Origin: Streptomyces fradiae
GTDB lineage: Bacteria > Actinomycetota > Actinomycetes > Streptomycetales > Streptomycetaceae
Reading direction: 5' to 3'
Assembly: GCF_041270065.1 (NCBI RefSeq)
Contig: NZ_CP065958.1
Location: 2,728,001 to 2,792,000 of the forward strand
DNA length: 64,000 nucleotides
Shown here in pieces: positions 1 to 64,000 of the stretch. A program made the position numbers and the translations under genes. Under the pieces are notes generated by a model that did not search any database, had not been told where the DNA came from, and was given only the letters and a program-made list of their open reading frames with translations. Positions within the stretch are counted from its first letter, which is position 1. Every line of letters starts with the position of its first letter.

Positions 1-413
1 AGCCCGAGCTGCAGCGACCGGTGGCCGAGCGCGCTCAGGTGCAGGTCCCGCTCGGGATCCCACTGCACCCGGGCCGGTGCGCGCTTCAACTCCCGCTGCC
101 AGTCGGCCCGGTCGGTGTGGAGGCCGCGCACGTAGTGGGAGAGGGCGGCGTTCCGCAACGCCCACTCGAAGCCGTCCCGCCGGATCTCGACGGCGAGCAC
201 GACCTCCTGCCCCTCCTTCAGCCCCCAGCCGCAGCGGTACATCATCCACAGGAACGACGGCTTGATCCAGGTCATCCGGTCCCGCTTCCACTCCGCCGGA
301 AAGCGTCCGTCACGGGCGGCCGGAAGGCCGATCTCCGGGCGGTAGGCCTGGTACACGGTCACCGTCGAGTCGGTGTGCAGGGCGCGGATCTGATGCTTCG
401 GCGGAACGGACAT
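1..413 (-). CDS. DUF4291 family protein, 3' end cut by window edge
   Basis: Reading leftward from an ATG at 411-413 the frame stays open to the window edge, giving about 137 residues without a stop. The start has the expected DUF4291 look: PPKHQIRALHTDSTVTVYQA, then a conserved block with DRMTWIKPSFLWMMYRCGWG around residues 47-66 and a later GFEWALRNA segment. A G-rich stretch just before the ATG can serve as ribosome binding site. DUF4291 proteins have no established biochemical role, so no function is proposed. The gene is divergent from the oxidoreductase gene at 625. The C-terminus lies outside the window. Confidence 0.8.
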   Translation of the reverse strand, partial: MSVPPKHQIRALHTDSTVTVYQAYRPEIGLPAARDGRFPAEWKRDRMTWIKPSFLWMMYRCGWGLKEGQEVVLAVEIRRDGFEWALRNAALSHYVRGLHTDRADWQRELKRAPARVQWDPERDLHLSALGHRSLQLG

Positions 414-579
414 GCCCCCAGGGTGCGCGCGACCACATCCCCGGGGCCACCGGTTTACCTCCCCCGCCGGCCCGGGTGGGCAGCCGTCCGCCGGGGTGCC
501 TGCGGTGGCGGAGAGCGGCCCACGGCGCTGGGATGGGTCTGGCGGGCGGGCGGCCCGCCCGTGCCATGGACGTCCCCTC

Positions 580-616
580 ACTCGGATCACTCGGATCACT
601 CGGACCCACTCGGAGG
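580..616 (+). repeat. Four short tandem repeats in the leader of the MDR gene
   Basis: ACTCGGATC occurs twice in perfect tandem (580-588, 589-597), followed by ACTCGGACC at 598 and ACTCGGAGG at 608, so the period is 9, 9 and 10 bases. The last copy contains the GGAGG ribosome binding site of the gene starting at 625. The array is seen directly; any role in translation control is inference. Confidence 0.75.
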
Positions 617-624
617 AACTCCTC

Positions 625-1545
625 ATGCAAGCCATCACCGTCAAGGACCGCGACGCCGGTGTCGGCGGCCTGACCCTCTCCGAGCTGCCCCACCCGCACG
701 CCGCCGAGAACGACGTCATCGTGCGGGTCCACGCCGCCGGATTCACCCCGGGTGAGCTGACCTGGCCCGCCACCTGGACCGACCGGGCGGGTCGCGACCG
801 GACCCCGAGCGTGCCCGGCCACGAGCTGTCCGGCGTGGTCACCGGGCTCGGCTACGGCACCACCGGGCTGACGGTCGGGCAGCGGGTGTTCGGGCTCGCC
901 GACTGGGCGCGCGACGGGTCACTGGCCGAGTACGTCGCGGTCGAGGCCCGCAACCTCGCCCCGCTCCCTGCCGATGTCGACCACGTCACGGCCGCCGCGC
1001 TGCCGATCTCCGGGCTCACCGCCTGGCAGGCCCTGTTCGACCACGGCCGGCTGCGCACCGGCCAGAGCGTGCTCGTCCACGGCGCGGCGGGCGGCGTCGG
1101 GTCGCTCGCGGTGCAGCTGGCCCGCGAGGCCGGCGCCCGGGTGATCGGCACCGGCCGGGCGGCCGACCGCGACACCGCCCTCGGCCTGGGCGTGGACGCC
1201 TTCGTCGACCTCCAGGCCGACAGGCTGGAGGGCATCGGCGAGGTGGACGTGGTGTTCGACGTGATCGGCGGCGAGATCCTCGAACGCTCCGCCGCGCTTG
1301 TCCGCCCCGGCGGCACCCTGGTCACCATCGCCGAGCCGGTGACCGTCCGCCCCCGCGACGCCCACGCCGTCTTCTTCGTCGTCGAACCGGACCGGACCCG
1401 CCTGTCGCAGCTCGCCCAGCGGGTGCGCGACGGGCGCCTCAAGCCGCTCGTCGGCGCCGTCCACCCACTCGCCGAGGCGCCCGCCGCCTTCACCCCGGCC
1501 AAGCGCACGCCCGGCAGGACGATCATCCGCGTCGCCGAGGACTGA
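625..1545 (+). CDS. NADP-dependent MDR-superfamily oxidoreductase (quinone reductase-like)
   Basis: A 306-residue cytoplasmic medium-chain dehydrogenase/reductase. The N-terminal GroES-like fold carries PGHELSGVVTGLG around residues 62-74, and the Rossmann part has HGAAGGVGSLAVQLAREAGA around residues 152-171, the NADP-binding glycine motif. No structural or catalytic zinc cysteines are visible, which fits the zinc-free quinone oxidoreductase branch. The open frame extends upstream to 412, but the ATG at 625 has a GGAGG eight bases before it and starts the family fold (MQAITVKD), so it is preferred. A strong hairpin follows the stop. It stands alone between divergent and convergent neighbours; the substrate cannot be told from sequence. 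Confidence 0.85.
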   Translation: MQAITVKDRDAGVGGLTLSELPHPHAAENDVIVRVHAAGFTPGELTWPATWTDRAGRDRTPSVPGHELSGVVTGLGYGTTGLTVGQRVFGLADWARDGSLAEYVAVEARNLAPLPADVDHVTAAALPISGLTAWQALFDHGRLRTGQSVLVHGAAGGVGSLAVQLAREAGARVIGTGRAADRDTALGLGVDAFVDLQADRLEGIGEVDVVFDVIGGEILERSAALVRPGGTLVTIAEPVTVRPRDAHAVFFVVEPDRTRLSQLAQRVRDGRLKPLVGAVHPLAEAPAAFTPAKRTPGRTIIRVAED

Positions 1546-1559
1546 GCCCCCGGCCACAA

Positions 1560-1589
1560 GGCCCCCAAGCGCGAACGCGCCTGGGGGCC
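1560..1589. terminator. Bidirectional hairpin terminator between the MDR gene and iolA
   Basis: A 14-base arm at 1560-1573 pairs with 1576-1589 across an AA loop, with a single G-T type mismatch. It lies 15 bases after the MDR stop and 14 bases before the end of the convergent iolA gene, so it can serve both. It lacks a U-tract, as is usual in high-GC actinomycetes. Confidence 0.75.
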
Positions 1590-1602
1590 ACCTGAGTGGC
1601 GA

Positions 1603-3105
<1,503 letters not shown>

Positions 3106-3127
3106 GACGGAATGCTCCTTCTGGCTG

Positions 3128-4996
3128 CTACAGGTGGCGGCGTCGGGCGGTGACGTGCCGGTCGTACTCCTCGCGGGCCTTGACCGCCGACGGGCGGGTC
3201 GAAATCGCGGCCACGGGCACATCCCACCACGCCTGGGCGGGGGGCGGGCCCGACACACTGTCGTCCGTTTCGGTCTCCACGTAGACACATGTGGGAACCG
3301 TGGCCTGCCGGGCGTCCGCGAGGGCTTCCCGCAGGTCACGTACGGTACGGGCGCGCCGCACCCGCAGGCCGAGCGAGGCGGCGTTGGCGGCGAGGTCGAC
3401 GGGCAGGGGCGGCCCGGTGAAGCCGCCGTCCTCCGCGCGGAAGCGGTAGCCGGTGCCGAAGCGCTCGGCGCCCACCGCCTCCGACAGGCCGCCGATCGAC
3501 GCGTAGCCGTGGTTGTCGAGGATCACCAGCTTGATCGGCAGTCCCTCCTGCACGGCGGTGACGATTTCGGTGGGGTTCATCAGATACGTACCGTCGCCGA
3601 CCAGCGCCCACACCGGCCGGCCGGGCGCGGCGAGCGAGACGCCGACGGCCGCCGGGATCTCGTATCCCATGCAGGAGTAGCCGTATTCGACGTGGTACTG
3701 GTCGACGGAACGGGTCCGCCACAGCTTGTGGAGGTCGCCGGGGAGTGAGCCGGCCGCGTTGATCAGGATGTCGTCCCCGGTGACCAGGGTGTCGAGTACG
3801 CCGAGGACCTGCGCCTGGGTGGGGCGGGCGCGCGGGTCGGACGCGGCGTAGGCGGCGTCGGTACGGGCCTCCCAGCGCAGCTTCTCCTCCGCGTACTCGT
3901 GCACGTAGTGCTCGGTGACATGGTGCTGCTCAAGGAGACCGTGGAGTTGCTCCAGGCCCTCGCGGGCGTCCGCGACCAGGGGGAGCGCCGCCATGCGGTG
4001 GCTGTCGACGGCGGCGATGTTGAGGTTGACGAACCGCACGGCGGGGTGGCCGAACAGGGTCGAGGACGCGGTGGTGAAGTCGCTCCAGCGGGTGCCGACC
4101 CCGATCACCACGTCGGCGGTACGGGCCAGGTGGTCGGCGACGGCGGTGCCGGTGTGGCCGATGCCGCCCACGTCCTGGGGGTGGCCGTGGGGCAGCGCGC
4201 CCTTGCCGGCCTGGGTGGAGGCGACCGGGATGCCGGTCCGTGCGGCGAAGTCGGAGAGCGACTCCTCGGCCCCGCTGTACTTGACGCCGCCGCCCGCGAC
4301 GATCAGCGGGCGGGCGGCCCGGCCGATCGCCTCCGCCGCCGCGTCCAGTTCGCCCTCGTCCGGTGACGGGCGGCGCACCCGCCAGGTCCGCTCGGCGAAG
4401 AACGCCTCGGGCCAGTCGTACGCCTCGGTCTGCACGTCCTGCGGGAGCGCGAGGGTGACGGCGCCGGTCTCGGCGGGGTCGGTGAGGACCCGGATCGCTT
4501 CGAGGGCGGCCGGGATCAGCGCCTCGGGGCGGACGATCCGGTCGAAGTACCTCGACACCGGGCGCAGACAGTCGTTGACGGAGACGTCGCCGGCGTACGG
4601 GACCTGGAGCTGCTGGAGCACGGGGTCGGCGGGGCGAGTGGCGAACGTGTCGCCGGGCAGCAGGAGGACCGGGATCCGGTTGATCGTGGCGAGCGCGGCG
4701 CCGGTGACGAGGTTGGTGGCGCCGGGGCCGATGGAGGTGGTGACGGCGTGGATCCGGAGCCGCCGGGACTGGCGGGCGTAGCCGACGGCCGCGTGCACCA
4801 TGGCCTGTTCGTTGCGCCCCTGGTGGTACGGCATGAGGTCGGCGTGCTCGACGAGCGCCTGGCCGATCCCGGCGACGTTGCCGTGGCCGAAGATGCCCCA
4901 GGTGGCGGTGACGAGCCGCTGCCGCACGCCGTCGCGCTCGGTGTGCTGGGCGGCGAGGAAGCGCACCAGGGCCTGGGCGACGGTCAGCCGGGTCAC
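3128..4996 (-). CDS. iolD: 3D-(3,5/4)-trihydroxycyclohexane-1,2-dione hydrolase
   Basis: A 622-residue thiamine-diphosphate enzyme that opens the cyclohexane ring during inositol breakdown. The cofactor-activating glutamate sits in the GRNEQAMVHAAVGYA block around residues 65-79, and the ThDP/Mg site is seen as VGDGTYLMNPTEIVTAVQEG followed by ILDNHGY near residues 470-505. Length and motif spacing match IolD rather than acetolactate synthase. The GTG start overlaps the iolB stop as GTGA (4993-4996), with GGAGGG upstream, so translation is coupled to iolB. The open frame continues far upstream only because of the GC bias inside iolB. Confidence 0.93.
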   Translation of the reverse strand: MTRLTVAQALVRFLAAQHTERDGVRQRLVTATWGIFGHGNVAGIGQALVEHADLMPYHQGRNEQAMVHAAVGYARQSRRLRIHAVTTSIGPGATNLVTGAALATINRIPVLLLPGDTFATRPADPVLQQLQVPYAGDVSVNDCLRPVSRYFDRIVRPEALIPAALEAIRVLTDPAETGAVTLALPQDVQTEAYDWPEAFFAERTWRVRRPSPDEGELDAAAEAIGRAARPLIVAGGGVKYSGAEESLSDFAARTGIPVASTQAGKGALPHGHPQDVGGIGHTGTAVADHLARTADVVIGVGTRWSDFTTASSTLFGHPAVRFVNLNIAAVDSHRMAALPLVADAREGLEQLHGLLEQHHVTEHYVHEYAEEKLRWEARTDAAYAASDPRARPTQAQVLGVLDTLVTGDDILINAAGSLPGDLHKLWRTRSVDQYHVEYGYSCMGYEIPAAVGVSLAAPGRPVWALVGDGTYLMNPTEIVTAVQEGLPIKLVILDNHGYASIGGLSEAVGAERFGTGYRFRAEDGGFTGPPLPVDLAANAASLGLRVRRARTVRDLREALADARQATVPTCVYVETETDDSVSGPPPAQAWWDVPVAAISTRPSAVKAREEYDRHVTARRRHL

Positions 4997-5853
4997 TTGT
5001 ATCCCTCCGTGTGGTCGGGGTGGAAGCTGATCCGCCACTCCCGCTCGGGGCCGGGTCCGGCCATGACGTTGAGGTAGTAGAGCGGGTGCCCGGGCTGGGC
5101 GATCGACGGGCCGTGCCAGCCGTCGGGGACGAGGACGGCGTCGCCGGTGCGGACCTCGGCGAGCAGCTCGGCGCCGCCGGGGCGGGAGGGGGTGATCCGC
5201 TGGTAGGCGTAGCCGGGCGGGGCGTGGTGCGGGGTGCCGGGCGGGGCTGCGGGTGGCGCGGACACCTCGTAGTAGTAGATCTCCTCCAGGACGGACTCCG
5301 TGCCCGGGCGGTGCTCGTCGTGCTTGTGCGGCGGGTAGGAGGACCAGTTGCCGCCGGGGGTGATCACCTCGACGGCGATCAGCCGGTCGCAGGGGAAGAC
5401 GTTCGCCGCGGCGAAGTTGCGCACCTCGCGGGTGCGGTTGCCGCTGCCCCGGGTCTCGACGGGAACCTCCGGCGCGGAGCCGTAGCGTGCGGGGAGTCGT
5501 CGCTCGCACTTCGCTCCTGCCAAAGCGAAGCGGCCTCCCGCACCGGAGGCGATCTGGGCGTGGGCGTCCCTGGGTACGTAGGCGAAGTCCGAGACCCCGT
5601 CGAACGGGCTGTCGCGGCCCACGAGTTCGAGGATTTCCCCGTCGACGCGCACCGTACCGCCCCCGGCCAGCGGAAGCACCACCCATTCGCTGTTCCCCGT
5701 CTCGAACTCGTGGGTCCCGCCGGGCGGCAGATCGAGCACCCGCAGCGAGCTGTGCGTCCAGCCGGCCCGCTCGGGGTCGATGTCGACGTCGTACGGGCCG
5801 CGGGCGGCCGAGCCGGCGGGGAGATGGAGGGCGAGCGTGGAGTCCATGGTCAT
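4993..5853 (-). CDS. iolB: 5-deoxy-glucuronate isomerase
   Basis: A 286-residue bicupin isomerase that converts 5-deoxy-D-glucuronate to 5-dehydro-2-deoxy-D-gluconate, between the IolD and IolC steps. Visible family features are the N-terminal YDVDIDPERAGWTHSSLRVL segment, GNRTREVRNF, and the metal-binding region with SSYPPHKHDEHR and EEIYYYEV around residues 172-195. Two in-frame ATGs (5853 and 5847) are possible; the second has AGGGA at a slightly better distance. It lies 24 bases after iolC and overlaps iolD by four bases. Confidence 0.92.
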   Translation of the reverse strand: MTMDSTLALHLPAGSAARGPYDVDIDPERAGWTHSSLRVLDLPPGGTHEFETGNSEWVVLPLAGGGTVRVDGEILELVGRDSPFDGVSDFAYVPRDAHAQIASGAGGRFALAGAKCERRLPARYGSAPEVPVETRGSGNRTREVRNFAAANVFPCDRLIAVEVITPGGNWSSYPPHKHDEHRPGTESVLEEIYYYEVSAPPAAPPGTPHHAPPGYAYQRITPSRPGGAELLAEVRTGDAVLVPDGWHGPSIAQPGHPLYYLNVMAGPGPEREWRISFHPDHTEGYK

Positions 5854-5877
5854 GTCCCTACCCGCCGGGGCGCCCCG

Positions 5878-6921
5878 TCATCGGGGGTGCTCCGGGATCG
5901 AGGCGTCGCCGGTGGCGAGGGCCAGGTCGATCTCCTCGGCGTACGGCATGGCGGGCGAGCAGGCGAGCCGGCCGGCCACGATCGCGCCCGCCGCGTTGGC
6001 CCGGCGCAGCAGCAGTTCCAGGTCGAGGCCGGCGAGCAGTCCCTGGGCGAGCGCGCCGCCGAAGGCGTCGCCGGCGCCGAGGCCGTTGACCACCTCGACC
6101 GGCAGCGGCGGGACCTCGGCGGTGGTGCCGTCGGCGGCGAGCGCGAGGACGCCCTTGGGGCCCTGTTTGACGACGGCGAGCCGGACACCGGCGGCGAGCA
6201 GGGCGCGGGCGGCGGCGTACGGCTCGCGCTCGCCGGTGGCGACCTCGCACTCGTCGAGGTTGCCGACGGCGACGGTCACGTGCCGCAGCGCCTCCGCGTA
6301 CAGCGGGCCGGCCTCGCCGGGGGCGTCCCAGAGGGCGGGGCGCCAGTCGAGGTCGAGGACGGTGAACGCCCCGGGTCCGGCCGCGGCGGCCCGCTCGCGC
6401 AGCGCCGCGAGGGTCGCGGTGCGGCTGGGTTCGGCGCTCAGGCCGGTGCCGGTGACCCACAGCGCGCGGGCCGCCCGGAGTGCGTGGAGGTCCAGCTCGT
6501 GGGGGTGGATCTCCAGGTCGGGGGCCTTGGGGCGGCGGTAGAAGTGGATCGGGAAGTGGTCGGGCGGGAAGATCTCGCAGAAGGTGACCGGGGTGGGGTA
6601 CGCGGCGACCTCGGTGACCCACCGCTCGTCCACCCGGAAGGCCCGGAGCTCGCGGCGCAGGTACTCCCCGAACGGGTCGGCCCCGGTCCGGCTGATCAGC
6701 GCGGTGCGGCAGCCGAGCCGCGCGGCGGCGACGGCCACATTGGCCGGGGAGCCGCCGAGGAACTTCCCGAAGCTCTCCACCCGGGCCAGCTCCACCCCGC
6801 TCTGCAACGGGTACAGGTCCACACCGAGGCGCCCCATCGTGATCAGGTCGTACGCGACCGGGTCCCGCCCGATCGGGTCGTCGGGGCGGCCGTCCCGCCG
6901 GTGCTCCGGTTCCGCCGTCAT
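5878..6921 (-). CDS. iolC: 5-dehydro-2-deoxygluconokinase (PfkB family)
   Basis: A 347-residue ribokinase-family sugar kinase that phosphorylates 5-dehydro-2-deoxygluconate. It shows the N-terminal GKFLGGSPANVAVAAARLG motif (residues 52-70) and the C-terminal ATP/anion-hole motif NGLGAGDAFGGAL, whose aspartate (near residue 286) is the catalytic base. The ATG at 6921 is chosen because AGGTG lies eight bases before it; a GTG six bases further upstream would sit on top of that site. It is the first gene of the leftward operon, with a good promoter at 6967-6995. No iolJ aldolase or iolG dehydrogenase lies directly beside it. Confidence 0.92.
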   Translation of the reverse strand: MTAEPEHRRDGRPDDPIGRDPVAYDLITMGRLGVDLYPLQSGVELARVESFGKFLGGSPANVAVAAARLGCRTALISRTGADPFGEYLRRELRAFRVDERWVTEVAAYPTPVTFCEIFPPDHFPIHFYRRPKAPDLEIHPHELDLHALRAARALWVTGTGLSAEPSRTATLAALRERAAAAGPGAFTVLDLDWRPALWDAPGEAGPLYAEALRHVTVAVGNLDECEVATGEREPYAAARALLAAGVRLAVVKQGPKGVLALAADGTTAEVPPLPVEVVNGLGAGDAFGGALAQGLLAGLDLELLLRRANAAGAIVAGRLACSPAMPYAEEIDLALATGDASIPEHPR

Positions 6922-6966
6922 CGGCACGTCACCTCTCGCCTCGGCCCTGGTGGGCCCACGTCCTCA

Positions 6967-6995
6967 GGTCTATCCACGGCCCTGGGGCGTGTCAA
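6967..6995 (-). promoter_or_regulatory. Sigma-70-type promoter of the iolC-B-D-A operon
   Basis: On the minus strand a perfect TTGACA (6990-6995) is followed after exactly 17 bases by TAGACC (6967-6972). The expected start of transcription is near 6960, giving a leader of about 40 bases before iolC. Position and spacing are seen in the sequence; activity is inferred. Confidence 0.6.
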
Positions 6996-7117
6996 CGACA
7001 GGTCCTGCCATCCGGACGCGCCGCCGGACGTGCCCCCGGGCGCGACCGGGCGTGCCGCCGCACGTACTGCCCGACGCCGTCTTGACGCCCCCAGGAGTCC
7101 GCCCCAAGGTGGCATTC

Positions 7118-8062
7118 ATGACGAATCCGTCACCTCGGCGGCCCGCGCCGCCCCCGTCAGCCTCCCCCCAGCCGTCGCGGATCAGAGTCGGTTCCGCCCC
7201 GGACTCGTGGGGGGTGTGGTTCCCCGACGATCCGCGGCAGGTGCCGTGGCAGCGGTTCCTGGACGAGGTGGCGGGCGCCGGCTACGGGTGGATCGAGCTC
7301 GGCCCGTACGGCTATCTGCCGACCGATCCGGGCCTGCTCGCCGAGGAGACGGGCAGCCGGGGGCTTCGGGTCTCGGCGGCGACCGTGTTCACCGGGCTCC
7401 ACCACGGGCCGGCCGGGTGGGAGCGGACCTGGGCCCATGTCGCCGAGAACGCGGCGCTCGCCCAGGCCATGGGCGCGGAACATCTGGTGGTGATCCCCTC
7501 CTTCTGGCGGGACGACCGCACCGGCGAGGTCCTGGAGGACCGCACCCTCACGGCCGAACAGTGGCGGCAGCTGACCGGTCTGACCGAGCGCCTCGGCCAT
7601 GAGGTGCGGGAGCGCTACGGGCTGCGGATCGTGGTCCATCCGCACGCCGACACCCACCTCGACACCGAGGAGAACGTCACCCGCTTCCTCGACGCCACCG
7701 ACCCCGACCTGGTGGCGCTGTGCCTGGACACCGGGCACTACGCCTACTGCGGCGGCGACAGCGTGAAGCTGATCGAGACCTACGGCGAGCGGATCGGCTA
7801 CCTCCACCTCAAGCAGGTCGACCCGGCGGTGCTCGCCCGGGTGGTGGCCGAGGAGCTGCCCTTCGGCCCGGCGGTGGCCCAGGGTGTGATGTGCGAGCCG
7901 CCGGCCGGGGTGCCGGCCCTGGAGCCGGTGCTCGACGCGGCGCGCGCCCTGGACGTGGACCTGTTCGCCATCGTCGAGCAGGACATGTACCCCTGCGAGC
8001 CCGACGCCCCCTACCCCATCGCGGAGCGCACCCGCCGCTTCCTCCGCTCCTGTGGCGTCTGA
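7118..8062 (+). CDS. IolE-like TIM-barrel sugar phosphate isomerase/epimerase (probable inosose dehydratase)
   Basis: A 314-residue protein of the xylose-isomerase-like TIM-barrel superfamily (COG1082). It begins with a proline-rich stretch and then GSAPDSWGVWF, an opening like that of inosose dehydratases. Candidate metal ligands are in IVVHPHADTH, LCLDTGHYAYCGGD, GYLHLKQVD and the C-terminal IVEQDMYPC. AAGGTGG lies five bases before the ATG at 7118; the long upstream frame is shadow coding. It is divergent from iolC, so it most likely supplies the 2-keto-myo-inositol dehydration step that yields the IolD substrate. The family is promiscuous, so an epimerase role cannot be excluded. Confidence 0.8.
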   Translation: MTNPSPRRPAPPPSASPQPSRIRVGSAPDSWGVWFPDDPRQVPWQRFLDEVAGAGYGWIELGPYGYLPTDPGLLAEETGSRGLRVSAATVFTGLHHGPAGWERTWAHVAENAALAQAMGAEHLVVIPSFWRDDRTGEVLEDRTLTAEQWRQLTGLTERLGHEVRERYGLRIVVHPHADTHLDTEENVTRFLDATDPDLVALCLDTGHYAYCGGDSVKLIETYGERIGYLHLKQVDPAVLARVVAEELPFGPAVAQGVMCEPPAGVPALEPVLDAARALDVDLFAIVEQDMYPCEPDAPYPIAERTRRFLRSCGV

Positions 8063-8070
8063 TGATCGTG

Positions 8071-8220
8071 CGTCACTTTCGTCACGGCCGTCGCTCCTTC
8101 GTCACGCATGTCTCCGTTACGCGGGTTTTCCGTCACAGGCGTTCGACAGCCTCTCTCCTCCCGTCGGAAGGGGCCGTCGACCGGGCACAGGCTCAGTGAT
8201 CACGCGTCACGAGTGATCAC
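8071..8220 (+). promoter_or_regulatory. CGTCAC repeat cluster and double GTGATCAC palindrome
   Basis: CGTCAC occurs at 8071, 8080, 8100, 8131 and 8205, and the 8-bp palindrome GTGATCAC occurs at 8196-8203 and 8213-8220, 17 bp apart start to start, flanking the last CGTCAC copy. All lie in the 229-bp gap between the IolE-like gene and the small HTH gene at 8292. An operator array for a DNA-binding protein, possibly that small HTH protein, is an inference. Confidence 0.45.
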
Positions 8221-8291
8221 CAGTGACGTCCGGCAGCTCCCCCGACGGCGCCCCCGCCGCCCTGCCGGGCACGCAGGAGAGGTGCCACGCC

Positions 8292-8489
8292 ATGACCGAC
8301 AGAAGGCTCTGGTCGTACAAGGACATCGCCGCGCACATCAAGGTGCAGCCGGACACGGTCCGCTCCTACCGGAAGCACGGACTGCTGCCCGTGCCCGACC
8401 ACGTGGAGTCGGGCAAGCCCTACTGGAGCCCGGACACCATCCGCGCCTGGGTCGCGAACCGGCCGGGGAACCGGAGCCGCCGGAACTGA
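8292..8489 (+). CDS. Small excisionase/MerR-like helix-turn-helix protein
   Basis: A 65-residue protein with YKDIAAHIKVQPDTVRSYRKHGLLP (residues 9-33) followed by a wing-like segment with GKPYWSPDTIRAWV. This is the layout of a winged HTH of the MerR/excisionase (HTH_17) type without an effector domain. AGGAGAGGTG lies eleven bases before the ATG. It is flanked upstream by the CGTCAC/GTGATCAC array and runs convergent to the MMPL gene, 60 bp away. It may be a small chromosomal DNA-binding regulator; no integrase is visible nearby, so a phage origin is not supported. Confidence 0.72.
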   Translation: MTDRRLWSYKDIAAHIKVQPDTVRSYRKHGLLPVPDHVESGKPYWSPDTIRAWVANRPGNRSRRN

Positions 8490-8549
8490 GCCGCCGCCCC
8501 GAGGCCCCCGGGGCCCGCACCGCGCGGCCGCGCGGTGCGGGGCCGTCCG

Positions 8550-10829
8550 TCATCCGGCGACGGTCTCCTTCTCGGGCTCGCGGGCGGCGCCCGCCTCGGG
8601 GGCGGGCGCCCCGGGTATGCCGCCCTCGCTGATGCCGAAGCGGGCATGGAGCCGGCGCAGCGGCGCGGGCGCCCACCAGGTGAGGCGGCCGGTCAGCTTC
8701 ATCACGGACGGAACGAGCAGGCTGCGCACCACCATGGCGTCCATGAGGACGGCGAGGGCCACGCCGAGGCCGAGCATCTTGGTGTTGGTGACCCGGCTGG
8801 TGCCGATGGCGACCATGACGACGGCCAGGATGACGGCCGCTGCGGTGATCAGCCCGCCGGTGCGGCGCAGTCCGTGCCGGACGGCGCCCTCGTGGTCGCC
8901 GGTGGCGTCGTACTCCTCCTTGATGCGGGAGAGCAGGAACACCCCGTAGTCCATGGAGAGTCCGAAGGCCACGCAGAACATGAGGACGGGCAGGGTGGTC
9001 TCGATGTCGCCGGTGGAGGTGAAGCCGAGGAGCCCGGCGAGGTGTCCCTCCTGGAAGACCCAGACGACGGCACCGAACATGGCGGTGAGGCTGAGGGCGT
9101 TGAGCACGACGGCCTGGAGCGGGACGACGACGCTGCCGGTGAGCAGGAAGACCAGGATCAGGGTGACGATCGCGACGATGGCGGCGGCCCAGGGCAGACG
9201 CTCGCCGATGGCGTCCTTGGAGTCGACCAGGACGGCCGCGGCGCCGGTGACGGAGGTCGCGAAGGGGGCTTCCTCGGCGCGCAGTTCGCCGACCACGCGC
9301 TGGGCTCCGGCGCCGACTCCCTCGCCCTCGGGGACGACGGTGTAGTACGCGTGGGTCCGCCCGCCGGCGCCCGCGGATTCGGCTGCACCGGCGGCACCTG
9401 CTGTGCCGGCGGTGACCGGCCCGTCGACCCGGGCGACGCCTTCGAGGGCCGCGATGCGGGTGCGGTAGTCCTCGTACTGGGCGGCGGTGGCCGGGCCCTC
9501 GGCGAGCACGGTGAGCGCGCCGCCGGGGTTGCCGGGGAAGCCCTCGCGGAGCTGGTCCTGCACGACGCGGGACTCGGCGGTGACGGGCAGCTGTCGGTCG
9601 TCGGCGGTGCCGAACTTCACGCCGAGGAACGGCAGTCCGAGCAGCACCAGGCCGGCGGCCGTGACGGCGGCGAACCACGGCGCCCGCCGCATCACGAGAC
9701 CGGCCGCCCGCCCCCATCCGGCGCCCTCCGCCCGCCCGGCATCGGCGGTGCCCCGTCGCCGGAGGACCCGGCGCAGGTCCAGGGCGTTGACCCGGTCGCC
9801 GAGCAGCAGCAGCGCGGCGGGCAGCAGGATCAGGGCGGCCGCGGCGGCGAGCAGGACGACGGCGATGCCCGCGTAGGCGAAGGAGCGCAGGAAGTACTGC
9901 GGGAAGACCAGCATCGCGGCGAGCGAGACGGCGACGGTGAGGGCGGAGAAGAGCACGGTCCGTCCGGCGGTGCGCAGGGTGGTGGCCACGGCGGTGCGGG
10001 TGTCGGCGCCGCCGGCCAGCTCCTCGCGGAAGCGCCGGACCACGAACAGGGCGTAGTCGATGGCGAGTCCGAGGCCCAGGGCGGTGGTGAGGTTCTGGGC
10101 GAAGACGGAGACGTCGGTGAACTCGGTGATGCCGCGCAGCACGGCGTTGGTGCCGAGGATCGCGACGATGCCGATGCCGAGCGGCAGCACGGCGGCGACG
10201 GCGCTGCCGAACACCATGACGAGCAGGACGAGGGTGATCGGCAGGGCGATCATCTCCGCCCTGAGCAGGTCCTCCTGGATGATCGTCTGCATCTCGTGGC
10301 GGACGGCGAGCGGGCCGCCGACGGAGACCTCGACGGGTCCGTGGGTGCCGCGGAACTCGGGGGCGAGGCGCTGCAGGATCTCGCCGGCGGCCTTCTCCTC
10401 GCCGTCGATGCGGGCGGCGATCACGCCCTGCCGGCCGTCCTTCGAGCGCAGCGCCGGGGAGCCGGTCTGCCAGTAGGAGCCGACGCCGTCGACGCCCTCC
10501 TGGGCGTCGAGCCGCTCGGCGAGCCGGCGGGCCTCGGCGGCGACCGCGGGGGCGTCGACCCCGGCGGAGCCCGCGTCGACCAGGAGCAGCACATTGGGCT
10601 GGGAGGCGGGGAACTCCCGCTCGAGGACCTGTATGGCCCGGGTGGACTCGGCGTCCGGGTCCTCCCAGCCGCCGCTGCCCATCCGGTCGGCGACCCCGCC
10701 GCCGGCCAGCACCGCGAGCGCGGTGAGGACCAGCGCGACGAGCAGTGACAGCCGGGGCCGGGCCGTCACCAGTCGTGTCCAGCGGCCGGGCCCACCCCCT
10801 GTGGGCAGGGCTTTCTTGACTTCGGCCAT
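8550..10829 (-). CDS. MMPL-family RND-type exporter
   Basis: A 759-residue membrane protein with the two-fold MMPL arrangement. A first transmembrane segment (residues 24-44) is followed by a large extracytoplasmic loop (about 45-180), a bundle of helices (about 185-340), an amphipathic linker, a second single helix near 375-400 with a second large loop to about 530, and a final helix bundle to about 715. FAQNLTTALGLGLAIDYALFVVRR and CVAFGLSMDYGVFLLSRIKEEY are the paired MMPL signatures with the proton-relay-type D-Y. It probably exports a lipid or hydrophobic compound. It is divergent from a TetR gene, with a large inverted repeat between them, so local repression is likely. Confidence 0.9.
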   Translation of the reverse strand: MAEVKKALPTGGGPGRWTRLVTARPRLSLLVALVLTALAVLAGGGVADRMGSGGWEDPDAESTRAIQVLEREFPASQPNVLLLVDAGSAGVDAPAVAAEARRLAERLDAQEGVDGVGSYWQTGSPALRSKDGRQGVIAARIDGEEKAAGEILQRLAPEFRGTHGPVEVSVGGPLAVRHEMQTIIQEDLLRAEMIALPITLVLLVMVFGSAVAAVLPLGIGIVAILGTNAVLRGITEFTDVSVFAQNLTTALGLGLAIDYALFVVRRFREELAGGADTRTAVATTLRTAGRTVLFSALTVAVSLAAMLVFPQYFLRSFAYAGIAVVLLAAAAALILLPAALLLLGDRVNALDLRRVLRRRGTADAGRAEGAGWGRAAGLVMRRAPWFAAVTAAGLVLLGLPFLGVKFGTADDRQLPVTAESRVVQDQLREGFPGNPGGALTVLAEGPATAAQYEDYRTRIAALEGVARVDGPVTAGTAGAAGAAESAGAGGRTHAYYTVVPEGEGVGAGAQRVVGELRAEEAPFATSVTGAAAVLVDSKDAIGERLPWAAAIVAIVTLILVFLLTGSVVVPLQAVVLNALSLTAMFGAVVWVFQEGHLAGLLGFTSTGDIETTLPVLMFCVAFGLSMDYGVFLLSRIKEEYDATGDHEGAVRHGLRRTGGLITAAAVILAVVMVAIGTSRVTNTKMLGLGVALAVLMDAMVVRSLLVPSVMKLTGRLTWWAPAPLRRLHARFGISEGGIPGAPAPEAGAAREPEKETVAG

Positions 10830-10895
10830 GACGCGGTGTCCCCTTCACCGTGACCCGTGCGACGCGCGCAGGGGTCGCCCATTGCCATAGGCTGG

Positions 10896-10950
10896 CAAAC
10901 ACGAGACATCGCTCGCGTTTTTCAAGAATGCGAGCGACCTCTCGTGTTTG
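10896..10950. promoter_or_regulatory. Nested 55-bp inverted repeat between the MMPL and TetR genes
   Basis: An outer perfect 11-bp pair, CAAACACGAGA (10896-10906) and TCTCGTGTTTG (10940-10950), encloses a perfect 7-bp pair, CGCTCGC (10910-10916) and GCGAGCG (10930-10936), all centred on 10923. It lies in the 151-bp divergent promoter region. The symmetry suits binding by one or two TetR dimers controlling both genes; binding is inferred. Confidence 0.7.
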
Positions 10951-10980
10951 TCAAACGTGTTGAGGAGGCTGTGGACAGCC

Positions 10981-11655
10981 ATGTCCGAGGACGAGGAGAC
11001 CCCCGGGACCGCGCCCGAGGAAACGAAGCCGCGCCGGCGCCAGGCCCGCGGCGAACGCCGGATCGCCCAGCTGCTCCAGGCCGCCGCGGACGTCTTCTGC
11101 GCCAAGGGCTACACGGCGGCGAGCACCAACGCGATCGCCCGCGAGGCGAGCGTCTCGCCCGGCACGCTCTACCAGTACTTCCCGAACAAGGAGGCCATCG
11201 CCCTGGAGCTGGGCGACCGGCTGCTCTCCGAGATGCGGGCCGCCCATGGCCAGGCCTTCACCCCCGCGAACCTGGGGCTGCCGATCCCCCAGCTCGTGGA
11301 CGCCGTCCTCGACCCGCTGATCGAGTTCAACTGCCAGCACCCGGTCTTCCTCGCGCTCATGCACGGCTCCGAGATCCCCGGCCGGATCGCCGAGGAGCAC
11401 GACGCCCTGCACGCCTCGATGCTCGCCCGGGTCGGCGAGCTGATGGCCCACTACCTGCCCGGCACCGAACCCGCCCAGCGCGCCCGGATGGCCGACATGA
11501 TCTTCGCCATCGTGAAGTCGGGGCTCGCGCTCGTGCTCGCCGCGCCCGAGGGGCCGGAGCGGGAGGCGGTGATCACCGAGCTGAAGACGGTCCTGCTGCG
11601 CTACCTCGCCCCGCCCCTCGCGGACCAGCGGCTCACCACGACTCCGAGCCCGTGA
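10981..11655 (+). CDS. TetR-family regulator, likely controls the MMPL exporter
   Basis: A 224-residue TetR repressor. After an acidic and basic lead (residues 1-25) comes the HTH with RIAQLLQAAADVFCAKGYTAASTNAIAREASVSPGTLYQYFPNKEA. The C-terminal ligand domain is about 140 residues long and unassigned. The ATG at 10981 follows GAGGAGG at 10962-10968, a slightly long spacing; the upstream TTG at 10948 falls inside the inverted repeat and is unlikely. Its last 23 bases overlap the end of the convergent antiporter gene. The divergent position and the palindromes point to autoregulation and control of the exporter. Confidence 0.88.
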   Translation: MSEDEETPGTAPEETKPRRRQARGERRIAQLLQAAADVFCAKGYTAASTNAIAREASVSPGTLYQYFPNKEAIALELGDRLLSEMRAAHGQAFTPANLGLPIPQLVDAVLDPLIEFNCQHPVFLALMHGSEIPGRIAEEHDALHASMLARVGELMAHYLPGTEPAQRARMADMIFAIVKSGLALVLAAPEGPEREAVITELKTVLLRYLAPPLADQRLTTTPSP

Positions 11656-12886
11656 TCCGCTCGGAGGCGGACTCGGACGCGGACTCGGGCTCGGACGCGG
11701 CCTCAGGCCTGGACGGGGACTCCGCGCCCGCCCGCAGTTCCAGCGCGAGCAGCGGGAAGACAAGGACCGACACCATGCCCGCCCCGACGAGCGCCGCCGC
11801 CTCGCCCGCCGTCAGCGTCTTGTCGTCCACGCCGATGGTGGTGATGGCGACGACCAGCGGCAGCGCCGTGGAGCCGTAGAGCACGAGCCCGCTCCGGTCG
11901 CGCCGGCCGAGGTCGCGCGGGGCCAGGAACCAGATCGGCCCGCCCCGCACCACCAGGAACAGCGCGAGGAAGAGCGGCAGGAGCAGCAGCGTACGGCCGC
12001 CGGAGAGCAGCGAGTCGAGGTCGAACTCGATGCCGGTGACGACGAAGAAGACGGGGACGAGGAAGCCGAAGCCGACCGCCTCGACCTTCTCCAGGATCCG
12101 CGGCCCGTACTCCGGGGCGGCCCCGGCGAGCAGCAGCCGGGTGATCATCCCGGCGGCGAAGGCGCCGAGCAGCACGTCCAGGCCGAGCGCCGTGGAGGCG
12201 CCCAGCATCACGGCGAGCAGCAGGAAGACGAAGCGGAGCGCGAACTGCCCGCTGCTGTCCAGGGTGCGCACGATGATGTCGGAGAACCACGGCCGGCGCG
12301 GCCGCATCGCCCAGAACACGGCGCCCGCGGTGAGCGCGGCGAAGACGGCGAGCAGGGCGGCCGACTCGGCGGGCCGGCGGCCGCTCAGGAGCAGCGCCAT
12401 GGCGATGATCGGCCCGAACTCGCCCACCGCGCCGAAGGCCATGACGACCGAGCCGAAGCGCCCGTGCAGTCCGCCGGAGTCGCGCAGCACGGGCAGCACG
12501 GTGCCGAGCGCGGTGCTGGTGAGCGCGACCCCGATGAACACGCCCTTCGTGTAGCCGCCGCCGAGCAGCACGCCCGCCGCGAGGCCGAGGACCAGGGCGA
12601 TGCCCCAGGCACTCAGGGAGCGCTTGAGGGTGTCGCCGCGGACCTTGTCGAACTCGATCTCGTACCCCGCGAGAAAGATCAGCATGGTGAGGCCGAGCTG
12701 CGAGAGCCCGTCGATGAGGGCGTCGGTCCTCGCCCAGTCCAGGACGTCGGGGCCGACGAGGATGCCGAGCAGGATCTCGAAGATGACGAGGGGCACGGGG
12801 AGCCGGCGGGCGGCCCCGTAGGCGAGCAGCGGCGCCAGGACGGCGATCGCCATGATCAGGATCAGCGTGGTCCCCGAATGCGACAT
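11633..12886 (-). CDS. CPA2-type cation:proton antiporter
   Basis: A 417-residue integral membrane protein with about twelve hydrophobic segments from residue 7 to 385. It contains the CPA2 features EILLGILVGPDVL (31-43), a LGLTMLIFLAGYEIEFD segment near 62-78, and SVVMAFGAVGEFGPIIAMALLL near 148-170. There is no C-terminal TrkA-N/RCK domain, only an acidic Ser/Glu-rich tail, so it is a membrane-domain-only sodium or potassium/proton exchanger. The ATG at 12886 is chosen because translation upstream looks like shadow frame. Its 3' end overlaps the TetR gene by 23 bp in convergent orientation, so transcripts of the two genes are antisense there. Confidence 0.87.
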   Translation of the reverse strand: MSHSGTTLILIMAIAVLAPLLAYGAARRLPVPLVIFEILLGILVGPDVLDWARTDALIDGLSQLGLTMLIFLAGYEIEFDKVRGDTLKRSLSAWGIALVLGLAAGVLLGGGYTKGVFIGVALTSTALGTVLPVLRDSGGLHGRFGSVVMAFGAVGEFGPIIAMALLLSGRRPAESAALLAVFAALTAGAVFWAMRPRRPWFSDIIVRTLDSSGQFALRFVFLLLAVMLGASTALGLDVLLGAFAAGMITRLLLAGAAPEYGPRILEKVEAVGFGFLVPVFFVVTGIEFDLDSLLSGGRTLLLLPLFLALFLVVRGGPIWFLAPRDLGRRDRSGLVLYGSTALPLVVAITTIGVDDKTLTAGEAAALVGAGMVSVLVFPLLALELRAGAESPSRPEAASEPESASESASERITGSESW

Positions 12887-13009
12887 ACGGGGTGAATACC
12901 ATAAGCTCCGGCCAATCACCGGGTACGCGGAGGAAAGTGAGGGTCCGGCGCGATCGAACCCTGCCCGAGCCCTCGCCCCGACCTCCACCCGGACCCCCGC
13001 TCGCATCCA

Positions 13010-13030
13010 TACCCCCTAGGGGTACAGTGG
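13010..13030 (+). promoter_or_regulatory. CsoR-like copper operator ahead of the copper chaperone gene
   Basis: ATACCCCCTAGGGGTAC is a G/C-tract pseudo-palindrome of the kind bound by CsoR-family copper repressors in actinobacteria. It lies about 40 bases before the chaperone start and is followed by a further GGGGGG tract. Similarity to CsoR sites is from knowledge of the family; no csoR gene is seen in the window. Confidence 0.55.
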
Positions 13031-13065
13031 GGGGTGAGTACACACCCCTCGAAGAGGAGAACGCC

Positions 13066-13380
13066 ATGACCGCCGAGACCCGGACCGAACTCCCCCAGGC
13101 GACCGCCTCCTGCTGCTCCTCCACCGGCGGCTGTCAGGACGGCGCGGCGGACGCGGCCCAGGCCGACGGCATCACCACCGTCTACGAGGTCAAGGGCATG
13201 ACCTGCGGCCACTGCGAGGGCGCGGTGTCGAGCGAGATCTCCGAGATCGCCGGCGTGGCCTCGGTCACCGCCGTCGCCGCCACCGGCAAGGTCACCGTCG
13301 TCTCCGCCGCCCCGCTCGACGAGGAGGCCGTCCGCGCCGCCGTCGACGAGGCCGGCTACGAGCTCGTCGGCCAGGCCTGA
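13066..13380 (+). CDS. Copper chaperone with HMA domain (CopZ-like)
   Basis: A 104-residue soluble protein. The C-terminal 68 residues form an HMA domain with the metal site GMTCGHC (residues 45-51). The N-terminal 35 residues are unusual in carrying a second cysteine set, SCCSSTGGC, that could hold extra copper. GAAGAGGAG lies a few bases before the ATG; a longer frame upstream runs through the operator and is rejected. It is followed by the CopA ATPase gene 87 bases downstream, so it probably delivers Cu(I) to that pump. Regulation by a CsoR-type repressor is suggested by the upstream site. Confidence 0.9.
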   Translation: MTAETRTELPQATASCCSSTGGCQDGAADAAQADGITTVYEVKGMTCGHCEGAVSSEISEIAGVASVTAVAATGKVTVVSAAPLDEEAVRAAVDEAGYELVGQA

Positions 13381-13467
13381 CATCAGGGCCGGGACCACCG
13401 GCCCTCCGCAGCACCCCCGCAGGGTCGTACGGTGACTACGTACGGCCCTGCTCCTGTTGGGAACTCC

Positions 13468-15720
<2,253 letters not shown>

Positions 15721-15849
15721 CCCCCCGGGGCCCCCGTACAGCGGGTGATCACGCGAATTCACCTACACGTGATGCACAGGACCTTCACAAAGAGATCTAG
15801 ATCACAGATATTGGGGGGTAACCATCTGGGCTGTTCGCGAGTCTAAGTG

Positions 15850-16086
15850 GGCGATGCCAAGAACGTCTTGGGGGACGTTCACGGAGATGTCTTGGGGGAC
15901 GTCTCCAGGCAAGCGCGGCCGGGGCACGTGCACCGGGGAGCTTTGAGCGGCCCTCCCGTACGTACGTTCCCCGGCAGACCGCGCGAGCAGACGCCCGGCC
16001 CGGATCCCGTGGGGGGAATCCGCACCGGGGATATGGGAAGCGCCCCGTTCGCCGACCCGTGGGGGGATCGGCGGCGGGGCGCTTCC
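15850..16086 (+). ncRNA. Candidate structured RNA with four G-rich hairpin loops
   Basis: The 430-bp gap between copA and citA holds no credible gene. It has tandem hairpins at 15861-15880 (arms GAACGTC/GACGTTC) and 15883-15906 (9-bp arms, one G-U), both with the identical loop TTGGGG. A third lies at 16001-16022, and a long one at 16036-16086. The last two share CCCGTGGGGGG in or near the loop (16006-16016, 16056-16066). The regular reuse of the loop motif is unlike random GC-rich DNA. Read from the other strand the loops are C-rich and could pair with Shine-Dalgarno sequences, and the region would be the citA 3' UTR. Strand and transcription are not known. Confidence 0.4.
16036..16086. terminator. 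Strong hairpin downstream of citA, also ending the candidate RNA
   Basis: GGAAGCGCCCCG (16036-16047) pairs with CGGGGCGCTTCC (16075-16086), and an inner CGCCGA/TCGGCG pair continues the stem after a small bulge. It starts 65 bases beyond the citA stop on the minus strand. The strength is seen directly; function as terminator is inferred. Confidence 0.6.
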
Positions 16087-16150
16087 GCTTACGACGCACT
16101 GACGACGCCGCACGTACGGCGTACCTACGGCGTCGTGGCCCGGGAGTCGG

Positions 16151-17440
16151 TCAGCGGGACTCGACCGGGACGAAGTCGCGCAGGACCTCGCCGGTGTAGA
16201 TCTGGCGCGGGCGGCCGATGCGGGAACCCGGCTCCTTGATCATCTCGTGCCACTGGGCGATCCAGCCCGGGAGGCGGCCGAGGGCGAAGAGGACCGTGAA
16301 CATCTCGGTCGGGAAGCCCATCGCGCGGTAGATGAGACCCGTGTAGAAGTCCACGTTCGGGTAGAGGTTGCGCGAGACGAAGTAGTCGTCGGAGAGCGCG
16401 TGCTCCTCCAGCTTGAGCGCGATGTCGAGCAGCTCGTCGGACTTGCCGAGGGCCGACAGGACGTCGTGCGCCGCCGCCTTGATGATCTTGGCGCGCGGGT
16501 CGAAGGACTTGTACACCCGGTGGCCGAAGCCCATCAGGCGGACGCCGTCCTCCTTGTTCTTCACCTTGCGGATGAAGGAGTCGACGTCGCCGCCGTTGGC
16601 CTGGATGCCCTCGAGCATCTCCAGGACGGACTGGTTGGCGCCACCGTGCAGGGGGCCCCACAGGGCCGAGATGCCGGCCGAGATCGAGGCGAACATGTTC
16701 GCCTGCGAGGAGCCGACCAGCCGGACGGTGGAGGTCGAACAGTTCTGCTCGTGGTCCGCGTGCAGGATCAGCAGCTTGTCGAGCGCCGAGACCACGACCG
16801 GGTCCAGGTCGTACTCCTGGGCCGGGACCGAGAAGGTCATGCGCAGGAAGTTCTCGACGTAGCCGAGGTCGTTACGCGGGTAGACGAACGGGTGACCGAT
16901 CGACTTCTTGTACGCGTAGGCCGCGATCGTCGGCAGCTTGGCGAGCAGCCGGATCGTCGACAGGTGGCGCTGCTTCTCGTCGAACGGGTTGTGGCTGTCC
17001 TGGTAGAAGGTGGACAGCGCGGACACCACGGAGGACAGCATCGCCATCGGGTGGGCGTCCCGCGGGAAGCCGCGGAAGAAGTTCTTGACGTCCTCGTGGA
17101 CCAGCGTGTGCTGGGTGATCTCGTTCTGGAAGACGGAGAGCTCGTCCGCCTTCGGCAGCTCGCCGTTGATCAGCAGGTACGCCACCTCCAGGAAGGTGGA
17201 CTGCTCGGCCAGCTGCTCGATGGGGTAGCCGCGGTACCGCAGGATGCCCTGCTCACCATCGAGGTAGGTGATGGCGGATTTGTAGGCGGCGGTGTTGCCG
17301 TATCCGCTGTCCAGGGTGACCAGACCGGTCTGGGCTCGGAGCTTCCCGATGTCGAAGCCCTTGTCGCCGACGGTGCTCTCGACCACCGGGTAGGTGTATT
17401 CACCGTCCGCGTACCGCAGTACTACAGAGTTGTCGCTCAC
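16151..17440 (-). CDS. citA: Citrate synthase
   Basis: A 429-residue type II (hexameric-length) citrate synthase that condenses acetyl-CoA and oxaloacetate in the TCA cycle. The catalytic residues are visible as the histidine in WGPLHGGANQ (near 264), the histidine in MGFGHRVYK (near 307) and the aspartate in PNVDFYTGLIYRAMG (near 362). The N-terminal strand domain (LRYADGEYTYPVVESTVGDKG) is typical of bacterial enzymes. The GTG at 17440 is chosen because GAGGG lies shortly before it and the N-terminus matches the family; the frame upstream is Arg-rich noise. It is a single gene with a palindrome upstream and a hairpin downstream. Confidence 0.95.
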   Translation of the reverse strand: MSDNSVVLRYADGEYTYPVVESTVGDKGFDIGKLRAQTGLVTLDSGYGNTAAYKSAITYLDGEQGILRYRGYPIEQLAEQSTFLEVAYLLINGELPKADELSVFQNEITQHTLVHEDVKNFFRGFPRDAHPMAMLSSVVSALSTFYQDSHNPFDEKQRHLSTIRLLAKLPTIAAYAYKKSIGHPFVYPRNDLGYVENFLRMTFSVPAQEYDLDPVVVSALDKLLILHADHEQNCSTSTVRLVGSSQANMFASISAGISALWGPLHGGANQSVLEMLEGIQANGGDVDSFIRKVKNKEDGVRLMGFGHRVYKSFDPRAKIIKAAAHDVLSALGKSDELLDIALKLEEHALSDDYFVSRNLYPNVDFYTGLIYRAMGFPTEMFTVLFALGRLPGWIAQWHEMIKEPGSRIGRPRQIYTGEVLRDFVPVESR

Positions 17441-17547
17441 GTCATCCCTCACCGACGTAGTGCCTCTTCTTCGAGGTGCCCTGACTGTCTCTACCATCCC
17501 CCATTTGGCTGTGGAGAGTGCACTCGGGGTCGCTCATTGGGCCATTC

Positions 17548-17566
17548 GGCGGCACTCAGTGCCGCC
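17548..17566. promoter_or_regulatory. Perfect 19-bp palindrome upstream of citrate synthase
   Basis: GGCGGCACT, a single C, then AGTGCCGCC form a perfect inverted repeat about 110 bases before the citA start. It lies in the 179-bp gap between citA and the end of the RecD2 gene. It may be an operator for citA, or a terminator for the helicase gene, which ends 54 bases away on the same strand. Confidence 0.5.
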
Positions 17567-17619
17567 AACCTGCTTATCCTGCCCCCTTCGCCCCGGTTCC
17601 GGTAGTCCTCCGTGATCTT

Positions 17620-19845
17620 TCACACGAGAGTGCCGCCTGCGAGCCGATGGGCGAGTGCGGTAAAGCGGCGCCCGGCCGAAACCGTGCGCACCGCCTGGGC
17701 GATCGCCTTGCGCGAGCCGACCAGGACCACGAGCTTCCGGGCGCGGGTGACGGCCGTGTAGAGCAGATTCCGCTGGAGCATCATCCAGGCGCTGGTGGTG
17801 ACCGGAATCACCACCGCCGGATACTCGCTGCCCTGCGAGCGATGGATGGTCACAGCGTAGGCATGGGCCAGCTCGTCCAGCTCGTCGAAGTCGTACGGCA
17901 CCTCCTCGTCCTCGTCGGTGCGCACGACGAGCCGCTGCTCGACGGGGTCGAGGGCGGTGACGACGCCCACGGTGCCGTTGAAGACGCCGTTGGCGCCCTT
18001 CTCGTAGTTGTTGCGGATCTGGGTGACCTTGTCGCCGACCCGGAAGACGCGGCCGCCGAAGCGCTTCTCCGGGAGGTCGGGGCGGGCCGGGGTGATCGTC
18101 TGCTGGAGCAGCCCGTTGAGCGAGCCGGCGCCGGCCGGGCCCCGGTGCATGGGGGCGAGGACCTGGACGTCCCGCCTCGGGTCGAGGCCGAATTTGGCGG
18201 GAATCCGGCGGGCGGCGACCTCCACCGCGACCCGGGCGGCGTCCTCGGTCTCCTCCTCGGCGAACAGGAAGAAGTCCGGCAGGCCGGTGGTGACGGGCTG
18301 CTCGCCCGCGTTGATCCGGTGTGCGTTGGTGACCACGCCGGACTGCTGGGCCTGGCGGAAGATCCGGGTGAGCCGGACCGCCGGGATCGGGCTGCCCGGG
18401 GCGAGCAGATCGCCGAGCACCTCGCCCGCGCCGACCGAGGGCAGCTGGTCCACGTCCCCGACGAGGAGCAGATGGGCCCCCGGGGCCACCGCCTTGACCA
18501 GCTTGTTGGCGAGCAGCAGGTCCAGCATCGAGGCCTCGTCGACCACGACCAGATCGGCGTCCAGCGGCTTGTCCCGGTCGTACGCGGCGTCGCCGCCGGG
18601 CTTCAGCTCCAGGAGCCGGTGCACGGTCGAGGCCTCGGCGCCGGTCAGCTCCGCGAGCCGCTTCGCGGCGCGGCCGGTGGGCGCGGCGAGCACCACCTTG
18701 GCCCGCTTGGCGCGGGCCAGCTCCACGATCGAGCGGACCGTGAAGGACTTGCCGCAGCCCGGTCCGCCGGTGAGGACCGCGACCTTACGGGTCAGGGCGA
18801 GGCGGACCGCCTCCTCCTGCTCCGGCGCGAGCGAGGCCCCGGTCCGCTCCGCCAGCCAGGCGAGGGCCCGGTCCCAGGCGACGTCCCGGAAGGCGGGCAG
18901 CCGGTCCTCCTCGGCGGTGAGCAGCCGGCGCAGCTGCCCGGCGAGGGACAGCTCGGCCCGGTGGAACGGCACCAGGAACACCCCGGTGACCGGCAGCCCC
19001 TCGGGGCCGGGCACCTTCTCCCGTACGACCCCCTCCGGGTCCTCGGCGAGCTCGCCGAGGCACTCGATGACCAGACCGGTGTCGACCTGGAGCAGCTTCA
19101 CCGCGTCGGAGATCAGGCGCTCCTCGGGCAGGAAGCAGTGCCCCTGGTCGGTGGACTGCGACAGCGCATACTGCAGGCCCGCCCGCACCCGGTCCGGGCT
19201 GTCGTGGGGGATGCCGACGGCCTGGGCGATCCGGTCGGCGGTGAGGAAGCCGATGCCCCAGACGTCGGCGGCGAGCCGGTAGGGCTGGTTCTTCACGACG
19301 CCGATCGAGGAGTCCCCGTACTTCTTGTAGATCCGCACCGCGATGGAGGTGGACACCCCGACGCCCTGGAGGAAGACCATCACCTCCTTGATCGCCTTCT
19401 GCTCCTCCCAGGCGGCGCCGATCAGCCTCGTCCGCTTCGGCCCGAGCCCCGGCACCTCGATCAGGCGCTTCGGCGCGGTCTCGATGACGTCCAGGGTGTC
19501 GGTGCCGAAGTGGTCCACGATCCGCTCGGCGATGCGCGGCCCGATGCCCTTGATGAGGCCCGAGCCGAGATAGCGGCGGATGCCCTGGACGGTGGCGGGC
19601 AGCACCGTCGTGTAGTTCTCCACGGTGAACTGCCGCCCGTACTGCGGGTGCGAGCCCCACCGCCCCTGCATCCGCAGCGACTCCCCCGGCTGCGCCCCGA
19701 GCAGCGCCCCGACGACCGTCAGCAGGTCCCCGGACCCGCGCCCGGTGTCGACCCGGGCCACCGTGTACCCGGACTCCTCGTTGGCATAGGTGATCCGCTC
19801 CAGGACCCCTTCGAGCACCGCGAGACTGCGCACTTCGCTGGACAT
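17620..19845 (-). CDS. RecD2-type SF1B DNA helicase
   Basis: A 741-residue-class ATP-dependent 5'-3' helicase (740 residues). An N-terminal OB-like segment is followed by helix-hairpin-helix repeats (GIGPRIAERIVDHFG, VPGLGPKRTRLIG, about 95-150). The helicase core has Walker A GGPGCGKSFTV near residue 363, Walker B VVVDEASMLD near 430, LVGDVDQLPSVGAG near 455, and motif VI AYAVTIHRSQGSEYP near 660. The N-terminal extension identifies RecD2, which works without RecBC, rather than the RecD subunit. The ATG at 19845 is chosen by family alignment although its ribosome site is weak. Two DnaA boxes lie just upstream. Confidence 0.9.
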   Translation of the reverse strand: MSSEVRSLAVLEGVLERITYANEESGYTVARVDTGRGSGDLLTVVGALLGAQPGESLRMQGRWGSHPQYGRQFTVENYTTVLPATVQGIRRYLGSGLIKGIGPRIAERIVDHFGTDTLDVIETAPKRLIEVPGLGPKRTRLIGAAWEEQKAIKEVMVFLQGVGVSTSIAVRIYKKYGDSSIGVVKNQPYRLAADVWGIGFLTADRIAQAVGIPHDSPDRVRAGLQYALSQSTDQGHCFLPEERLISDAVKLLQVDTGLVIECLGELAEDPEGVVREKVPGPEGLPVTGVFLVPFHRAELSLAGQLRRLLTAEEDRLPAFRDVAWDRALAWLAERTGASLAPEQEEAVRLALTRKVAVLTGGPGCGKSFTVRSIVELARAKRAKVVLAAPTGRAAKRLAELTGAEASTVHRLLELKPGGDAAYDRDKPLDADLVVVDEASMLDLLLANKLVKAVAPGAHLLLVGDVDQLPSVGAGEVLGDLLAPGSPIPAVRLTRIFRQAQQSGVVTNAHRINAGEQPVTTGLPDFFLFAEEETEDAARVAVEVAARRIPAKFGLDPRRDVQVLAPMHRGPAGAGSLNGLLQQTITPARPDLPEKRFGGRVFRVGDKVTQIRNNYEKGANGVFNGTVGVVTALDPVEQRLVVRTDEDEEVPYDFDELDELAHAYAVTIHRSQGSEYPAVVIPVTTSAWMMLQRNLLYTAVTRARKLVVLVGSRKAIAQAVRTVSAGRRFTALAHRLAGGTLV

Positions 19846-19886
19846 GACCCGAAGGTAGCGAAGCCCTCGGACAACCGGGGCGGGCC

Positions 19887-19920
19887 TGTGGACAACGCGG
19901 ATGCGCGCACCTGTGGACAA
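19887..19920 (-). promoter_or_regulatory. Two perfect DnaA boxes upstream of the RecD2 helicase gene
   Basis: TTGTCCACA on the minus strand occurs at 19887-19895 and again at 19912-19920, 25 bp apart in direct orientation. This is the standard DnaA-box sequence, also used in Streptomyces. They occupy the 94-bp gap between the helicase start and the end of the leftward sugar operon. No origin-like AT-rich element or dnaA/dnaN gene is seen, so control of the helicase promoter or DnaA titration is more likely than an origin. Confidence 0.65.
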
Positions 19921-19939
19921 CGCCCGCCCTGCCCGGGAC

Positions 19940-20743
19940 TCACACCGCCAGGAACGCCTCCAGCGTCTCCTCCAGGACCTCCACGCCGTCCCGCGCCCAC
20001 AGGGCGTCGTTGAAGAGTTCGACCTCCACGGGGCCCGTGTAGCCCGCCTTCTCGACCAGGGCCGCCCAGGCGGGGAGGTCGATCGCGCCGGTGCCGAGCT
20101 GGCCGCGGCCGTTGAGGACGCCGGCCGGGAGGGGGGTGGTCCAGTCGGCGAGCTGGAAGGAGTGGATGCGGCCGGCCGCGCCCGCGCGGGCGACGGCGGC
20201 CGGGGCGCGGTCGTCCCACCAGAGGTGGTACGTGTCGACCGTGACGCCCACCTGGTCGGCCGGGAAGTGCTCGGCGATCTCCAGGGCCTGGTCCAGGGTG
20301 GAGACCGCGCACCGGTCGGAGGCGTACATGGGGTGGAGGGGCTCGATGGCCAGGCGGACGCCCTGCTCCCCCGCGTACGGGGCGAGCGCGCCGATCGCCT
20401 CGGTGATCCGGGCCCGGGCGGCGGGGAGGTCCGGGCAGGCCGGGGTGAGGCCGCCGGAGACCAGGACGAGGGTGTCGGTGCCGAGGACCGCGGCCTCGTC
20501 GATCGCCGCGCGGTTCTCCGCCTCCCAGCCGTCGCCGGTGAAGAATCCGCCCCGGCACAGCGTGGTGACGGCGAGCCCCGCGTCCCGCACCAGGGCCGCG
20601 GTCGCCTCGATGCCGTACTCCTGGACGGGTTCGCGCCACAGGCCCACGCCCGGGATCCCGAGCCGGACGCACTCCGCGACCAGGTCGGGAAGGGCGAGCT
20701 GCTTCACCGTCATCTGGTTGATGCCGAAGCGGTCGAGGTTCAC
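19940..20743 (-). CDS. TIM-barrel sugar phosphate isomerase/epimerase (AP-endonuclease-2-like fold)
   Basis: A 267-residue protein of the xylose-isomerase-like superfamily. It starts GINQMTVKQLALPDLVAECVRLGIPGVGLWREPV. Candidate metal ligands are the glutamate in LAIEPLHPMYASDRC (near 147), the aspartate/histidine in VGVTVDTYHLWWD (near 180), the histidine in RIHSFQLADW (near 207) and the glutamate in VEVELFND (near 248). The GTG start overlaps the stop of the DUF993 gene as GTGA (20740-20743), so translation is coupled. As third gene of the LacI-controlled operon it probably isomerises or epimerises the keto product of the dehydrogenase. The exact substrate is unknown. Confidence 0.85.
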   Translation of the reverse strand: MNLDRFGINQMTVKQLALPDLVAECVRLGIPGVGLWREPVQEYGIEATAALVRDAGLAVTTLCRGGFFTGDGWEAENRAAIDEAAVLGTDTLVLVSGGLTPACPDLPAARARITEAIGALAPYAGEQGVRLAIEPLHPMYASDRCAVSTLDQALEIAEHFPADQVGVTVDTYHLWWDDRAPAAVARAGAAGRIHSFQLADWTTPLPAGVLNGRGQLGTGAIDLPAWAALVEKAGYTGPVEVELFNDALWARDGVEVLEETLEAFLAV

Positions 20744-21891
20744 TGGGCGACTCCGTACACGGTGAGGAGCGAACGCATCCGGGACTCCGCACGGGCCGGG
20801 TCGGGGAACAGGCCGAGGCCGTCGGCGAGTTCGTACGCCTGGGCGAGGTGGGGCAGGGAGCGGGCGGACTGCAGGCCGCCCGCCATCGTGAAGTGCTCCT
20901 GGTGGCCGGCCAGCCAGGCGAGGAAGACCACCCCCGTCTTGTAGAAGCGGGTGGGGGTCTCGAAGAGATGGCGGGAGAGTTCCACCGTCGGGTCGAGGGC
21001 GGCGCGGAAGCCTGCCGTGTCGCCCGTGTCGAGCACCCGGACCGCCTCCGCCGCCAGCGGACCCAGCGGGTCGAAGATCCCGAGCAGGGCGTGGCTGAAA
21101 CCGTGGGTGTCGCCCGCGATCAGTTCGGGGTAGTGGAAGTCGTCGCCCGTGTAGCAGCGGACCCCGTCCGGCAGCCGGCGGCGCAGCGCGACCTCGCGGC
21201 CCGCGTCGAGCAGCGAGACCTTGATGCCGTCGACCTTGTCCGGGTGCGCGGCGATGACTTCGAGGAACACCTCCGTCGCCGCGTCCAGGTCCGCCGACCC
21301 CCAGTAGCCCGCCAGGGCCGGGTCGAACATCGGGCCCAGCCAGTGCAGGATCACCGGCTCGGCGGCCTGGCGCAGCAGCTGCCCGTAAACCTCCAGGTAG
21401 TCCTCGGGGCCGGTCGCGGTGGCCGCGAGGGCCCGGGAGGCCATGAGGATCGCCTGGGCGCCCGACTCCTCGACGACGGCGAGCTGTTCCTCGTACGCCG
21501 CGTGGATCTCCGTAAGAGTGGCCGGGCCGGTGAGTTGGTCGGTGCCGACCCCGCACGCGATCGGGCCGCCCACCGCCTTCGCCTCGGCGGCGCTGCGGCG
21601 GATCAGCTCGGCCGCGCCCGCCCAGTCCAGGCCCATGCCGCGCTGCGCGGTGTCCATCGCCTCGGCGACGCCGAGCCCGTGGGACCACAGGTGGCGGCGG
21701 AAGGCGAGGGTGGCGTCCCAGTCGAGGGCGGCCGGGCCGTCGGGGGTGGTGTCGGCGTACGGGTCGGCGACGACGTGCGCGGCGGAGAAGACCGTACGGG
21801 AGACCAGCGGACCGGCCCCGGTGAGCGCGAGCGGCTCGGTACGGGGGGTGTACGCGCGCGTGCCGCCGCCCGGCAGGGGAAGGGCGATCAC
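20740..21891 (-). CDS. DUF993 / dihydrodipicolinate-synthase-like protein
   Basis: A 383-residue cytoplasmic protein of the DUF993 family, distantly related to the DHDPS/N-acetylneuraminate lyase TIM-barrel aldolases. Recognisable pieces are SRTVFSAAHVVADPYADTTP (about 26-45), PIACGVGTDQL (near 98), AILMASRALAA (near 128), VILHWLGPMFDP (near 157) and a lysine in VDGIKVSLLDAGRE (near 200), the position where the Schiff-base lysine of DHDPS enzymes would be expected. The GTG start overlaps the preceding dehydrogenase stop as GTGA (21888-21891), with AGAGGT upstream. A carbon-carbon cleavage role in the same pathway is plausible but unproven. Confidence 0.82.
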   Translation of the reverse strand: MIALPLPGGGTRAYTPRTEPLALTGAGPLVSRTVFSAAHVVADPYADTTPDGPAALDWDATLAFRRHLWSHGLGVAEAMDTAQRGMGLDWAGAAELIRRSAAEAKAVGGPIACGVGTDQLTGPATLTEIHAAYEEQLAVVEESGAQAILMASRALAATATGPEDYLEVYGQLLRQAAEPVILHWLGPMFDPALAGYWGSADLDAATEVFLEVIAAHPDKVDGIKVSLLDAGREVALRRRLPDGVRCYTGDDFHYPELIAGDTHGFSHALLGIFDPLGPLAAEAVRVLDTGDTAGFRAALDPTVELSRHLFETPTRFYKTGVVFLAWLAGHQEHFTMAGGLQSARSLPHLAQAYELADGLGLFPDPARAESRMRSLLTVYGVAQ

Positions 21892-23051
21892 AGCGCGACC
21901 TCTGGGACCTCGATCCGGCGGCCCTCCGCAGCCGAGCGCAGGCCGAGCTCGGCGAGCTGCACACCGCGCGCGCCCGCGAGCAGGTCCCAGTGGTACGGCT
22001 CGCCGAGCACGACGTGCCGCAGGAACAGCTCCCACTGGGCCTTGAAGCCGTTGTCGAACTCGGCGTTGTCCGGCACCTCCTGCCACTGCTCGCGGAACGG
22101 CTCGGTCGCCGGGATGTCCGGGTTCCACACGGGCTTCGGGGTGGCGGCGCGGTGCTGGATCCGGCAGCCGCGCAGGCCGGCGACGGCGGAGCCGTGCGTC
22201 CCGTCGACCTGGAACTCGACGAGCTCGTCGCGGTGCACCCGGACCGCCCAGGAGGAGTTGATCTGCGCGATGGCGCCGCCCGCCAGCTGGAAGATGCCGT
22301 ACGCGGCGTCGTCGGCGGTCGCCTCGTACGGCTTGCCCCGCTCGTCCCAGCGGCGCGGCACATGGGTGGCGACGGCGGCGGTGACGGAGGTGACCCGGCC
22401 GAACAGCTCGTGGAGCACGTACTCCCAGTGCGGGAACATGTCGACGACGATGCCGCCGCCGTCCTCCGCGCGGTAGTTCCAGCTGGGGCGCTGCGCCTCC
22501 TGCCAGTCGCCCTCGAAGACCCAGTAGCCGAACTCGCCGCGCACGGACAGGATCTCGCCGAAGAAGCCGCCGTCGATCAGCCGCTTCAGCTTGCGCAGGC
22601 CCGGCAGGAACAGCTTGTCCTGGACGACGCCGTGCCGGATGCCCTTCTCCTGGGCCAGGCGGGCGAGTTCGAGGGCGCCGGCCAGGTCACCGGCGGTGGG
22701 CTTCTCGGTGTAGACGTGCTTGCCGGCGGCGATGGCCTTGGTCAGCGCGGCGACGCGGGCGGAGGTGACCTGCGCGTCGAAGTAGATGTCGATCGAGTCG
22801 TCGGCGAGGACCGCGTCGAGGTCGGTGGACCACTCGGTCAGCCCGTGCCGCTCGGCGAGCGCGCGCAGCGCGGGCTCGCGGCGGCCGACGAGGACCGGTT
22901 CCGGCCACAGGACCTGGCCGTCGCCGAGGTCGAGTCCGCCCTGCTCGCGCAGGGCGAGGATCGAGCGGACGAGGTGCTGGCGGTATCCCATGCGGCCGGT
23001 GACGCCGTTCATGGCGATGCGGACGGTGCGGCGGGCGGTGCGGGGTGTCAC
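21888..23051 (-). CDS. Gfo/Idh/MocA-family dehydrogenase
   Basis: A 387-residue NAD(P)-dependent oxidoreductase. The N-terminal Rossmann part has an unusual MNGVTGRMGYRQHLVRSI (residues 14-31), followed by AGKHVYTEKPTAG near 109-121, the Gfo/Idh/MocA signature whose lysine is catalytic. The C-terminal domain contains GGGIVVDMFPHWEYVLHELFG near 199-219, with the usual catalytic-site histidine. It oxidises a sugar, cyclitol or glycoside hydroxyl to a ketone. The GTG start has GGAGG a few bases upstream. It is the first gene of the operon facing the LacI regulator, with the 16-bp palindrome 57 bases before its start. Confidence 0.88.
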   Translation of the reverse strand: MTPRTARRTVRIAMNGVTGRMGYRQHLVRSILALREQGGLDLGDGQVLWPEPVLVGRREPALRALAERHGLTEWSTDLDAVLADDSIDIYFDAQVTSARVAALTKAIAAGKHVYTEKPTAGDLAGALELARLAQEKGIRHGVVQDKLFLPGLRKLKRLIDGGFFGEILSVRGEFGYWVFEGDWQEAQRPSWNYRAEDGGGIVVDMFPHWEYVLHELFGRVTSVTAAVATHVPRRWDERGKPYEATADDAAYGIFQLAGGAIAQINSSWAVRVHRDELVEFQVDGTHGSAVAGLRGCRIQHRAATPKPVWNPDIPATEPFREQWQEVPDNAEFDNGFKAQWELFLRHVVLGEPYHWDLLAGARGVQLAELGLRSAAEGRRIEVPEVAL

Positions 23052-23107
23052 GGGGGTGTTCCTCCCGGAGGGGGCGGGGAGCGGCGGGGATGGAAACGGA
23101 GGAAAGA

Positions 23108-23123
23108 TAGAAAGCGCTTTCTA
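23108..23123. promoter_or_regulatory. Perfect 16-bp LacI/GalR-type operator
   Basis: TAGAAAGCGCTTTCTA is a perfect palindrome with the central CG characteristic of LacI/GalR operators. It lies in the 133-bp divergent region, 57 bases before the dehydrogenase and 61 bases before the LacI gene, so one bound dimer could control both directions. Confidence 0.85.
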
Positions 23124-23184
23124 CGACGTATGACGCTAGCCTGCCGACATCACTGCCGACAAGGGCCCTGGAGGTACGCACGCG

Positions 23185-24228
23185 ATGACCGTCACCCTGG
23201 CGGACGTGGCAGCCCGCGCACAGGTCTCCCCCGCGACCGTCTCCCGCGTCCTGAACGGCAACTACCCGGTCGCCGCCGCCACCCGAGAGCGGGTGCTGCG
23301 CGCGGTGGACGAGCTCGACTACGTACCGAACGGACCGGCCAGCTCCCTCGCCGCCGCCACCTCCGACCTGGTCGGCATCCTCGTCAACGACATCGCCGAC
23401 CCCTTCTTCGGGATCATGGCCGGGGCCGCGCAGGGCGCCATCGGCGCGCCGGGCGCGGGGCGGGCCGGCGGCGAGAAACTGGCCGTGGTGTGCAACACCG
23501 GCGGCGACCCGGAGCGCGAACTCACCTATCTCACCCTGCTCCAGCGGCAGCGCGCCGCCGCCGTGATCCTCACCGGCGGCTCCCTGGAGGACCCGGAGCA
23601 CCTGGCGGCGGTGAGCGCGAAGCTGGCCCGGCTCACCGAGGCCGGCACCCGGGTGGTGCTGTGCGGGCGGCCCCCGCTGGAGGGGGTGTCGGCCGCCACG
23701 CTCGCCTTCGACAACCGGACCGGGGCGCAGCGGCTCACCGAGTACCTGCTGTCGCTCGGGCACCGGCGGATCGGTTACGTCGCGGGCCCGGAGAACCGCA
23801 CCACCACCCGGCACCGCCTGGAGGGCCACCGGGCGGCGCTCGCGGCGGCCGGGGTCGCGGAGGGCCCGACCGTGCACGGCCGCTACGACCGCCCGTCCGG
23901 CTACGAGGTGACCTCCGAACTCCTGTCCCGCGCCCCGGACCTGACGGCGGTCGTCGCCGCCAACGACACGGTCGCGCTCGGCGTCTGCGCGGCGCTGCGC
24001 GACCGGGGCCTGAGCATCCCGGGCGACGTCTCGGTGGCCGGCTTCGACGACCTGCCCTTCTCGGTCGACGCGGTGCCCGCGCTCACGACCGTACGGCTCC
24101 CGCTGCACGAGGCGGGCGCGCGGGCCGGGCGGATCGCGCTCGGCGCGGAGGAGCCGCCGGCGGGCGAGCCCTCGACGATCCCGGCGGAGCTGGTGGTACG
24201 GGGGTCGACGGCGCCGCCGAAGGGGTGA
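23185..24228 (+). CDS. LacI-family transcriptional regulator of the adjoining sugar operon
   Basis: A 347-residue repressor. The N-terminal HTH and hinge are textbook: VTLADVAARAQVSPATVSRVLNGNYPVAAATRERVLRAVDELDYVPN (residues 2-48). The rest is a periplasmic-binding-protein-like effector domain, including SLGHRRIGYVAGPENRTTTRHRLEGH near 187-212 and VVAANDTVALGVCAALRDRGLSIPGDVSVAGFDD near 255-288. GGAGGT lies nine bases before the ATG. It is divergent from the dehydrogenase/DUF993/isomerase operon with a perfect palindrome between, which is strong circumstantial evidence for local control. The effector is presumably the pathway sugar. Confidence 0.93.
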   Translation: MTVTLADVAARAQVSPATVSRVLNGNYPVAAATRERVLRAVDELDYVPNGPASSLAAATSDLVGILVNDIADPFFGIMAGAAQGAIGAPGAGRAGGEKLAVVCNTGGDPERELTYLTLLQRQRAAAVILTGGSLEDPEHLAAVSAKLARLTEAGTRVVLCGRPPLEGVSAATLAFDNRTGAQRLTEYLLSLGHRRIGYVAGPENRTTTRHRLEGHRAALAAAGVAEGPTVHGRYDRPSGYEVTSELLSRAPDLTAVVAANDTVALGVCAALRDRGLSIPGDVSVAGFDDLPFSVDAVPALTTVRLPLHEAGARAGRIALGAEEPPAGEPSTIPAELVVRGSTAPPKG

Positions 24229-24247
24229 CCGTAAGGGGTGACGGGCG

Positions 24248-24820
24248 TCAGGCGGTGCCCGGGACGGTGGCGTCGAGGCCCGTGGCGGCGAGGACGGCGT
24301 CGACGGTCTGCTCGACCGTCTGCTCCGCGTTGTCGATCCAGACGCCCTCGCCGGACAGTTCCTCGCGCATGGCCTCGTCGAGCCAGCCCCAGTTGGTCGT
24401 CAGGCGCTTGTGACGGGCGTTGTTGCGCTCCCAGGCCCTGTCCGGGCCCGGGGCCAGGATGACCACGTGCAGCGGCGCCCTCGCCCGGGCGCGGTAGAAG
24501 TCGAGGTGGGAGCGGCGGACCACCACGTCGTCGAGGACGGGCAGGAAGCCGGCCGCGACGAAGCTGTCGGCGAGCAGACAGGCGTGCCGGGCCCGCAGCA
24601 GGATCTGCCGGTCGGCCTCGGCGTCGCCGTCCGGGCTCGGCCAGTGGCCGCCGCTGACGATGAGCTCCTGGAGGTGGTCGACCTCGATGTGCGCGGCCCG
24701 CGCGAACCGGGCCGCGAGGGCCGCCGCGACGGTGCTCTTGCCGCTGCCCGGGATGCCGGCCAACAGGACGGCGCCGGGTGCGGGTTCGGGGCTGTCGACG
24801 ACGACGTTCTCGAAGGTCAT
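24248..24820 (-). CDS. P-loop kinase-like ATPase
   Basis: A 190-residue protein with Walker A GIPGSGKSTVAAALAARF (residues 22-39), then HIEVDHLQEL with an acidic pair, VLDDVVVRRSHLDFYRARARAPLHVVILAPG near 95-125, and a lid-like RNNARHKRL segment. This is the layout of small gluconate-kinase/zeta-toxin-like P-loop phosphotransferases. The ATG at 24820 has GAAAGAG upstream. It runs convergent to the LacI gene, 19 bp away. No antitoxin-sized gene lies directly beside it, so a toxin reading is not supported; a small-molecule kinase is more likely, substrate unknown. Confidence 0.75.
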   Translation of the reverse strand: MTFENVVVDSPEPAPGAVLLAGIPGSGKSTVAAALAARFARAAHIEVDHLQELIVSGGHWPSPDGDAEADRQILLRARHACLLADSFVAAGFLPVLDDVVVRRSHLDFYRARARAPLHVVILAPGPDRAWERNNARHKRLTTNWGWLDEAMREELSGEGVWIDNAEQTVEQTVDAVLAATGLDATVPGTA

Positions 24821-24860
24821 GCACGCTCTTTCAGCGGACGGTACGGGTCACGGGGACCGG

Positions 24861-25580
24861 TCACAGGGGCGTGACACAGTAGCCGGGCTTCCCCGGCGCA
24901 TCCATGGAATATTCGGCCCGCAGCAGATGGTCCGTCGGTCCGCAGGTCGGCTCGTCCAGGACGCGGTACTCGGCGAGCGGCGAGCCGCAGTCCACCTTCT
25001 CCAGCTGCTGCTCGGGCCACTCCGCCTCGTTGCGGACGCAGTCGCCGACCGAGAACGCGGCCTTCTCGCCCTTGCCGTCCCCCGCGAACAGTCCGATGAG
25101 GAACAGCGTCGGGATCGCCGCCGCGACGAGCGCGAACGGGGTGAGCACCAGCATCGCGGGCGCCCGGCGAAGCACGCGCCGGCCCGGGTCGAGCGGCGGC
25201 CGCTGGGCACCGTACGGCTCGGGCATCCGGTTGAGGGCGGCGCGGGCGCCGAAGACGTTGCCGAGCACGATGAACGGGGTGACGAAGAAGGAGAACAGGC
25301 CCCACCAGCCGGTGACCAGGGTCTCGGAGGTCATCTTCCGGTAGATCGCGAGACCGCAGGTGCGGCAGTACACGCCGCGCCGGGTGAGTGTGCGCATGAT
25401 GACGACCATGCCCTGGTGGGCCCGGACGGTGACCGGCGCGGCGGGCTGCGCCCCGCACACCTCGCAGCCGTACCCGTGCCCGTGCCCCTGCCCGTACCCC
25501 TGCCCGTACGCCTGAGGTTGCTGAGGCGGGTACGGCTGCTGGTATCCGTACGGTCCCGGCTGCTGGGGCGGGTAGGTCAT
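24861..25580 (-). CDS. Membrane protein with zinc-ribbon-like N-terminus and secreted LppU-like tail
   Basis: A 239-residue protein. Residues 1-38 are Pro/Gln/Tyr/Gly-rich with short YGQG/GHGHG repeats. Two CxxC pairs follow, CEVCG and CRTCG, about 33 residues apart, suggesting a zinc site. Two hydrophobic segments (about 90-110 and 143-165) come next. The exported part begins FSVGDCV and has VDCGSPLAEYRVL, a pattern shared with the LppU/SCO3897-type extracellular domain. It overlaps the EamA stop as ATGA (25577-25580), so it is translated with that gene. The function is unknown. Confidence 0.75.
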   Translation of the reverse strand: MTYPPQQPGPYGYQQPYPPQQPQAYGQGYGQGHGHGYGCEVCGAQPAAPVTVRAHQGMVVIMRTLTRRGVYCRTCGLAIYRKMTSETLVTGWWGLFSFFVTPFIVLGNVFGARAALNRMPEPYGAQRPPLDPGRRVLRRAPAMLVLTPFALVAAAIPTLFLIGLFAGDGKGEKAAFSVGDCVRNEAEWPEQQLEKVDCGSPLAEYRVLDEPTCGPTDHLLRAEYSMDAPGKPGYCVTPL

Positions 25581-26494
25581 GGTGCGGTTCCCCCGTTCGA
25601 CGTCTGCACCAGCACCCTAGCCGCCGGCTCCGGCGCGGCCTTGCGGCGCTGGAAGGAGGTCAGGGCCACTCCCCCGACGAGCAGCGCGGCGGCGCACCAG
25701 CGCAGCGGGCTGACCGGTTCGCCGAGGAAGAGGGCGGCGGAGGACATGCCGAAGACGGGGACGAGGAGGGAGAAGGGGGCCACGGAGGAGGCCGGGTGGC
25801 GGCGGAGCAGCCAGCCCCAGGCGCCGAAGCCGAAGACGGTGGTGATCCAGGCGACGTAGACGATGACGCCGGCGCCGGTCCAGTCGAGACCGCGCAGCGC
25901 CGCCAGGTCGCGGTCGGGGCCTTCGAGGAGGAGGGAGAGGGCGAGCAGCGGGAGTACGGGGACGGTGCTGACCCAGACCATGAAGTTGAGCGGGTCGGGC
26001 GGGGCGGCCTTGCGGGTGAGGACGTTGGAGACGCCCCAGCAGACGGCGGCCGCGATCACCAGGACGAAGCCGGTGAGCGGTCCGGAGGTGCCCTCGTCGA
26101 CGGCGGCGACGCCGATGCCGGCGAGCGCGACGCCCATGCCGAGCACCTTGACCCCGCCGGGCCGCTCGCCGAGCGCGAGGAAGGCGAAGAGGGCCGTGAA
26201 GACCGCCTGGACCTGCAGGATCAGGGAGGAGAGGCCGGCCGGGGCGCCGAGGCTCATGCCGGTGAAGAGCAGTCCGAACTTGGCGACGCCGAGGGCGAGT
26301 CCGACCCCCACGATCCACTTCCAGGCGACCTTCGGGCGGCCGACGAAGAAGACGGCGGGCAGGGCGGCGACGAGGAAGCGGAGGGCGGAGAAGAGCAGCG
26401 GCGGGAAGTGGTCGAGGCCGATCTCGATGACGACGAAGTTGACTCCCCAGACGGCGGCGACCAGGGCGGCGAGGGCTACATGAGCGGGGCGCAT
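25577..26494 (-). CDS. EamA/DMT-family transporter
   Basis: A 305-residue inner-membrane protein with ten predicted helices in two EamA repeats, the first starting HVALAALVAAVWGVNFVVIEIGLDHFPPLLFSALRFLVAA and the second near residue 145 with TGFVLVIAAAVCWGVSNVLTRKAA. Such proteins export amino acids, metabolites or drugs; the glutamate in ALGERPG and in LGEPVS at the repeat ends is typical. The ATG at 26494 is taken; another in-frame ATG at 26506 is possible, and neither has a clear ribosome site. It is divergent from a LysR regulator, which probably controls it, and coupled to the membrane protein gene downstream. Confidence 0.86.
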   Translation of the reverse strand: MRPAHVALAALVAAVWGVNFVVIEIGLDHFPPLLFSALRFLVAALPAVFFVGRPKVAWKWIVGVGLALGVAKFGLLFTGMSLGAPAGLSSLILQVQAVFTALFAFLALGERPGGVKVLGMGVALAGIGVAAVDEGTSGPLTGFVLVIAAAVCWGVSNVLTRKAAPPDPLNFMVWVSTVPVLPLLALSLLLEGPDRDLAALRGLDWTGAGVIVYVAWITTVFGFGAWGWLLRRHPASSVAPFSLLVPVFGMSSAALFLGEPVSPLRWCAAALLVGGVALTSFQRRKAAPEPAARVLVQTSNGGTAP

Positions 26495-26521
26495 GGGGAC
26501 GAGCATCGCCCGCGCGGACCA

Positions 26522-26569
26522 TGTAGCACCAGCACGGATTCCTTCATGATTGGATGAAGCACTGCTACA
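26522..26569. promoter_or_regulatory. Inverted repeats in the EamA-LysR divergent promoter
   Basis: CTTCAT (26542-26547) and ATGAAG (26554-26559) form an inverted repeat with a six-base spacer, and TGTAGCA (26522-26528) pairs with TGCTACA (26563-26569) further out. The inner element has the size and dyad of a LysR-type site. Both lie between the EamA start and the LysR start at 26586. Confidence 0.55.
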
Positions 26570-26585
26570 GAAAGGGGTCGTCGAC

Positions 26586-27497
26586 GTGCTCGATCTGGGA
26601 CGTCTGCGCGCGCTGCACGCCGTCGCCGTGCACGGCACGGTCGGCGCGGCGGCCACCGCGCTCGGCTACACGCCCTCGGCGGTCTCGCAGCAGATCGCCA
26701 AGCTGGAGCGGGAGACCCGCACGACCCTGCTCGAACGCAGCGGCCGGGGCGTCCGGCTGACCGACGAGGCCCGCCAACTGGCCGACACCGCCGAGCGGTT
26801 GCTCGCGCTCGTGGAGGAGGCGGAGGTACGTCTGGAGGAGCGGCGCGGGCTGCCCGCGGGGCGGCTGCGGATCGGCTGCTTCGCCAGCGCGGCGCGCGGT
26901 CTGATGCCCCGGGCGCTCGCCGATCTGGCCCGCCGCCATCCGGCGCTCGACGCCCGCCTGTCCGAGGTGGACCCGCATCTCTCGGTGGACCTGGTGGGGC
27001 GGGGCGTGCTCGACCTGGCCGTGGCGCACGACTGGGACATCGCGCCGCTGCCCGTACCGCCGGGGGTGGAGCAGGCGGTGATCGGCGACGACCTGTGCGA
27101 CATCCTGGTGCCGCGCGAGCATCCGCTGGCGGGCCGGGACGGGGTGCGGCGCGAGGAGCTGAGCCAGGAGCGGTGGATCACCCAGCCGCCGGGGACGGTG
27201 TGTCACGACTGGCTGATCCGGACGCTGCGGGCGACCGGTTACGAGCCGCTGATCGCCCATCAGGCCGAGGAGAACCACACCCAGGTGGCGCTGGTGGCGG
27301 CCGGGCTCGGCATCGCGCTCGTACCGCGGCTCGGCCGCGGCACCCTGCCGCCGGAGGTGGTGGCGCTGCGGCTCGACCCGATCCCGATGCGGCGGCTGTG
27401 GGCGCTGTGGCGGACCGGGGCGGCCCGGCGGCCGGCGATCACGGAGACGGTGCGGACCCTGCAGGAGGTGTGGCCGGAGATCGCGGCGGCCGGGTGA
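26586..27497 (+). CDS. LysR-family transcriptional regulator
   Basis: A 303-residue LysR-type regulator. The HTH lies in LGRLRALHAVAVHGTVGAAATALGYTPSAVSQQIAKLERETRTTLLERSGRGVRLTDEA, and the effector domain starts near residue 90 with LRIGCFASAARGLMP. The GTG at 26586 is preferred over the ATG at 26550 because AAAGGGG lies eight bases before it and LysR proteins start right at this point. It is divergent from the EamA transporter with dyad elements between, the usual arrangement of a LysR regulator with its target exporter. The ligand is unknown. Confidence 0.88.
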   Translation: MLDLGRLRALHAVAVHGTVGAAATALGYTPSAVSQQIAKLERETRTTLLERSGRGVRLTDEARQLADTAERLLALVEEAEVRLEERRGLPAGRLRIGCFASAARGLMPRALADLARRHPALDARLSEVDPHLSVDLVGRGVLDLAVAHDWDIAPLPVPPGVEQAVIGDDLCDILVPREHPLAGRDGVRREELSQERWITQPPGTVCHDWLIRTLRATGYEPLIAHQAEENHTQVALVAAGLGIALVPRLGRGTLPPEVVALRLDPIPMRRLWALWRTGAARRPAITETVRTLQEVWPEIAAAG

Positions 27498-27628
27498 CGG
27501 GCGGCGCCGCCCCGGCGAAGGACGCCGTCCCGACGCCGCCCTGGTGGCCTACGCCGTCCCGGCGGCGGACGCTGCTCGGGTGACGGGGCGTCATTCCTGC
27601 GCGGATCCTTGACCTGGCAGTTAGTTTC

Positions 27629-27638
27629 CGGATATCCG
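27629..27638. promoter_or_regulatory. 10-bp palindrome ahead of the GH3 gene
   Basis: CGGATATCCG is a perfect palindrome 38 bases before the GH3 start. A TTGACC element at 27609-27614, 17 bases before ATATCC, could be a weak sigma-70 promoter overlapping it. No DasR-type site is recognised. Role inferred only from position. Confidence 0.35.
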
Positions 27639-27675
27639 TGTCACCTTGGAAGTTTCCTTCACGGAAGGAGCACCA

Positions 27676-29496
27676 GTGCCCCCGGCCCCCTCCCGACGCA
27701 CCGTCCTCACCGTCACCGCCGCCGCGGCGGCCGCCGCCGTCACGGGCGTGACCGCGACCGCGGCTCTCGCCGACGAGCAGCGGATCTCCGACGACAAGCT
27801 GCGCACGCTCCTCTCCCGGATGTCCCTGGAGGAGAAAGTCGGCCAGCTCTTCGTCATGCGGGTCTACGGCCACTCCGCCACCGCCCCCGACCAGGTCGAC
27901 GTCGACGCCAACCTCAAGGAGATCGGCGTCCGCACGGCCGCCGAGCTGATCGAGCGCTATCACGTCGGCGGGATCATCTACTTCGCCTGGGCGCACAACA
28001 CCCGCGACCCGCACCAGATCGCCGACCTGTCCAACGGCATCCAGCGGGCCGGGCTCGCGCAGCCGACCCCGCTCCCGCTGCTCATCTCCACCGACCAGGA
28101 GCACGGCATCGTCTGCCGGGTCGGCGAGCCGGCCACCCTGATGCCGGGCGCGATGGCGCTGGGCGCGGGCGGTTCGCACTCCGACGCCCGCAAGGCGGCG
28201 CAGATCGCGGGCGCCGAACTGGCCGCCGTCGGCATCCGGCAGAACTACGCGCCGGTCGCCGACGTCAACGTCAACCCGGCCAACCCGGTGATCGGCGTAC
28301 GGTCCTTCGGCGCCGACCCGGCGGCGGTGGCCGCGATGGTCGCCGCGCAGGTCAAGGGCTACCAGCAGGGCGGGGTCGCGGCGACCTCCAAGCACTTCCC
28401 GGGGCACGGCGACACGGCCACCGACAGCCACTACGGCCTGCCGACCATCACCCACACCCGCGAGCAGTGGGCCGAGCTCGACGCCCCGCCGTTCCGTGCG
28501 GCGATCGCCGCCGGCATCGACTCGATCATGACGGCGCACATCGTGGTGCCCGCGCTCGACCCGAGCGAGGACCCGGCGACGCTGTCCCGGCCGATCCTCA
28601 CCGGCATCCTGCGCGAACAGCTCGGCTACGACGGTGTGGTGGTCACCGACGCGCTCGGCATGGAGGGCGTGCGGACGAAGTACGGCGACGAGCGCGTCCC
28701 CGTGCTCGCGCTGAAGGCGGGCGTGGACCAGCTGCTCAACCCGCCGGACCTCTCCGTCGCCTGGCACGCGGTGCTCGCCGCCGTGAAGAACGGCGAGCTG
28801 ACCGAGGCCCGGCTCGACGAATCGATCCTGCGGATCCTGCGCCTCAAGGCCAGACTCGGCCTGTTCAAGGAGCCGTACGTCAGCGACGCCGGCGTCGACC
28901 GCACGGTCGGCACCCCGGCCCACCTCGCGCACGCCGACCGGATCGCCGAGCGGACCACCACGCTGCTGGTCAACGAGGGCGGCTTCCTGCCGGTCAGCCG
29001 GCGCAGTCACCCCAAGGTCCTGGTGGTGGGCGCCGACCCGGCCTCGCCGTCCGGCACCACGGGCCCGCCGACCGGCACCGTGGCCGGTGCCCTGAACGAA
29101 CTCGGCTTCACCCCCACGGTGGTGCCGACCGGGACGGCCCCGACCGCCGCGAAGATCGACGAGGCGGTGGCCGCCGCGGCCGGCCAGGACCTGGTCGTGG
29201 TCGGCACGTACAACCTGACGGCGACCAGCACCCAGCGCACGCTGGTCGCCCGGCTCGTCGCGACCGGAGTGCCGGTGGTCACGATCGCCATCCGCAATCC
29301 GTACGACGTGGCGCGGACCACCGGCCAGCGGGCCACGCTCGCCGCCTACTCCTGGACGGACGTCGAACTGCGCGCCGCCGTACGGGTCCTGGCGGGCCGG
29401 GCCGAGCCGCAGGGCCGGCTTCCGGTCCCGGTGCAGGACGCGGCCGACCCGGCGAAGGTGCTTTACCCGGTGGGGTACGGACTCTCGTACCGCTGA
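27676..29496 (+). CDS. Secreted glycoside hydrolase family 3, beta-N-acetylhexosaminidase (NagZ-like)
   Basis: A 606-residue exported enzyme. The N-terminus has a twin-arginine-like SRRTVLTV before an alanine-rich hydrophobic stretch ending ATAALADE. The GH3 barrel starts near residue 60 (MSLEEKVGQLFVMRVYG) and carries the NagZ-class motif KHFPGHGDTATDSHYG near 239, whose Asp-His pair acts as general acid/base. The nucleophile aspartate is in VVVTDALGM near 325. A GH3 C-terminal domain covers about 430-606. The GTG at 27676 has GGAAGGAG at ideal distance. It opens the cell-wall island and probably releases GlcNAc from muropeptides or chitooligomers outside the cell. Confidence 0.9.
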   Translation: MPPAPSRRTVLTVTAAAAAAAVTGVTATAALADEQRISDDKLRTLLSRMSLEEKVGQLFVMRVYGHSATAPDQVDVDANLKEIGVRTAAELIERYHVGGIIYFAWAHNTRDPHQIADLSNGIQRAGLAQPTPLPLLISTDQEHGIVCRVGEPATLMPGAMALGAGGSHSDARKAAQIAGAELAAVGIRQNYAPVADVNVNPANPVIGVRSFGADPAAVAAMVAAQVKGYQQGGVAATSKHFPGHGDTATDSHYGLPTITHTREQWAELDAPPFRAAIAAGIDSIMTAHIVVPALDPSEDPATLSRPILTGILREQLGYDGVVVTDALGMEGVRTKYGDERVPVLALKAGVDQLLNPPDLSVAWHAVLAAVKNGELTEARLDESILRILRLKARLGLFKEPYVSDAGVDRTVGTPAHLAHADRIAERTTTLLVNEGGFLPVSRRSHPKVLVVGADPASPSGTTGPPTGTVAGALNELGFTPTVVPTGTAPTAAKIDEAVAAAAGQDLVVVGTYNLTATSTQRTLVARLVATGVPVVTIAIRNPYDVARTTGQRATLAAYSWTDVELRAAVRVLAGRAEPQGRLPVPVQDAADPAKVLYPVGYGLSYR

Positions 29497-29504
29497 CCGG
29501 CGGA

Positions 29505-29957
29505 CTACGAGCGGAGCGGGCCCGGGGCCTCCGTCAGGCGGAGGCACCGGTCCCCGCCGGTCTCGAAGAGGACCCAGTTCCACTTGAGCGCGTCACGGGT
29601 CTGCGGACCGTAGACGCCGTCGGCGGAGATCTTGAGGGCGGACTGGACCCGCTTGAGGGCGGACTCGGTCGCCGGACCGAACTGGCCGTCGGACACGATG
29701 TTCTGGCCGTAGCACTGCCACAGGGTCTCCTGCAGCCAGCGGACCTGCTCACCGGAGGCGCCGCGGCCCATCGCGCAGAAGTTGCTTCCCGCGGCATCGG
29801 TCGGGATCTTCGCGTAGTAGTCGGCGGCGTCGTGGTAGGTGTCGTAATCGGTACAGCGGGGCATGGCGGCGCTCGCCGACGCCGAACCAGTGGTGAGTAC
29901 GCCGAGCGTGAGCGCGGCGACCGCGCCGAGCGATGCGAGGGTGCGCTGCAGCTTCAT
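29505..29957 (-). CDS. Secreted peptidoglycan-binding domain protein
   Basis: A 150-residue exported protein. A Sec signal peptide (KLQRTLASLGAVAALTLGVLTTGSASASA) ends near residue 31. The rest is one PG_binding_1-like domain, with MGRGASGEQVRWLQETLWQCYG and DGQFGPATESALKRVQ and DGVYGPQTRDALKW as the repeat signature, plus four cysteines that could form two disulfides. It has no catalytic domain. It closely resembles the protein at 37699-38151, which shares the cysteine pattern and C-terminal RCLR motif. The ATG at 29957 follows a G-rich ribosome site. It runs convergent to the GH3 gene, eight bases away. Confidence 0.85.
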   Translation of the reverse strand: MKLQRTLASLGAVAALTLGVLTTGSASASAAMPRCTDYDTYHDAADYYAKIPTDAAGSNFCAMGRGASGEQVRWLQETLWQCYGQNIVSDGQFGPATESALKRVQSALKISADGVYGPQTRDALKWNWVLFETGGDRCLRLTEAPGPLRS

Positions 29958-30237
29958 GGGTGGGTCCCCCCGGGGAGTCATGGACTTCGGACGTCGGACG
30001 TCGGCCGTGTCGGCGGACCGGCGGACCGGCGGACGACGGCGGGCCGAAAGCTAGCAGCGCGCCGCCGGCCGCCGCAGGGCCCTCCGGACCGCCCCGAACG
30101 CCCTCCCACGGGCGGTCCGGGAAGGCCCCGGGCCCGCGGGGGCTGGGCCTTCTCCGGCGGGCGGGACCCGTCTCGTACCGTCCCGGGGGTGTCCCGCACG
30201 CCGTCCCGTCCTGCTTCCCGCGTTGTCCCTCTTCAGG

Positions 30238-31200
30238 TCAGGGCTTGATCTCGCCCAGCGGGGAGCACTCCTGTTCCTTCTGGGCGGGGATCGCCCCGCA
30301 GATGGTGATGGTCTCCCAGGGCGCGTCCGGGGTGACGGCAAGCATCCGCGTGTACGTGTCGTGCTCCATCCGGATCGTGGCCTCGTCGGACGAGCTGCGC
30401 TTGTCCCGGATCATGACCGTGTCCCCGATGTTGCCGTTCTCGATCCGCCCCCACACCGCCTGGCAGGCCTCGCTGTAGCGGAGTTGGATGCGCATGCCGC
30501 GCAGGAAGGTCTGGCGCACCGTCTTCGCGTCCCACTGGCAGTCCTCCGCCTGCGGCTCGCGGTCCAGGCAGGTGTCGCTCTTGCAGCCGACCTTGATCGG
30601 ACCGCTCGGGCGGGTCTGCGCGGCGGGCGTGGCCGAGGCCGTGGTCGAGGGCGAGCCCTTCGCCCCGGGGGTGCCCGCGTCGGCCGGTTCGATGAGGAGG
30701 ACCGTCAGGAGGCTGCCGAGGGCGGCGCCCGCGACGACGCCGGCCGCCGTGGTCAGGATCCGGGGCCAGGCGAACCGCCGTGCCGGAGCGCCTTCTTCCG
30801 GTCCGGGCGCACCCGGCCCCGGCACCGGCTCCGGCACCGACTCCGGTCGCGGGCGCTCCGCGGTCCTGGCCGCGGGCTCCTCGGCCGGCGTCTCCGCCGC
30901 CGCCTCCTCGCGTACGACGGCCTGGTCGAGGAGCGCGAGCAGGGGCCCGGGATCGGTCCTGGCCGCGGCCGCGAACTCCTCGACTGCGATCCGGGCCGGG
31001 ACCTGTTTTCCGTTGAGGAAGCGCTCCCAGGAGGAGCGGCTGTAGTGCGTCTTGTCCGCCAGGCGGTTGTAGCTCAGCTGCGACGCGTCCTTGATCCGGC
31101 GCATCTCGGCGAAGAGGTCACCTCGCGGGATGTCACCGTCTCTCGGAGCGCCGTCTCTCGGAGCGTCGGCGCCGCCGCCCGCCCCTGTTCCCCCAGCCAT
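30238..31200 (-). CDS. HTH (XRE) - transmembrane - DUF2690 protein
   Basis: A 320-residue membrane-bound protein. An N-terminal XRE-like domain (DLFAEMRRIKDASQLSYNRLADKTHYSRSSWERFLNGKQVP, about 33-73) is followed by an acidic Pro/Glu-rich linker, a single transmembrane helix (about 150-172) and an extracytoplasmic DUF2690 domain with paired cysteines (VGCKSDTCLD, AEDCQW, SEACQAVWGR). A cytoplasmic HTH with an outside domain suggests a sensor-regulator or anchored nucleoid/cell-wall protein. The ATG at 31200 has GGGGAG seven bases upstream; the ATG at 31215 lacks one. It lies among cell-wall hydrolase genes. Confidence 0.83.
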   Translation of the reverse strand: MAGGTGAGGGADAPRDGAPRDGDIPRGDLFAEMRRIKDASQLSYNRLADKTHYSRSSWERFLNGKQVPARIAVEEFAAAARTDPGPLLALLDQAVVREEAAAETPAEEPAARTAERPRPESVPEPVPGPGAPGPEEGAPARRFAWPRILTTAAGVVAGAALGSLLTVLLIEPADAGTPGAKGSPSTTASATPAAQTRPSGPIKVGCKSDTCLDREPQAEDCQWDAKTVRQTFLRGMRIQLRYSEACQAVWGRIENGNIGDTVMIRDKRSSSDEATIRMEHDTYTRMLAVTPDAPWETITICGAIPAQKEQECSPLGEIKP

Positions 31201-31294
31201 CACGTGACTCCCCATGTCTCGTGCCTGTTTCCGTCCCCCGGCCCTCGGCCGGCGGGAACAGTATCAGCCACGAAAGTGGCGTGCTCATGACTGT

Positions 31295-31325
31295 GACCCC
31301 CCGGGAGTGTCGCTCCCGGGGGGTC
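31295..31325 (-). terminator. Perfect 13-bp hairpin downstream of the amidase gene
   Basis: GACCCCCCGGGAG (31295-31307) and CTCCCGGGGGGTC (31313-31325) are perfect complements around a five-base loop. The hairpin sits 40 bases beyond the amidase stop on the minus strand and before the DUF2690 gene, separating the two leftward transcripts. Confidence 0.8.
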
Positions 31326-31365
31326 TCGGTCGGCGCAGGCTTCTCGCCGCCTGCGGGCACATGGG

Positions 31366-32445
31366 TCAGGCGAGCAGCCGGCTCCAGGTCCGCGCGTCCA
31401 CGACGCCGTCCTGCGGCAGCGCGCGGGACTCCTGGAACGCCGCCACCCGGGCCGCGGTGCCGGGCCCGAAAAGGCCGTCCGCCGTCGTCGCGAAGCCGAG
31501 GGCGGTGAGCCGGCTCTGCACCGCCTTCACCGCCTCCCCGGCCGCGCCCTGCGCGACCGGCGCGCACAGCTGGTTCCAGGTCTGGTTCCCCGCCACCCCG
31601 TCGACACCGGCTCCGATCAGCTTCTGGAACGCGCGCACCGCGCCGTCGGTCGCCGGCCCGAAGGAGCCGTCCGGCGTGATCGCCGCCCCGCGCTGGACGA
31701 GGAGGCACTGCAGCACGCGCACCCGCTCGTTCACGTCGCCCGTGCGCAGCACCGGCCACACCGGGGCGGTCGGGTCGCCGCCGGTCCGGGCGGCCACGTC
31801 CGCGCGCAGCTGGGGCAGCAGCGCGTAGAGGCGGTCGCCGGGGCACTGGGTGTTGTTGAAGTCCCGGTGCCCGTAGATCTGGTACGGCTGGAGCCCGTAC
31901 TGGAGGCAGATCCGGGTGCAGAGGTCGACGAGCGCCGCGTACTGCTCGGGGCGGGGCTCCTCCGTGACGTACGTGCCCTCGTTCTCGATGCCGACGGCCA
32001 CCGTGTTCTGGCCGGTGCAGTGCGCGGCCTCGACGGTCTGCGCGCCGCTGTCGAGGGCGGCCAGGCTGCCGTGCCGGCCCTCGGTGACGTACGCGCCCCG
32101 GCTGACGGTGAAGTGCTGCCCGGTGTCGATCCAGCCCTCCGTGTCCATCTGGTACGTCTGCATCGCGCGGGCCAGCGCGAACGCGCGGTCCTGTCCGTAC
32201 TCGGCCACGTTGGCGGTCGCCGTGTGGTGCACGATGATCTTCTGCGGCCGGGCCGCGAACACCTTCACGGGGCTCTTGGGCGGCCGCGCGCCCCAGGCCT
32301 CGCAGCCGGAGATCAGGGGTCCGTCGGCGGCTCGCGCCCGGCCGGCCGCCGTGCCCAGCGTGGTCAGCGCCGCCCCCAGGGACAGCGCGCCGGCCAGCAG
32401 GGAACGTCGGCGGAGCAGCGGCGGTCGTGCCGTCGGCGTGGTCAT
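31366..32445 (-). CDS. Secreted PGRP/Amidase_2-type N-acetylmuramoyl-L-alanine amidase with two PG-binding domains
   Basis: A 359-residue exported zinc amidase that cleaves the stem peptide from muramic acid. A twin-arginine-type signal (LLRRRSLLAGALSLGAALTTLG) ends near residue 39. The catalytic PGRP-like domain (about 45-215) shows CEAWGARPPKS, the zinc ligand in KIIVHHTATAN, GIENEGTYV, and the second ligand pair in IYGHRDFNNTQCPGD. Two PG_binding_1 repeats follow (PDGSFGPATDGAVRAFQ and ADGLFGPGTAARVAAFQ, about 235-355). A perfect hairpin ends the transcript. It fits the surrounding wall-remodelling set. Confidence 0.92.
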   Translation of the reverse strand: MTTPTARPPLLRRRSLLAGALSLGAALTTLGTAAGRARAADGPLISGCEAWGARPPKSPVKVFAARPQKIIVHHTATANVAEYGQDRAFALARAMQTYQMDTEGWIDTGQHFTVSRGAYVTEGRHGSLAALDSGAQTVEAAHCTGQNTVAVGIENEGTYVTEEPRPEQYAALVDLCTRICLQYGLQPYQIYGHRDFNNTQCPGDRLYALLPQLRADVAARTGGDPTAPVWPVLRTGDVNERVRVLQCLLVQRGAAITPDGSFGPATDGAVRAFQKLIGAGVDGVAGNQTWNQLCAPVAQGAAGEAVKAVQSRLTALGFATTADGLFGPGTAARVAAFQESRALPQDGVVDARTWSRLLA

Positions 32446-32539
32446 GTGAGTCCGTTCCGTTCCGTCGGGCCTTCGGAAAGTGGTGGTTCGACGCTAGGAA
32501 CTGACGAGCCGCCAGGACAAGCCGCAACGCCCGTCCCGG

Positions 32540-32581
32540 CGTCCCGTGCCGTCCCACGGGACCGTGAGACGGCACGGGACG
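32540..32581 (-). terminator. Perfect 14-bp hairpin downstream of the transglycosylase-esterase gene
   Basis: CGTCCCGTGCCGTC (32540-32553) and GACGGCACGGGACG (32568-32581) are exact complements with a 14-base loop, 57 bases past the stop of the large leftward gene and about 95 bases before the amidase start. A terminator is the simplest reading; an operator for the amidase gene is possible. Confidence 0.65.
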
Positions 32582-32637
32582 GGTGTCGTCGGAAGCGATG
32601 CGTCAGTGAGGTCGCGTCAGCGGATCGCGTCAGCAGG

Positions 32638-35600
32638 TCACTGCGCGGGCATGCCGCCCAGGGTCTGCTCCAGCGCGTCGGCGTAGTGCCGCGCGCCGGC
32701 GATCTTCGGGTGGAACGACTGGGCCGAGGCACCGACCTTGATCACATCGATGTCGAGGTTCGGCACGTCGCTCTCCACCAGGTCCCCGACGAGGCCGTGC
32801 ACCGTCTCGGGCGATCCGCAGATGGCCTGGCCCTTGAAGGCCTCCTTGGGGTTGGAGAACCACACCTTGACCCCCTGCGCCCGGGCGTCCGCGGCCGCCC
32901 CGTCCATCTCCTGGAGCAGGAGATCGCCGACGGAGTTCAGCCAGGGACCCTCGCCCATGCTGATGTTGGGCACGCACTGCCCGTTGTTCTCCAGGAGCGG
33001 CGGATAGCCCATCAGCACGATCCGGGCCTGCGGGGCCCGCGCCTGGATGGCCTTCAGGGTCTTCACGATCTGCGGGCGCACCAGGTTGTGGATGCGGTCG
33101 GGGACATAGGTGATGAGCGGCCCCGAGCTCTTGTCCGTCTTGTTCCCGTCGGCGTCGACGACGGCGATCTCGGCGTTCTGGCACATCAGGGAGATGAGGA
33201 TGCACTGCTGGAAGATGGGCGTGAACAGGGTGTCGTTGCCGCCGATGGAGATCGTCACCAGGTTGGTGTTCTGGTCGAGGTAGCCCTGGTCCAGCTGGGC
33301 GAGTTCGCCGTACTCCGTCTTGCCGCCGCCGTCCAGCTGGCCGAGCACGTTGTACGTACGGGCGCCGGAGCAGGCGATCAGGTGGTAGTCCAGCGACGGG
33401 TCACGGGCGTCGGCGAGCGCGCCGACCGAGCTGCCGCGGCCGGGCAGCGTGGCCTGCCGGGACCAGGCCTTGGTGGAGCGGTGGCAGGCGTCGCGGGTGG
33501 CGCCGTTCGTCGTGTCCCGGTAGTTGGTCTCCTTGTAGTAGTCGGCTCCGCCGGAGACGGACGCGCCCTCGCCGGAGGAGTACGAGTCGCCGAGCGCGAC
33601 CACGAAGTCGCGCGGCTTGCCGGGCAGCGGCTGGAACGCTGCGGCGTCCCAGGCCACGTCCTCGGTGCCGTCGCCGCCCACGGCGTGCGTGCTCAGCGAG
33701 ACCTTCGGCGTGCCGGTGAAGTGGAACACGCCGAGGTCCATCCAGCGGTTCTCCCGGGTGCGCTGCGGCACCACCCGTACGGGGCTGGTCGAATCCGTCC
33801 CGTACACCGTGTACGTGGCCTGCCGGGTGTGCGCGCCGTGGTCCGGCATGTGCACCATCACCCGGGCCCAGCCGCTGCCGCCGATGTTCTGGCCCAGCGT
33901 CCAGGTTCCGGTGGTGAGCAGCCGGCTGCTGTCGGTGGTGAACTTGTCACGGGTGTGGGAGAACCAGAAGTGGCCGCCGTAGCCGCCGCCGATCTGGTGC
34001 ATGTCGATCTTGCCGGGATACGTGCCGAGCCACGGGGTGAAGTCGAAGCTGAAGGACCCCGCCGAGGCGACCGTGCCGGGGCAGTTGCGGGCGTCCGATC
34101 CGGCCGGCCGGGTGCCGTTCGGCAGGTCGTCGACGATCAGCGAACCGGCCGGCAGGCCGCTGCTGCACCGCGGCGGATAGGAGGAGTCCTCGTCCGGCTG
34201 CTCCGGGTAGGTGGTGTCGAAGCGGTGGGTCGCCTGGCCGCACTGGCTCTGATCGCAGTTCTTGTACGAGACCGCGTGGTGGTGCCAGCAGTGCAGGTCG
34301 GTCCGGGTGCAGGCGCCGAGTCCCGGCTCGTTCTTGTCGTCCGGGCCGATCTTGTCGGGGTTGCACTCGTTGGTGGCGTCGCAGAACATCGCCTCCGAGG
34401 GCTTGAGGCCCGCGGTGCGGTCGGCCGCCGTGTTCCACCAGGCCTGGCGGAACCCGACGCCCATCACGCCCGGCTTGAACATCGCCGAGAGCGGCCGGGC
34501 CGCCCAGCCCATCACCTTCTCCTGGTACGGCCAGTCCTGCGGGTGGGAGGCGTGCGAGTAGTCGTCGCCGCCGTTGGCCGACTCGAGGAACGGGGTGCGG
34601 TTGGCCTTCCAGAGCGGGTTGGCCGGGTTGTTCGTCCAGCCCACGCCCCACGTGCCGTTGTTCTTCGCCGCGTCGGCCTGCGGGTAGAAACCGGAGTTGT
34701 ACGCCCACAGGGCGAAGATCCAGTTCTCGATGTACTTCGGCTTGCCGTTGTTGATGACCAGACCGGCGTCGCGGGTCTGGTTCCACTTCTCGGCGAGCTT
34801 GTCGGCGCCGGCGGCGATGTTCGCCGTGTAGTCCAGGGCCGCGGCCTCCTGCTGCACGGTCGACAGGGTGGGCTGGTCGTGGCCGGGCAGCCGCATCCCG
34901 TCGGTGATCTGGGTGAGGCCGTAACCGCAGTCGGCCTTCGACCAGTTGACGGCCCACGGATCACCCTGGGTGCCGTTGGGCGCGTAGTCGATGCCGTAGT
35001 AGTTGCCGATCAGCGGATTGCCCGTGACACCCGGGACGACGTACCGGCTGGCCTGCCACATGTTGGATTCCTGGGCGATGACGCCCAGCAGGATCTGCGC
35101 CGGGATGTGCCACTCGTCGGCCTTGTCGGTGTAGCCGTTGGGGTCGCCGCTCAGCACCCGCAGCGGGAACAGGAGCTGCGGGTTGTAGCCCGCGATGCCG
35201 GTGCTCTTCCAATTGGCCGGCCGGTTGATGTGCTGGTTCAGGCCCATGATCACGGCCTGGTCCACGGCCCATTCGACCTGGCGGGGCGTGGGCTGGAAGG
35301 CCTGCTTGCGCACGTCACCGCGTGGTACGGAGCAGGTGCGCTCCACTTCGGCGGGGTCGTGCGACGAGGATTCGGCGACGCCCGCGAGCAGGGTCGTCCG
35401 CGCGGTCTGCGCGCTGGGCGCGTTCTGGGCGGACTTACGGGGAGTGCCGGCGGGTCCGGCCGGGGAGCGCAGGGCGGGCGAGGGCGCCTGCCCGTCGACG
35501 AGCCGGGCGGGGGCCACGGCCTCGGCCCCGGGCGTGGCTTCGAGTTCGACGCTCCTGCCGGTGCCCAGCACGGTGACCTGGTTGACGACGGTCCGCTCGG

Positions 35601-36732
35601 CGGCGGCCTCGTCGGCCCGGACCGGGCTGCCGTCCCGGCCGTGCGCCCAGCGGGTGGTGACGGCCGACTGGCCGCGGGCGCTCAGCACCGCGTCCTTGTC
35701 GAGGCCGCCGGGGTTGTGGAGGTGCGCGGGCAGGGTGCCCTTGCTGTCCGCCGTACCGGTGACGAAGACCTCGCCGGAGGGCGATCCGGCCACGTCGAGG
35801 GCGCTGAGCCGGCCGGAGGCGACCAGGCGGGGCACGGCCCGGCCATTGCCAACGGACCGGACCGCGGCGGCGTCGACGTGCTTGACCTGGCCGGCCGCCT
35901 TCGGTCCCGCGGCCGGCCCGCCGGGGGCGTCCAGGAAGGTGATGCCGCCGGCGGCGTCCCGGGTGAGCTGGAACGGGACGCGGTCGGCGCGGGCTATCGT
36001 CCGCCGGCGGCCTTCCTTGCCGATCCGGACCAGCTGCGGGCCGTCGGCGGCGACGATCTCGCCGCCGTCGTACGGAATGGCGGACGTGATCTGGCCGGTC
36101 AGCTTCAGCGGGATCGACGTGCGCCCGGCCTTCGCGTCGACGGTGATCAGCCGGGTCGCGTTCGCCTTCGACCCGTCGTCGGTGAACTGGGAGAGCACCG
36201 CCGTCTCGCCCGCGCCGCAGCCGGGCGAGAAGTACGACAGGGAGGCCTGCACCGGCAGCTTCGTCACCTTGCCGGTGGTCAGCTCGACCACGGCGGTGAA
36301 CGCGCCGCGGGTCATCAGCTCCGGCTTGTTGGTGAAGGTACGGGGCGCGTACGCCACGACCGCGCGCTCGCCGGAGGCGGTGACGCACGCGTTGCCGATC
36401 CAGGCGTCGGTGTCGAAGCCCGGCTCCGCGAGGGTGGCCGCCGTCTTCCAGGCGTAGCCCGCCTTCGCGTCGGCGACCAGCACATGGAACCCGGAGGCGT
36501 CCCCGGTCGTGGTCCAGGCCCGGTCCGAGGCCCCGCCGAGCACCTTGGCCCGGTCACCGGGCGGTACGGCGGTGGGGTGCCGGTCGGCTTCCGGCGCGGG
36601 CGCGCTCTGCCCGGGGGCAGCGGGGGGCGCGGGCGGCGCCGCCTGGGCGGGCAGCGTGAGCGGCGCCATCAGGGCCGCCGTGGTGGCGAGCACCACGGCG
36701 GCGGCCGACGGCCGTCGTCTGTGTCGATGCAA
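32638..36732 (-). CDS. Giant secreted protein: propeller-like region, lytic-transglycosylase-like domain, golvesin-type domain and SGNH esterase
   Basis: A 1364-residue exported multidomain protein. The TTG at 36732 follows AAGAGAAG and opens a clear signal peptide (HRHRRRPSAAAVVLATTAALMAPLTLPAQA). Residues about 50-440 are repetitive and propeller-like. A lytic-transglycosylase-like domain (about 480-720) has the putative catalytic glutamate in VIAQESNMW (near 554), CGYGLTQITDGM, AAGADKLAEKWNQ and ALWAYNSGF. A golvesin/Xly-CBD-like beta domain (about 895-1030) precedes an SGNH esterase with GDSYSSGEG (serine near 1050), SIGGNDT (near 1164) and a C-terminal SFHPK histidine (near 1341). It could cut glycan strands and deacylate wall polymers in one molecule. 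Activities are inferred. Confidence 0.85.
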   Translation of the reverse strand: MHRHRRRPSAAAVVLATTAALMAPLTLPAQAAPPAPPAAPGQSAPAPEADRHPTAVPPGDRAKVLGGASDRAWTTTGDASGFHVLVADAKAGYAWKTAATLAEPGFDTDAWIGNACVTASGERAVVAYAPRTFTNKPELMTRGAFTAVVELTTGKVTKLPVQASLSYFSPGCGAGETAVLSQFTDDGSKANATRLITVDAKAGRTSIPLKLTGQITSAIPYDGGEIVAADGPQLVRIGKEGRRRTIARADRVPFQLTRDAAGGITFLDAPGGPAAGPKAAGQVKHVDAAAVRSVGNGRAVPRLVASGRLSALDVAGSPSGEVFVTGTADSKGTLPAHLHNPGGLDKDAVLSARGQSAVTTRWAHGRDGSPVRADEAAAERTVVNQVTVLGTGRSVELEATPGAEAVAPARLVDGQAPSPALRSPAGPAGTPRKSAQNAPSAQTARTTLLAGVAESSSHDPAEVERTCSVPRGDVRKQAFQPTPRQVEWAVDQAVIMGLNQHINRPANWKSTGIAGYNPQLLFPLRVLSGDPNGYTDKADEWHIPAQILLGVIAQESNMWQASRYVVPGVTGNPLIGNYYGIDYAPNGTQGDPWAVNWSKADCGYGLTQITDGMRLPGHDQPTLSTVQQEAAALDYTANIAAGADKLAEKWNQTRDAGLVINNGKPKYIENWIFALWAYNSGFYPQADAAKNNGTWGVGWTNNPANPLWKANRTPFLESANGGDDYSHASHPQDWPYQEKVMGWAARPLSAMFKPGVMGVGFRQAWWNTAADRTAGLKPSEAMFCDATNECNPDKIGPDDKNEPGLGACTRTDLHCWHHHAVSYKNCDQSQCGQATHRFDTTYPEQPDEDSSYPPRCSSGLPAGSLIVDDLPNGTRPAGSDARNCPGTVASAGSFSFDFTPWLGTYPGKIDMHQIGGGYGGHFWFSHTRDKFTTDSSRLLTTGTWTLGQNIGGSGWARVMVHMPDHGAHTRQATYTVYGTDSTSPVRVVPQRTRENRWMDLGVFHFTGTPKVSLSTHAVGGDGTEDVAWDAAAFQPLPGKPRDFVVALGDSYSSGEGASVSGGADYYKETNYRDTTNGATRDACHRSTKAWSRQATLPGRGSSVGALADARDPSLDYHLIACSGARTYNVLGQLDGGGKTEYGELAQLDQGYLDQNTNLVTISIGGNDTLFTPIFQQCILISLMCQNAEIAVVDADGNKTDKSSGPLITYVPDRIHNLVRPQIVKTLKAIQARAPQARIVLMGYPPLLENNGQCVPNISMGEGPWLNSVGDLLLQEMDGAAADARAQGVKVWFSNPKEAFKGQAICGSPETVHGLVGDLVESDVPNLDIDVIKVGASAQSFHPKIAGARHYADALEQTLGGMPAQ

Positions 36733-37221
36733 GGGTCTTCTCTTCCGTGACGTCCCCGCCGAGGCAGCACACGGCAGCCTCAGACGCCCTGGGGCATCGC
36801 GGGCAGGGGCCGGCCTCGGCGGAAGGGGTGGGGTGGGTGAGGAGGACGGGCGGGGCCGTCCGACGCCAGCAATGTAGGGGCCGCACACGGCCGTTCGGGG
36901 CCGGAAGCCTCCCCGGGACGTCCCGTACGGGGCCCGGCTCGCGGGACGGGAACACCGTCCCGGGCCCGGGGGACGGGACGGCGGCCTCCCGGGACGGGCG
37001 GGCGTCCCGGGCCGGTTCACGGGAGGGCGCCGCGGCCGGCCCCGCCGGCCACGGGATTCAACCAGGCGGGCAGTCCCCACCCGCTCTCCGGGACTTCCCG
37101 GGGACGGCCGGGACACCGGGACGCGCCCGAACCCGCCCTAGTGTTCGGGCTGTCCGGCGGCGTCGAGCCCTGCCCGTCCGGCACGACCCCCGCCCCCCTC
37201 CTCACGGAAAGCAGGTTCGCC
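36733..37221. other. Gene-free 489-bp region rich in GGGAC/GTCCC words
   Basis: No credible gene is seen between the two divergent secreted-protein genes. From about 36910 to 37125 the words GGGACG, CGGGAC and CGTCCC recur many times, giving overlapping short inverted repeats. Near the right gene, GCCCGAA (37125-37131) pairs with TTCGGGC (37144-37150). The same words appear in the neighbouring intergenic gaps at about 30170-30230 and 32530-32590. Function unknown. Confidence 0.5.
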
Positions 37222-37641
37222 ATGCTCAAGAAGACCGTCTCACGGACCGTCGCCACCGTGGCCGCCGCGGCCGCCCTGTCCGTCGTCGCCCTCTCCGGTA
37301 CGGCTCAGGCCCGCGTGGGCGCCCCGTACATCGGATACGGCCAGACGAACAACACGCACGCCGTGTGGTGCGTGCAGCACCAGCTGAACTGGGCGTTCGC
37401 GAACAACTGGGTCGGGCGCCTGGGCTGGCACGGCCAGATCGCCGAGGACGGGGCGTTCGGCCCCCAGACGGACGAGGCGATCCGCTTCTTCCAGAAGTCG
37501 TTCTTCCCCAACGAGATCGACGGCATCGTCGGCCCGGAGACCGGCTACGCGCTCCTGTGGGAGGGCGACCCGCGCTTCGGCTACGACGACAAGGTCACCA
37601 ACGCCGGCTACTGCAACGAGTACATCCCCAGCATCGTCTGA
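37222..37641 (+). CDS. Small secreted peptidoglycan-binding-like protein
   Basis: A 139-residue exported protein. The Sec signal (LKKTVSRTVATVAAAAALSVVALSGTAQA) ends near residue 31. The mature part resembles a PG_binding_1 domain: HAVWCVQHQLNWAFANNW, then EDGAFGPQTDEAIRFFQ and IDGIVGPETGYALLW. There are two cysteines, near residues 50 and 132. The ATG at 37222 is chosen for its signal peptide; a frame starting at 37141 gives no signal. It is followed after 57 bases by a second secreted PG-binding gene, so the two may be cotranscribed. Confidence 0.83.
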   Translation: MLKKTVSRTVATVAAAAALSVVALSGTAQARVGAPYIGYGQTNNTHAVWCVQHQLNWAFANNWVGRLGWHGQIAEDGAFGPQTDEAIRFFQKSFFPNEIDGIVGPETGYALLWEGDPRFGYDDKVTNAGYCNEYIPSIV

Positions 37642-37698
37642 CCCTCCCGCTCCTCCCCGTCCTTCCTCCCCGCCCACCCACCCTTCCCGGAGAGATCC

Positions 37699-38151
37699 AT
37701 GAAGCGCACCCTGACCGCGCTCGGCACGGCCGCCGTCCTCGCCGCCGGCCTGCTGACCGCCGGCACGACCACCGCGTCCGCGGCCATGCCGACCTGCACC
37801 GGCGCCAACACCTACGTGGACGCCGTCGGCTACACCGTGGAGATGCCCACCGACTACGAGAACGGCTCCAACTTCTGTGTGATGGGGCGCGGCGCCTCGG
37901 GCAGAGGGGTCGAGGCCCTGCAGTGGACCATGCACTTCTGCTACGGCCAGATCAACCTCGCCAAGGACGGCCAGTTCGGGCCGGCCACCGAGGCCGCCCT
38001 GAAGAAGGTCCAGGCCTCCGAGGGCCTCGTCGCGGACGGCGTCTACGGCCCGAACACCCGCGACCGGATCAAGCACAAGTGGGAGATCTGGGACCAGGGC
38101 ATCTACCGCTGCCTGCGGATGTCCCAGGCCCCGGCCCCCATCCGGGACTGA
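37699..38151 (+). CDS. Secreted peptidoglycan-binding domain protein, paralogue of the 29505 gene product
   Basis: A 150-residue exported protein with a Sec signal ending TTTASAAMP near residue 29 and a single PG_binding_1-like domain (MGRGASGRGVEALQWTMHFCYG, KDGQFGPATEAALKKVQ, DGVYGPNTRDRIKHKW) ending in RCLRMSQAPAPIRD. Cysteine positions and the end match the protein encoded at 29505-29957, so they are recent paralogues on opposite strands 8 kb apart. GGAGAGATCC lies directly before the ATG. A strong hairpin follows. Likely a wall-binding exoprotein without enzymatic activity. Confidence 0.85.
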   Translation: MKRTLTALGTAAVLAAGLLTAGTTTASAAMPTCTGANTYVDAVGYTVEMPTDYENGSNFCVMGRGASGRGVEALQWTMHFCYGQINLAKDGQFGPATEAALKKVQASEGLVADGVYGPNTRDRIKHKWEIWDQGIYRCLRMSQAPAPIRD

Positions 38152-38178
38152 TCCCGCACGCACCTCCGGTACGTGAAG

Positions 38179-38216
38179 GGCCCCCGCACGCGCGCGATCG
38201 CGTGCGTACGGGGGCC
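38179..38216. terminator. Bidirectional terminator between the PG-binding and peptidase genes
   Basis: GGCCCCCG (38179-38186) pairs with CGGGGGCC (38209-38216), with a further CACGCG/CGCGTG pairing inside. It lies 27 bases after each of the two convergent stops. Confidence 0.7.
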
Positions 38217-38242
38217 AGGAACCGCGGGACCTGCGGACGGAC

Positions 38243-39688
38243 TTACGGGCGCAGTCCGTGCTCCCGGGTGGCGTCCTCGTCGACGAGCTTGTCGATCCGG
38301 GCGTCGAAGCGGGCCAGCGGCTGCGCGGCCCGGACGGCGGGGGCGTCGACGCCGGCCCAGGCGAGGATCCGAGCGGTGGCGTTGGCCTGTTCGGCCTCGA
38401 CCAGACCGGCCACGTTGGCGCCGTGGTTGGCGCCCGGCGCGACGTACACGAAGCTGTCGCGGGCGCCCTTGCCGAGGCGGAACTGCTCGGAGCCCCACGG
38501 GTCGTTGCCGCCGTAGACGAACAGCATGTGGTTGGCGTTGTGGCGGACCCAGGTGTCGACGTCCCGCATCACCCACGGCTTGAACTTCATGGGGATCTCG
38601 CGCGGCACGAAGTTGCGGGCCGGCTGGTAGCCGTAGCGGCTCAGCCCGGCCAGGTGGGGCTGGGTGATGGTGGGCGAGCCGAGCTCGGTCGCCGCCTGGT
38701 AGTAGTACGGCGTGTAGCCCTCCAGGCTCTGGTCGGTGTACGCGGCCCAGCCGGAGTAGGCGTCGATCGTCTCGTAGACGGTGTCGTCGCTCGCGGTGGC
38801 GGCGTCCGGGATCTGGTCGCAGACGTCCTGGCCGTAGTACTGCCAGAAGCCCCACACAAAATCGAGGACGACGGCCTCGTAGGCCTTGTCGAGCGTGCCG
38901 AGGGTGTTGAAGGTGGAGCCGTCGGCCGCCGCCTGGGCGGCGAGCTTCTTCTCCAGCGGCTCGCGGCGCACCAGCGCCTCGCGCTGCATCGCGTTCAGCC
39001 GGTCGCGGCAGTCCTTGGTGCCGACGGTCTCGAAGAAGCGGTCGTAGGCCGAGTCCTCCTTCTCCACCACGTCGTTGGGCGCCACGTACGCCACCACGCC
39101 GTCCATGTCGCGCGGGTAGAAGCGCTCGTAGTAGGTGGCGGTCATGCCGCCCTTGGAGGCGCCGGTGGACAGCCAGTTCTTGCCGTAGATCTTCTTCAGC
39201 GCGGTGAAGATGCGGTGCTGGTCGCTGGCGGCCTGCCAGATGTCGAGCTTCGACCAGTCGGCGGGCTGCGGCCGGGACGGCGTGAAGAAGCGGTACTCCA
39301 TGGAGACCTGGTTGCCGTCGACGATCCGGGTCGGCTCGGTGCGGCTGGGCGTGGTGCTCAGTCCGTAGCCGCTGGTGCGGAAGACGGTCGGGCGGTCCGT
39401 GTCCTTGTGCAGGACCGAGATCCGCTGCTGGAACGTGCCGGCCCACGGGCGCCGGTGGTCGATCGGCTGCTCGTAGTTCAGGACGAAGAAGCGGTAGCCG
39501 GCGTACGGCTTCTCCTCGATCAGGCTCATCCCGGGTATCGCCAGGATGCGGTCCTTGATGTCCGCGCTCTGCGCCTCTGCGACGGCTCTGCTGTCCGTGT
39601 CCGGTTCCGCGGCGGTGGCCACGCCGGTGGAGCCCGCGGTGCCTATGAGCACCGAGAGCGACAGCAGCCATCTGAGCGACTTGCGCAT
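38243..39688 (-). CDS. Secreted serine peptidase, S28/S37 (PS-10) type
   Basis: A 481-residue exported alpha/beta-hydrolase-type peptidase. The signal peptide (RKSLRWLLSLSVLIGTAGSTGVATA) ends near residue 27. The nucleophile elbow is GASKGGMTATYYERFYP, serine near 163; the acid is probably in YGGNDPWGSEQF (near 395) and the histidine in APGANHGANVAG (near 425). The early LNYEQPIDHRRPWAGTFQQRIS block is typical of the Streptomyces PS-10 peptidase family, which relates to S28 prolyl-type peptidases. GGAGGG lies four bases before the ATG. It probably trims extracellular peptides. No inhibitor gene is adjacent. Confidence 0.86.
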   Translation of the reverse strand: MRKSLRWLLSLSVLIGTAGSTGVATAAEPDTDSRAVAEAQSADIKDRILAIPGMSLIEEKPYAGYRFFVLNYEQPIDHRRPWAGTFQQRISVLHKDTDRPTVFRTSGYGLSTTPSRTEPTRIVDGNQVSMEYRFFTPSRPQPADWSKLDIWQAASDQHRIFTALKKIYGKNWLSTGASKGGMTATYYERFYPRDMDGVVAYVAPNDVVEKEDSAYDRFFETVGTKDCRDRLNAMQREALVRREPLEKKLAAQAAADGSTFNTLGTLDKAYEAVVLDFVWGFWQYYGQDVCDQIPDAATASDDTVYETIDAYSGWAAYTDQSLEGYTPYYYQAATELGSPTITQPHLAGLSRYGYQPARNFVPREIPMKFKPWVMRDVDTWVRHNANHMLFVYGGNDPWGSEQFRLGKGARDSFVYVAPGANHGANVAGLVEAEQANATARILAWAGVDAPAVRAAQPLARFDARIDKLVDEDATREHGLRP

Positions 39689-39788
39689 GCACCCTCCCCT
39701 TGGTTCACAACGGTGTCGCGAACCTAGCGGGGGCAACGTGCGGACCGCCAGACCCAGTTGGACCTTACGCCGGGGCGTTTCCTGTGCT

Positions 39789-40193
39789 TCAGCACAGGAT
39801 CCAGCCAGTGGCGGTGGAGCGGCCGTCGATGGTGGCGGACACCCGGACGCAGCGGTTCAGCGCGTACACCGTGACCGGCCCGGCCTGCCGGCCGAACCGT
39901 CCGGCGTCCACGGCCGCCCGTCCGCCGCGCGGCTGCACGGACAGGGACATCGGCCGCAGCGGCCCGGGCCGCTTGGCGACGGCGACCGCGCACGCGTACT
40001 GCCGGGTGCGGTAGAGGCGCAGCTCGCCGGTGGCGAACCCGATGACGCGGGTGGGCCGCCCGGCACAGACGGACGCCGCCTCGGCGCTCCCGGCCGGCGG
40101 CCCGGCGAGCACGAGCAGCCCTACGGCCGTGACCAGGGCGAGCAGATACGCCGAGAGGCCCCGCCCCGTCCTTCGCAGCGCCCCCGCGCTCAT
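39789..40193 (-). CDS. Small secreted protein of unknown function
   Basis: A 134-residue exported protein: a basic start, a hydrophobic core (YLLALVTAVGLLVLAGPPAGSAEA, about 16-39) and a mature part of about 95 residues with four cysteines (ASVCAGR, QYACAVAV, LNRCVRV and the terminal GWILC), which could form two disulfides. The last residue is cysteine, and the stop codon lies within an 8-bp inverted repeat (39781-39798). A G-rich ribosome site precedes the ATG. I do not recognise the family. It is expressed in the same direction as the peptidase gene 100 bases downstream. Confidence 0.6.
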   Translation of the reverse strand: MSAGALRRTGRGLSAYLLALVTAVGLLVLAGPPAGSAEAASVCAGRPTRVIGFATGELRLYRTRQYACAVAVAKRPGPLRPMSLSVQPRGGRAAVDAGRFGRQAGPVTVYALNRCVRVSATIDGRSTATGWILC

Positions 40194-40319
40194 GTCCCCC
40201 GCCCCTCCCCTTTGGTTCCCCCGCCCGAACTCGTACAGGTTTACGACGCGACCGGGCCCGATTCGGTTGCGGGCCCGATTCGATCGGGCCCGGCTCCGGC
40301 CGTACGCCGAAGCCGCGCC

Positions 40320-40679
40320 CTAACCCGAGAAGTGGCCGGCGACGAGGGAGAGGAAGGTCAGCTCGGCGCCGAGCAGGATCCAGAGCGCGGCCGTGCGGCC
40401 GGTGGCGGGGGTGTGCGGGGTGTCCGGGGTGCTCAGGGCCCGGATCCAGGCGGCCACCGCCACGGCGAGGGTGGCCAGGTACGCCCAGCCGGGGATCTCC
40501 CCGCAGGTGCCGTACATCACGCAGCCCGTGCCGCTCTCCGAGGCCAGCGCGAGCACCACCACAAGGATCGTCGCGGGCACCAGGAGGAGCCCGGCCCACA
40601 GGGCGCGGGTGCGCAGCCGGCGCGCCGCCGTGGGGGCGGGCCGGGGGCCCGGGAGGGGCGGGAGGAGGTCGTCGCTCAT
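40320..40679 (-). CDS. Small membrane protein of unknown function
   Basis: A 119-residue protein with three hydrophobic segments (about 26-47, 64-82, 96-116). An extracytoplasmic loop holds GTGCVMYGTCGE, whose two cysteines could form a disulfide, and the N-terminal Pro/Arg-rich tail would be cytoplasmic. It is not recognised as a named family. It lies between the small secreted protein gene and the large ABC exporter gene, all leftward, with 50 bases to the ABC stop. Confidence 0.6.
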   Translation of the reverse strand: MSDDLLPPLPGPRPAPTAARRLRTRALWAGLLLVPATILVVVLALASESGTGCVMYGTCGEIPGWAYLATLAVAVAAWIRALSTPDTPHTPATGRTAALWILLGAELTFLSLVAGHFSG

Positions 40680-40729
40680 ACGACCGATTCAACCCCCGCC
40701 CGCCCGGGGCCCGGTATGCGCTCCCGTAC

Positions 40730-43700
40730 TCAGATCGCCTCGGCGGGAGCGGGTTCCTGCTCCGCGTCCTCGCCGATGAAGGTGCGCCACAGGGCCGCGT
40801 ACCGCCCGTCCAGGGCGAGGAGTTCGTCGTGGGTGCCGTCCTCGGCGACCCGGCCGTGGTCCATGACGACGACCCGGTCGGCGCGGGCCGCGGTGGTGAG
40901 GCGGTGGGCGACGACCAGGGTGGTGCGGCGGCCGGCGAGGCGGTCGGTGGCCGCGTTGACCTGGGCCTCGGTGGCCAGGTCGAGCGCGGCGGTGGCCTCG
41001 TCGAGGAGCAGCACGTCGGGGTCGACGAGTTCGGCGCGGGCCAGGGCGATCAGCTGGCGCTGGCCCGCCGACAGATTCCGGCCGCGCTCGGCGACCGCGT
41101 GGAGGTAGCCGCCGTCGAGGGTGGCGATCATGTCGTGGGCCCCGACCGCGCGGGCCGCGGCCTCCACCTCGGCGTCGCCGGCGTCCGGGCGTCCGTAGGC
41201 GATGGCGTCGCGCACGGTGCCCTCGAAGAGGTACGCCTCCTGCGGGACGACACCGAGCCGGTGCCGGTACGCGGTGAGGTCGAGCGCGCGCAGGTCGGTG
41301 CCGTCGGCGGTGACCCGGCCGGCCGTCGGGTCGTAGAACCGGGCGACCAGCTTGACCAGGGTGGACTTGCCGGCGCCGGTCTCGCCGACGAAGGCGACGG
41401 TCTGCCCGGCGGGGATGCGCAGGTCGATGCCGGTCAGGGCCTCCTCGCCGTCGTCCGCGGAGCCGTAGCCGAAGGAGACGTCCTCGAAGGCGATCTCGCC
41501 GCGCAGCGAGAGCACGTCGAGCGGGGCGTCCGCGGCGGCGGTGGAGGTGGGCTCCTGGAGGAGCTCCTGCATCCGCTTGAGCGAGACGGCGGCCTGCTGG
41601 TAGCCGTCGAAGACCTGGGAGAGCTGCTGGACGGGGGCGAAGAACAGGTCGATGTAGAGGAGATAGGCGACCAGGGCGCCGGTGGTGAGGGTCTGGTCCT
41701 CGATGCGGTGGGCGCCGACGATCAGGACGGCCGCGGCGGCCACTGAGGAAAGCAGGGTGACGAACGGGAAGTAGACCGAGATCAGCCACTGGCCGTGGAT
41801 GCGGGCCGCGCGGTACTCCCGGCTGCGGGCGGTGAACCGCTCGGCGCCGTACTGCTCGCGCCGGAACGCCTGCACGATCCGCAGTCCTGCGACGGACTCC
41901 TGGAGGTCGGCGTTGACCACGCTGATCCGCTCGCGGGCCAGCTCATAGGCCTTCACGCTGGCGCGGCGGAAGAAGAAGGTGGCGACGGCGAGGACCGGGA
42001 GGGTCGTGAAGACCACCAGGGCGAGCTGGAGGTCGAGCACGAGCAGGGCGCCCATGATGCCGAAGAAGGTGACGACGGAGACGAAGGCGGTGACCAGGCC
42101 GGTCTGCAGGAAGGTCGACAGGGCGTCGACGTCCGTGGTCATCCGGGTCATGATCCGGCCGGTGAGCTCGCGCTCGTAGTAGTCCAGGCCGAGGCGCTGG
42201 AGCTGGGCGAAGATCTTCAGACGGAGCGCGTAGAGGATCCGCTCGCCGGTGCGGCCGGTCATCCGGGTCTCGGCGGTCTGCGCGATCCACTGGACGAAGA
42301 CGGTGAGCAGGGCGAGCGCGGACGCGGCCCAGACGGCGCCGATGGCGAGCCGGTTGACGCCCTCGTCGATGCCGTGCCGGATCAGGACCGGGAGCAGCAG
42401 CCCGGCGCCCGCGTCGACGGCGACCAGGCCGAGGCTGACGAGCAGCGGAACGCCGAAGCCGTGCAGCAGTCGGCGCAGCCCGTACGAGGTCTCGGGGGCG
42501 ACCGCGCGGCCCTCGTCGACCTCCGGGGCGTCGGTGGCGGGCGGCAGCGCGTCGACGGCGGCGAGCAGCTCCGGGGTGGATCCCGTGGGGGCACCTCCCG
42601 TGCCGAAGGCTACGGGGGACTTGGCCTCGCGCTCCTCGGCGCGCTCGTCCCGTACCCACAGGGTGGGGGTGATGCCGCGCTCGGCGTCGAACTCGGCGTC
42701 CAGCTCGGCCCGCAGGGTGCGGTCCTCGGGCGGCTCGGCCGGCAGCACGTGGCCCGGCGAGACGGCGCCCAGCTCGTCGGGGTCGGTGAGCAGCCGGCGG
42801 TAGAGCGCGGAGTGCTCCTGGAGCTCCTCGTGGGTGCCGATGGCGGCGAGCCGGCCGCCGTCGAGGACGGCGATCCGGTCGGCGAGGCCGAGGGTGGAGC
42901 GGCGGTGCGCGATGAGCAGGGTGGTGCGGCCGGCCATGACCGACCTCAGGGCCTCGTGGATCTCGTGCTCGACCTTGGCGTCGACGGCCGAGGTGGCGTC
43001 GTCGAGGACCAGGAGCCGCGGGTCGGTGAGGATGGCGCGGGCGAGCGCGATGCGCTGCCGCTGGCCGCCGGACAGGGTCAGGCCGTGCTCGCCGACCTTG
43101 GTGTCGTACCCCCCGGGCAGCTCGGCGATGAACCGGTCGGCCTGGGCGGCGCGGGCGGCGGCCTCGATCTGCTCCTGGGTGGCGTCGGGGACGCCGTACG
43201 CGATGTTGGCGCGGACCGTGTCGGAGAACAGGAAGCTGTCCTCGGGGACCAGGCCGACGGCGGCGCGCAGCGAGTCGAGGGTCAGCTCGCGCACGTCGTG
43301 GCCGCCGACGAGGACGGCGCCGTGCGTCACGTCGTAGAAGCGGGGCAGGAGCAGCGACACGGTGGACTTGCCGGAGCCGGAGGCGCCGACGACGGCGACG
43401 GTCTCGCCGGGCCGGATCTCCAGGGAGAAGCCCTCCAGGACCGGGTTGGCCTTTCCGTCGGCGCTCTCGTACGCGAACGACACGTCGTCGAACTCGACCG
43501 TGGCGGGCGCGTCCGCGGGAAGCTCCTTGGTGCCGTCCTTCATCGTCGGCTCGGTGTCGATGAGCTCCAGGACCCGCTCGACGCCGGCCCGGGCCTGCTG
43601 GCCGACGGTGAGGACCATGGCGAGCATGCGGACCGGGCCGACGAGGGAGGCGAGGTAGGCGGAGAAGGCGACGAAGGTGCCGAGGGTGATCTGCTCCTTG

Positions 43701-44539
43701 TAGGCCAGCCAGCCGCCGAGGGCGAGCACGGCGACCTGGCCGAGCGCCGGGACGGCCTGCAGGGCGGGGGTGTACTTCGCGTTGAGCCGGATGGTGCGGA
43801 GCCGGCCCGCGAACAGCTTCCGGCCGGCCTCGCGGATCTTGCCGGTCTCCTGCTCCTCCTGCCCGAAGCCCTTCACCACGCGGACGCCGGTCACGGCGCC
43901 GTCGACCACGCCGGCGACGGCGGCGGCCTGCTGCTGCGCGTACCAGGTGGCGGGGTGCAGCCGGGTGCGGCTGCGGCGGGCGATCCACCACAGGGCGGGG
44001 GCGACGGCGAGGGCGACGGCGGTAAGCGGCAGGGAGAGGGCGGCCATCACGCCGAGCGAGATGAGGAAGAGCAGCACGTTCCCGATGGTCATCGGGAGCA
44101 TGAAGAGCAGGCCCTGGATCAGCTGCAGGTCGCTGGTGGCGCGGCCGACGACCTGCCCGGTGGACAGCTCGTCCTGGCGCCGCCCGTCGAGCCGGGTGAT
44201 CGTCCCGTACATCTCGGTGCGCAGGTCGTGCTGGACGTCGAGGGCGAGCCGGCCGCCGTAATAGCGGCGGATGTAGGTGAGGACGTAGACGACGACGGCC
44301 GCGCCGAGGAGGAGACCGGTCCACAGGGCGAGTGAGCCCGAGCCGTCGCCCTTCGCGCCGATCACGTCGTCGATGACGACCTTGGTGATGAGGGGCACGA
44401 GCGCGAGCACGGCCATGCCGGCGAGCGAGGAGCCCAGCGCGAGCACCACGTCCGCCTTGTACCGCCAGGCATACCCCCAGAGCCTGCGGGCCCATCCCGG
44501 GCCCCGCTCCCCCGTCTGCTTCTGCCCCACCGCCGCCAC
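40730..44539 (-). CDS. Fused two-in-one type IV ABC exporter with one degenerate ATP site
   Basis: A 1269-residue full transporter, TMD1-NBD1-linker-TMD2-NBD2. NBD1 (about 345-590) has Walker A GASGSGKST, signature LSGGQ and Walker B LLVLDDATSAVD, where the usual catalytic glutamate is aspartate. NBD2 (about 1020-1255) has GETGAGKST, signature LSAGQ and a canonical LLLDEATAALD. The paired changes place a degenerate site (NBD1 Walker B with NBD2 signature) beside an intact one, as in heterodimeric exporters such as TM287/288. A charged linker (about 595-690) joins the halves. The GTG at 44539 has GGAGG six bases upstream. The substrate is unknown. Confidence 0.92.
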   Translation of the reverse strand: MAAVGQKQTGERGPGWARRLWGYAWRYKADVVLALGSSLAGMAVLALVPLITKVVIDDVIGAKGDGSGSLALWTGLLLGAAVVVYVLTYIRRYYGGRLALDVQHDLRTEMYGTITRLDGRRQDELSTGQVVGRATSDLQLIQGLLFMLPMTIGNVLLFLISLGVMAALSLPLTAVALAVAPALWWIARRSRTRLHPATWYAQQQAAAVAGVVDGAVTGVRVVKGFGQEEQETGKIREAGRKLFAGRLRTIRLNAKYTPALQAVPALGQVAVLALGGWLAYKEQITLGTFVAFSAYLASLVGPVRMLAMVLTVGQQARAGVERVLELIDTEPTMKDGTKELPADAPATVEFDDVSFAYESADGKANPVLEGFSLEIRPGETVAVVGASGSGKSTVSLLLPRFYDVTHGAVLVGGHDVRELTLDSLRAAVGLVPEDSFLFSDTVRANIAYGVPDATQEQIEAAARAAQADRFIAELPGGYDTKVGEHGLTLSGGQRQRIALARAILTDPRLLVLDDATSAVDAKVEHEIHEALRSVMAGRTTLLIAHRRSTLGLADRIAVLDGGRLAAIGTHEELQEHSALYRRLLTDPDELGAVSPGHVLPAEPPEDRTLRAELDAEFDAERGITPTLWVRDERAEEREAKSPVAFGTGGAPTGSTPELLAAVDALPPATDAPEVDEGRAVAPETSYGLRRLLHGFGVPLLVSLGLVAVDAGAGLLLPVLIRHGIDEGVNRLAIGAVWAASALALLTVFVQWIAQTAETRMTGRTGERILYALRLKIFAQLQRLGLDYYERELTGRIMTRMTTDVDALSTFLQTGLVTAFVSVVTFFGIMGALLVLDLQLALVVFTTLPVLAVATFFFRRASVKAYELARERISVVNADLQESVAGLRIVQAFRREQYGAERFTARSREYRAARIHGQWLISVYFPFVTLLSSVAAAAVLIVGAHRIEDQTLTTGALVAYLLYIDLFFAPVQQLSQVFDGYQQAAVSLKRMQELLQEPTSTAAADAPLDVLSLRGEIAFEDVSFGYGSADDGEEALTGIDLRIPAGQTVAFVGETGAGKSTLVKLVARFYDPTAGRVTADGTDLRALDLTAYRHRLGVVPQEAYLFEGTVRDAIAYGRPDAGDAEVEAAARAVGAHDMIATLDGGYLHAVAERGRNLSAGQRQLIALARAELVDPDVLLLDEATAALDLATEAQVNAATDRLAGRRTTLVVAHRLTTAARADRVVVMDHGRVAEDGTHDELLALDGRYAALWRTFIGEDAEQEPAPAEAI

Positions 44540-44625
44540 GTGGCGCCTCCCGTCCGTCCTGCTCTACCGGAAGGGCCAACGCGGCCGACGTGCGATTTCA
44601 TCCCGCCGCAACAATCCCGGGCCCA

Positions 44626-44654
44626 AGGACCGACCCGGCCGGGTCCCTGGTCCT
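44626..44654 (-). terminator. Hairpin after the small membrane protein gene
   Basis: AGGACC (44626-44631) pairs with GGTCCT (44649-44654) around the palindromic core ACCCGGCCGGGT. It lies just past the stop of the 44682 gene and before the ABC exporter gene on the same strand. Confidence 0.5.
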
Positions 44655-44681
44655 AGGCCGCTCCGGGGCCGGGCGGGGCGG

Positions 44682-44975
44682 TCACCACCAGACGAAGTCG
44701 ATCGCATAGAGAGCCAAGAAGGCCGCGCCCCCGAAGGCGATGACAGCGGCACCCGCCAGCCGCCCCTTGCGTCGCCGGGCGGAGCCGCGGAAGGTCTCCC
44801 AGGCGCCGTAGCCGGTGAACGCGACGGCCAGGGCTGTGACCCCTCCGGTCACCAGCGGGCTGATGCTCCAGCCCCAGAAGAACACGAACGCCAGGCCGAT
44901 GAGCAGCCCGTAGGCCAGGACCTGCAGGATCAGCTCGCCCACGAACTCACCGACGAACTCCTTCAGGAAACGCAT
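44682..44975 (-). CDS. Small membrane protein
   Basis: A 97-residue protein with a short amphipathic start (RFLKEFVGEFVGELILQ) and three hydrophobic segments (about 18-35, 40-57, 76-94), separated by a basic loop SARRRKGRL that should be cytoplasmic. The ATG at 44975 has GGAGGGGG upstream; the very long frame that runs through it is shadow coding of the ThDP gene. No family is recognised. It lies between the ThDP enzyme and the ABC exporter, all leftward. Confidence 0.65.
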   Translation of the reverse strand: MRFLKEFVGEFVGELILQVLAYGLLIGLAFVFFWGWSISPLVTGGVTALAVAFTGYGAWETFRGSARRRKGRLAGAAVIAFGGAAFLALYAIDFVWW

Positions 44976-45064
44976 GCCCCCGCCCCCTCCCGCCCCCGTG
45001 AGGGGCCTCCGGGAAGGGAGGACCCGTACGGGGCCCGGAGGGTTGAGCGAGGGGGCCCAGTCGC

Positions 45065-46747
45065 CTACAGATGCGTCGGCTCGAACATCCGCAGCAGGGC
45101 CGGGAGGACCACCACCGACGGGCCCGGGGTCTTCAGGGCCGCGGCGAGGTCCGAGGCGAGGGAGTCCGGGGTGGTGAGGGTGGCCGGGACGGCGAAGGAT
45201 TCGGCGAGGGCGACGAAGTCTGGGCGGGTGAGTTCGGTGGCGGTGGCCGCGCCGAAGGCGTCCGTCATGTACTCGCGCAGGATGCCGTAGCCGCCGTCGT
45301 CGACGATCAGCCAGGTGACGTCGAGCTCGTACTGCTTCGCCGTGGCCAGCTCCGCGATCGAGTACATCGCGCCGCCGTCGCCCGACACCGCGAGGACCGG
45401 GCGGGTCGGGTCGGCCACGGCGGCGCCCAGCGCGGCGGGGAAGGCGTAGCCGAGGCCGCCGGCGCCCTGGGCCGAGTGCATCGTGTTCGGGTGGCGCGCG
45501 TCGAAGGCGGACCAGGCCCAGTAGGCCAGGATCGTCATGTCCCAGAAGCTCGGGGCCCGGGACGGGAGCGCCTCGCGGACCGCCGCCACGACCCGCTGCT
45601 CCAGGTCCAGGTCCTGGGCGGCGAGGCGGTCCCGGACCTTCGCGAGCAGGGCGGCGACCCGCTCCGGGGCGGCCGGGTCCTCCCGTACCGCCACCGTCTC
45701 CAGGAGCGCCTGCAGCGCGAGGCGGGCGTCCGCGTGGATGCCGAGCGCCGGGTGGTTGGACTCCAGCTTGCCCGCGTCGGCCTCGATCTGGATCACCCGG
45801 CCGCGCGGGGCGAAGGTGTGGTAGTTCGAGGACAGCTCGCCGAGGCCGGAGCCGACCACGAGGAGCACGTCCGCGTCCTCCAGGAAGTCCGTGGTGTGCC
45901 GGTCCTCCAGCCAGGACTGCAGGGAGAGCGGGTGCTGCCACGGGAAGGCGCCCTTGCCGCCGAAGGTCGTCACGACCGGCGCCGCGATCCGCTCGGCGAG
46001 CGCCCGCAGCTTGCCGGAGGCGTCCGAGCGGACCACCCCGCCGCCCGCGATGATCACGGGGCGCTCGGCGTGCGCCAGCAGGTGCGCGGCGACGGCCGTC
46101 AGCTCGGGCCGCGGCGGGATCTCGTCGGGCGTCGCGTCCATGGCCGTGACCACCGGCAGCGTCGTCTCCGCGAGCAGCACGTCCTGCGGGATCTCCACCC
46201 ACACCGGCCCGTGCGGGGCGGTGAGCGCGGACTGCCAGGCGGCGGCGATCGCGGACGGGATCTGCGACTGCGTCCGCACGGTGTGCACGGACTTCACGAC
46301 GTCCCGGAAGGACGCCTGCTGGTCGCGCAGCTCGTGGAGGTAGCCGTGCCGGCCGCCGCCGAGCCCGGCGCCCGGGATCTGGCTCCCGATCGCGAGCACG
46401 GGCGCGGACGCGGCCGCCGCCTCCTGCAGCGCGGCGAGCGACATCAGCGCCCCGGGGCCGGTGGACAGCAGCAGCGGGGCCGCCTCGCCGGTGATCCGCC
46501 CGTACGCGTCGGCCGCGAAGCCCGCGTTGTTCTCGACCCGCAGTCCGACGTACCGCAGGTCGGAGCGGCGCAGCGCGTCGAACATGCCGAGCGCGTGCTG
46601 CCCCGGGAGCCCGAAGACCGTCGTGGCGCCGAGTCCGCTGAGGCTCTCGACGACCAGGTCCCCGCCGGTCCGCCCGGCGGGCGGGTGGAGGGCCGCCGCG
46701 GTCTGCGCGGGCGTCGGGCGCAGGACCAGGTCGTGGTCGTGGGTCAT
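45065..46747 (-). CDS. ThDP-dependent enzyme (acetolactate synthase-like decarboxylase)
   Basis: A 560-residue thiamine-diphosphate enzyme with the three-domain layout of the acetolactate synthase/pyruvate oxidase family. The N-terminal block has FGLPGQHALGMFDAL and the cofactor glutamate in RVENNAGFAADAYGR (near 77). The central domain contains RPVIIAGGGVV. The C-terminal ThDP site reads SGDGGAMYSIAELATAKQYELDVTWLIVDDGGYG, with aspartates where acetolactate synthases usually have asparagine. No FAD-specific motif is obvious. It is 120 bases downstream of agmatinase on the same strand, so a role near arginine/agmatine metabolism is possible but not shown. Confidence 0.85.
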   Translation of the reverse strand: MTHDHDLVLRPTPAQTAAALHPPAGRTGGDLVVESLSGLGATTVFGLPGQHALGMFDALRRSDLRYVGLRVENNAGFAADAYGRITGEAAPLLLSTGPGALMSLAALQEAAAASAPVLAIGSQIPGAGLGGGRHGYLHELRDQQASFRDVVKSVHTVRTQSQIPSAIAAAWQSALTAPHGPVWVEIPQDVLLAETTLPVVTAMDATPDEIPPRPELTAVAAHLLAHAERPVIIAGGGVVRSDASGKLRALAERIAAPVVTTFGGKGAFPWQHPLSLQSWLEDRHTTDFLEDADVLLVVGSGLGELSSNYHTFAPRGRVIQIEADAGKLESNHPALGIHADARLALQALLETVAVREDPAAPERVAALLAKVRDRLAAQDLDLEQRVVAAVREALPSRAPSFWDMTILAYWAWSAFDARHPNTMHSAQGAGGLGYAFPAALGAAVADPTRPVLAVSGDGGAMYSIAELATAKQYELDVTWLIVDDGGYGILREYMTDAFGAATATELTRPDFVALAESFAVPATLTTPDSLASDLAAALKTPGPSVVVLPALLRMFEPTHL

Positions 46748-46867
46748 GGGCCGGCTCCTTGGGGCGTGGGCGTGGGCGTGGTCGGGCGCGTACGCGAGGA
46801 TGCCCGGCCCGGCCGACCGTGAAGGCCGGCGGGCCGGGCACCCCCGGAAATTATCGGCTCCGCGCGA

Positions 46868-47836
46868 TTACCGGCTCGCCGCGATCTGCCGCGACATGAT
46901 CGTCGTCAGCTCGTACGCCGTGTGCGAGGCCGCTACCGCGGTGATCTCGGCGTGGTCGTAGGCCGGGGCGACCTCCACCACGTCGGCCGAGACCAGGTTG
47001 CAGGAGGACAGGCCGCGCAGGATCTCCAGGAGCTCGCGGGAGGTCATGCCGCCCGCCTCGGGGGTGCCGGTGCCGGGGGCGTGGGCCGGGTCGAGGCAGT
47101 CGATGTCGATGGAGATGTAGAGCGGGCGGTCGCCGATGCGCTGGCGCAGCTGGTCGGCGACCTCGTCGGCGCCGCGGCGGTAGATGTCCGCGGAGGTGAC
47201 GATGCCGAAGCCCATCTTCTCGTCGTCGGTGAGGTCCTGCTTGCCGTAGAGCGGGCCGCGGGTGCCGACGTGCGAGAGGGCGGAGGTGTCGAGGATGCCC
47301 TCCTCGACGGCGCGGCGGAACGGGGTGCCGTGGGTGTACTCGGCGCCGAAGTACGTGTCCCAGGTGTCGAGGTGCGCGTCGAAGTGGAGCAGGGCGACCG
47401 GGCCGTGCTTCTTGGCCACCGAGCGCAGCAGCGGCAGCGCCACGGTGTGGTCGCCGCCCAGGGTCATCATGCGGGCGCCGGTGGCGAGCAGGTCGTCGGC
47501 GGCGGCCTCGATGGTCTCGACGGCCTCGTTGATGTTGAACGGGTTGGCCGCGATGTCACCGGCGTCGGCGACCTGCGCGAGGGCGAACGGGGAGGCGTCC
47601 TGCGCCGGGTTGTACGGGCGGAGCAGGCGGGAGGCCTCGCGGATCGCGTTGCCGCCGAAGCGGGCGCCGGGGCGGTAGGAGACGCCGCTGTCGAAGGGGA
47701 TGCCGACCACGGCGACGTCGGCGGTGCCGACCTCGTCGAGCCGCGGCAGCCGGGCGAACGTCGCGGGACCGGCGTACCGCGGGATGCGGGACGAGTCGAT
47801 CGGGCCGCGCGGGGTGTTCTGGTCGCTGCTGCTCAT
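46868..47836 (-). CDS. speB: Agmatinase (ureohydrolase family)
   Basis: A 322-residue binuclear-manganese ureohydrolase that splits agmatine to putrescine and urea, or acts on a related guanidino compound. The metal motifs are complete: GGDHTVALP near 128, [16 protein letters not shown] near 152, and [19 protein letters not shown] near 240. The N-terminal [42 protein letters not shown] is typical of bacterial agmatinase/guanidinobutyrase-like enzymes, which are hard to tell apart by sequence. AGGAGG lies before the ATG at 47836; upstream frame is noise. It is divergent from a PucR-type regulator gene. Confidence 0.9.
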
Positions 47837-47964
47837 GGTCGGTCCTCCTGGGATGTATCGGTCCGGAGATGGATCGGTCCGGCGACTCGACAGTAGGGGG
47901 CCGGACAGCGACGGAGAAGTGTGCGTTTCCTCCACAGTACGGCCGTGTGGTGTACGAAGGATCC

Positions 47965-49547
47965 ATGACCACGTCCGCCGCGCCGGAGCCCGCGCCTCCC
48001 ACCTCCCCCGTCCCGCTCGCCGCGCTGCTCGCCCGGCGGGACCTCGGGCTCCGGCTGCTGGCCGGGCCGAGGGACGTACCGCTGCACTGGGTGCACGCCT
48101 CGGAGATGGCCGACCCGTACCCGTATCTGCTCGGCGGCGAGCTGCTGCTCACGGCGGGCGTACAGCTCGCCGACCCGGCGCGGTTCGTGGAGCGGGTGGT
48201 CGAGGCGGGTGCGGCGGCGCTCGGGTTCGGCGTCACGCCGGTGTACGACACGGTGCCGGCCGCGCTCGTCGGGGCCTGCGAGCGGCTCGGTCTGCCGCTG
48301 ATCGAAGTGCCGCCCGAGACACCGTTCACGGCGGTGGCGCGGGCGCTGTGGCGGCTGATGGCGGAGGCCCGGCTGCACGAGCTGCGCCGGGTGAGCGAGG
48401 CCCAGCAGTCCCTGGCGACCGCCGCGGCCCGCCCGGCGCCGGTGCCGGCCGTGCTCGGCGCGCTCGCCTCCCGGCTCGGCGGGCGCGCGGTGCTCTTCGA
48501 CCCCGCCGGTACGGAGTCGGCGGCGGCCGGCCGCGCGATCCCGCCGGAGGCGGCCCGGGCCCTCGCGGACCTGGCGGGCGTGGTCGGGGGCCCCGGCCCG
48601 GCGGCCCGGCCTCCGCGAGCGGGGACGGCGGCGGGCTGCGGCTCGCCGCGTACGCGCTCGGCGGCGGCGACGGCATGGCCCTCGGGATCGCGACCGAGGG
48701 GCGCGCGCCCGGCGACCACACCATCGCCGGGGTCGCCGTCGTCCTGCTCTCGCTGCTCACCGCACCGCACCGGGCCGCCGATGTCTCGGTACGGGACGGG
48801 GCCCTGGCCCGGCTGCTGCTCGGCGCACCGGTGGCCGAGGCCGCGGCGGCCCTCTCCCCCGGCCCGTGGACGGTGGTGCACGCCCGGGGCGGCGACGGCA
48901 CCCCGTTCGCGGCGGCGGCGCTCGCGGCGGCCCTGGGCACGGACCTGGTGGACCCGGGCGCGGGCGCCGGGTCCGCGGGCGCCGGGATGGGGCTCGGCAG
49001 GACGGCCGGCCACGGATCCGGCGCGGACCCCGGCAGGACCCGGTCCGGAGAGGCGCCGGGCGCCCCGGAGGGTCCAGGCGCCGGGGAGGGCCGCCCCGGG
49101 GTCGTACGGCTCCTGCTCCCGCCGGGGGCCGCCGCCTCCGTCGCCGCCAAGCCCGGCTGGAGCCTCGGCGTCAGCGCCCCCGCCGAACCGACCGCCCTCG
49201 CCGCCGCCGACGCCCAGGCGGCCCGCGCCCTGCGCCGCGCCGAGGCCACCCGCACCCCTCTGGTCCGGCACCGCGCGAACGGCCTGGCCGGCCTCGTGGA
49301 CCCGGCCGAGGCCGCCACCCACGCGCGCGTGCTGCTCGCCCCGCTCAGCGAGCCGCAGACCGAGACCCTGCGCACCTGGCTCTCCCTGCACGGCAGTTGG
49401 GACCGCACGGCGGTGGCCATGGACATCCACCGCAACACCGTCCGCCAGCGGATCGCCCGGATCGCGACCCTCCTCGACCGCGACCTGGACGACCCGGACG
49501 TACGGATGGAGCTGTGGTTCGCCCTCGGCAGCGCCCGGGCCGAATAG
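47965..49547 (+). pseudogene. PucR-family regulator interrupted by a frameshift
   Basis: Two frames together encode one PucR-type regulator. The first runs from the ATG at 47965 (GAAGGA upstream) with the PucR N-terminal domain ([48 protein letters not shown]) to about 48590-48600. The second continues in the -1 frame with LRLAAYALGGGDGMALGIATEG and ends at 49547 with the C-terminal HTH_30 motif (TLRTWLSLHGSWDRTAVAMDIHRNTVRQRIARI). The break sits in a GGGGGCCCC run, as expected for one lost base, so it is either a recent mutation or a sequencing error. The intact protein would have about 528 residues. It is divergent from agmatinase, its probable target. Confidence 0.82.
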
Positions 49548-49640
49548 ACCTCGCTCTCCCCGCGGGCTCCCCGCGGGCCGGTGCTGGATCACAGTCCAGA
49601 ACTCTGGACACTTTCAACAACCCACGGGTAACTTGGACTG

Positions 49641-49665
49641 AGCAAGCGCTTAGACAAGCGTTGCG
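49641..49665 (+). promoter_or_regulatory. AAGCGCTT-type repeat ahead of acyl-CoA dehydrogenase
   Basis: AGCAAGCGCTTAGAC is followed at once by AAGCGTTGCG, giving the palindrome AAGCGCTT and a near-repeat 11 bases later, about 35 bases before the GTG start. Such sites are often bound by TetR-type regulators of fatty-acid genes; here binding is inferred. Confidence 0.45.
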
Positions 49666-49698
49666 CCGGACCAGGACAGGACCCGAAGGAGGCGGCTC

Positions 49699-50856
<1,158 letters not shown>

Positions 50857-51729
50857 GTGCCGGAGGCAACACCCACGGCACTGGATGCCCTGCTCGATCT
50901 GCTCGACCTGGAGCGGATCGAGCGGGACATCTTCCGCGGCGAGTCCCGGTCCGCGCTCGTCCCCCGCGTCTTCGGCGGCCAGGTGGCCGCCCAGGCGCTG
51001 GTGGCGGCGGGCCGGACGGTCCCGGCCGACCGGCTCGCCCACTCGCTCCACGCGTACTTCCTGCGCCCCGGCGACCCGGGCGCGCCGATCGTCTACAACG
51101 TGGACCGCATCCGCGACGGACGTTCCTTCACCACCCGCCGGGTCGTCGCCGTCCAGCACGGCCAGCCGATCTTCCACCTCTCGGCGTCCTTCCAGACGTA
51201 CGAGGAGGGGCTCGACCACCAGGCGGATATGCCGCCCGCCCCGGACCCGGAGTCGCTGCCCACGCCGGCCGAGATGCTGCCCCGCCACCTCCCCCGCGAG
51301 GTCGCGGACCGGCTGATCGAGGCGCGGGCGGCGGTGGACCTGCGCTATGCCGAGACGCCCCCGTGGGGGACGGTCGGGCAGCCGCGCGAGCCGCGCTCCC
51401 AGGTCTGGTTCCGCACCAACGGCAAACTGGCCGACGACCCGCTGCTGCACGTCGTGCTCGCGACGTACGTCTCCGACATGACGCTGCTCGACTCCATCCT
51501 GCTCGCGCACGGGCGCGGCGGCTGGGCGGTCGGCGACGTCGTGGGGGCCTCGCTCGACCACGCGATGTGGTTCCACCGCCCCTTCCGGGCGGACGAGTGG
51601 CTGCTGTACGACCAGGAGTCGCCGACCGCGTCCGGCGGGCGCGGTCTGGGCCAGGCCCGGATCTACACGCAGGACGGGCGGCTCGCGATCTCCGTCATCC
51701 AGGAGGGTGTCGTTCGCGTCCCGCGCTGA
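50857..51729 (+). CDS. tesB: Acyl-CoA thioesterase II (TesB)
   Basis: A 290-residue double-hotdog thioesterase that hydrolyses acyl-CoA. The first hotdog shows RIERDIFRGESR, RVFGGQVAAQALVAAGRTVP and HSLHAYFLRPGDPGAPIVYNVDRIRDGRSFTTRRV, and the second shows VLATYVSDMTLLDSIL (near 205), SLDHAMWFHRPFRADEWLLYDQESPTASGGRGLGQARIY with the conserved Asp and Thr/Gln catalytic set. The GTG starts on the base after the preceding acyl-CoA dehydrogenase stop, so translation is probably coupled. Together they suggest beta-oxidation with release of surplus acyl-CoA. Confidence 0.93.
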   Translation: MPEATPTALDALLDLLDLERIERDIFRGESRSALVPRVFGGQVAAQALVAAGRTVPADRLAHSLHAYFLRPGDPGAPIVYNVDRIRDGRSFTTRRVVAVQHGQPIFHLSASFQTYEEGLDHQADMPPAPDPESLPTPAEMLPRHLPREVADRLIEARAAVDLRYAETPPWGTVGQPREPRSQVWFRTNGKLADDPLLHVVLATYVSDMTLLDSILLAHGRGGWAVGDVVGASLDHAMWFHRPFRADEWLLYDQESPTASGGRGLGQARIYTQDGRLAISVIQEGVVRVPR

Positions 51730-51733
51730 CGCC

Positions 51734-51760
51734 CGGACATACTGTCCGACTTATGTCGGA
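51734..51760. promoter_or_regulatory. Two overlapping inverted repeats at the start of the cation efflux gene
   Basis: CGGACA-TAC-TGTCCG (51734-51748) is a perfect inverted repeat, and TCCGAC-TTAT-GTCGGA (51745-51760) is a second perfect one that covers the start codon. They share bases 51745-51748, so the two hairpins would exclude each other in RNA. Metal- or repressor-dependent control is conjecture. Confidence 0.5.
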
Positions 51761-52673
51761 AAACGGTGAAAGCACCACCACGGTGATGGTCGCGGCGGTG
51801 GCGAACCTCGGGATCGCCGCCGCCAAGGCCGTCGCGGGCGTGATCAGCGGATCGAGCGCGATGCTCTCCGAGGCGGCCCACTCGGTGGCCGACACCGTGA
51901 CCGAGGGCATGCTGCTCACCGCGCTCCGGCGGGGCAGCCGCCCGGCCGACGAGGACCATCCGCTCGGGCACGCGGGCGAGCGCTATGTGTGGGCGCTGCT
52001 CGCGGCGGTGGCGACCTTCGTGGGCGGCGCCGTCTTCTCCTTCTACGACGGCATCCACACGCTCGTGCAGGGCGAGGAGCTCGGCGATCCGCTCGTCTCG
52101 TACATCGTGCTCGGCATCGCCGCCGTCCTGGAGGGCTTCTCGCTGCGAACCGCGATCCGGCAGGTCAGCGCGGAGGCCCAGCGCGCCGCGGCGCCGTTCT
52201 CCCGCTATCTGCGGCTCACCCCCGACACGACCGTCAAGGCCGTCGTCATGGAGGACTCCGCCGCCCTGGCCGGTCTGATGCTCGCGGCCGGCGGGCTGCT
52301 CGGCGGGCAGATCACCGGCTCCGGCGTGTGGGACGGCGTCGCCTCGATCCTCATCGGCTGCCTGCTCGTGTACGTGGCCTGGGTCCTGGGCCGCTCCAAC
52401 GCCGAGCTCCTGGTGGGCCGGGCCCTGCCGCCGCGGATGCGGGACGCGGTACGGGACGAGCTCCTCGCGGTGGACCACGTGGTCTCCGTCCTGGACCTCA
52501 CGACCCTGATCCAGGGCCCGGAGGAGGTCCTGGTCGCCGCGAAGGTCGACTTCCGCGACGTGGCCTCGGCCGAGCAGGTCGAGCTGGCCTGCGAGGACGC
52601 CGAACGGCGGCTCCGGGCCCGCTTCCCGTCCGTCCGGCGCGTCTATCTGGACCCGACGCCGGGCCGCGGTTGA
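51753..52673 (+). CDS. Cation diffusion facilitator family transporter
   Basis: A 306-residue membrane protein with six helices and a cytoplasmic ferredoxin-like tail. The helix-2 metal site region reads SSAMLSEAAHSVADTVTEGML (about 33-53), near the HxxxD pattern of zinc/iron efflux proteins, and helix 5 has MEDSAALAGLMLAAGG (about 165-180). A DHPLGHAGERYVWA stretch follows helix 2. It moves divalent metal outward in exchange for protons. No ribosome site precedes the ATG; overlapping inverted repeats do. It starts 24 bases after tesB but probably has its own control. Confidence 0.87.
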   Translation: MSENGESTTTVMVAAVANLGIAAAKAVAGVISGSSAMLSEAAHSVADTVTEGMLLTALRRGSRPADEDHPLGHAGERYVWALLAAVATFVGGAVFSFYDGIHTLVQGEELGDPLVSYIVLGIAAVLEGFSLRTAIRQVSAEAQRAAAPFSRYLRLTPDTTVKAVVMEDSAALAGLMLAAGGLLGGQITGSGVWDGVASILIGCLLVYVAWVLGRSNAELLVGRALPPRMRDAVRDELLAVDHVVSVLDLTTLIQGPEEVLVAAKVDFRDVASAEQVELACEDAERRLRARFPSVRRVYLDPTPGRG

Positions 52674-52735
52674 GCACGGCCCCCGCCCACCCCCGGCCAC
52701 ACGCCCGGCCGCACCCCGACCCGTCAGGCCGTCCG

Positions 52736-53521
52736 TCAGGCGTTCGTCAGACCCGCCGCGTCCAGCACGTACGCCGTCATCGGCTCGTAGTAGCGCGGGT
52801 CCACGACGTGGTCGTCGAGCGGGATCGTGACCTGCATGGTGCCCTCGGCCTCGGCGAGGAAGAGCGCCGGGTCGTTGCAGTCGGCGTAGCCCATGGACTC
52901 CAGGCCGCGCTGGGCGGCGCGGCCCGCCCAGCCGTGGTCGGCGACGACCAGGTCCGGCGCGGGCTCGCCGAGCGCGTCCAGGCCGTCCAGGATCGCGTTC
53001 ATGGGCTCCGGGGAGTGGGTGTGCCACAGGCTGGCGCCCCGCTCGAAGACGGCGACGTCGGCGAACTGCACCACGTACCCCTCGTCGGCGGTCAGCCCGC
53101 CGGGGATCCGCACGATGTCGCAGCCGCGCGCCCGCAGCGCGGCGGCGATCCGGCTGTGCGCGTCGATCAGCGAGCCGGGGTGCCCGGTCGCGAACAGCAC
53201 GCGCTCCTTCGCGGCGGCGGCCTTGGCGAGCCGCGCGGCCATCCGGTCGAGCGCCGCCACGGTCAGCTCCGGGTCGATGGTGTCCTGCCCGGTCCGGTGC
53301 GCCGGGTCGTCGACGACGCCGCACCGCTCGGCCATCACGGCGAGCACGTCCTGCTCGTCCGTCCACCGGTCGCCGAACTCGAGGCCGAACCAGTAGTGGC
53401 GGTCGCCGTTGGCGAGCTTCCGGTAGTGGCTGAGGTTGTTGTCGCGCGGGGTGGCCACGTCCCCGGCGATACGGGTCCGGACGAGGTGCTCGACGAGGTC
53501 GGCGCGGCTGAGTATCGGCAT
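52736..53521 (-). CDS. Conserved actinobacterial protein, phosphatase-like annotation uncertain
   Basis: A 261-residue cytoplasmic protein starting PILSRADLVEHLVRTRIAGDVATPRDNNLSHYRKLANGDRHYWFGLEFGDRWT. Later blocks are ERVLFATGHPGSLIDAHSRIAAALRARGCDIVRI (near 105) with a conserved GHP, ERGASLWHTHSPEPMNAIL (near 165), and VVADHGWAGRAAQRGLESMGYADCNDPAL (near 200). Such proteins are conserved in Streptomyces and sometimes labelled phosphatases, but I see no standard phosphatase motif, so I leave the function open. GGGGG lies before the ATG at 53521. It runs convergent to the cation efflux gene and in the same direction as the TetR gene upstream. Confidence 0.68.
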   Translation of the reverse strand: MPILSRADLVEHLVRTRIAGDVATPRDNNLSHYRKLANGDRHYWFGLEFGDRWTDEQDVLAVMAERCGVVDDPAHRTGQDTIDPELTVAALDRMAARLAKAAAAKERVLFATGHPGSLIDAHSRIAAALRARGCDIVRIPGGLTADEGYVVQFADVAVFERGASLWHTHSPEPMNAILDGLDALGEPAPDLVVADHGWAGRAAQRGLESMGYADCNDPALFLAEAEGTMQVTIPLDDHVVDPRYYEPMTAYVLDAAGLTNA

Positions 53522-53679
53522 GGCCCCCATTCTGCCGTTCCCACCGCCCCGCCGGGCCGCCGCCCACACGATGGACGGGGCCCGTCTCGGGGCCCGCGGG
53601 TCGGAGGCCCAGGTTCCGCCGAACGGAGGACCGGATTCCACCGGACCGGCCGCACTGGCCCCGCGCCTCGCGCCTCGCC

Positions 53680-54294
53680 CTACTCCGCCCCCAGCGCCCC
53701 GAACGCCCCGTGCGCCAGTTCCCGCAGCAGCCGTTCCATCGGCTCGCGGCCCAGGGGGGCGCCCAGGTGCGGGGTGGAGTTGAGGAGGCCGAAGACGGCG
53801 TGGACGGCGGCGCGGACCTCGTATTCGCCGGCGCCGGGGTACAGGTCGCGGACGACGGCGACCCACAGCTCCACGTACTGGCGCTGGAGCTGGCGGACCC
53901 GCTTGCGGTCCTCGTCCTTGAGGCGGTCGAGCTCGCGGTCGTGGAGGGTGATCAGCGGGCGGTCGTCGAGGGCGAAGTCGATGTGCCCGTCGATGAGCGA
54001 GCGCAGCACCGCGCGCGGGTCGCCGTCGGACTCGGCGACCCGCAGCCGGCCGCCGTCGAGCAGCCGCTCGCTGATGCCGACGAGCAGCTCGGCGAGCATC
54101 GCGTCCTTGCCGGGGAAGTGCCGGTAGAGCCCGGGGCCGCTGATGCCGACCGCGGCTCCTATCTCGTCCACGCCCACCCCGTGGAAGCCGCGCTCGGCGA
54201 AGAGGCGGGCGGCCTCCTTGAGGATCTGCTCGCGTCGCGTCGGGGCGTCGGTCCGGCCGGAAGAGGACGGGGTCGGCGTCGGGGTGGTGGTCAT
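53680..54294 (-). CDS. TetR-family regulator, likely of the leucine-degradation operon
   Basis: A 204-residue repressor with a Thr/Pro/Ser-rich start and the HTH RREQILKEAARLFAERGFHGVGVDEIGAAVGISGPGLYRHFPGKDAML (about 20-67). The C-terminal domain has a TetR_C pattern similar to regulators of acyl-CoA carboxylase clusters. No ribosome site is seen; a TAGAAT at 54302-54307 on its strand puts transcription start almost at the ATG, so it may be leaderless. It is divergent from the carboxyltransferase gene, with two GTTAAC-type operators between, one over its own promoter, so autorepression and control of the operon are likely. Confidence 0.87.
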   Translation of the reverse strand: MTTTPTPTPSSSGRTDAPTRREQILKEAARLFAERGFHGVGVDEIGAAVGISGPGLYRHFPGKDAMLAELLVGISERLLDGGRLRVAESDGDPRAVLRSLIDGHIDFALDDRPLITLHDRELDRLKDEDRKRVRQLQRQYVELWVAVVRDLYPGAGEYEVRAAVHAVFGLLNSTPHLGAPLGREPMERLLRELAHGAFGALGAE

Positions 54295-54301
54295 GGATTC
54301 G

Positions 54302-54361
54302 ATTCTAGACAGCGGGGTTAGCGGTCGTTAACCTTGGCGGCATACGTTAACGCTCATTAAC
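54302..54361. promoter_or_regulatory. Two GTTAAC-type dyad operators between TetR and the carboxylase operon
   Basis: GTTAGCGGTCGTTAAC (54317-54332) and GTTAACGCTCATTAAC (54346-54361) are imperfect palindromes of one pattern, 29 bp apart. The first overlaps the presumed -35 region of the TetR promoter, whose -10 (TAGAAT, minus strand) is at 54302-54307; the second lies 33 bases before the carboxyltransferase start. Confidence 0.75.
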
Positions 54362-54394
54362 CGAGTGGACCGACCGAGCAAGGGAGCTCGACGG

Positions 54395-56002
<1,608 letters not shown>

Positions 56003-56016
56003 GGGGACTTCGGAAC

Positions 56017-57945
56017 ATGCTGTTCGACACAGTGCTCGTCGCCAACCGGGGCGAGATCGCCGTGCGCGTCATCCGCACCCTGCGGGAGCTCGGCGTGCGG
56101 TCGGTCGCCGTCTACAGTGACGCGGACGCCGACGCCCGGCACGTACGGGAGGCGGACACGGCGGTACGGATCGGGCCCGCGCCGGCCTCGGAGTCGTACC
56201 TCTCGGTCCCCGCCCTGCTCGACGCGGCCCGCCGCACCGGCGCGCAGGCCGTCCACCCCGGCTACGGCTTCCTCGCGGAGAACGCGGCCTTCGCCCGGGC
56301 CTGCGCGGAGGCGGGGCTGGCCTTCATCGGGCCCTCGGCCGAGGCGATCTCGCTCATGGGCGACAAGATCCGGGCCAAGGAGACGGTACGGGCGGCCGGC
56401 GTCCCGGTCGTCCCCGGCGCCGCCGACCCGGACATCGAGGCCGCCGCGCACGAGCTCGGCGCGCCCGTGCTCCTCAAGCCTTCGGCGGGCGGCGGCGGCA
56501 AGGGCATGCGGCTGGTCCGCGACCTGGCCGTGCTCACCGACGAGATCGCGGCGGCGCGGCGCGAGGCGCGTTCCTCGTTCGGCGACGACACGCTGCTTGT
56601 GGAGCGGTGGATCGACCGCCCCCGGCACATCGAGATCCAGGTCCTCGCGGACGCCCACGGCAACGTGGTGCACCTCGGCGAGCGCGAGTGCTCCCTCCAG
56701 CGCCGCCACCAGAAGATCATCGAGGAGGCGCCCTCGGTCCTCCTCACCCCGGAGATCCGCGCCTCGATGGGCGCGGCGGCCGTCGAGGCGGCCCGCTCCT
56801 GCGGCTATGTCGGCGCGGGCACGGTCGAGTTCATCGTGCCGGGCGGTGACCCTTCCGCGTACTACTTCATGGAGATGAACACCCGCCTCCAGGTCGAACA
56901 CCCGGTGACCGAGCTCATCACCGGCCTGGACCTGGTGGAGTGGCAGCTCAGGGTCGCGGCCGGCGAACCGCTGGACTTCGGCCAGGACGACGTCCGCCTC
57001 GACGGCTGGGCCATCGAGGCCCGCATCTGCGCCGAGGACCCGGCCCGCGGTTTCCTGCCGTCCGGCGGCACGGTCCTCGCCCTCAACGAGCCCTCGGGCG
57101 CGGGCATCCGCACCGACTCGGGCCTGAGCGAGGGCACGGAGGTGTCCAGCCTCTACGACCCGATGCTGTCGAAGGTCATCGTCCACGCCAAGGACCGCCC
57201 GAGCGCCCTGCGCAAGCTGCGCGCCGCCCTCGCGGACACGGTCACCCTGGGCGTCCCGACGAACGCCGGCTTCCTGCGCAACCTCCTCGCGCACCCGGAC
57301 GTGGTGTCGGGCGAGCTGGACACGGGTCTGGTGGAGCGGGACGCGGAATCGCTGGTCGACGGGTCGGTACCGGAGGAGGTGTACGCGGCGGCCGCGGCGG
57401 TACGGTTCGCGGAGCTCGCCCCGGCGCCCCGGGACGGCTGGACCGACCCCTTCTCCGTACCGAACGGCTTCCGCCTCGGCGGCGCCCCGAAGGCTCTGGC
57501 CTTCCCGTTCCGCGTGCCGGGCAACGAGCCGGTCACCGTCCTCGCTCCGAACGGCGCGCAGGTCACGGACCGTTCGGTCAGTGTGACCGTCGACGGGGTC
57601 ACCCACCACTTCCGGCGGGCCGGGGACTGGCTCGGGCGCGACGGGCACTCCTGGCACGTCCTCGACCACGACCCCGTCGCCGCCGCCCTCTCCGGCGCCC
57701 GGCACGGCGGGGCCGACACGCTCGCCGCGCCGATGCCCGGCACCGTCACCGTCGTGAAGGTGGCGGTCGGGGACGAGGTGGAGGCCGGGCAGAGCCTGCT
57801 GGTGGTGGAGGCGATGAAGATGGAGCACGTCATCTCCGCGCCGCACGCCGGCACCGTCACTGAGCTGGACGTCACGCCCGGCACGACCGTCGCCATGGAC
57901 CAGGTCCTGGCCGTGGTGACGCCCCGCGACGAGGAGGACGCATGA
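56017..57945 (+). CDS. accA1: Biotin carboxylase / biotin carrier subunit of the acyl-CoA carboxylase
   Basis: A 642-residue alpha subunit. The biotin carboxylase part (about 1-450) has [46 protein letters not shown], the ATP-grasp glycine loop [14 protein letters not shown] (near 160), [40 protein letters not shown] and [14 protein letters not shown]. The C-terminal carrier domain carries [11 protein letters not shown], whose lysine is biotinylated (near 603). It pairs with the upstream carboxyltransferase. Its stop overlaps the next start as ATGA, so HMG-CoA lyase is translationally coupled. Confidence 0.93.
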
Positions 57946-58883
57946 CCGCCACCGGACTGCCGATGCCCGTGCCGGCCGCGGGGCTGCCCGCACGCGTGCG
58001 GATCCACGAAGTGGGGCCCCGCGACGGGCTGCAGAACGAGAAGACCGCCGTACCGACCGACGTGAAGGCGGAGTTCATCCGCCGCCTCGTCGCCGCCGGC
58101 CTCACCACCGTCGAGGCGACCAGCTTCGTGCACCCCAAGTGGGTGCCCCAACTGGCCGACGCCGAGGACCTGTTCCCGCAGGTCCGCGACCTGCCCGTAC
58201 GGCTCCCGGTGCTGGTGCCGAACGAGCGCGGCCTGGACCGGGCGCTCACGCTCGGCGCTCGCGAGGTCGCCGTGTTCGCGTCGGCGACCGAGTCCTTCGC
58301 CAAGGCCAACCTCAACCGCACCGTGGACGAGGCGCTCGCCATGTTCGCCCCGGTCGTCACCCGCGCCGCCGAGGCCGGCCTCAAGGTCCGCGGTTATCTC
58401 TCGATGTGCTTCGGCGACCCGTGGGAGGGCCCGGTCCCGATCGAGCAGGTCGTCCGGGTCACCAAGGCGCTCGCCGACATGGGCTGCGACGAGCTGAGCC
58501 TCGGCGACACGATCGGCGTTGCCACCCCGGGCCACGTCAAGGCGCTGCTCACGGCGCTCAACGAGGCCGGGGTGCCCACCTCCCGTATCGCCGTGCACTT
58601 CCACGACACCTACGGGCAGGCCCTCGCCAACGCCTACGCGGCGCTCGAACACGGCGTCACCGTCTTCGACGCGTCCGCCGGCGGCCTCGGCGGCTGCCCG
58701 TACGCCAAGTCCGCCACCGGGAACCTCGCCACCGAGGACCTGGTGTGGATGCTCCGCGGCCTCGGCATCGAGACCGGGGTCGACCTGGCCGCCCTCACCG
58801 CCACGAGCGGGTGGATGGCCGACCACCTGGGCCGCCCGAGCCCGTCCCGCACCGTTCGCGCGCTCTCCCACAAGGAGTCCTGA
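57942..58883 (+). CDS. hmgL: Hydroxymethylglutaryl-CoA lyase
   Basis: A 313-residue TIM-barrel lyase that splits HMG-CoA to acetyl-CoA and acetoacetate, the last step of leucine degradation. The catalytic opening is [24 protein letters not shown] (about 17-40); [17 protein letters not shown] follows; metal ligands appear in [21 protein letters not shown] (near 210); and the cysteine loop is [22 protein letters not shown] (near 245). The full RDG...GGCPYA set separates it from homocitrate-type relatives. It overlaps the preceding gene by four bases and the acyl-CoA dehydrogenase gene follows after two bases. Confidence 0.94.
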
Positions 58884-58885
58884 GC

Positions 58886-60046
58886 ATGTCCCTCGACCAC
58901 CGGCTCTCCGAAGAGCACGAGGAACTCCGCCGTACCGTCGAGGCGTTCGCCCACGACGTCGTCGCCCCGAAGATCGGCGACTACTACGAGCGCCACGAGT
59001 TCCCGTACGAGATCGTCGCCGAGATGGGCCGCATGGGCCTGTTCGGCCTGCCGTTCCCCGAGGAGTACGGCGGCATGGGCGGCGACTACCTCGCCCTCGG
59101 CATCGCCCTGGAGGAGCTGGCCCGGGTCGACTCCTCGGTCGCCATCACCCTGGAGGCGGGCGTCTCGCTCGGCGCCATGCCGCTGCACCTGTTCGGTACG
59201 GAGGAGCAGAAGCGCCAGTGGCTGCCGAAGCTGTGCTCCGGCGAGATGCTGGGCGCGTTCGGCCTGACCGAGCCGGGCGCCGGCTCGGACGCGGGCGGCA
59301 CCCGCACCACCGCCGTCCGGGACGGCGACCACTGGGTCATCAACGGCTCGAAGTGCTTCATCACCAACTCCGGTACGGACATCACGGGTCTGGTCACGGT
59401 GACCGCGGTGACCGGCCGCAAGGCGGACGGCCGCCCGCTGATCTCCTCGATCATCGTCCCGTCCGGCACCCCCGGCTTCACGGTCGCCGCGCCCTACTCC
59501 AAGGTCGGCTGGAACGCCTCGGACACCCGCGAACTCGCCTTCGACGACGTGCGCGTCCCGGTCGAGAACCTGCTCGGCGAGGAGGGCCGCGGCTACGCGC
59601 AGTTCCTGCGGATCCTCGACGAGGGCCGGATCGCGATCTCCGCCCTTGCCACCGGCCTCGCGCAGGGCTGTGTCGACGAGTCCGTGAAGTACGCGAAGGA
59701 ACGTCACGCCTTCGGCCGCCCGATCGGCGACAACCAGGCCATCCAGTTCAAGATCGCCGACATGGAGATGCGCGCCCACATGGCCCGCATCGGCTGGCGC
59801 GACGCCGCCTCCCGCCTCGTCCTCGGCGAGCCCTTCAAGAAGGAGGCGGCCCTCGCGAAGCTGTACTCCTCGACGGTGGCCGTCGACAACGCCCGCGAGG
59901 CCACCCAGATCCACGGCGGCTACGGCTTCATGAACGAGTACCCGGTGGCCCGCATGTGGCGCGACTCCAAGATCCTCGAAATCGGCGAGGGTACCAGCGA
60001 GGTCCAGCGCATGCTGATCGCCCGCGAGCTGGGCCTCACCGGCTGA
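58886..60046 (+). CDS. acdH: Acyl-CoA dehydrogenase of the leucine/branched-chain operon
   Basis: A 386-residue FAD acyl-CoA dehydrogenase. It has [94 protein letters not shown], and [42 protein letters not shown]. The glutamate in EIGEGTSE is the usual medium/short-chain catalytic base, unlike isovaleryl-CoA dehydrogenases, which have alanine or glycine there and use a different glutamate. By position in the operon it should act on isovaleryl- or another short branched acyl-CoA. AAGGAG lies before the ATG. A strong hairpin follows. Confidence 0.92.
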
Positions 60047-60065
60047 CCCCTGGTCGACGACTGAT

Positions 60066-60106
60066 GTGAATGCGGCCCGCCGAGTACGCCTCGGCGGGCC
60101 GTTCAC
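60066..60106. terminator. Strong bidirectional terminator after the leucine-degradation operon
   Basis: CGGCCCGCCGAG (60073-60084) and CTCGGCGGGCCG (60090-60101) are perfect 12-bp complements with a five-base loop, and GTGAA/TTCAC continue the stem after a two-base bulge. It ends acdH and, on the other strand, lies over the stop codon of the 60103 gene. Confidence 0.85.
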
Positions 60107-60423
60107 GTGCCGTAGCGCATCAGGCAGTACGTCGCCTTGCCCAGCAACCTCAGCATCGCGGCCGGGTCGCCGTCCTGGTCCCGCAGCAGCGCGCGGGCGT
60201 GTGCGGCCGTCTGCTCGACGATGGCCTGTGCGCGCGCGTCCGCGAGCGTCTTCGCGTACGCCTCGGCCGGACCGACGAGTTGCCCGATGTACAAGCGCAG
60301 CCGCCTGCGGACCTCGTCGGCGGCCGGCCCTGTCGCCCGCCCCTCGGCAAGGGCGAGGGCCAGATCCACGTCCCGGCCCATGTCGACCCACGCCGACAAC
60401 GACGGCTCGGACACGGCGCTCAC
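60103..60423 (-). CDS. Small protein of unknown function
   Basis: A 106-residue cytoplasmic protein, mostly helical by composition, with SLSAWVDMGRDVDLALALAEGRATGPAADEVRRRLRLYIGQLVGPAEAYAKTLADARAQAIVEQTAAHARALLRDQDGDPAAMLRLLGKATYCLMRYGT. The GTG start overlaps the stop of the small upstream gene as GTGA (60420-60423), so the two are coupled. Such short paired genes next to XRE-TPR regulators are frequent in Streptomyces accessory DNA. No domain is recognised with confidence and no function is claimed. Confidence 0.62.
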   Translation of the reverse strand: MSAVSEPSLSAWVDMGRDVDLALALAEGRATGPAADEVRRRLRLYIGQLVGPAEAYAKTLADARAQAIVEQTAAHARALLRDQDGDPAAMLRLLGKATYCLMRYGT

Positions 60424-60593
60424 CGCCCGCCATCCTCGGTCTCGGCCTCGCCGTGCAGCGGTCCCGTACGAGCGAGGAATGCCTCCCAGCCGCGCTGGGC
60501 CCGCGCCAACAGACCGGCGGACGGGCCGTATCCGCAATGCGTTTCGCAGGATGTCAGGGCGTGAAGCCGTTCCGGCTCCTGGTTGTTCGTCAT
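60420..60593 (-). CDS. Small protein of unknown function, coupled to the 60103 gene
   Basis: A 57-residue protein, TNNQEPERLHALTSCETHCGYGPSAGLLARAQRGWEAFLARTGPLHGEAETEDGGR after the ATG at 60593. It has a C-E-T-H-C pair that might bind metal and an acidic end. GAGAG lies just before the ATG; the longer upstream frame crosses the divergent promoter region and is rejected. It is divergent from the XRE-TPR regulator at 60751, and its stop overlaps the next start. The small size keeps confidence low. Confidence 0.5.
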   Translation of the reverse strand: MTNNQEPERLHALTSCETHCGYGPSAGLLARAQRGWEAFLARTGPLHGEAETEDGGR

Positions 60594-60750
60594 CGGGCTC
60601 TCCGAACTGATCGCTGACCGGCTGTCACCTTGAGTCAACGGCCGACGAGAGCCGCGAAAGCGCACAAGATGTGCACAAGCGCCAGGGCGTGGGCATCCGA
60701 GCCCTGAGAGCATGGGACCAACGCAACGTCGATCGTCGGGAAGCGCCGAT

Positions 60751-61938
60751 ATGAGTGCGATCATCGAAGTGCCCGGGCCCGGAGCCAACATCGCCGTCCT
60801 GCGGAAGGCACGCGGATGGGGTCAGGACCGGCTGGCCGCCGCTGCCGGGATCTCGACGAGCCTGCTCGGCAAGATCGAGCGCGGCGAACGCGCCTTGTCC
60901 CAAGGCGTGGGGGCGTCGCTGGCGCACGCCCTCGGCATCACCCTCGACGAACTGTTGGGCAGGGCGCCGGTGCACGAGGACGACGAGAGCACATTGCGGG
61001 CGCTCACCAGGGCGATCCGCCGCTTCGATCTCGCGGGTGATCCGGAGATGACCGAGGCCGAGCTGGGCGCCCGACTTCACGAGATGGTGCTTCTTCGGGA
61101 GCGGGCCGACCTGCGCGGTGTCATGACGTGCCTTCCGCGGCTCGTGTCGGCTGCCACGAATCACGCGCACGCGGCCGGCACCCCGGCCGCCTGGGCCAGG
61201 GTCGCCGAGGCGTACTCGACCGTCTACTGGCTTGCGGCCAGGCACCGTTGGATGACCCTGGCCGACTTGGCCACCACGAAACAGAAGCTGGCCGCTCAGC
61301 AGGCGGACCCGGTCACGGCCGCCATCGCCGTTCGCGACGAAGCGGGCCTGTACCTGAATCACGGGGACTTCGAGGACGGCCTCGCCGTGGTCGACAGCGG
61401 CCTGGTGCGCGTGGAGCGTGACGCCCCCGCGGGCCCCGGCCGTCTGTACGCCCTGGGGGTGCTGCACCTTCGCGGGCTCACCCTCGCCGGGCGCCTCGGG
61501 GACCGACGCACAGCCGACCTGCACATCGCGAAAGCGTGCGATCTCGCCGAGGAGTTGGGTCAGGACACCAGCCGTCTCGGCATCCACTTCGGCACCCAGG
61601 ACCTCGGCGTTCACATCGTCGCGACCTCGGCCGACCTCGGCCGGCATGTGGAGGGCATCGCCGCGATGGACGCCCTCCGCGCGCTGGAGAGGGTGGGACG
61701 ACTGACGCTGCCCGCGACTCGGACCAGCCCGCTGCACATGAACGTCGCACGCTCGAAGCTGGCCCTCGGCGATCGGGACGGAGCCTTGGAGGAGTTGGAA
61801 GAAGCATGGGCCCTGGCGCCGCAGATGGCGCGGGTCCACCCCACGGCTCAGGAGTTGTTGCGCGTCCTGACCTCGCTCCACAAGCGGAGCAATCCCCGGC
61901 TCACGACGTTGGCCAGGCGAGCGAAGATCCAGTTCTGA
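60751..61938 (+). CDS. XRE-family regulator with TPR-like domain
   Basis: A 395-residue regulator. The N-terminal XRE HTH is IAVLRKARGWGQDRLAAAAGISTSLLGKIERGERALSQGVGASLAHALGITLDELLG (about 13-70). The rest is built of helical repeats: LGARLHEMVLLRERADLRGVMTCLPRLV, AAWARVAEAYSTVYWLAARHRW, ADLHIAKACDLAEELGQDTSR and ALGDRDGALEELEEAWALAPQM, typical of the TPR-containing XRE proteins that sense peptides or partner proteins. The ATG at 60751 has GGAAG eight bases upstream. It is divergent from two small coupled genes and is followed by an HTH gene 129 bases downstream. Confidence 0.85.
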   Translation: MSAIIEVPGPGANIAVLRKARGWGQDRLAAAAGISTSLLGKIERGERALSQGVGASLAHALGITLDELLGRAPVHEDDESTLRALTRAIRRFDLAGDPEMTEAELGARLHEMVLLRERADLRGVMTCLPRLVSAATNHAHAAGTPAAWARVAEAYSTVYWLAARHRWMTLADLATTKQKLAAQQADPVTAAIAVRDEAGLYLNHGDFEDGLAVVDSGLVRVERDAPAGPGRLYALGVLHLRGLTLAGRLGDRRTADLHIAKACDLAEELGQDTSRLGIHFGTQDLGVHIVATSADLGRHVEGIAAMDALRALERVGRLTLPATRTSPLHMNVARSKLALGDRDGALEELEEAWALAPQMARVHPTAQELLRVLTSLHKRSNPRLTTLARRAKIQF

Positions 61939-61967
61939 GCCTGAGCAGGTCACCCACAAGTGGCATA

Positions 61968-62014
61968 TTCACACAACGCGTCCATGTGAACACTCTGTGT
62001 GCGGTACGGTTCAC
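61968..62014. promoter_or_regulatory. TTCAC/GTGAA repeats upstream of the 62068 gene
   Basis: TTCAC (61968-61972), GTGAA (61986-61990) and TTCAC (62010-62014) form two adjacent inverted pairs; GTGAAC (61986-61991) and GTTCAC (62009-62014) extend to six bases. TTCACACAA and TTCACGCAA begin the outer copies. They lie between the XRE gene and the next gene and may be an operator for the XRE regulator. Confidence 0.45.
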
Positions 62015-62067
62015 GCAAATCGGCCCCCGTGGATGGTTGCACCCATCCGCGAGGGCCTAGACCACTA

Positions 62068-62958
62068 GTGGAAGACGACTCCACCGTGATGTACCGGCAC
62101 TTTATCGCGCCCTCGCGCGGCTTCACCCAGTTCTCGCACGACCTCATCCGGCATCCGAGCCTCAACTCCGACGCCGTACGCCTCCTGACCTGGCAGCTTT
62201 CCCTCCCCGAAGGCGCCCGCGAGTCACTCTCCCGAACGGCCGAAAAAGCCCGGATCGGGGCATGCGCGTTCACCCGGGCCAAGCGGCAGCTGAAGGCGGC
62301 GGGCTTCGTCCACGAGCGGCGGGTCCAAGGACCCGGTGGGCGGTGGGTGACACAACAGCTCGTGTCCAACCGGCCGTTGAGCGAGGCCCAGGCCGCCAAG
62401 CTGCTCGGACGGACGCCACCGAGTCCCGTAAATCCGACGGTCGGTGAGCCGACACCCCGGCCCACCGACGGTTATCCAAAGGATGAACACCTAGGGGAGG
62501 ACAACTCCATCCTTCCCCCCGAGCCGGATCCCGAGCCGGAGCCGACACCGGATGTCCCCGAAGAGGCCCGCGCCGTCGTCGGCACGCTGCCCCTCCTCTC
62601 CCCCGCCCTCAAGCACATCCCGCCCGGCATGCGCGACGAACTCGCCCGACTCGCCGCCGCCTGGCTCGCCGCCGGACACACCTCCGCCGCCATCCACGCC
62701 CACCTCCTCCGCGGCCTGCCCGGCGGCGACACGCCCGTACACCGACCCGGCGGGCTCGTCCGCTACCTACTCCGCGCGATCCCGCCAGTGGCGCCCCCGC
62801 AGCCCCCACCACCCACCGGACCCGGAATCTCCGCCCGACTCGCCGAAACCCGGGAATGCGAAGGCCAGCACGCCCAAGCCACGCTCTTCCGGCCCGTCGG
62901 CGACGAGACACTGTGCCGCCAGTGCACGCCCGCCCCGATCGGTCATGGCGGATCCTAG
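62068..62958 (+). CDS. Winged-helix DNA-binding protein of unknown role
   Basis: A 296-residue protein. Residues about 8-115 look like a winged helix-turn-helix: YRHFIAPSRGFTQFSHDLIRHPSLNSDAVRLLTWQLSLPEGARESLSRTAEKARIGACAFTRAKRQLKAAGFVHERRVQGPGGRWVTQQLVSN. An acidic Pro/Glu linker follows (about 160-185), and the end has ECEGQHAQATLF...ETLCRQC, a possible zinc site with Cys and His. The GTG at 62068 is used; an ATG at 62089 is possible and neither has a strong ribosome site. Such proteins occur in Streptomyces accessory DNA. No replication or integrase function can be claimed. Confidence 0.68.
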   Translation: MEDDSTVMYRHFIAPSRGFTQFSHDLIRHPSLNSDAVRLLTWQLSLPEGARESLSRTAEKARIGACAFTRAKRQLKAAGFVHERRVQGPGGRWVTQQLVSNRPLSEAQAAKLLGRTPPSPVNPTVGEPTPRPTDGYPKDEHLGEDNSILPPEPDPEPEPTPDVPEEARAVVGTLPLLSPALKHIPPGMRDELARLAAAWLAAGHTSAAIHAHLLRGLPGGDTPVHRPGGLVRYLLRAIPPVAPPQPPPPTGPGISARLAETRECEGQHAQATLFRPVGDETLCRQCTPAPIGHGGS

Positions 62959-62965
62959 GCAGTCC

Positions 62966-63391
62966 CTAAACCGTGTAGGTCGTGGGCTTGGGCGCCACCA
63001 TGTCCGGTGTGGTGCCTTCGACGGTCAGCTTCCCGGTCCACAGCTCGTACCGGTTGCACCAAGGACCACCGAAGTCGATACGCCGGCCGCCGGGCTCCAG
63101 CTTCCAGCCTGTCGCTTCCCAGCGGGCGAGGAGATCACCGCAGACGAAGGCCCGGTGGGCTTGCAGCATGATCCACCTGCCCTTGTCGGTCTCCGTCGCC
63201 GACTCCTTGTTCATGGCGGCAGCCATCTGCCACAGCCGAGACCAGTCGACACCCGGGGTCAGCGGGCCCACGATGCCGACCTCCCCCAGCCTCCGTTCGT
63301 CCAAATGGTGTGTGGCGTAGCCGAAGACGGTTCCGAACATGGCGAAGACGCACGTCCGTGTACGGCCTTCCGCGCCGTTGGCGTGGTGCAT
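62966..63391 (-). CDS. Conserved hypothetical protein
   Basis: A protein of 141 residues from the ATG at 63391, or 124 from the in-frame ATG at 63340. Recognisable stretches are MFGTVFGYATHHLDERRLGEVGIVGPLTPGVDWSRLWQMAAAMNKESATETDKGRWIMLQAHRAFVCGDLLARWEATGWKLEPGG and a C-terminal beta-rich part with WCNRYELWTGKLTVEG. The 63391 start has GGAG upstream but leaves only 20 bases after the terminator of the preceding gene, so the later start is also plausible. It runs convergent to the HTH gene, eight bases away. Family not recognised. Confidence 0.55.
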   Translation of the reverse strand: MHHANGAEGRTRTCVFAMFGTVFGYATHHLDERRLGEVGIVGPLTPGVDWSRLWQMAAAMNKESATETDKGRWIMLQAHRAFVCGDLLARWEATGWKLEPGGRRIDFGGPWCNRYELWTGKLTVEGTTPDMVAPKPTTYTV

Positions 63392-63410
63392 ACTCTCGGC
63401 TCCGATGGCA

Positions 63411-63447
63411 GCGCGGCCCGGACGTCTTCTCCACGTCCGGGCCGCGC
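63411..63447 (-). terminator. Perfect 15-bp hairpin terminator
   Basis: GCGCGGCCCGGACGT (63411-63425) and ACGTCCGGGCCGCGC (63433-63447) are exact complements with a seven-base loop. It lies 19 bases past the stop of the 63466 gene on the minus strand. Confidence 0.85.
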
Positions 63448-63465
63448 CTTGCTCGATGGTTCAGG

Positions 63466-63909
63466 TCAGCAGCACGGGCCGTCGCCGCAGCACGCCGGCG
63501 CGTTGCAGTCCGCGGCGAACCCCCACAACGACCGGTCCACCTCGAACCCGGCGCCGCGGATCAGATCCATGACGTCCAGCATCAGCCCAGTGGTACGGGT
63601 CTTGGAGTTCGGCGCGTGGTGGAGGAAGCGACCGAAGTGCTCCTGGCACCAGTCGGCGTACTCCTGGCTGTGGAGCATGAACGTGTGCCACGCCGGGTCC
63701 ACGTCCAGGCTGGGCGCCATCACTTCGCCCTTCCCGGTCGTCCCCATGGTCCACAGGAACGCCAGCGCCTCGTTCATGATCCGGCCGGCCATGTCCGCGT
63801 CGAGCCTGTACTCCTCGACACAGAACGCGGTCAGCCTGTCGAACAGTTCAGGGCACACAAGGTCCCGGCCACGTCGCAGGGCGACGGGCTTCTCGGGTGC
63901 GACCGTCAT
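63466..63909 (-). CDS. Protein with W-H-x-F motif and Cys-rich C-terminus
   Basis: A 147-residue protein. The core has ELFDRLTAFCVEEYRLDADMAGRIMNEALAFLWTM and then LDVDPAWHTFMLHSQEYADWCQEHFGRFLHHAPNSK (near 75-110), a pattern of conserved Trp, His and Cys also seen in glycine-rich-domain-type proteins. The end is strikingly cysteine-rich, ADCNAPACCGDGPCC, which could hold metal or be a modified tail. GAGAGG precedes the ATG at 63909, which overlaps the stop of an upstream gene as ATGA. A perfect hairpin follows the gene. No function is established. Confidence 0.68.
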   Translation of the reverse strand: MTVAPEKPVALRRGRDLVCPELFDRLTAFCVEEYRLDADMAGRIMNEALAFLWTMGTTGKGEVMAPSLDVDPAWHTFMLHSQEYADWCQEHFGRFLHHAPNSKTRTTGLMLDVMDLIRGAGFEVDRSLWGFAADCNAPACCGDGPCC

Positions 63910-64000
63910 GAGGAAGTCCTCTCTTCCGTGTGAGTGATCAGCGGGTGCTGGGGGCACCGGGTGTCATGCCAGTAGGTGGGCGTCAGATTCACGGCGTCCT
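63906..64000 (-). CDS. 3' end of an upstream gene cut by the right window edge
   Basis: On the minus strand the frame ending with TGA at 63908-63906 is open to the window edge and reads DAVNLTPTYWHDTRCPQHPL and on to ERTSS before the stop. The stop overlaps the next ATG as ATGA (63909-63906), the same coupling seen elsewhere in the window. A short start at an internal GTG (63989-63991) is also possible. The coupling and the CPQH stretch suggest a real gene continuing outside the window; its product is unknown. Confidence 0.45.
   Translation of the reverse strand, partial: DAVNLTPTYWHDTRCPQHPLITHTEERTSS

Follow-up and report, generated by a model that had tools for sequence, protein, structure and literature searches.

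A conserved dehydrogenase-DUF993-TIM barrel operon beside a divergent LacI gene in Streptomyces fradiae: a candidate carbohydrate pathway

Class I aldolases of the DHDPS/N-acetylneuraminate lyase (NAL) superfamily carry their Schiff-base lysine on strand 6, and the superfamily motif includes a tyrosine where strand 5 ends. Among the rhizopine enzymes, MocA is a member of the Gfo/Idh/MocA family and MosA is DHDPS-like. Levoglucosan catabolism and the ThuA/ThuB and disaccharide 3-dehydrogenase systems are examples of 3-keto-glycoside-type pathways. For levoglucosan, the LgdA/LgdB1/LgdB2 enzymes pair a Gfo/Idh/MocA dehydrogenase with PF01261 barrels (available parts of PMC7676230 and PMC10066097), and the levoglucosan cluster of Bacillus smithii includes a LacI gene (available part of PMC7676230). 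The closest known systems also include Sinorhizobium meliloti SMc04130-SMc04133, for which no function was found in the literature searched, and the matching locus L121 on pSymB of strain Ak57.

Gene layout and the putative operator

We analyzed a 64,000-nucleotide stretch of the S. fradiae genome (the window) and identified 3 minus-strand genes with GTG starts, encoding a Gfo/Idh/MocA NAD(P)-dependent dehydrogenase (21888-23051, 387 aa), a DUF993 (PF06187) protein (20740-21891, 383 aa), and an AP_endonuc_2, xylose-isomerase-like TIM barrel of sugar isomerase/epimerase type (19940-20743, 267 aa). GTGA stop/start overlaps on the minus strand, read from the sequence, join Gfo to DUF993 (21888-21891) and DUF993 to the TIM barrel (20740-20743). 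A LacI family regulator gene with an ATG start (23185-24228, plus strand, 347 aa) diverges from the operon, and between both divergent start codons lies a putative LacI-type operator palindrome without strand, TAGAAAGCGCTTTCTA (23108-23123), which occurs once within the window. All of these features were found where the initial annotation had placed them, and Pfam matches agreed with its 4 family names (PF01261 for the TIM barrel; PF06187 for DUF993; PF01408, PF02894, and PF22725 for the dehydrogenase; PF00356 and PF13377 for LacI). Neither a transporter nor a kinase gene is part of the operon in the window, as had been noted, and some other actinobacteria have either adjoining the module.

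The exact 16-mer TAGAAAGCGCTTTCTA had a single location in the 7.88-Mb genome. A site with at most 3 mismatches from it was identified in 71 of 71 LacI-Gfo intergenic regions (35 at 1 mismatch, 34 at 2, and 2 at 3), compared with 0.05 expected at 3 mismatches from mononucleotide shuffles (20 each, only base composition preserved). Across these 71 sites, AAGCGCTT, G3, and C14 were invariant. The site most often took the form TAGAAAGCGCTTGCT[A/G]. Described at first as an operator-type palindrome, the site is indeed conserved, and its perfect symmetry is not: a perfect palindrome of at least 12 bases holding AAGCGCTT was present in only 5 of the best 80 loci. A LacI HTH domain, combined with a palindrome-like site that is conserved in the divergent promoter, points to a regulator with a cognate operator, and the divergent LacI probably represses the operon.

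Genome-wide, 38 of 61 Streptomyces genomes contained the exact pattern TAGAAAGCGCTTKCTR, and 0 contained its reversed control. Outside the module there were 19 sites in total, 10 of which lay 7-61 bases ahead of the start of a secreted protein of ~1,000-1,180 residues (once just inside an over-long call), with a protein from a second secreted-protein cluster coming next in 5 of these loci. One site preceded a second-cluster protein alone, 3 were located where a CUT1 substrate-binding protein begins, in loci that have their own LacI, and the remaining sites were 1 in the S. fradiae genome and 4 with no gene assigned, in loci L259, L264, L266, and L268; a site in L267, apparently part of a broken-up module copy, is not among the 19. 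The representative tested of the large secreted protein had ThuA, GSDH, CBM6, and PKD domains, and the 2 members tested of the second cluster were AP_endonuc_2 (PF01261) proteins. No full-length large secreted protein was found in the S. fradiae genome, with a 39% match to its residues 48-290 only. The second exact TAGAAAGCGCTTKCTR site of this genome lies 88 bases ahead of the initial ATG of a GntR-like ORF. Downstream on that strand come a DHDPS-family gene (its best match, at 140.7 bits, is KdgD-type and falls short of the 278 cut-off), a gene for L-arabinonate dehydratase (922.6 bits; cut-off 882), and CUT1 transporter genes. Eight of the 10 ThuA-GSDH sites have the form TAGAAAGCGCTTTCTG (TTTCTG), and position 13 is G in 62 of the 71 sites at the operon; on sequence grounds, the extra sites may belong to another LacI regulator. 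L194 comes from a different family; here a GSDH-region match (39.7%) ends 2.9 kb, and a secreted-TIM match (37.6%) 2.0 kb, ahead of the LacI gene in a LacI-Gfo-DUF993-TIM row, an arrangement that would be independent support for linking the ThuA-GSDH/secreted-TIM genes with the module. An operator-like site at 809,906, ahead of a gene that appeared pectate-lyase-like by eye, was left outside the regulon.

The DUF993 protein and its partners

The DUF993 protein matched PF06187 at 602 bits (cut-off 24), with no NCBIfam family match and no PF00701 match in Pfam up to E 1. Fold comparison with a single aligner, covering the families on its list, identified a (beta/alpha)8 fold of DHDPS type, with 4dnh, which is SMc04132, as the nearest solved chain and 10-18% identity to the DHDPS rows listed; MosA (2vc6) was among the fold matches and tied, to within 1 Z unit, with ordinary DHDPS rows. 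K225, within GIKVSLLD, was invariant in sets of 11 and 29 DUF993 sequences, is kept in 4dnh, and aligns to the reactive lysine of KdgD-type proteins, a position that would make it the superfamily's Schiff-base lysine. The strand-5 tyrosine is absent, and the invariant H184 (in LHWLG) occupies the position of the KdgD-type tyrosine (both residue numbers are one higher than the protein's own, from one extra leading residue). Many polar residues were invariant in the DUF993 alignments, K225 among them. Fold and lysine alignment thus agree with the initial view of DUF993 as DHDPS/aldolase-like. No role or reaction for DUF993 was found in the open literature searched, and none is given in the available parts of PMC7676230, PMC10066097, PMC12542648, and PMC11387232; an established unrelated role, which had been named as grounds for abandoning the proposal, was likewise not found in the literature searched. 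Apart from PF06187, the Pfam search up to E 1 returned just one weak Imm49 row.

The Gfo protein carries the motifs GVTGRMG at residue 16, EKP at 116, and GGGIVVDMFPHW at 198, and its nearest solved chain is 3oqb (E 6.2e-156). Its top NCBIfam match, a weak one, was to levoglucosan dehydrogenase (NF052479, 58.7 bits against an equivalog cut-off of 650), and it scored 49.3 bits for inositol 2-dehydrogenase (TIGR04380, equivalog cut-off 355). The TIM barrel protein matched PF01261 with E 2.3e-39, scored 40.1 bits for hydroxypyruvate isomerase (TIGR03234, equivalog cut-off 353.45), and has 7vpf and SMc04130 (3ju2) as solved relatives; its metal ligands presumably lie in IEPLHP, VDTYH, HSFQLADW, and VEVELFN.

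Distribution, neighboring genes, and a possible inositol connection

DUF993 was identified in 54 of 61 Streptomyces genomes. Wider sampling gave 88 of 296 genomes at class level, spread over 31 of 114 genera, and 24 of 296 at phylum level, spread over 14 of 198 genera, whereas 0 of 14 control genomes had it. It was also present in 147 plasmid records, 88 of these from Sinorhizobium or Rhizobium; at least 7,998 DUF993-related protein clusters were scored in one search. The best 80 loci come from Streptomyces or close kin, one being named merely 'Actinobacteria bacterium', and all 80 keep the Gfo-DUF993-TIM order on a single strand; in L058 the Gfo matches are in 2 pieces, ending 1.5 kb ahead of DUF993. 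LacI was the adjacent divergent neighbor in 71 of the 80 and farther off in 1, and it was not found in 8, where contig ends truncate some of the stretches. A further 60 actinobacterial loci were hand-picked from the genus, class, and phylum genomes (6 are Streptomyces), and 58 of them kept the order, the exceptions being L149, located where a contig ends, and L151, a second and divergent copy adjoining CoA-transferase-type genes. Counts over these 60 loci are not independent because the loci were hand-chosen and are mutually related. The combination of carbohydrate-type operon, divergent LacI, and operator on which the initial annotation had built is therefore conserved among relatives.

In the 60 loci, tblastn identified a GlxK-type glycerate kinase at 10, KdgD at 11, an enolase-superfamily dehydratase at 13, and IolB at 5; permeases of CUT1 type occurred at 9 loci and of Liv type at 5, and a secreted GSDH protein likewise at 5. 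Several such neighbors are on the same strand directly after the TIM barrel. Glycerate kinase is present in at least 262 of 296 genomes, at about one per genome, and ~0.2 would be expected in 60 stretches of 19.5 kb, an estimate that serves as a guide only because the loci are related. Seven of the 19 family f84 loci analyzed have the module with both KdgD and the enolase-superfamily dehydratase. Glycerate kinase, KdgD, and the dehydratase were found in 0 of the best 80 Streptomyces-type loci, up to 10 kb on each side.

Plasmids carry DUF993 in 4 settings. Gfo-DUF993 occurs with a TIM barrel and an enolase-superfamily gene; an SDR gene replaces Gfo before DUF993-TIM, near CoA-transferase, enoyl-CoA hydratase, and acyl-CoA dehydrogenase genes (rhizobial and Sagittula plasmids), with ETF genes in 2 of these loci and a Paraburkholderia version that has no acyl-CoA dehydrogenase; LacI, Gfo, and DUF993 stand with glycerate kinase, CoA-transferase, and CUT1 transporter genes and no TIM barrel, a setting resembled by a Rhizobium locus with no annotated kinase; and a Glaciihabitans plasmid has Gfo-DUF993-TIM-glycerate kinase. 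One further DUF993 setting is a polyketide cluster. The rhizobial mandelate-racemase-type genes do not belong to the actinobacterial subfamily, whose query found no match in any of 15 plasmid loci. For SDR genes close to the module, an identity as uronate dehydrogenases was not confirmed: one had no PDB match at 1e-20, and the L140 gene matched only general SDR-type Pfam families.

The iol operon of the window comprises IolA (1606-3102), IolD (3131-4999), IolB (5011-5820), and IolC (5911-6900), and no IolG match was identified in the window at E 1e-6, in keeping with the earlier remark that the inositol operon has no dehydrogenase. An IolG-like dehydrogenase is encoded elsewhere in the S. fradiae genome, at position 6,723,612 (305.7 bits, cut-off 355), and the best IolG match was below this cut-off in 60 of 61 Streptomyces genomes, mostly near 280-335 bits. 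The operon's dehydrogenase is thus not needed to complete the iol pathway, which weakens the case for the operon as the source of the missing inositol dehydrogenase. A link to inositol is still plausible from proximity: in family f86, 17 of 18 genomes have iolB 6.2-10.6 kb from DUF993 (the remaining one has it on a different contig), and in 33 of the 54 DUF993-bearing Streptomyces the distance is 12-34 kb, one of the 33 (G009) being a partial iolB match below the cut-off and 13 of the 54 not being assessable. In the other 8, the 2 genes share a contig at a distance of 0.7-6.5 Mb, and the proximity in Streptomyces may be inherited synteny.

Proposed pathway and comparison with known systems

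We propose that the operon serves catabolism of a sugar-derived compound, likeliest a sugar acid, polyol, or keto-sugar, and that carbon leaves via glycerate or 2-keto-3-deoxy acids, a reading to which we give a probability of about 0.45. The computed gene order, conservation, operator, fold, lysine alignment, and neighbor families are the basis from which we infer each reaction, the order of steps, the kind of substrate, the dependence on metal, and LacI repression. The Gfo/Idh/MocA enzyme would oxidize a secondary hydroxyl to a ketone; DUF993 would form a Schiff base between K225 and the ketone and then carry out retro-aldol cleavage or dehydration, with H184 standing in for the DHDPS tyrosine; the putatively metal-dependent TIM barrel, distantly hydroxypyruvate isomerase-like, would isomerize or epimerize an intermediate; and products would leave through glycerate, by way of glycerate kinase, or as 2-keto-3-deoxy acids. 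The recurring combination of a hydroxyl oxidation, a lyase that probably works through a Schiff base, and a barrel of isomerase type, linked to carbohydrate uptake, glycerate kinase, and sugar-acid dehydratases, favors this class of substrates. No single substrate fits, since different lineages have different partners (CoA-transferase, enoyl-CoA hydratase, and acyl-CoA dehydrogenase; a polyketide cluster; inositol genes). Against catabolism of this kind stand the best 80 loci, where kinase, KdgD, and dehydratase were all missing from the surroundings, the presence of KdgD in no more than 7 of the 19 f84 loci analyzed, the distance of the TIM barrel from the hydroxypyruvate isomerase cut-off, and an operator possibly common to other LacI regulators.

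A different route, possible but on the unlikely side, would have Gfo oxidize C3 of a glycoside or anhydrosugar and the TIM barrel, or DUF993, eliminate the aglycone before water is added. The Lgd-type pairing of Gfo/Idh/MocA and PF01261 enzymes and the top, if weak, NCBIfam match of the Gfo protein speak for such a 3-keto-glycoside route, as do the exact operators that precede the large secreted protein (ThuA-GSDH-CBM6-PKD in the representative tested) at 10 Streptomyces loci, with a second-cluster protein (PF01261 in the members tested) following at 5, and the matches adjoining the module in L194. However, the levoglucosan dehydrogenase cut-off is far off, the operon has no second, LgdC-like dehydrogenase, DUF993 is not mentioned for the levoglucosan clusters in the available parts of PMC7676230 and PMC10066097, the ThuA-GSDH sites are slightly unlike the operon sites, and glycerate kinase and KdgD partners would be left unexplained. 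We consider it unlikely that the operon is an accessory cyclitol pathway, comparable to rhizopine Moc/Mos, feeding methylated, chiro-, or scyllo-inositol or an inosamine into the adjacent iol operon: inherited synteny could account for the linkage, 8 Streptomyces have the two genes far apart on one contig, 7 of the 19 f84 loci analyzed pair the module with KdgD and dehydratase instead, an IolG-like gene exists elsewhere, and MosA is no better a fold match than ordinary DHDPS rows. That the 3 genes are conserved neighbors with no joint pathway, DUF993 being an inactive or unrelated DHDPS-fold protein, is highly improbable; the histidine in place of the KdgD-type tyrosine would suit it, but gene order and direction persist across actinobacterial families and, in variant forms, on plasmids, 2 stop/start pairs overlap, and many polar residues including K225 are invariant.

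A larger scheme is also conceivable, although we regard it as doubtful. DUF993 would be a new class I lyase using lysine and histidine on a non-pyruvate ketone, at the core of a so far unrecognized two-compartment actinobacterial pathway under one LacI, in which a secreted ThuA-GSDH-CBM6 enzyme would oxidize a plant or cell-wall saccharide, an ABC transporter would import the product, and Gfo-DUF993-TIM would cut it to three-carbon units leading to glycerate. DUF993 is widespread, in most Streptomyces and on many rhizobial plasmids, with one solved, unexplained structure. The partners, operator, and extra targets turn this orphan family into a short list of candidate substrates and a regulator for screening, and the reaction, if confirmed, would name genes in very many soil bacteria.

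Among known systems, the S. meliloti-type locus L121 differs from the window operon in carrying TetR where the window has LacI, and in an enolase-superfamily gene within its row. The DHDPS/N-acetylneuraminate lyase superfamily shares the fold and reactive-lysine position of DUF993, whereas DUF993 forms its own Pfam family, has histidine for tyrosine, and is ~90 residues longer. The levoglucosan system (LgdA/LgdB1/LgdB2/LgdC) is alike in its dehydrogenase and PF01261 barrel and unlike in the available accounts being silent on DUF993 and in the operon's Gfo protein scoring far below the equivalog cut-off. The myo-inositol iol operon also combines Gfo/Idh/MocA and PF01261 enzymes and adjoins the module in family f86, but the Gfo protein falls short of the IolG cut-off, and the operon and regulator gene are separate. 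The KdgD/aldarate pathway is alike in the KdgD-type genes after the module in 7 f84 loci, and the oxidative pentose (L-arabinonate) pathway in the L-arabinonate dehydratase-type genes that carry the same operator in the S. fradiae genome; unlike the operon, both have their own DHDPS-family enzyme, to which DUF993 comes as an extra.

Operator-type sites and an IolD-like enzyme in S. fradiae

A second exact match to the LacI-type operator pattern was identified in the S. fradiae genome, 88 bases upstream of a GntR-like ORF that heads a row of DHDPS-family, L-arabinonate dehydratase, and CUT1 transporter genes (L219:1906-15466, genome 148000-167000). Xylose isomerase-like and xylulokinase-like genes, assigned by eye, adjoin this row. 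The site CAGAAAGCGCTTTCTG lies near position 9907 of L220 (genome 809906), upstream of a gene judged by eye to encode a secreted pectate-lyase-like protein, and is perhaps a further LacI-family target. Within the window, a TPP-dependent-type enzyme with 28.6% identity to IolD was located at 45065-46747, far from the iol operon (1606-6900).

DUF993 in a polyketide setting and as a split match

On a Streptomyces yangpuensis plasmid, the DUF993 gene (L128:10004-11194) is adjoined by genes for a type I polyketide synthase, an FAD monooxygenase, and a mycofactocin-type SDR, and no Gfo/Idh/MocA dehydrogenase (Gfo) or AP_endonuc_2 TIM-barrel (TIM) partner is annotated within the surrounding stretch. 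In this setting, a biosynthetic role of this DUF993 is possible. The DUF993 match in Chimaeribacter arupi (L129) is split into two pieces with no annotated gene beneath them, and Gfo and TIM genes are annotated close by.

DUF993 with CoA-type genes

In rhizobial and Sagittula plasmids (L123, L124, and L133), DUF993 lies near 10-13 kb of the locus, with an SDR in the place of Gfo. Genes for a CoA-transferase, an enoyl-CoA hydratase, and an acyl-CoA dehydrogenase are joined to the set, with ETF genes also present in L123 and L124. One Streptomyces genome (L151) carries a second, divergent DUF993 copy (46% identical) next to CaiB-like and CoA-transferase-like genes, a setting similar to that on the rhizobial plasmids.
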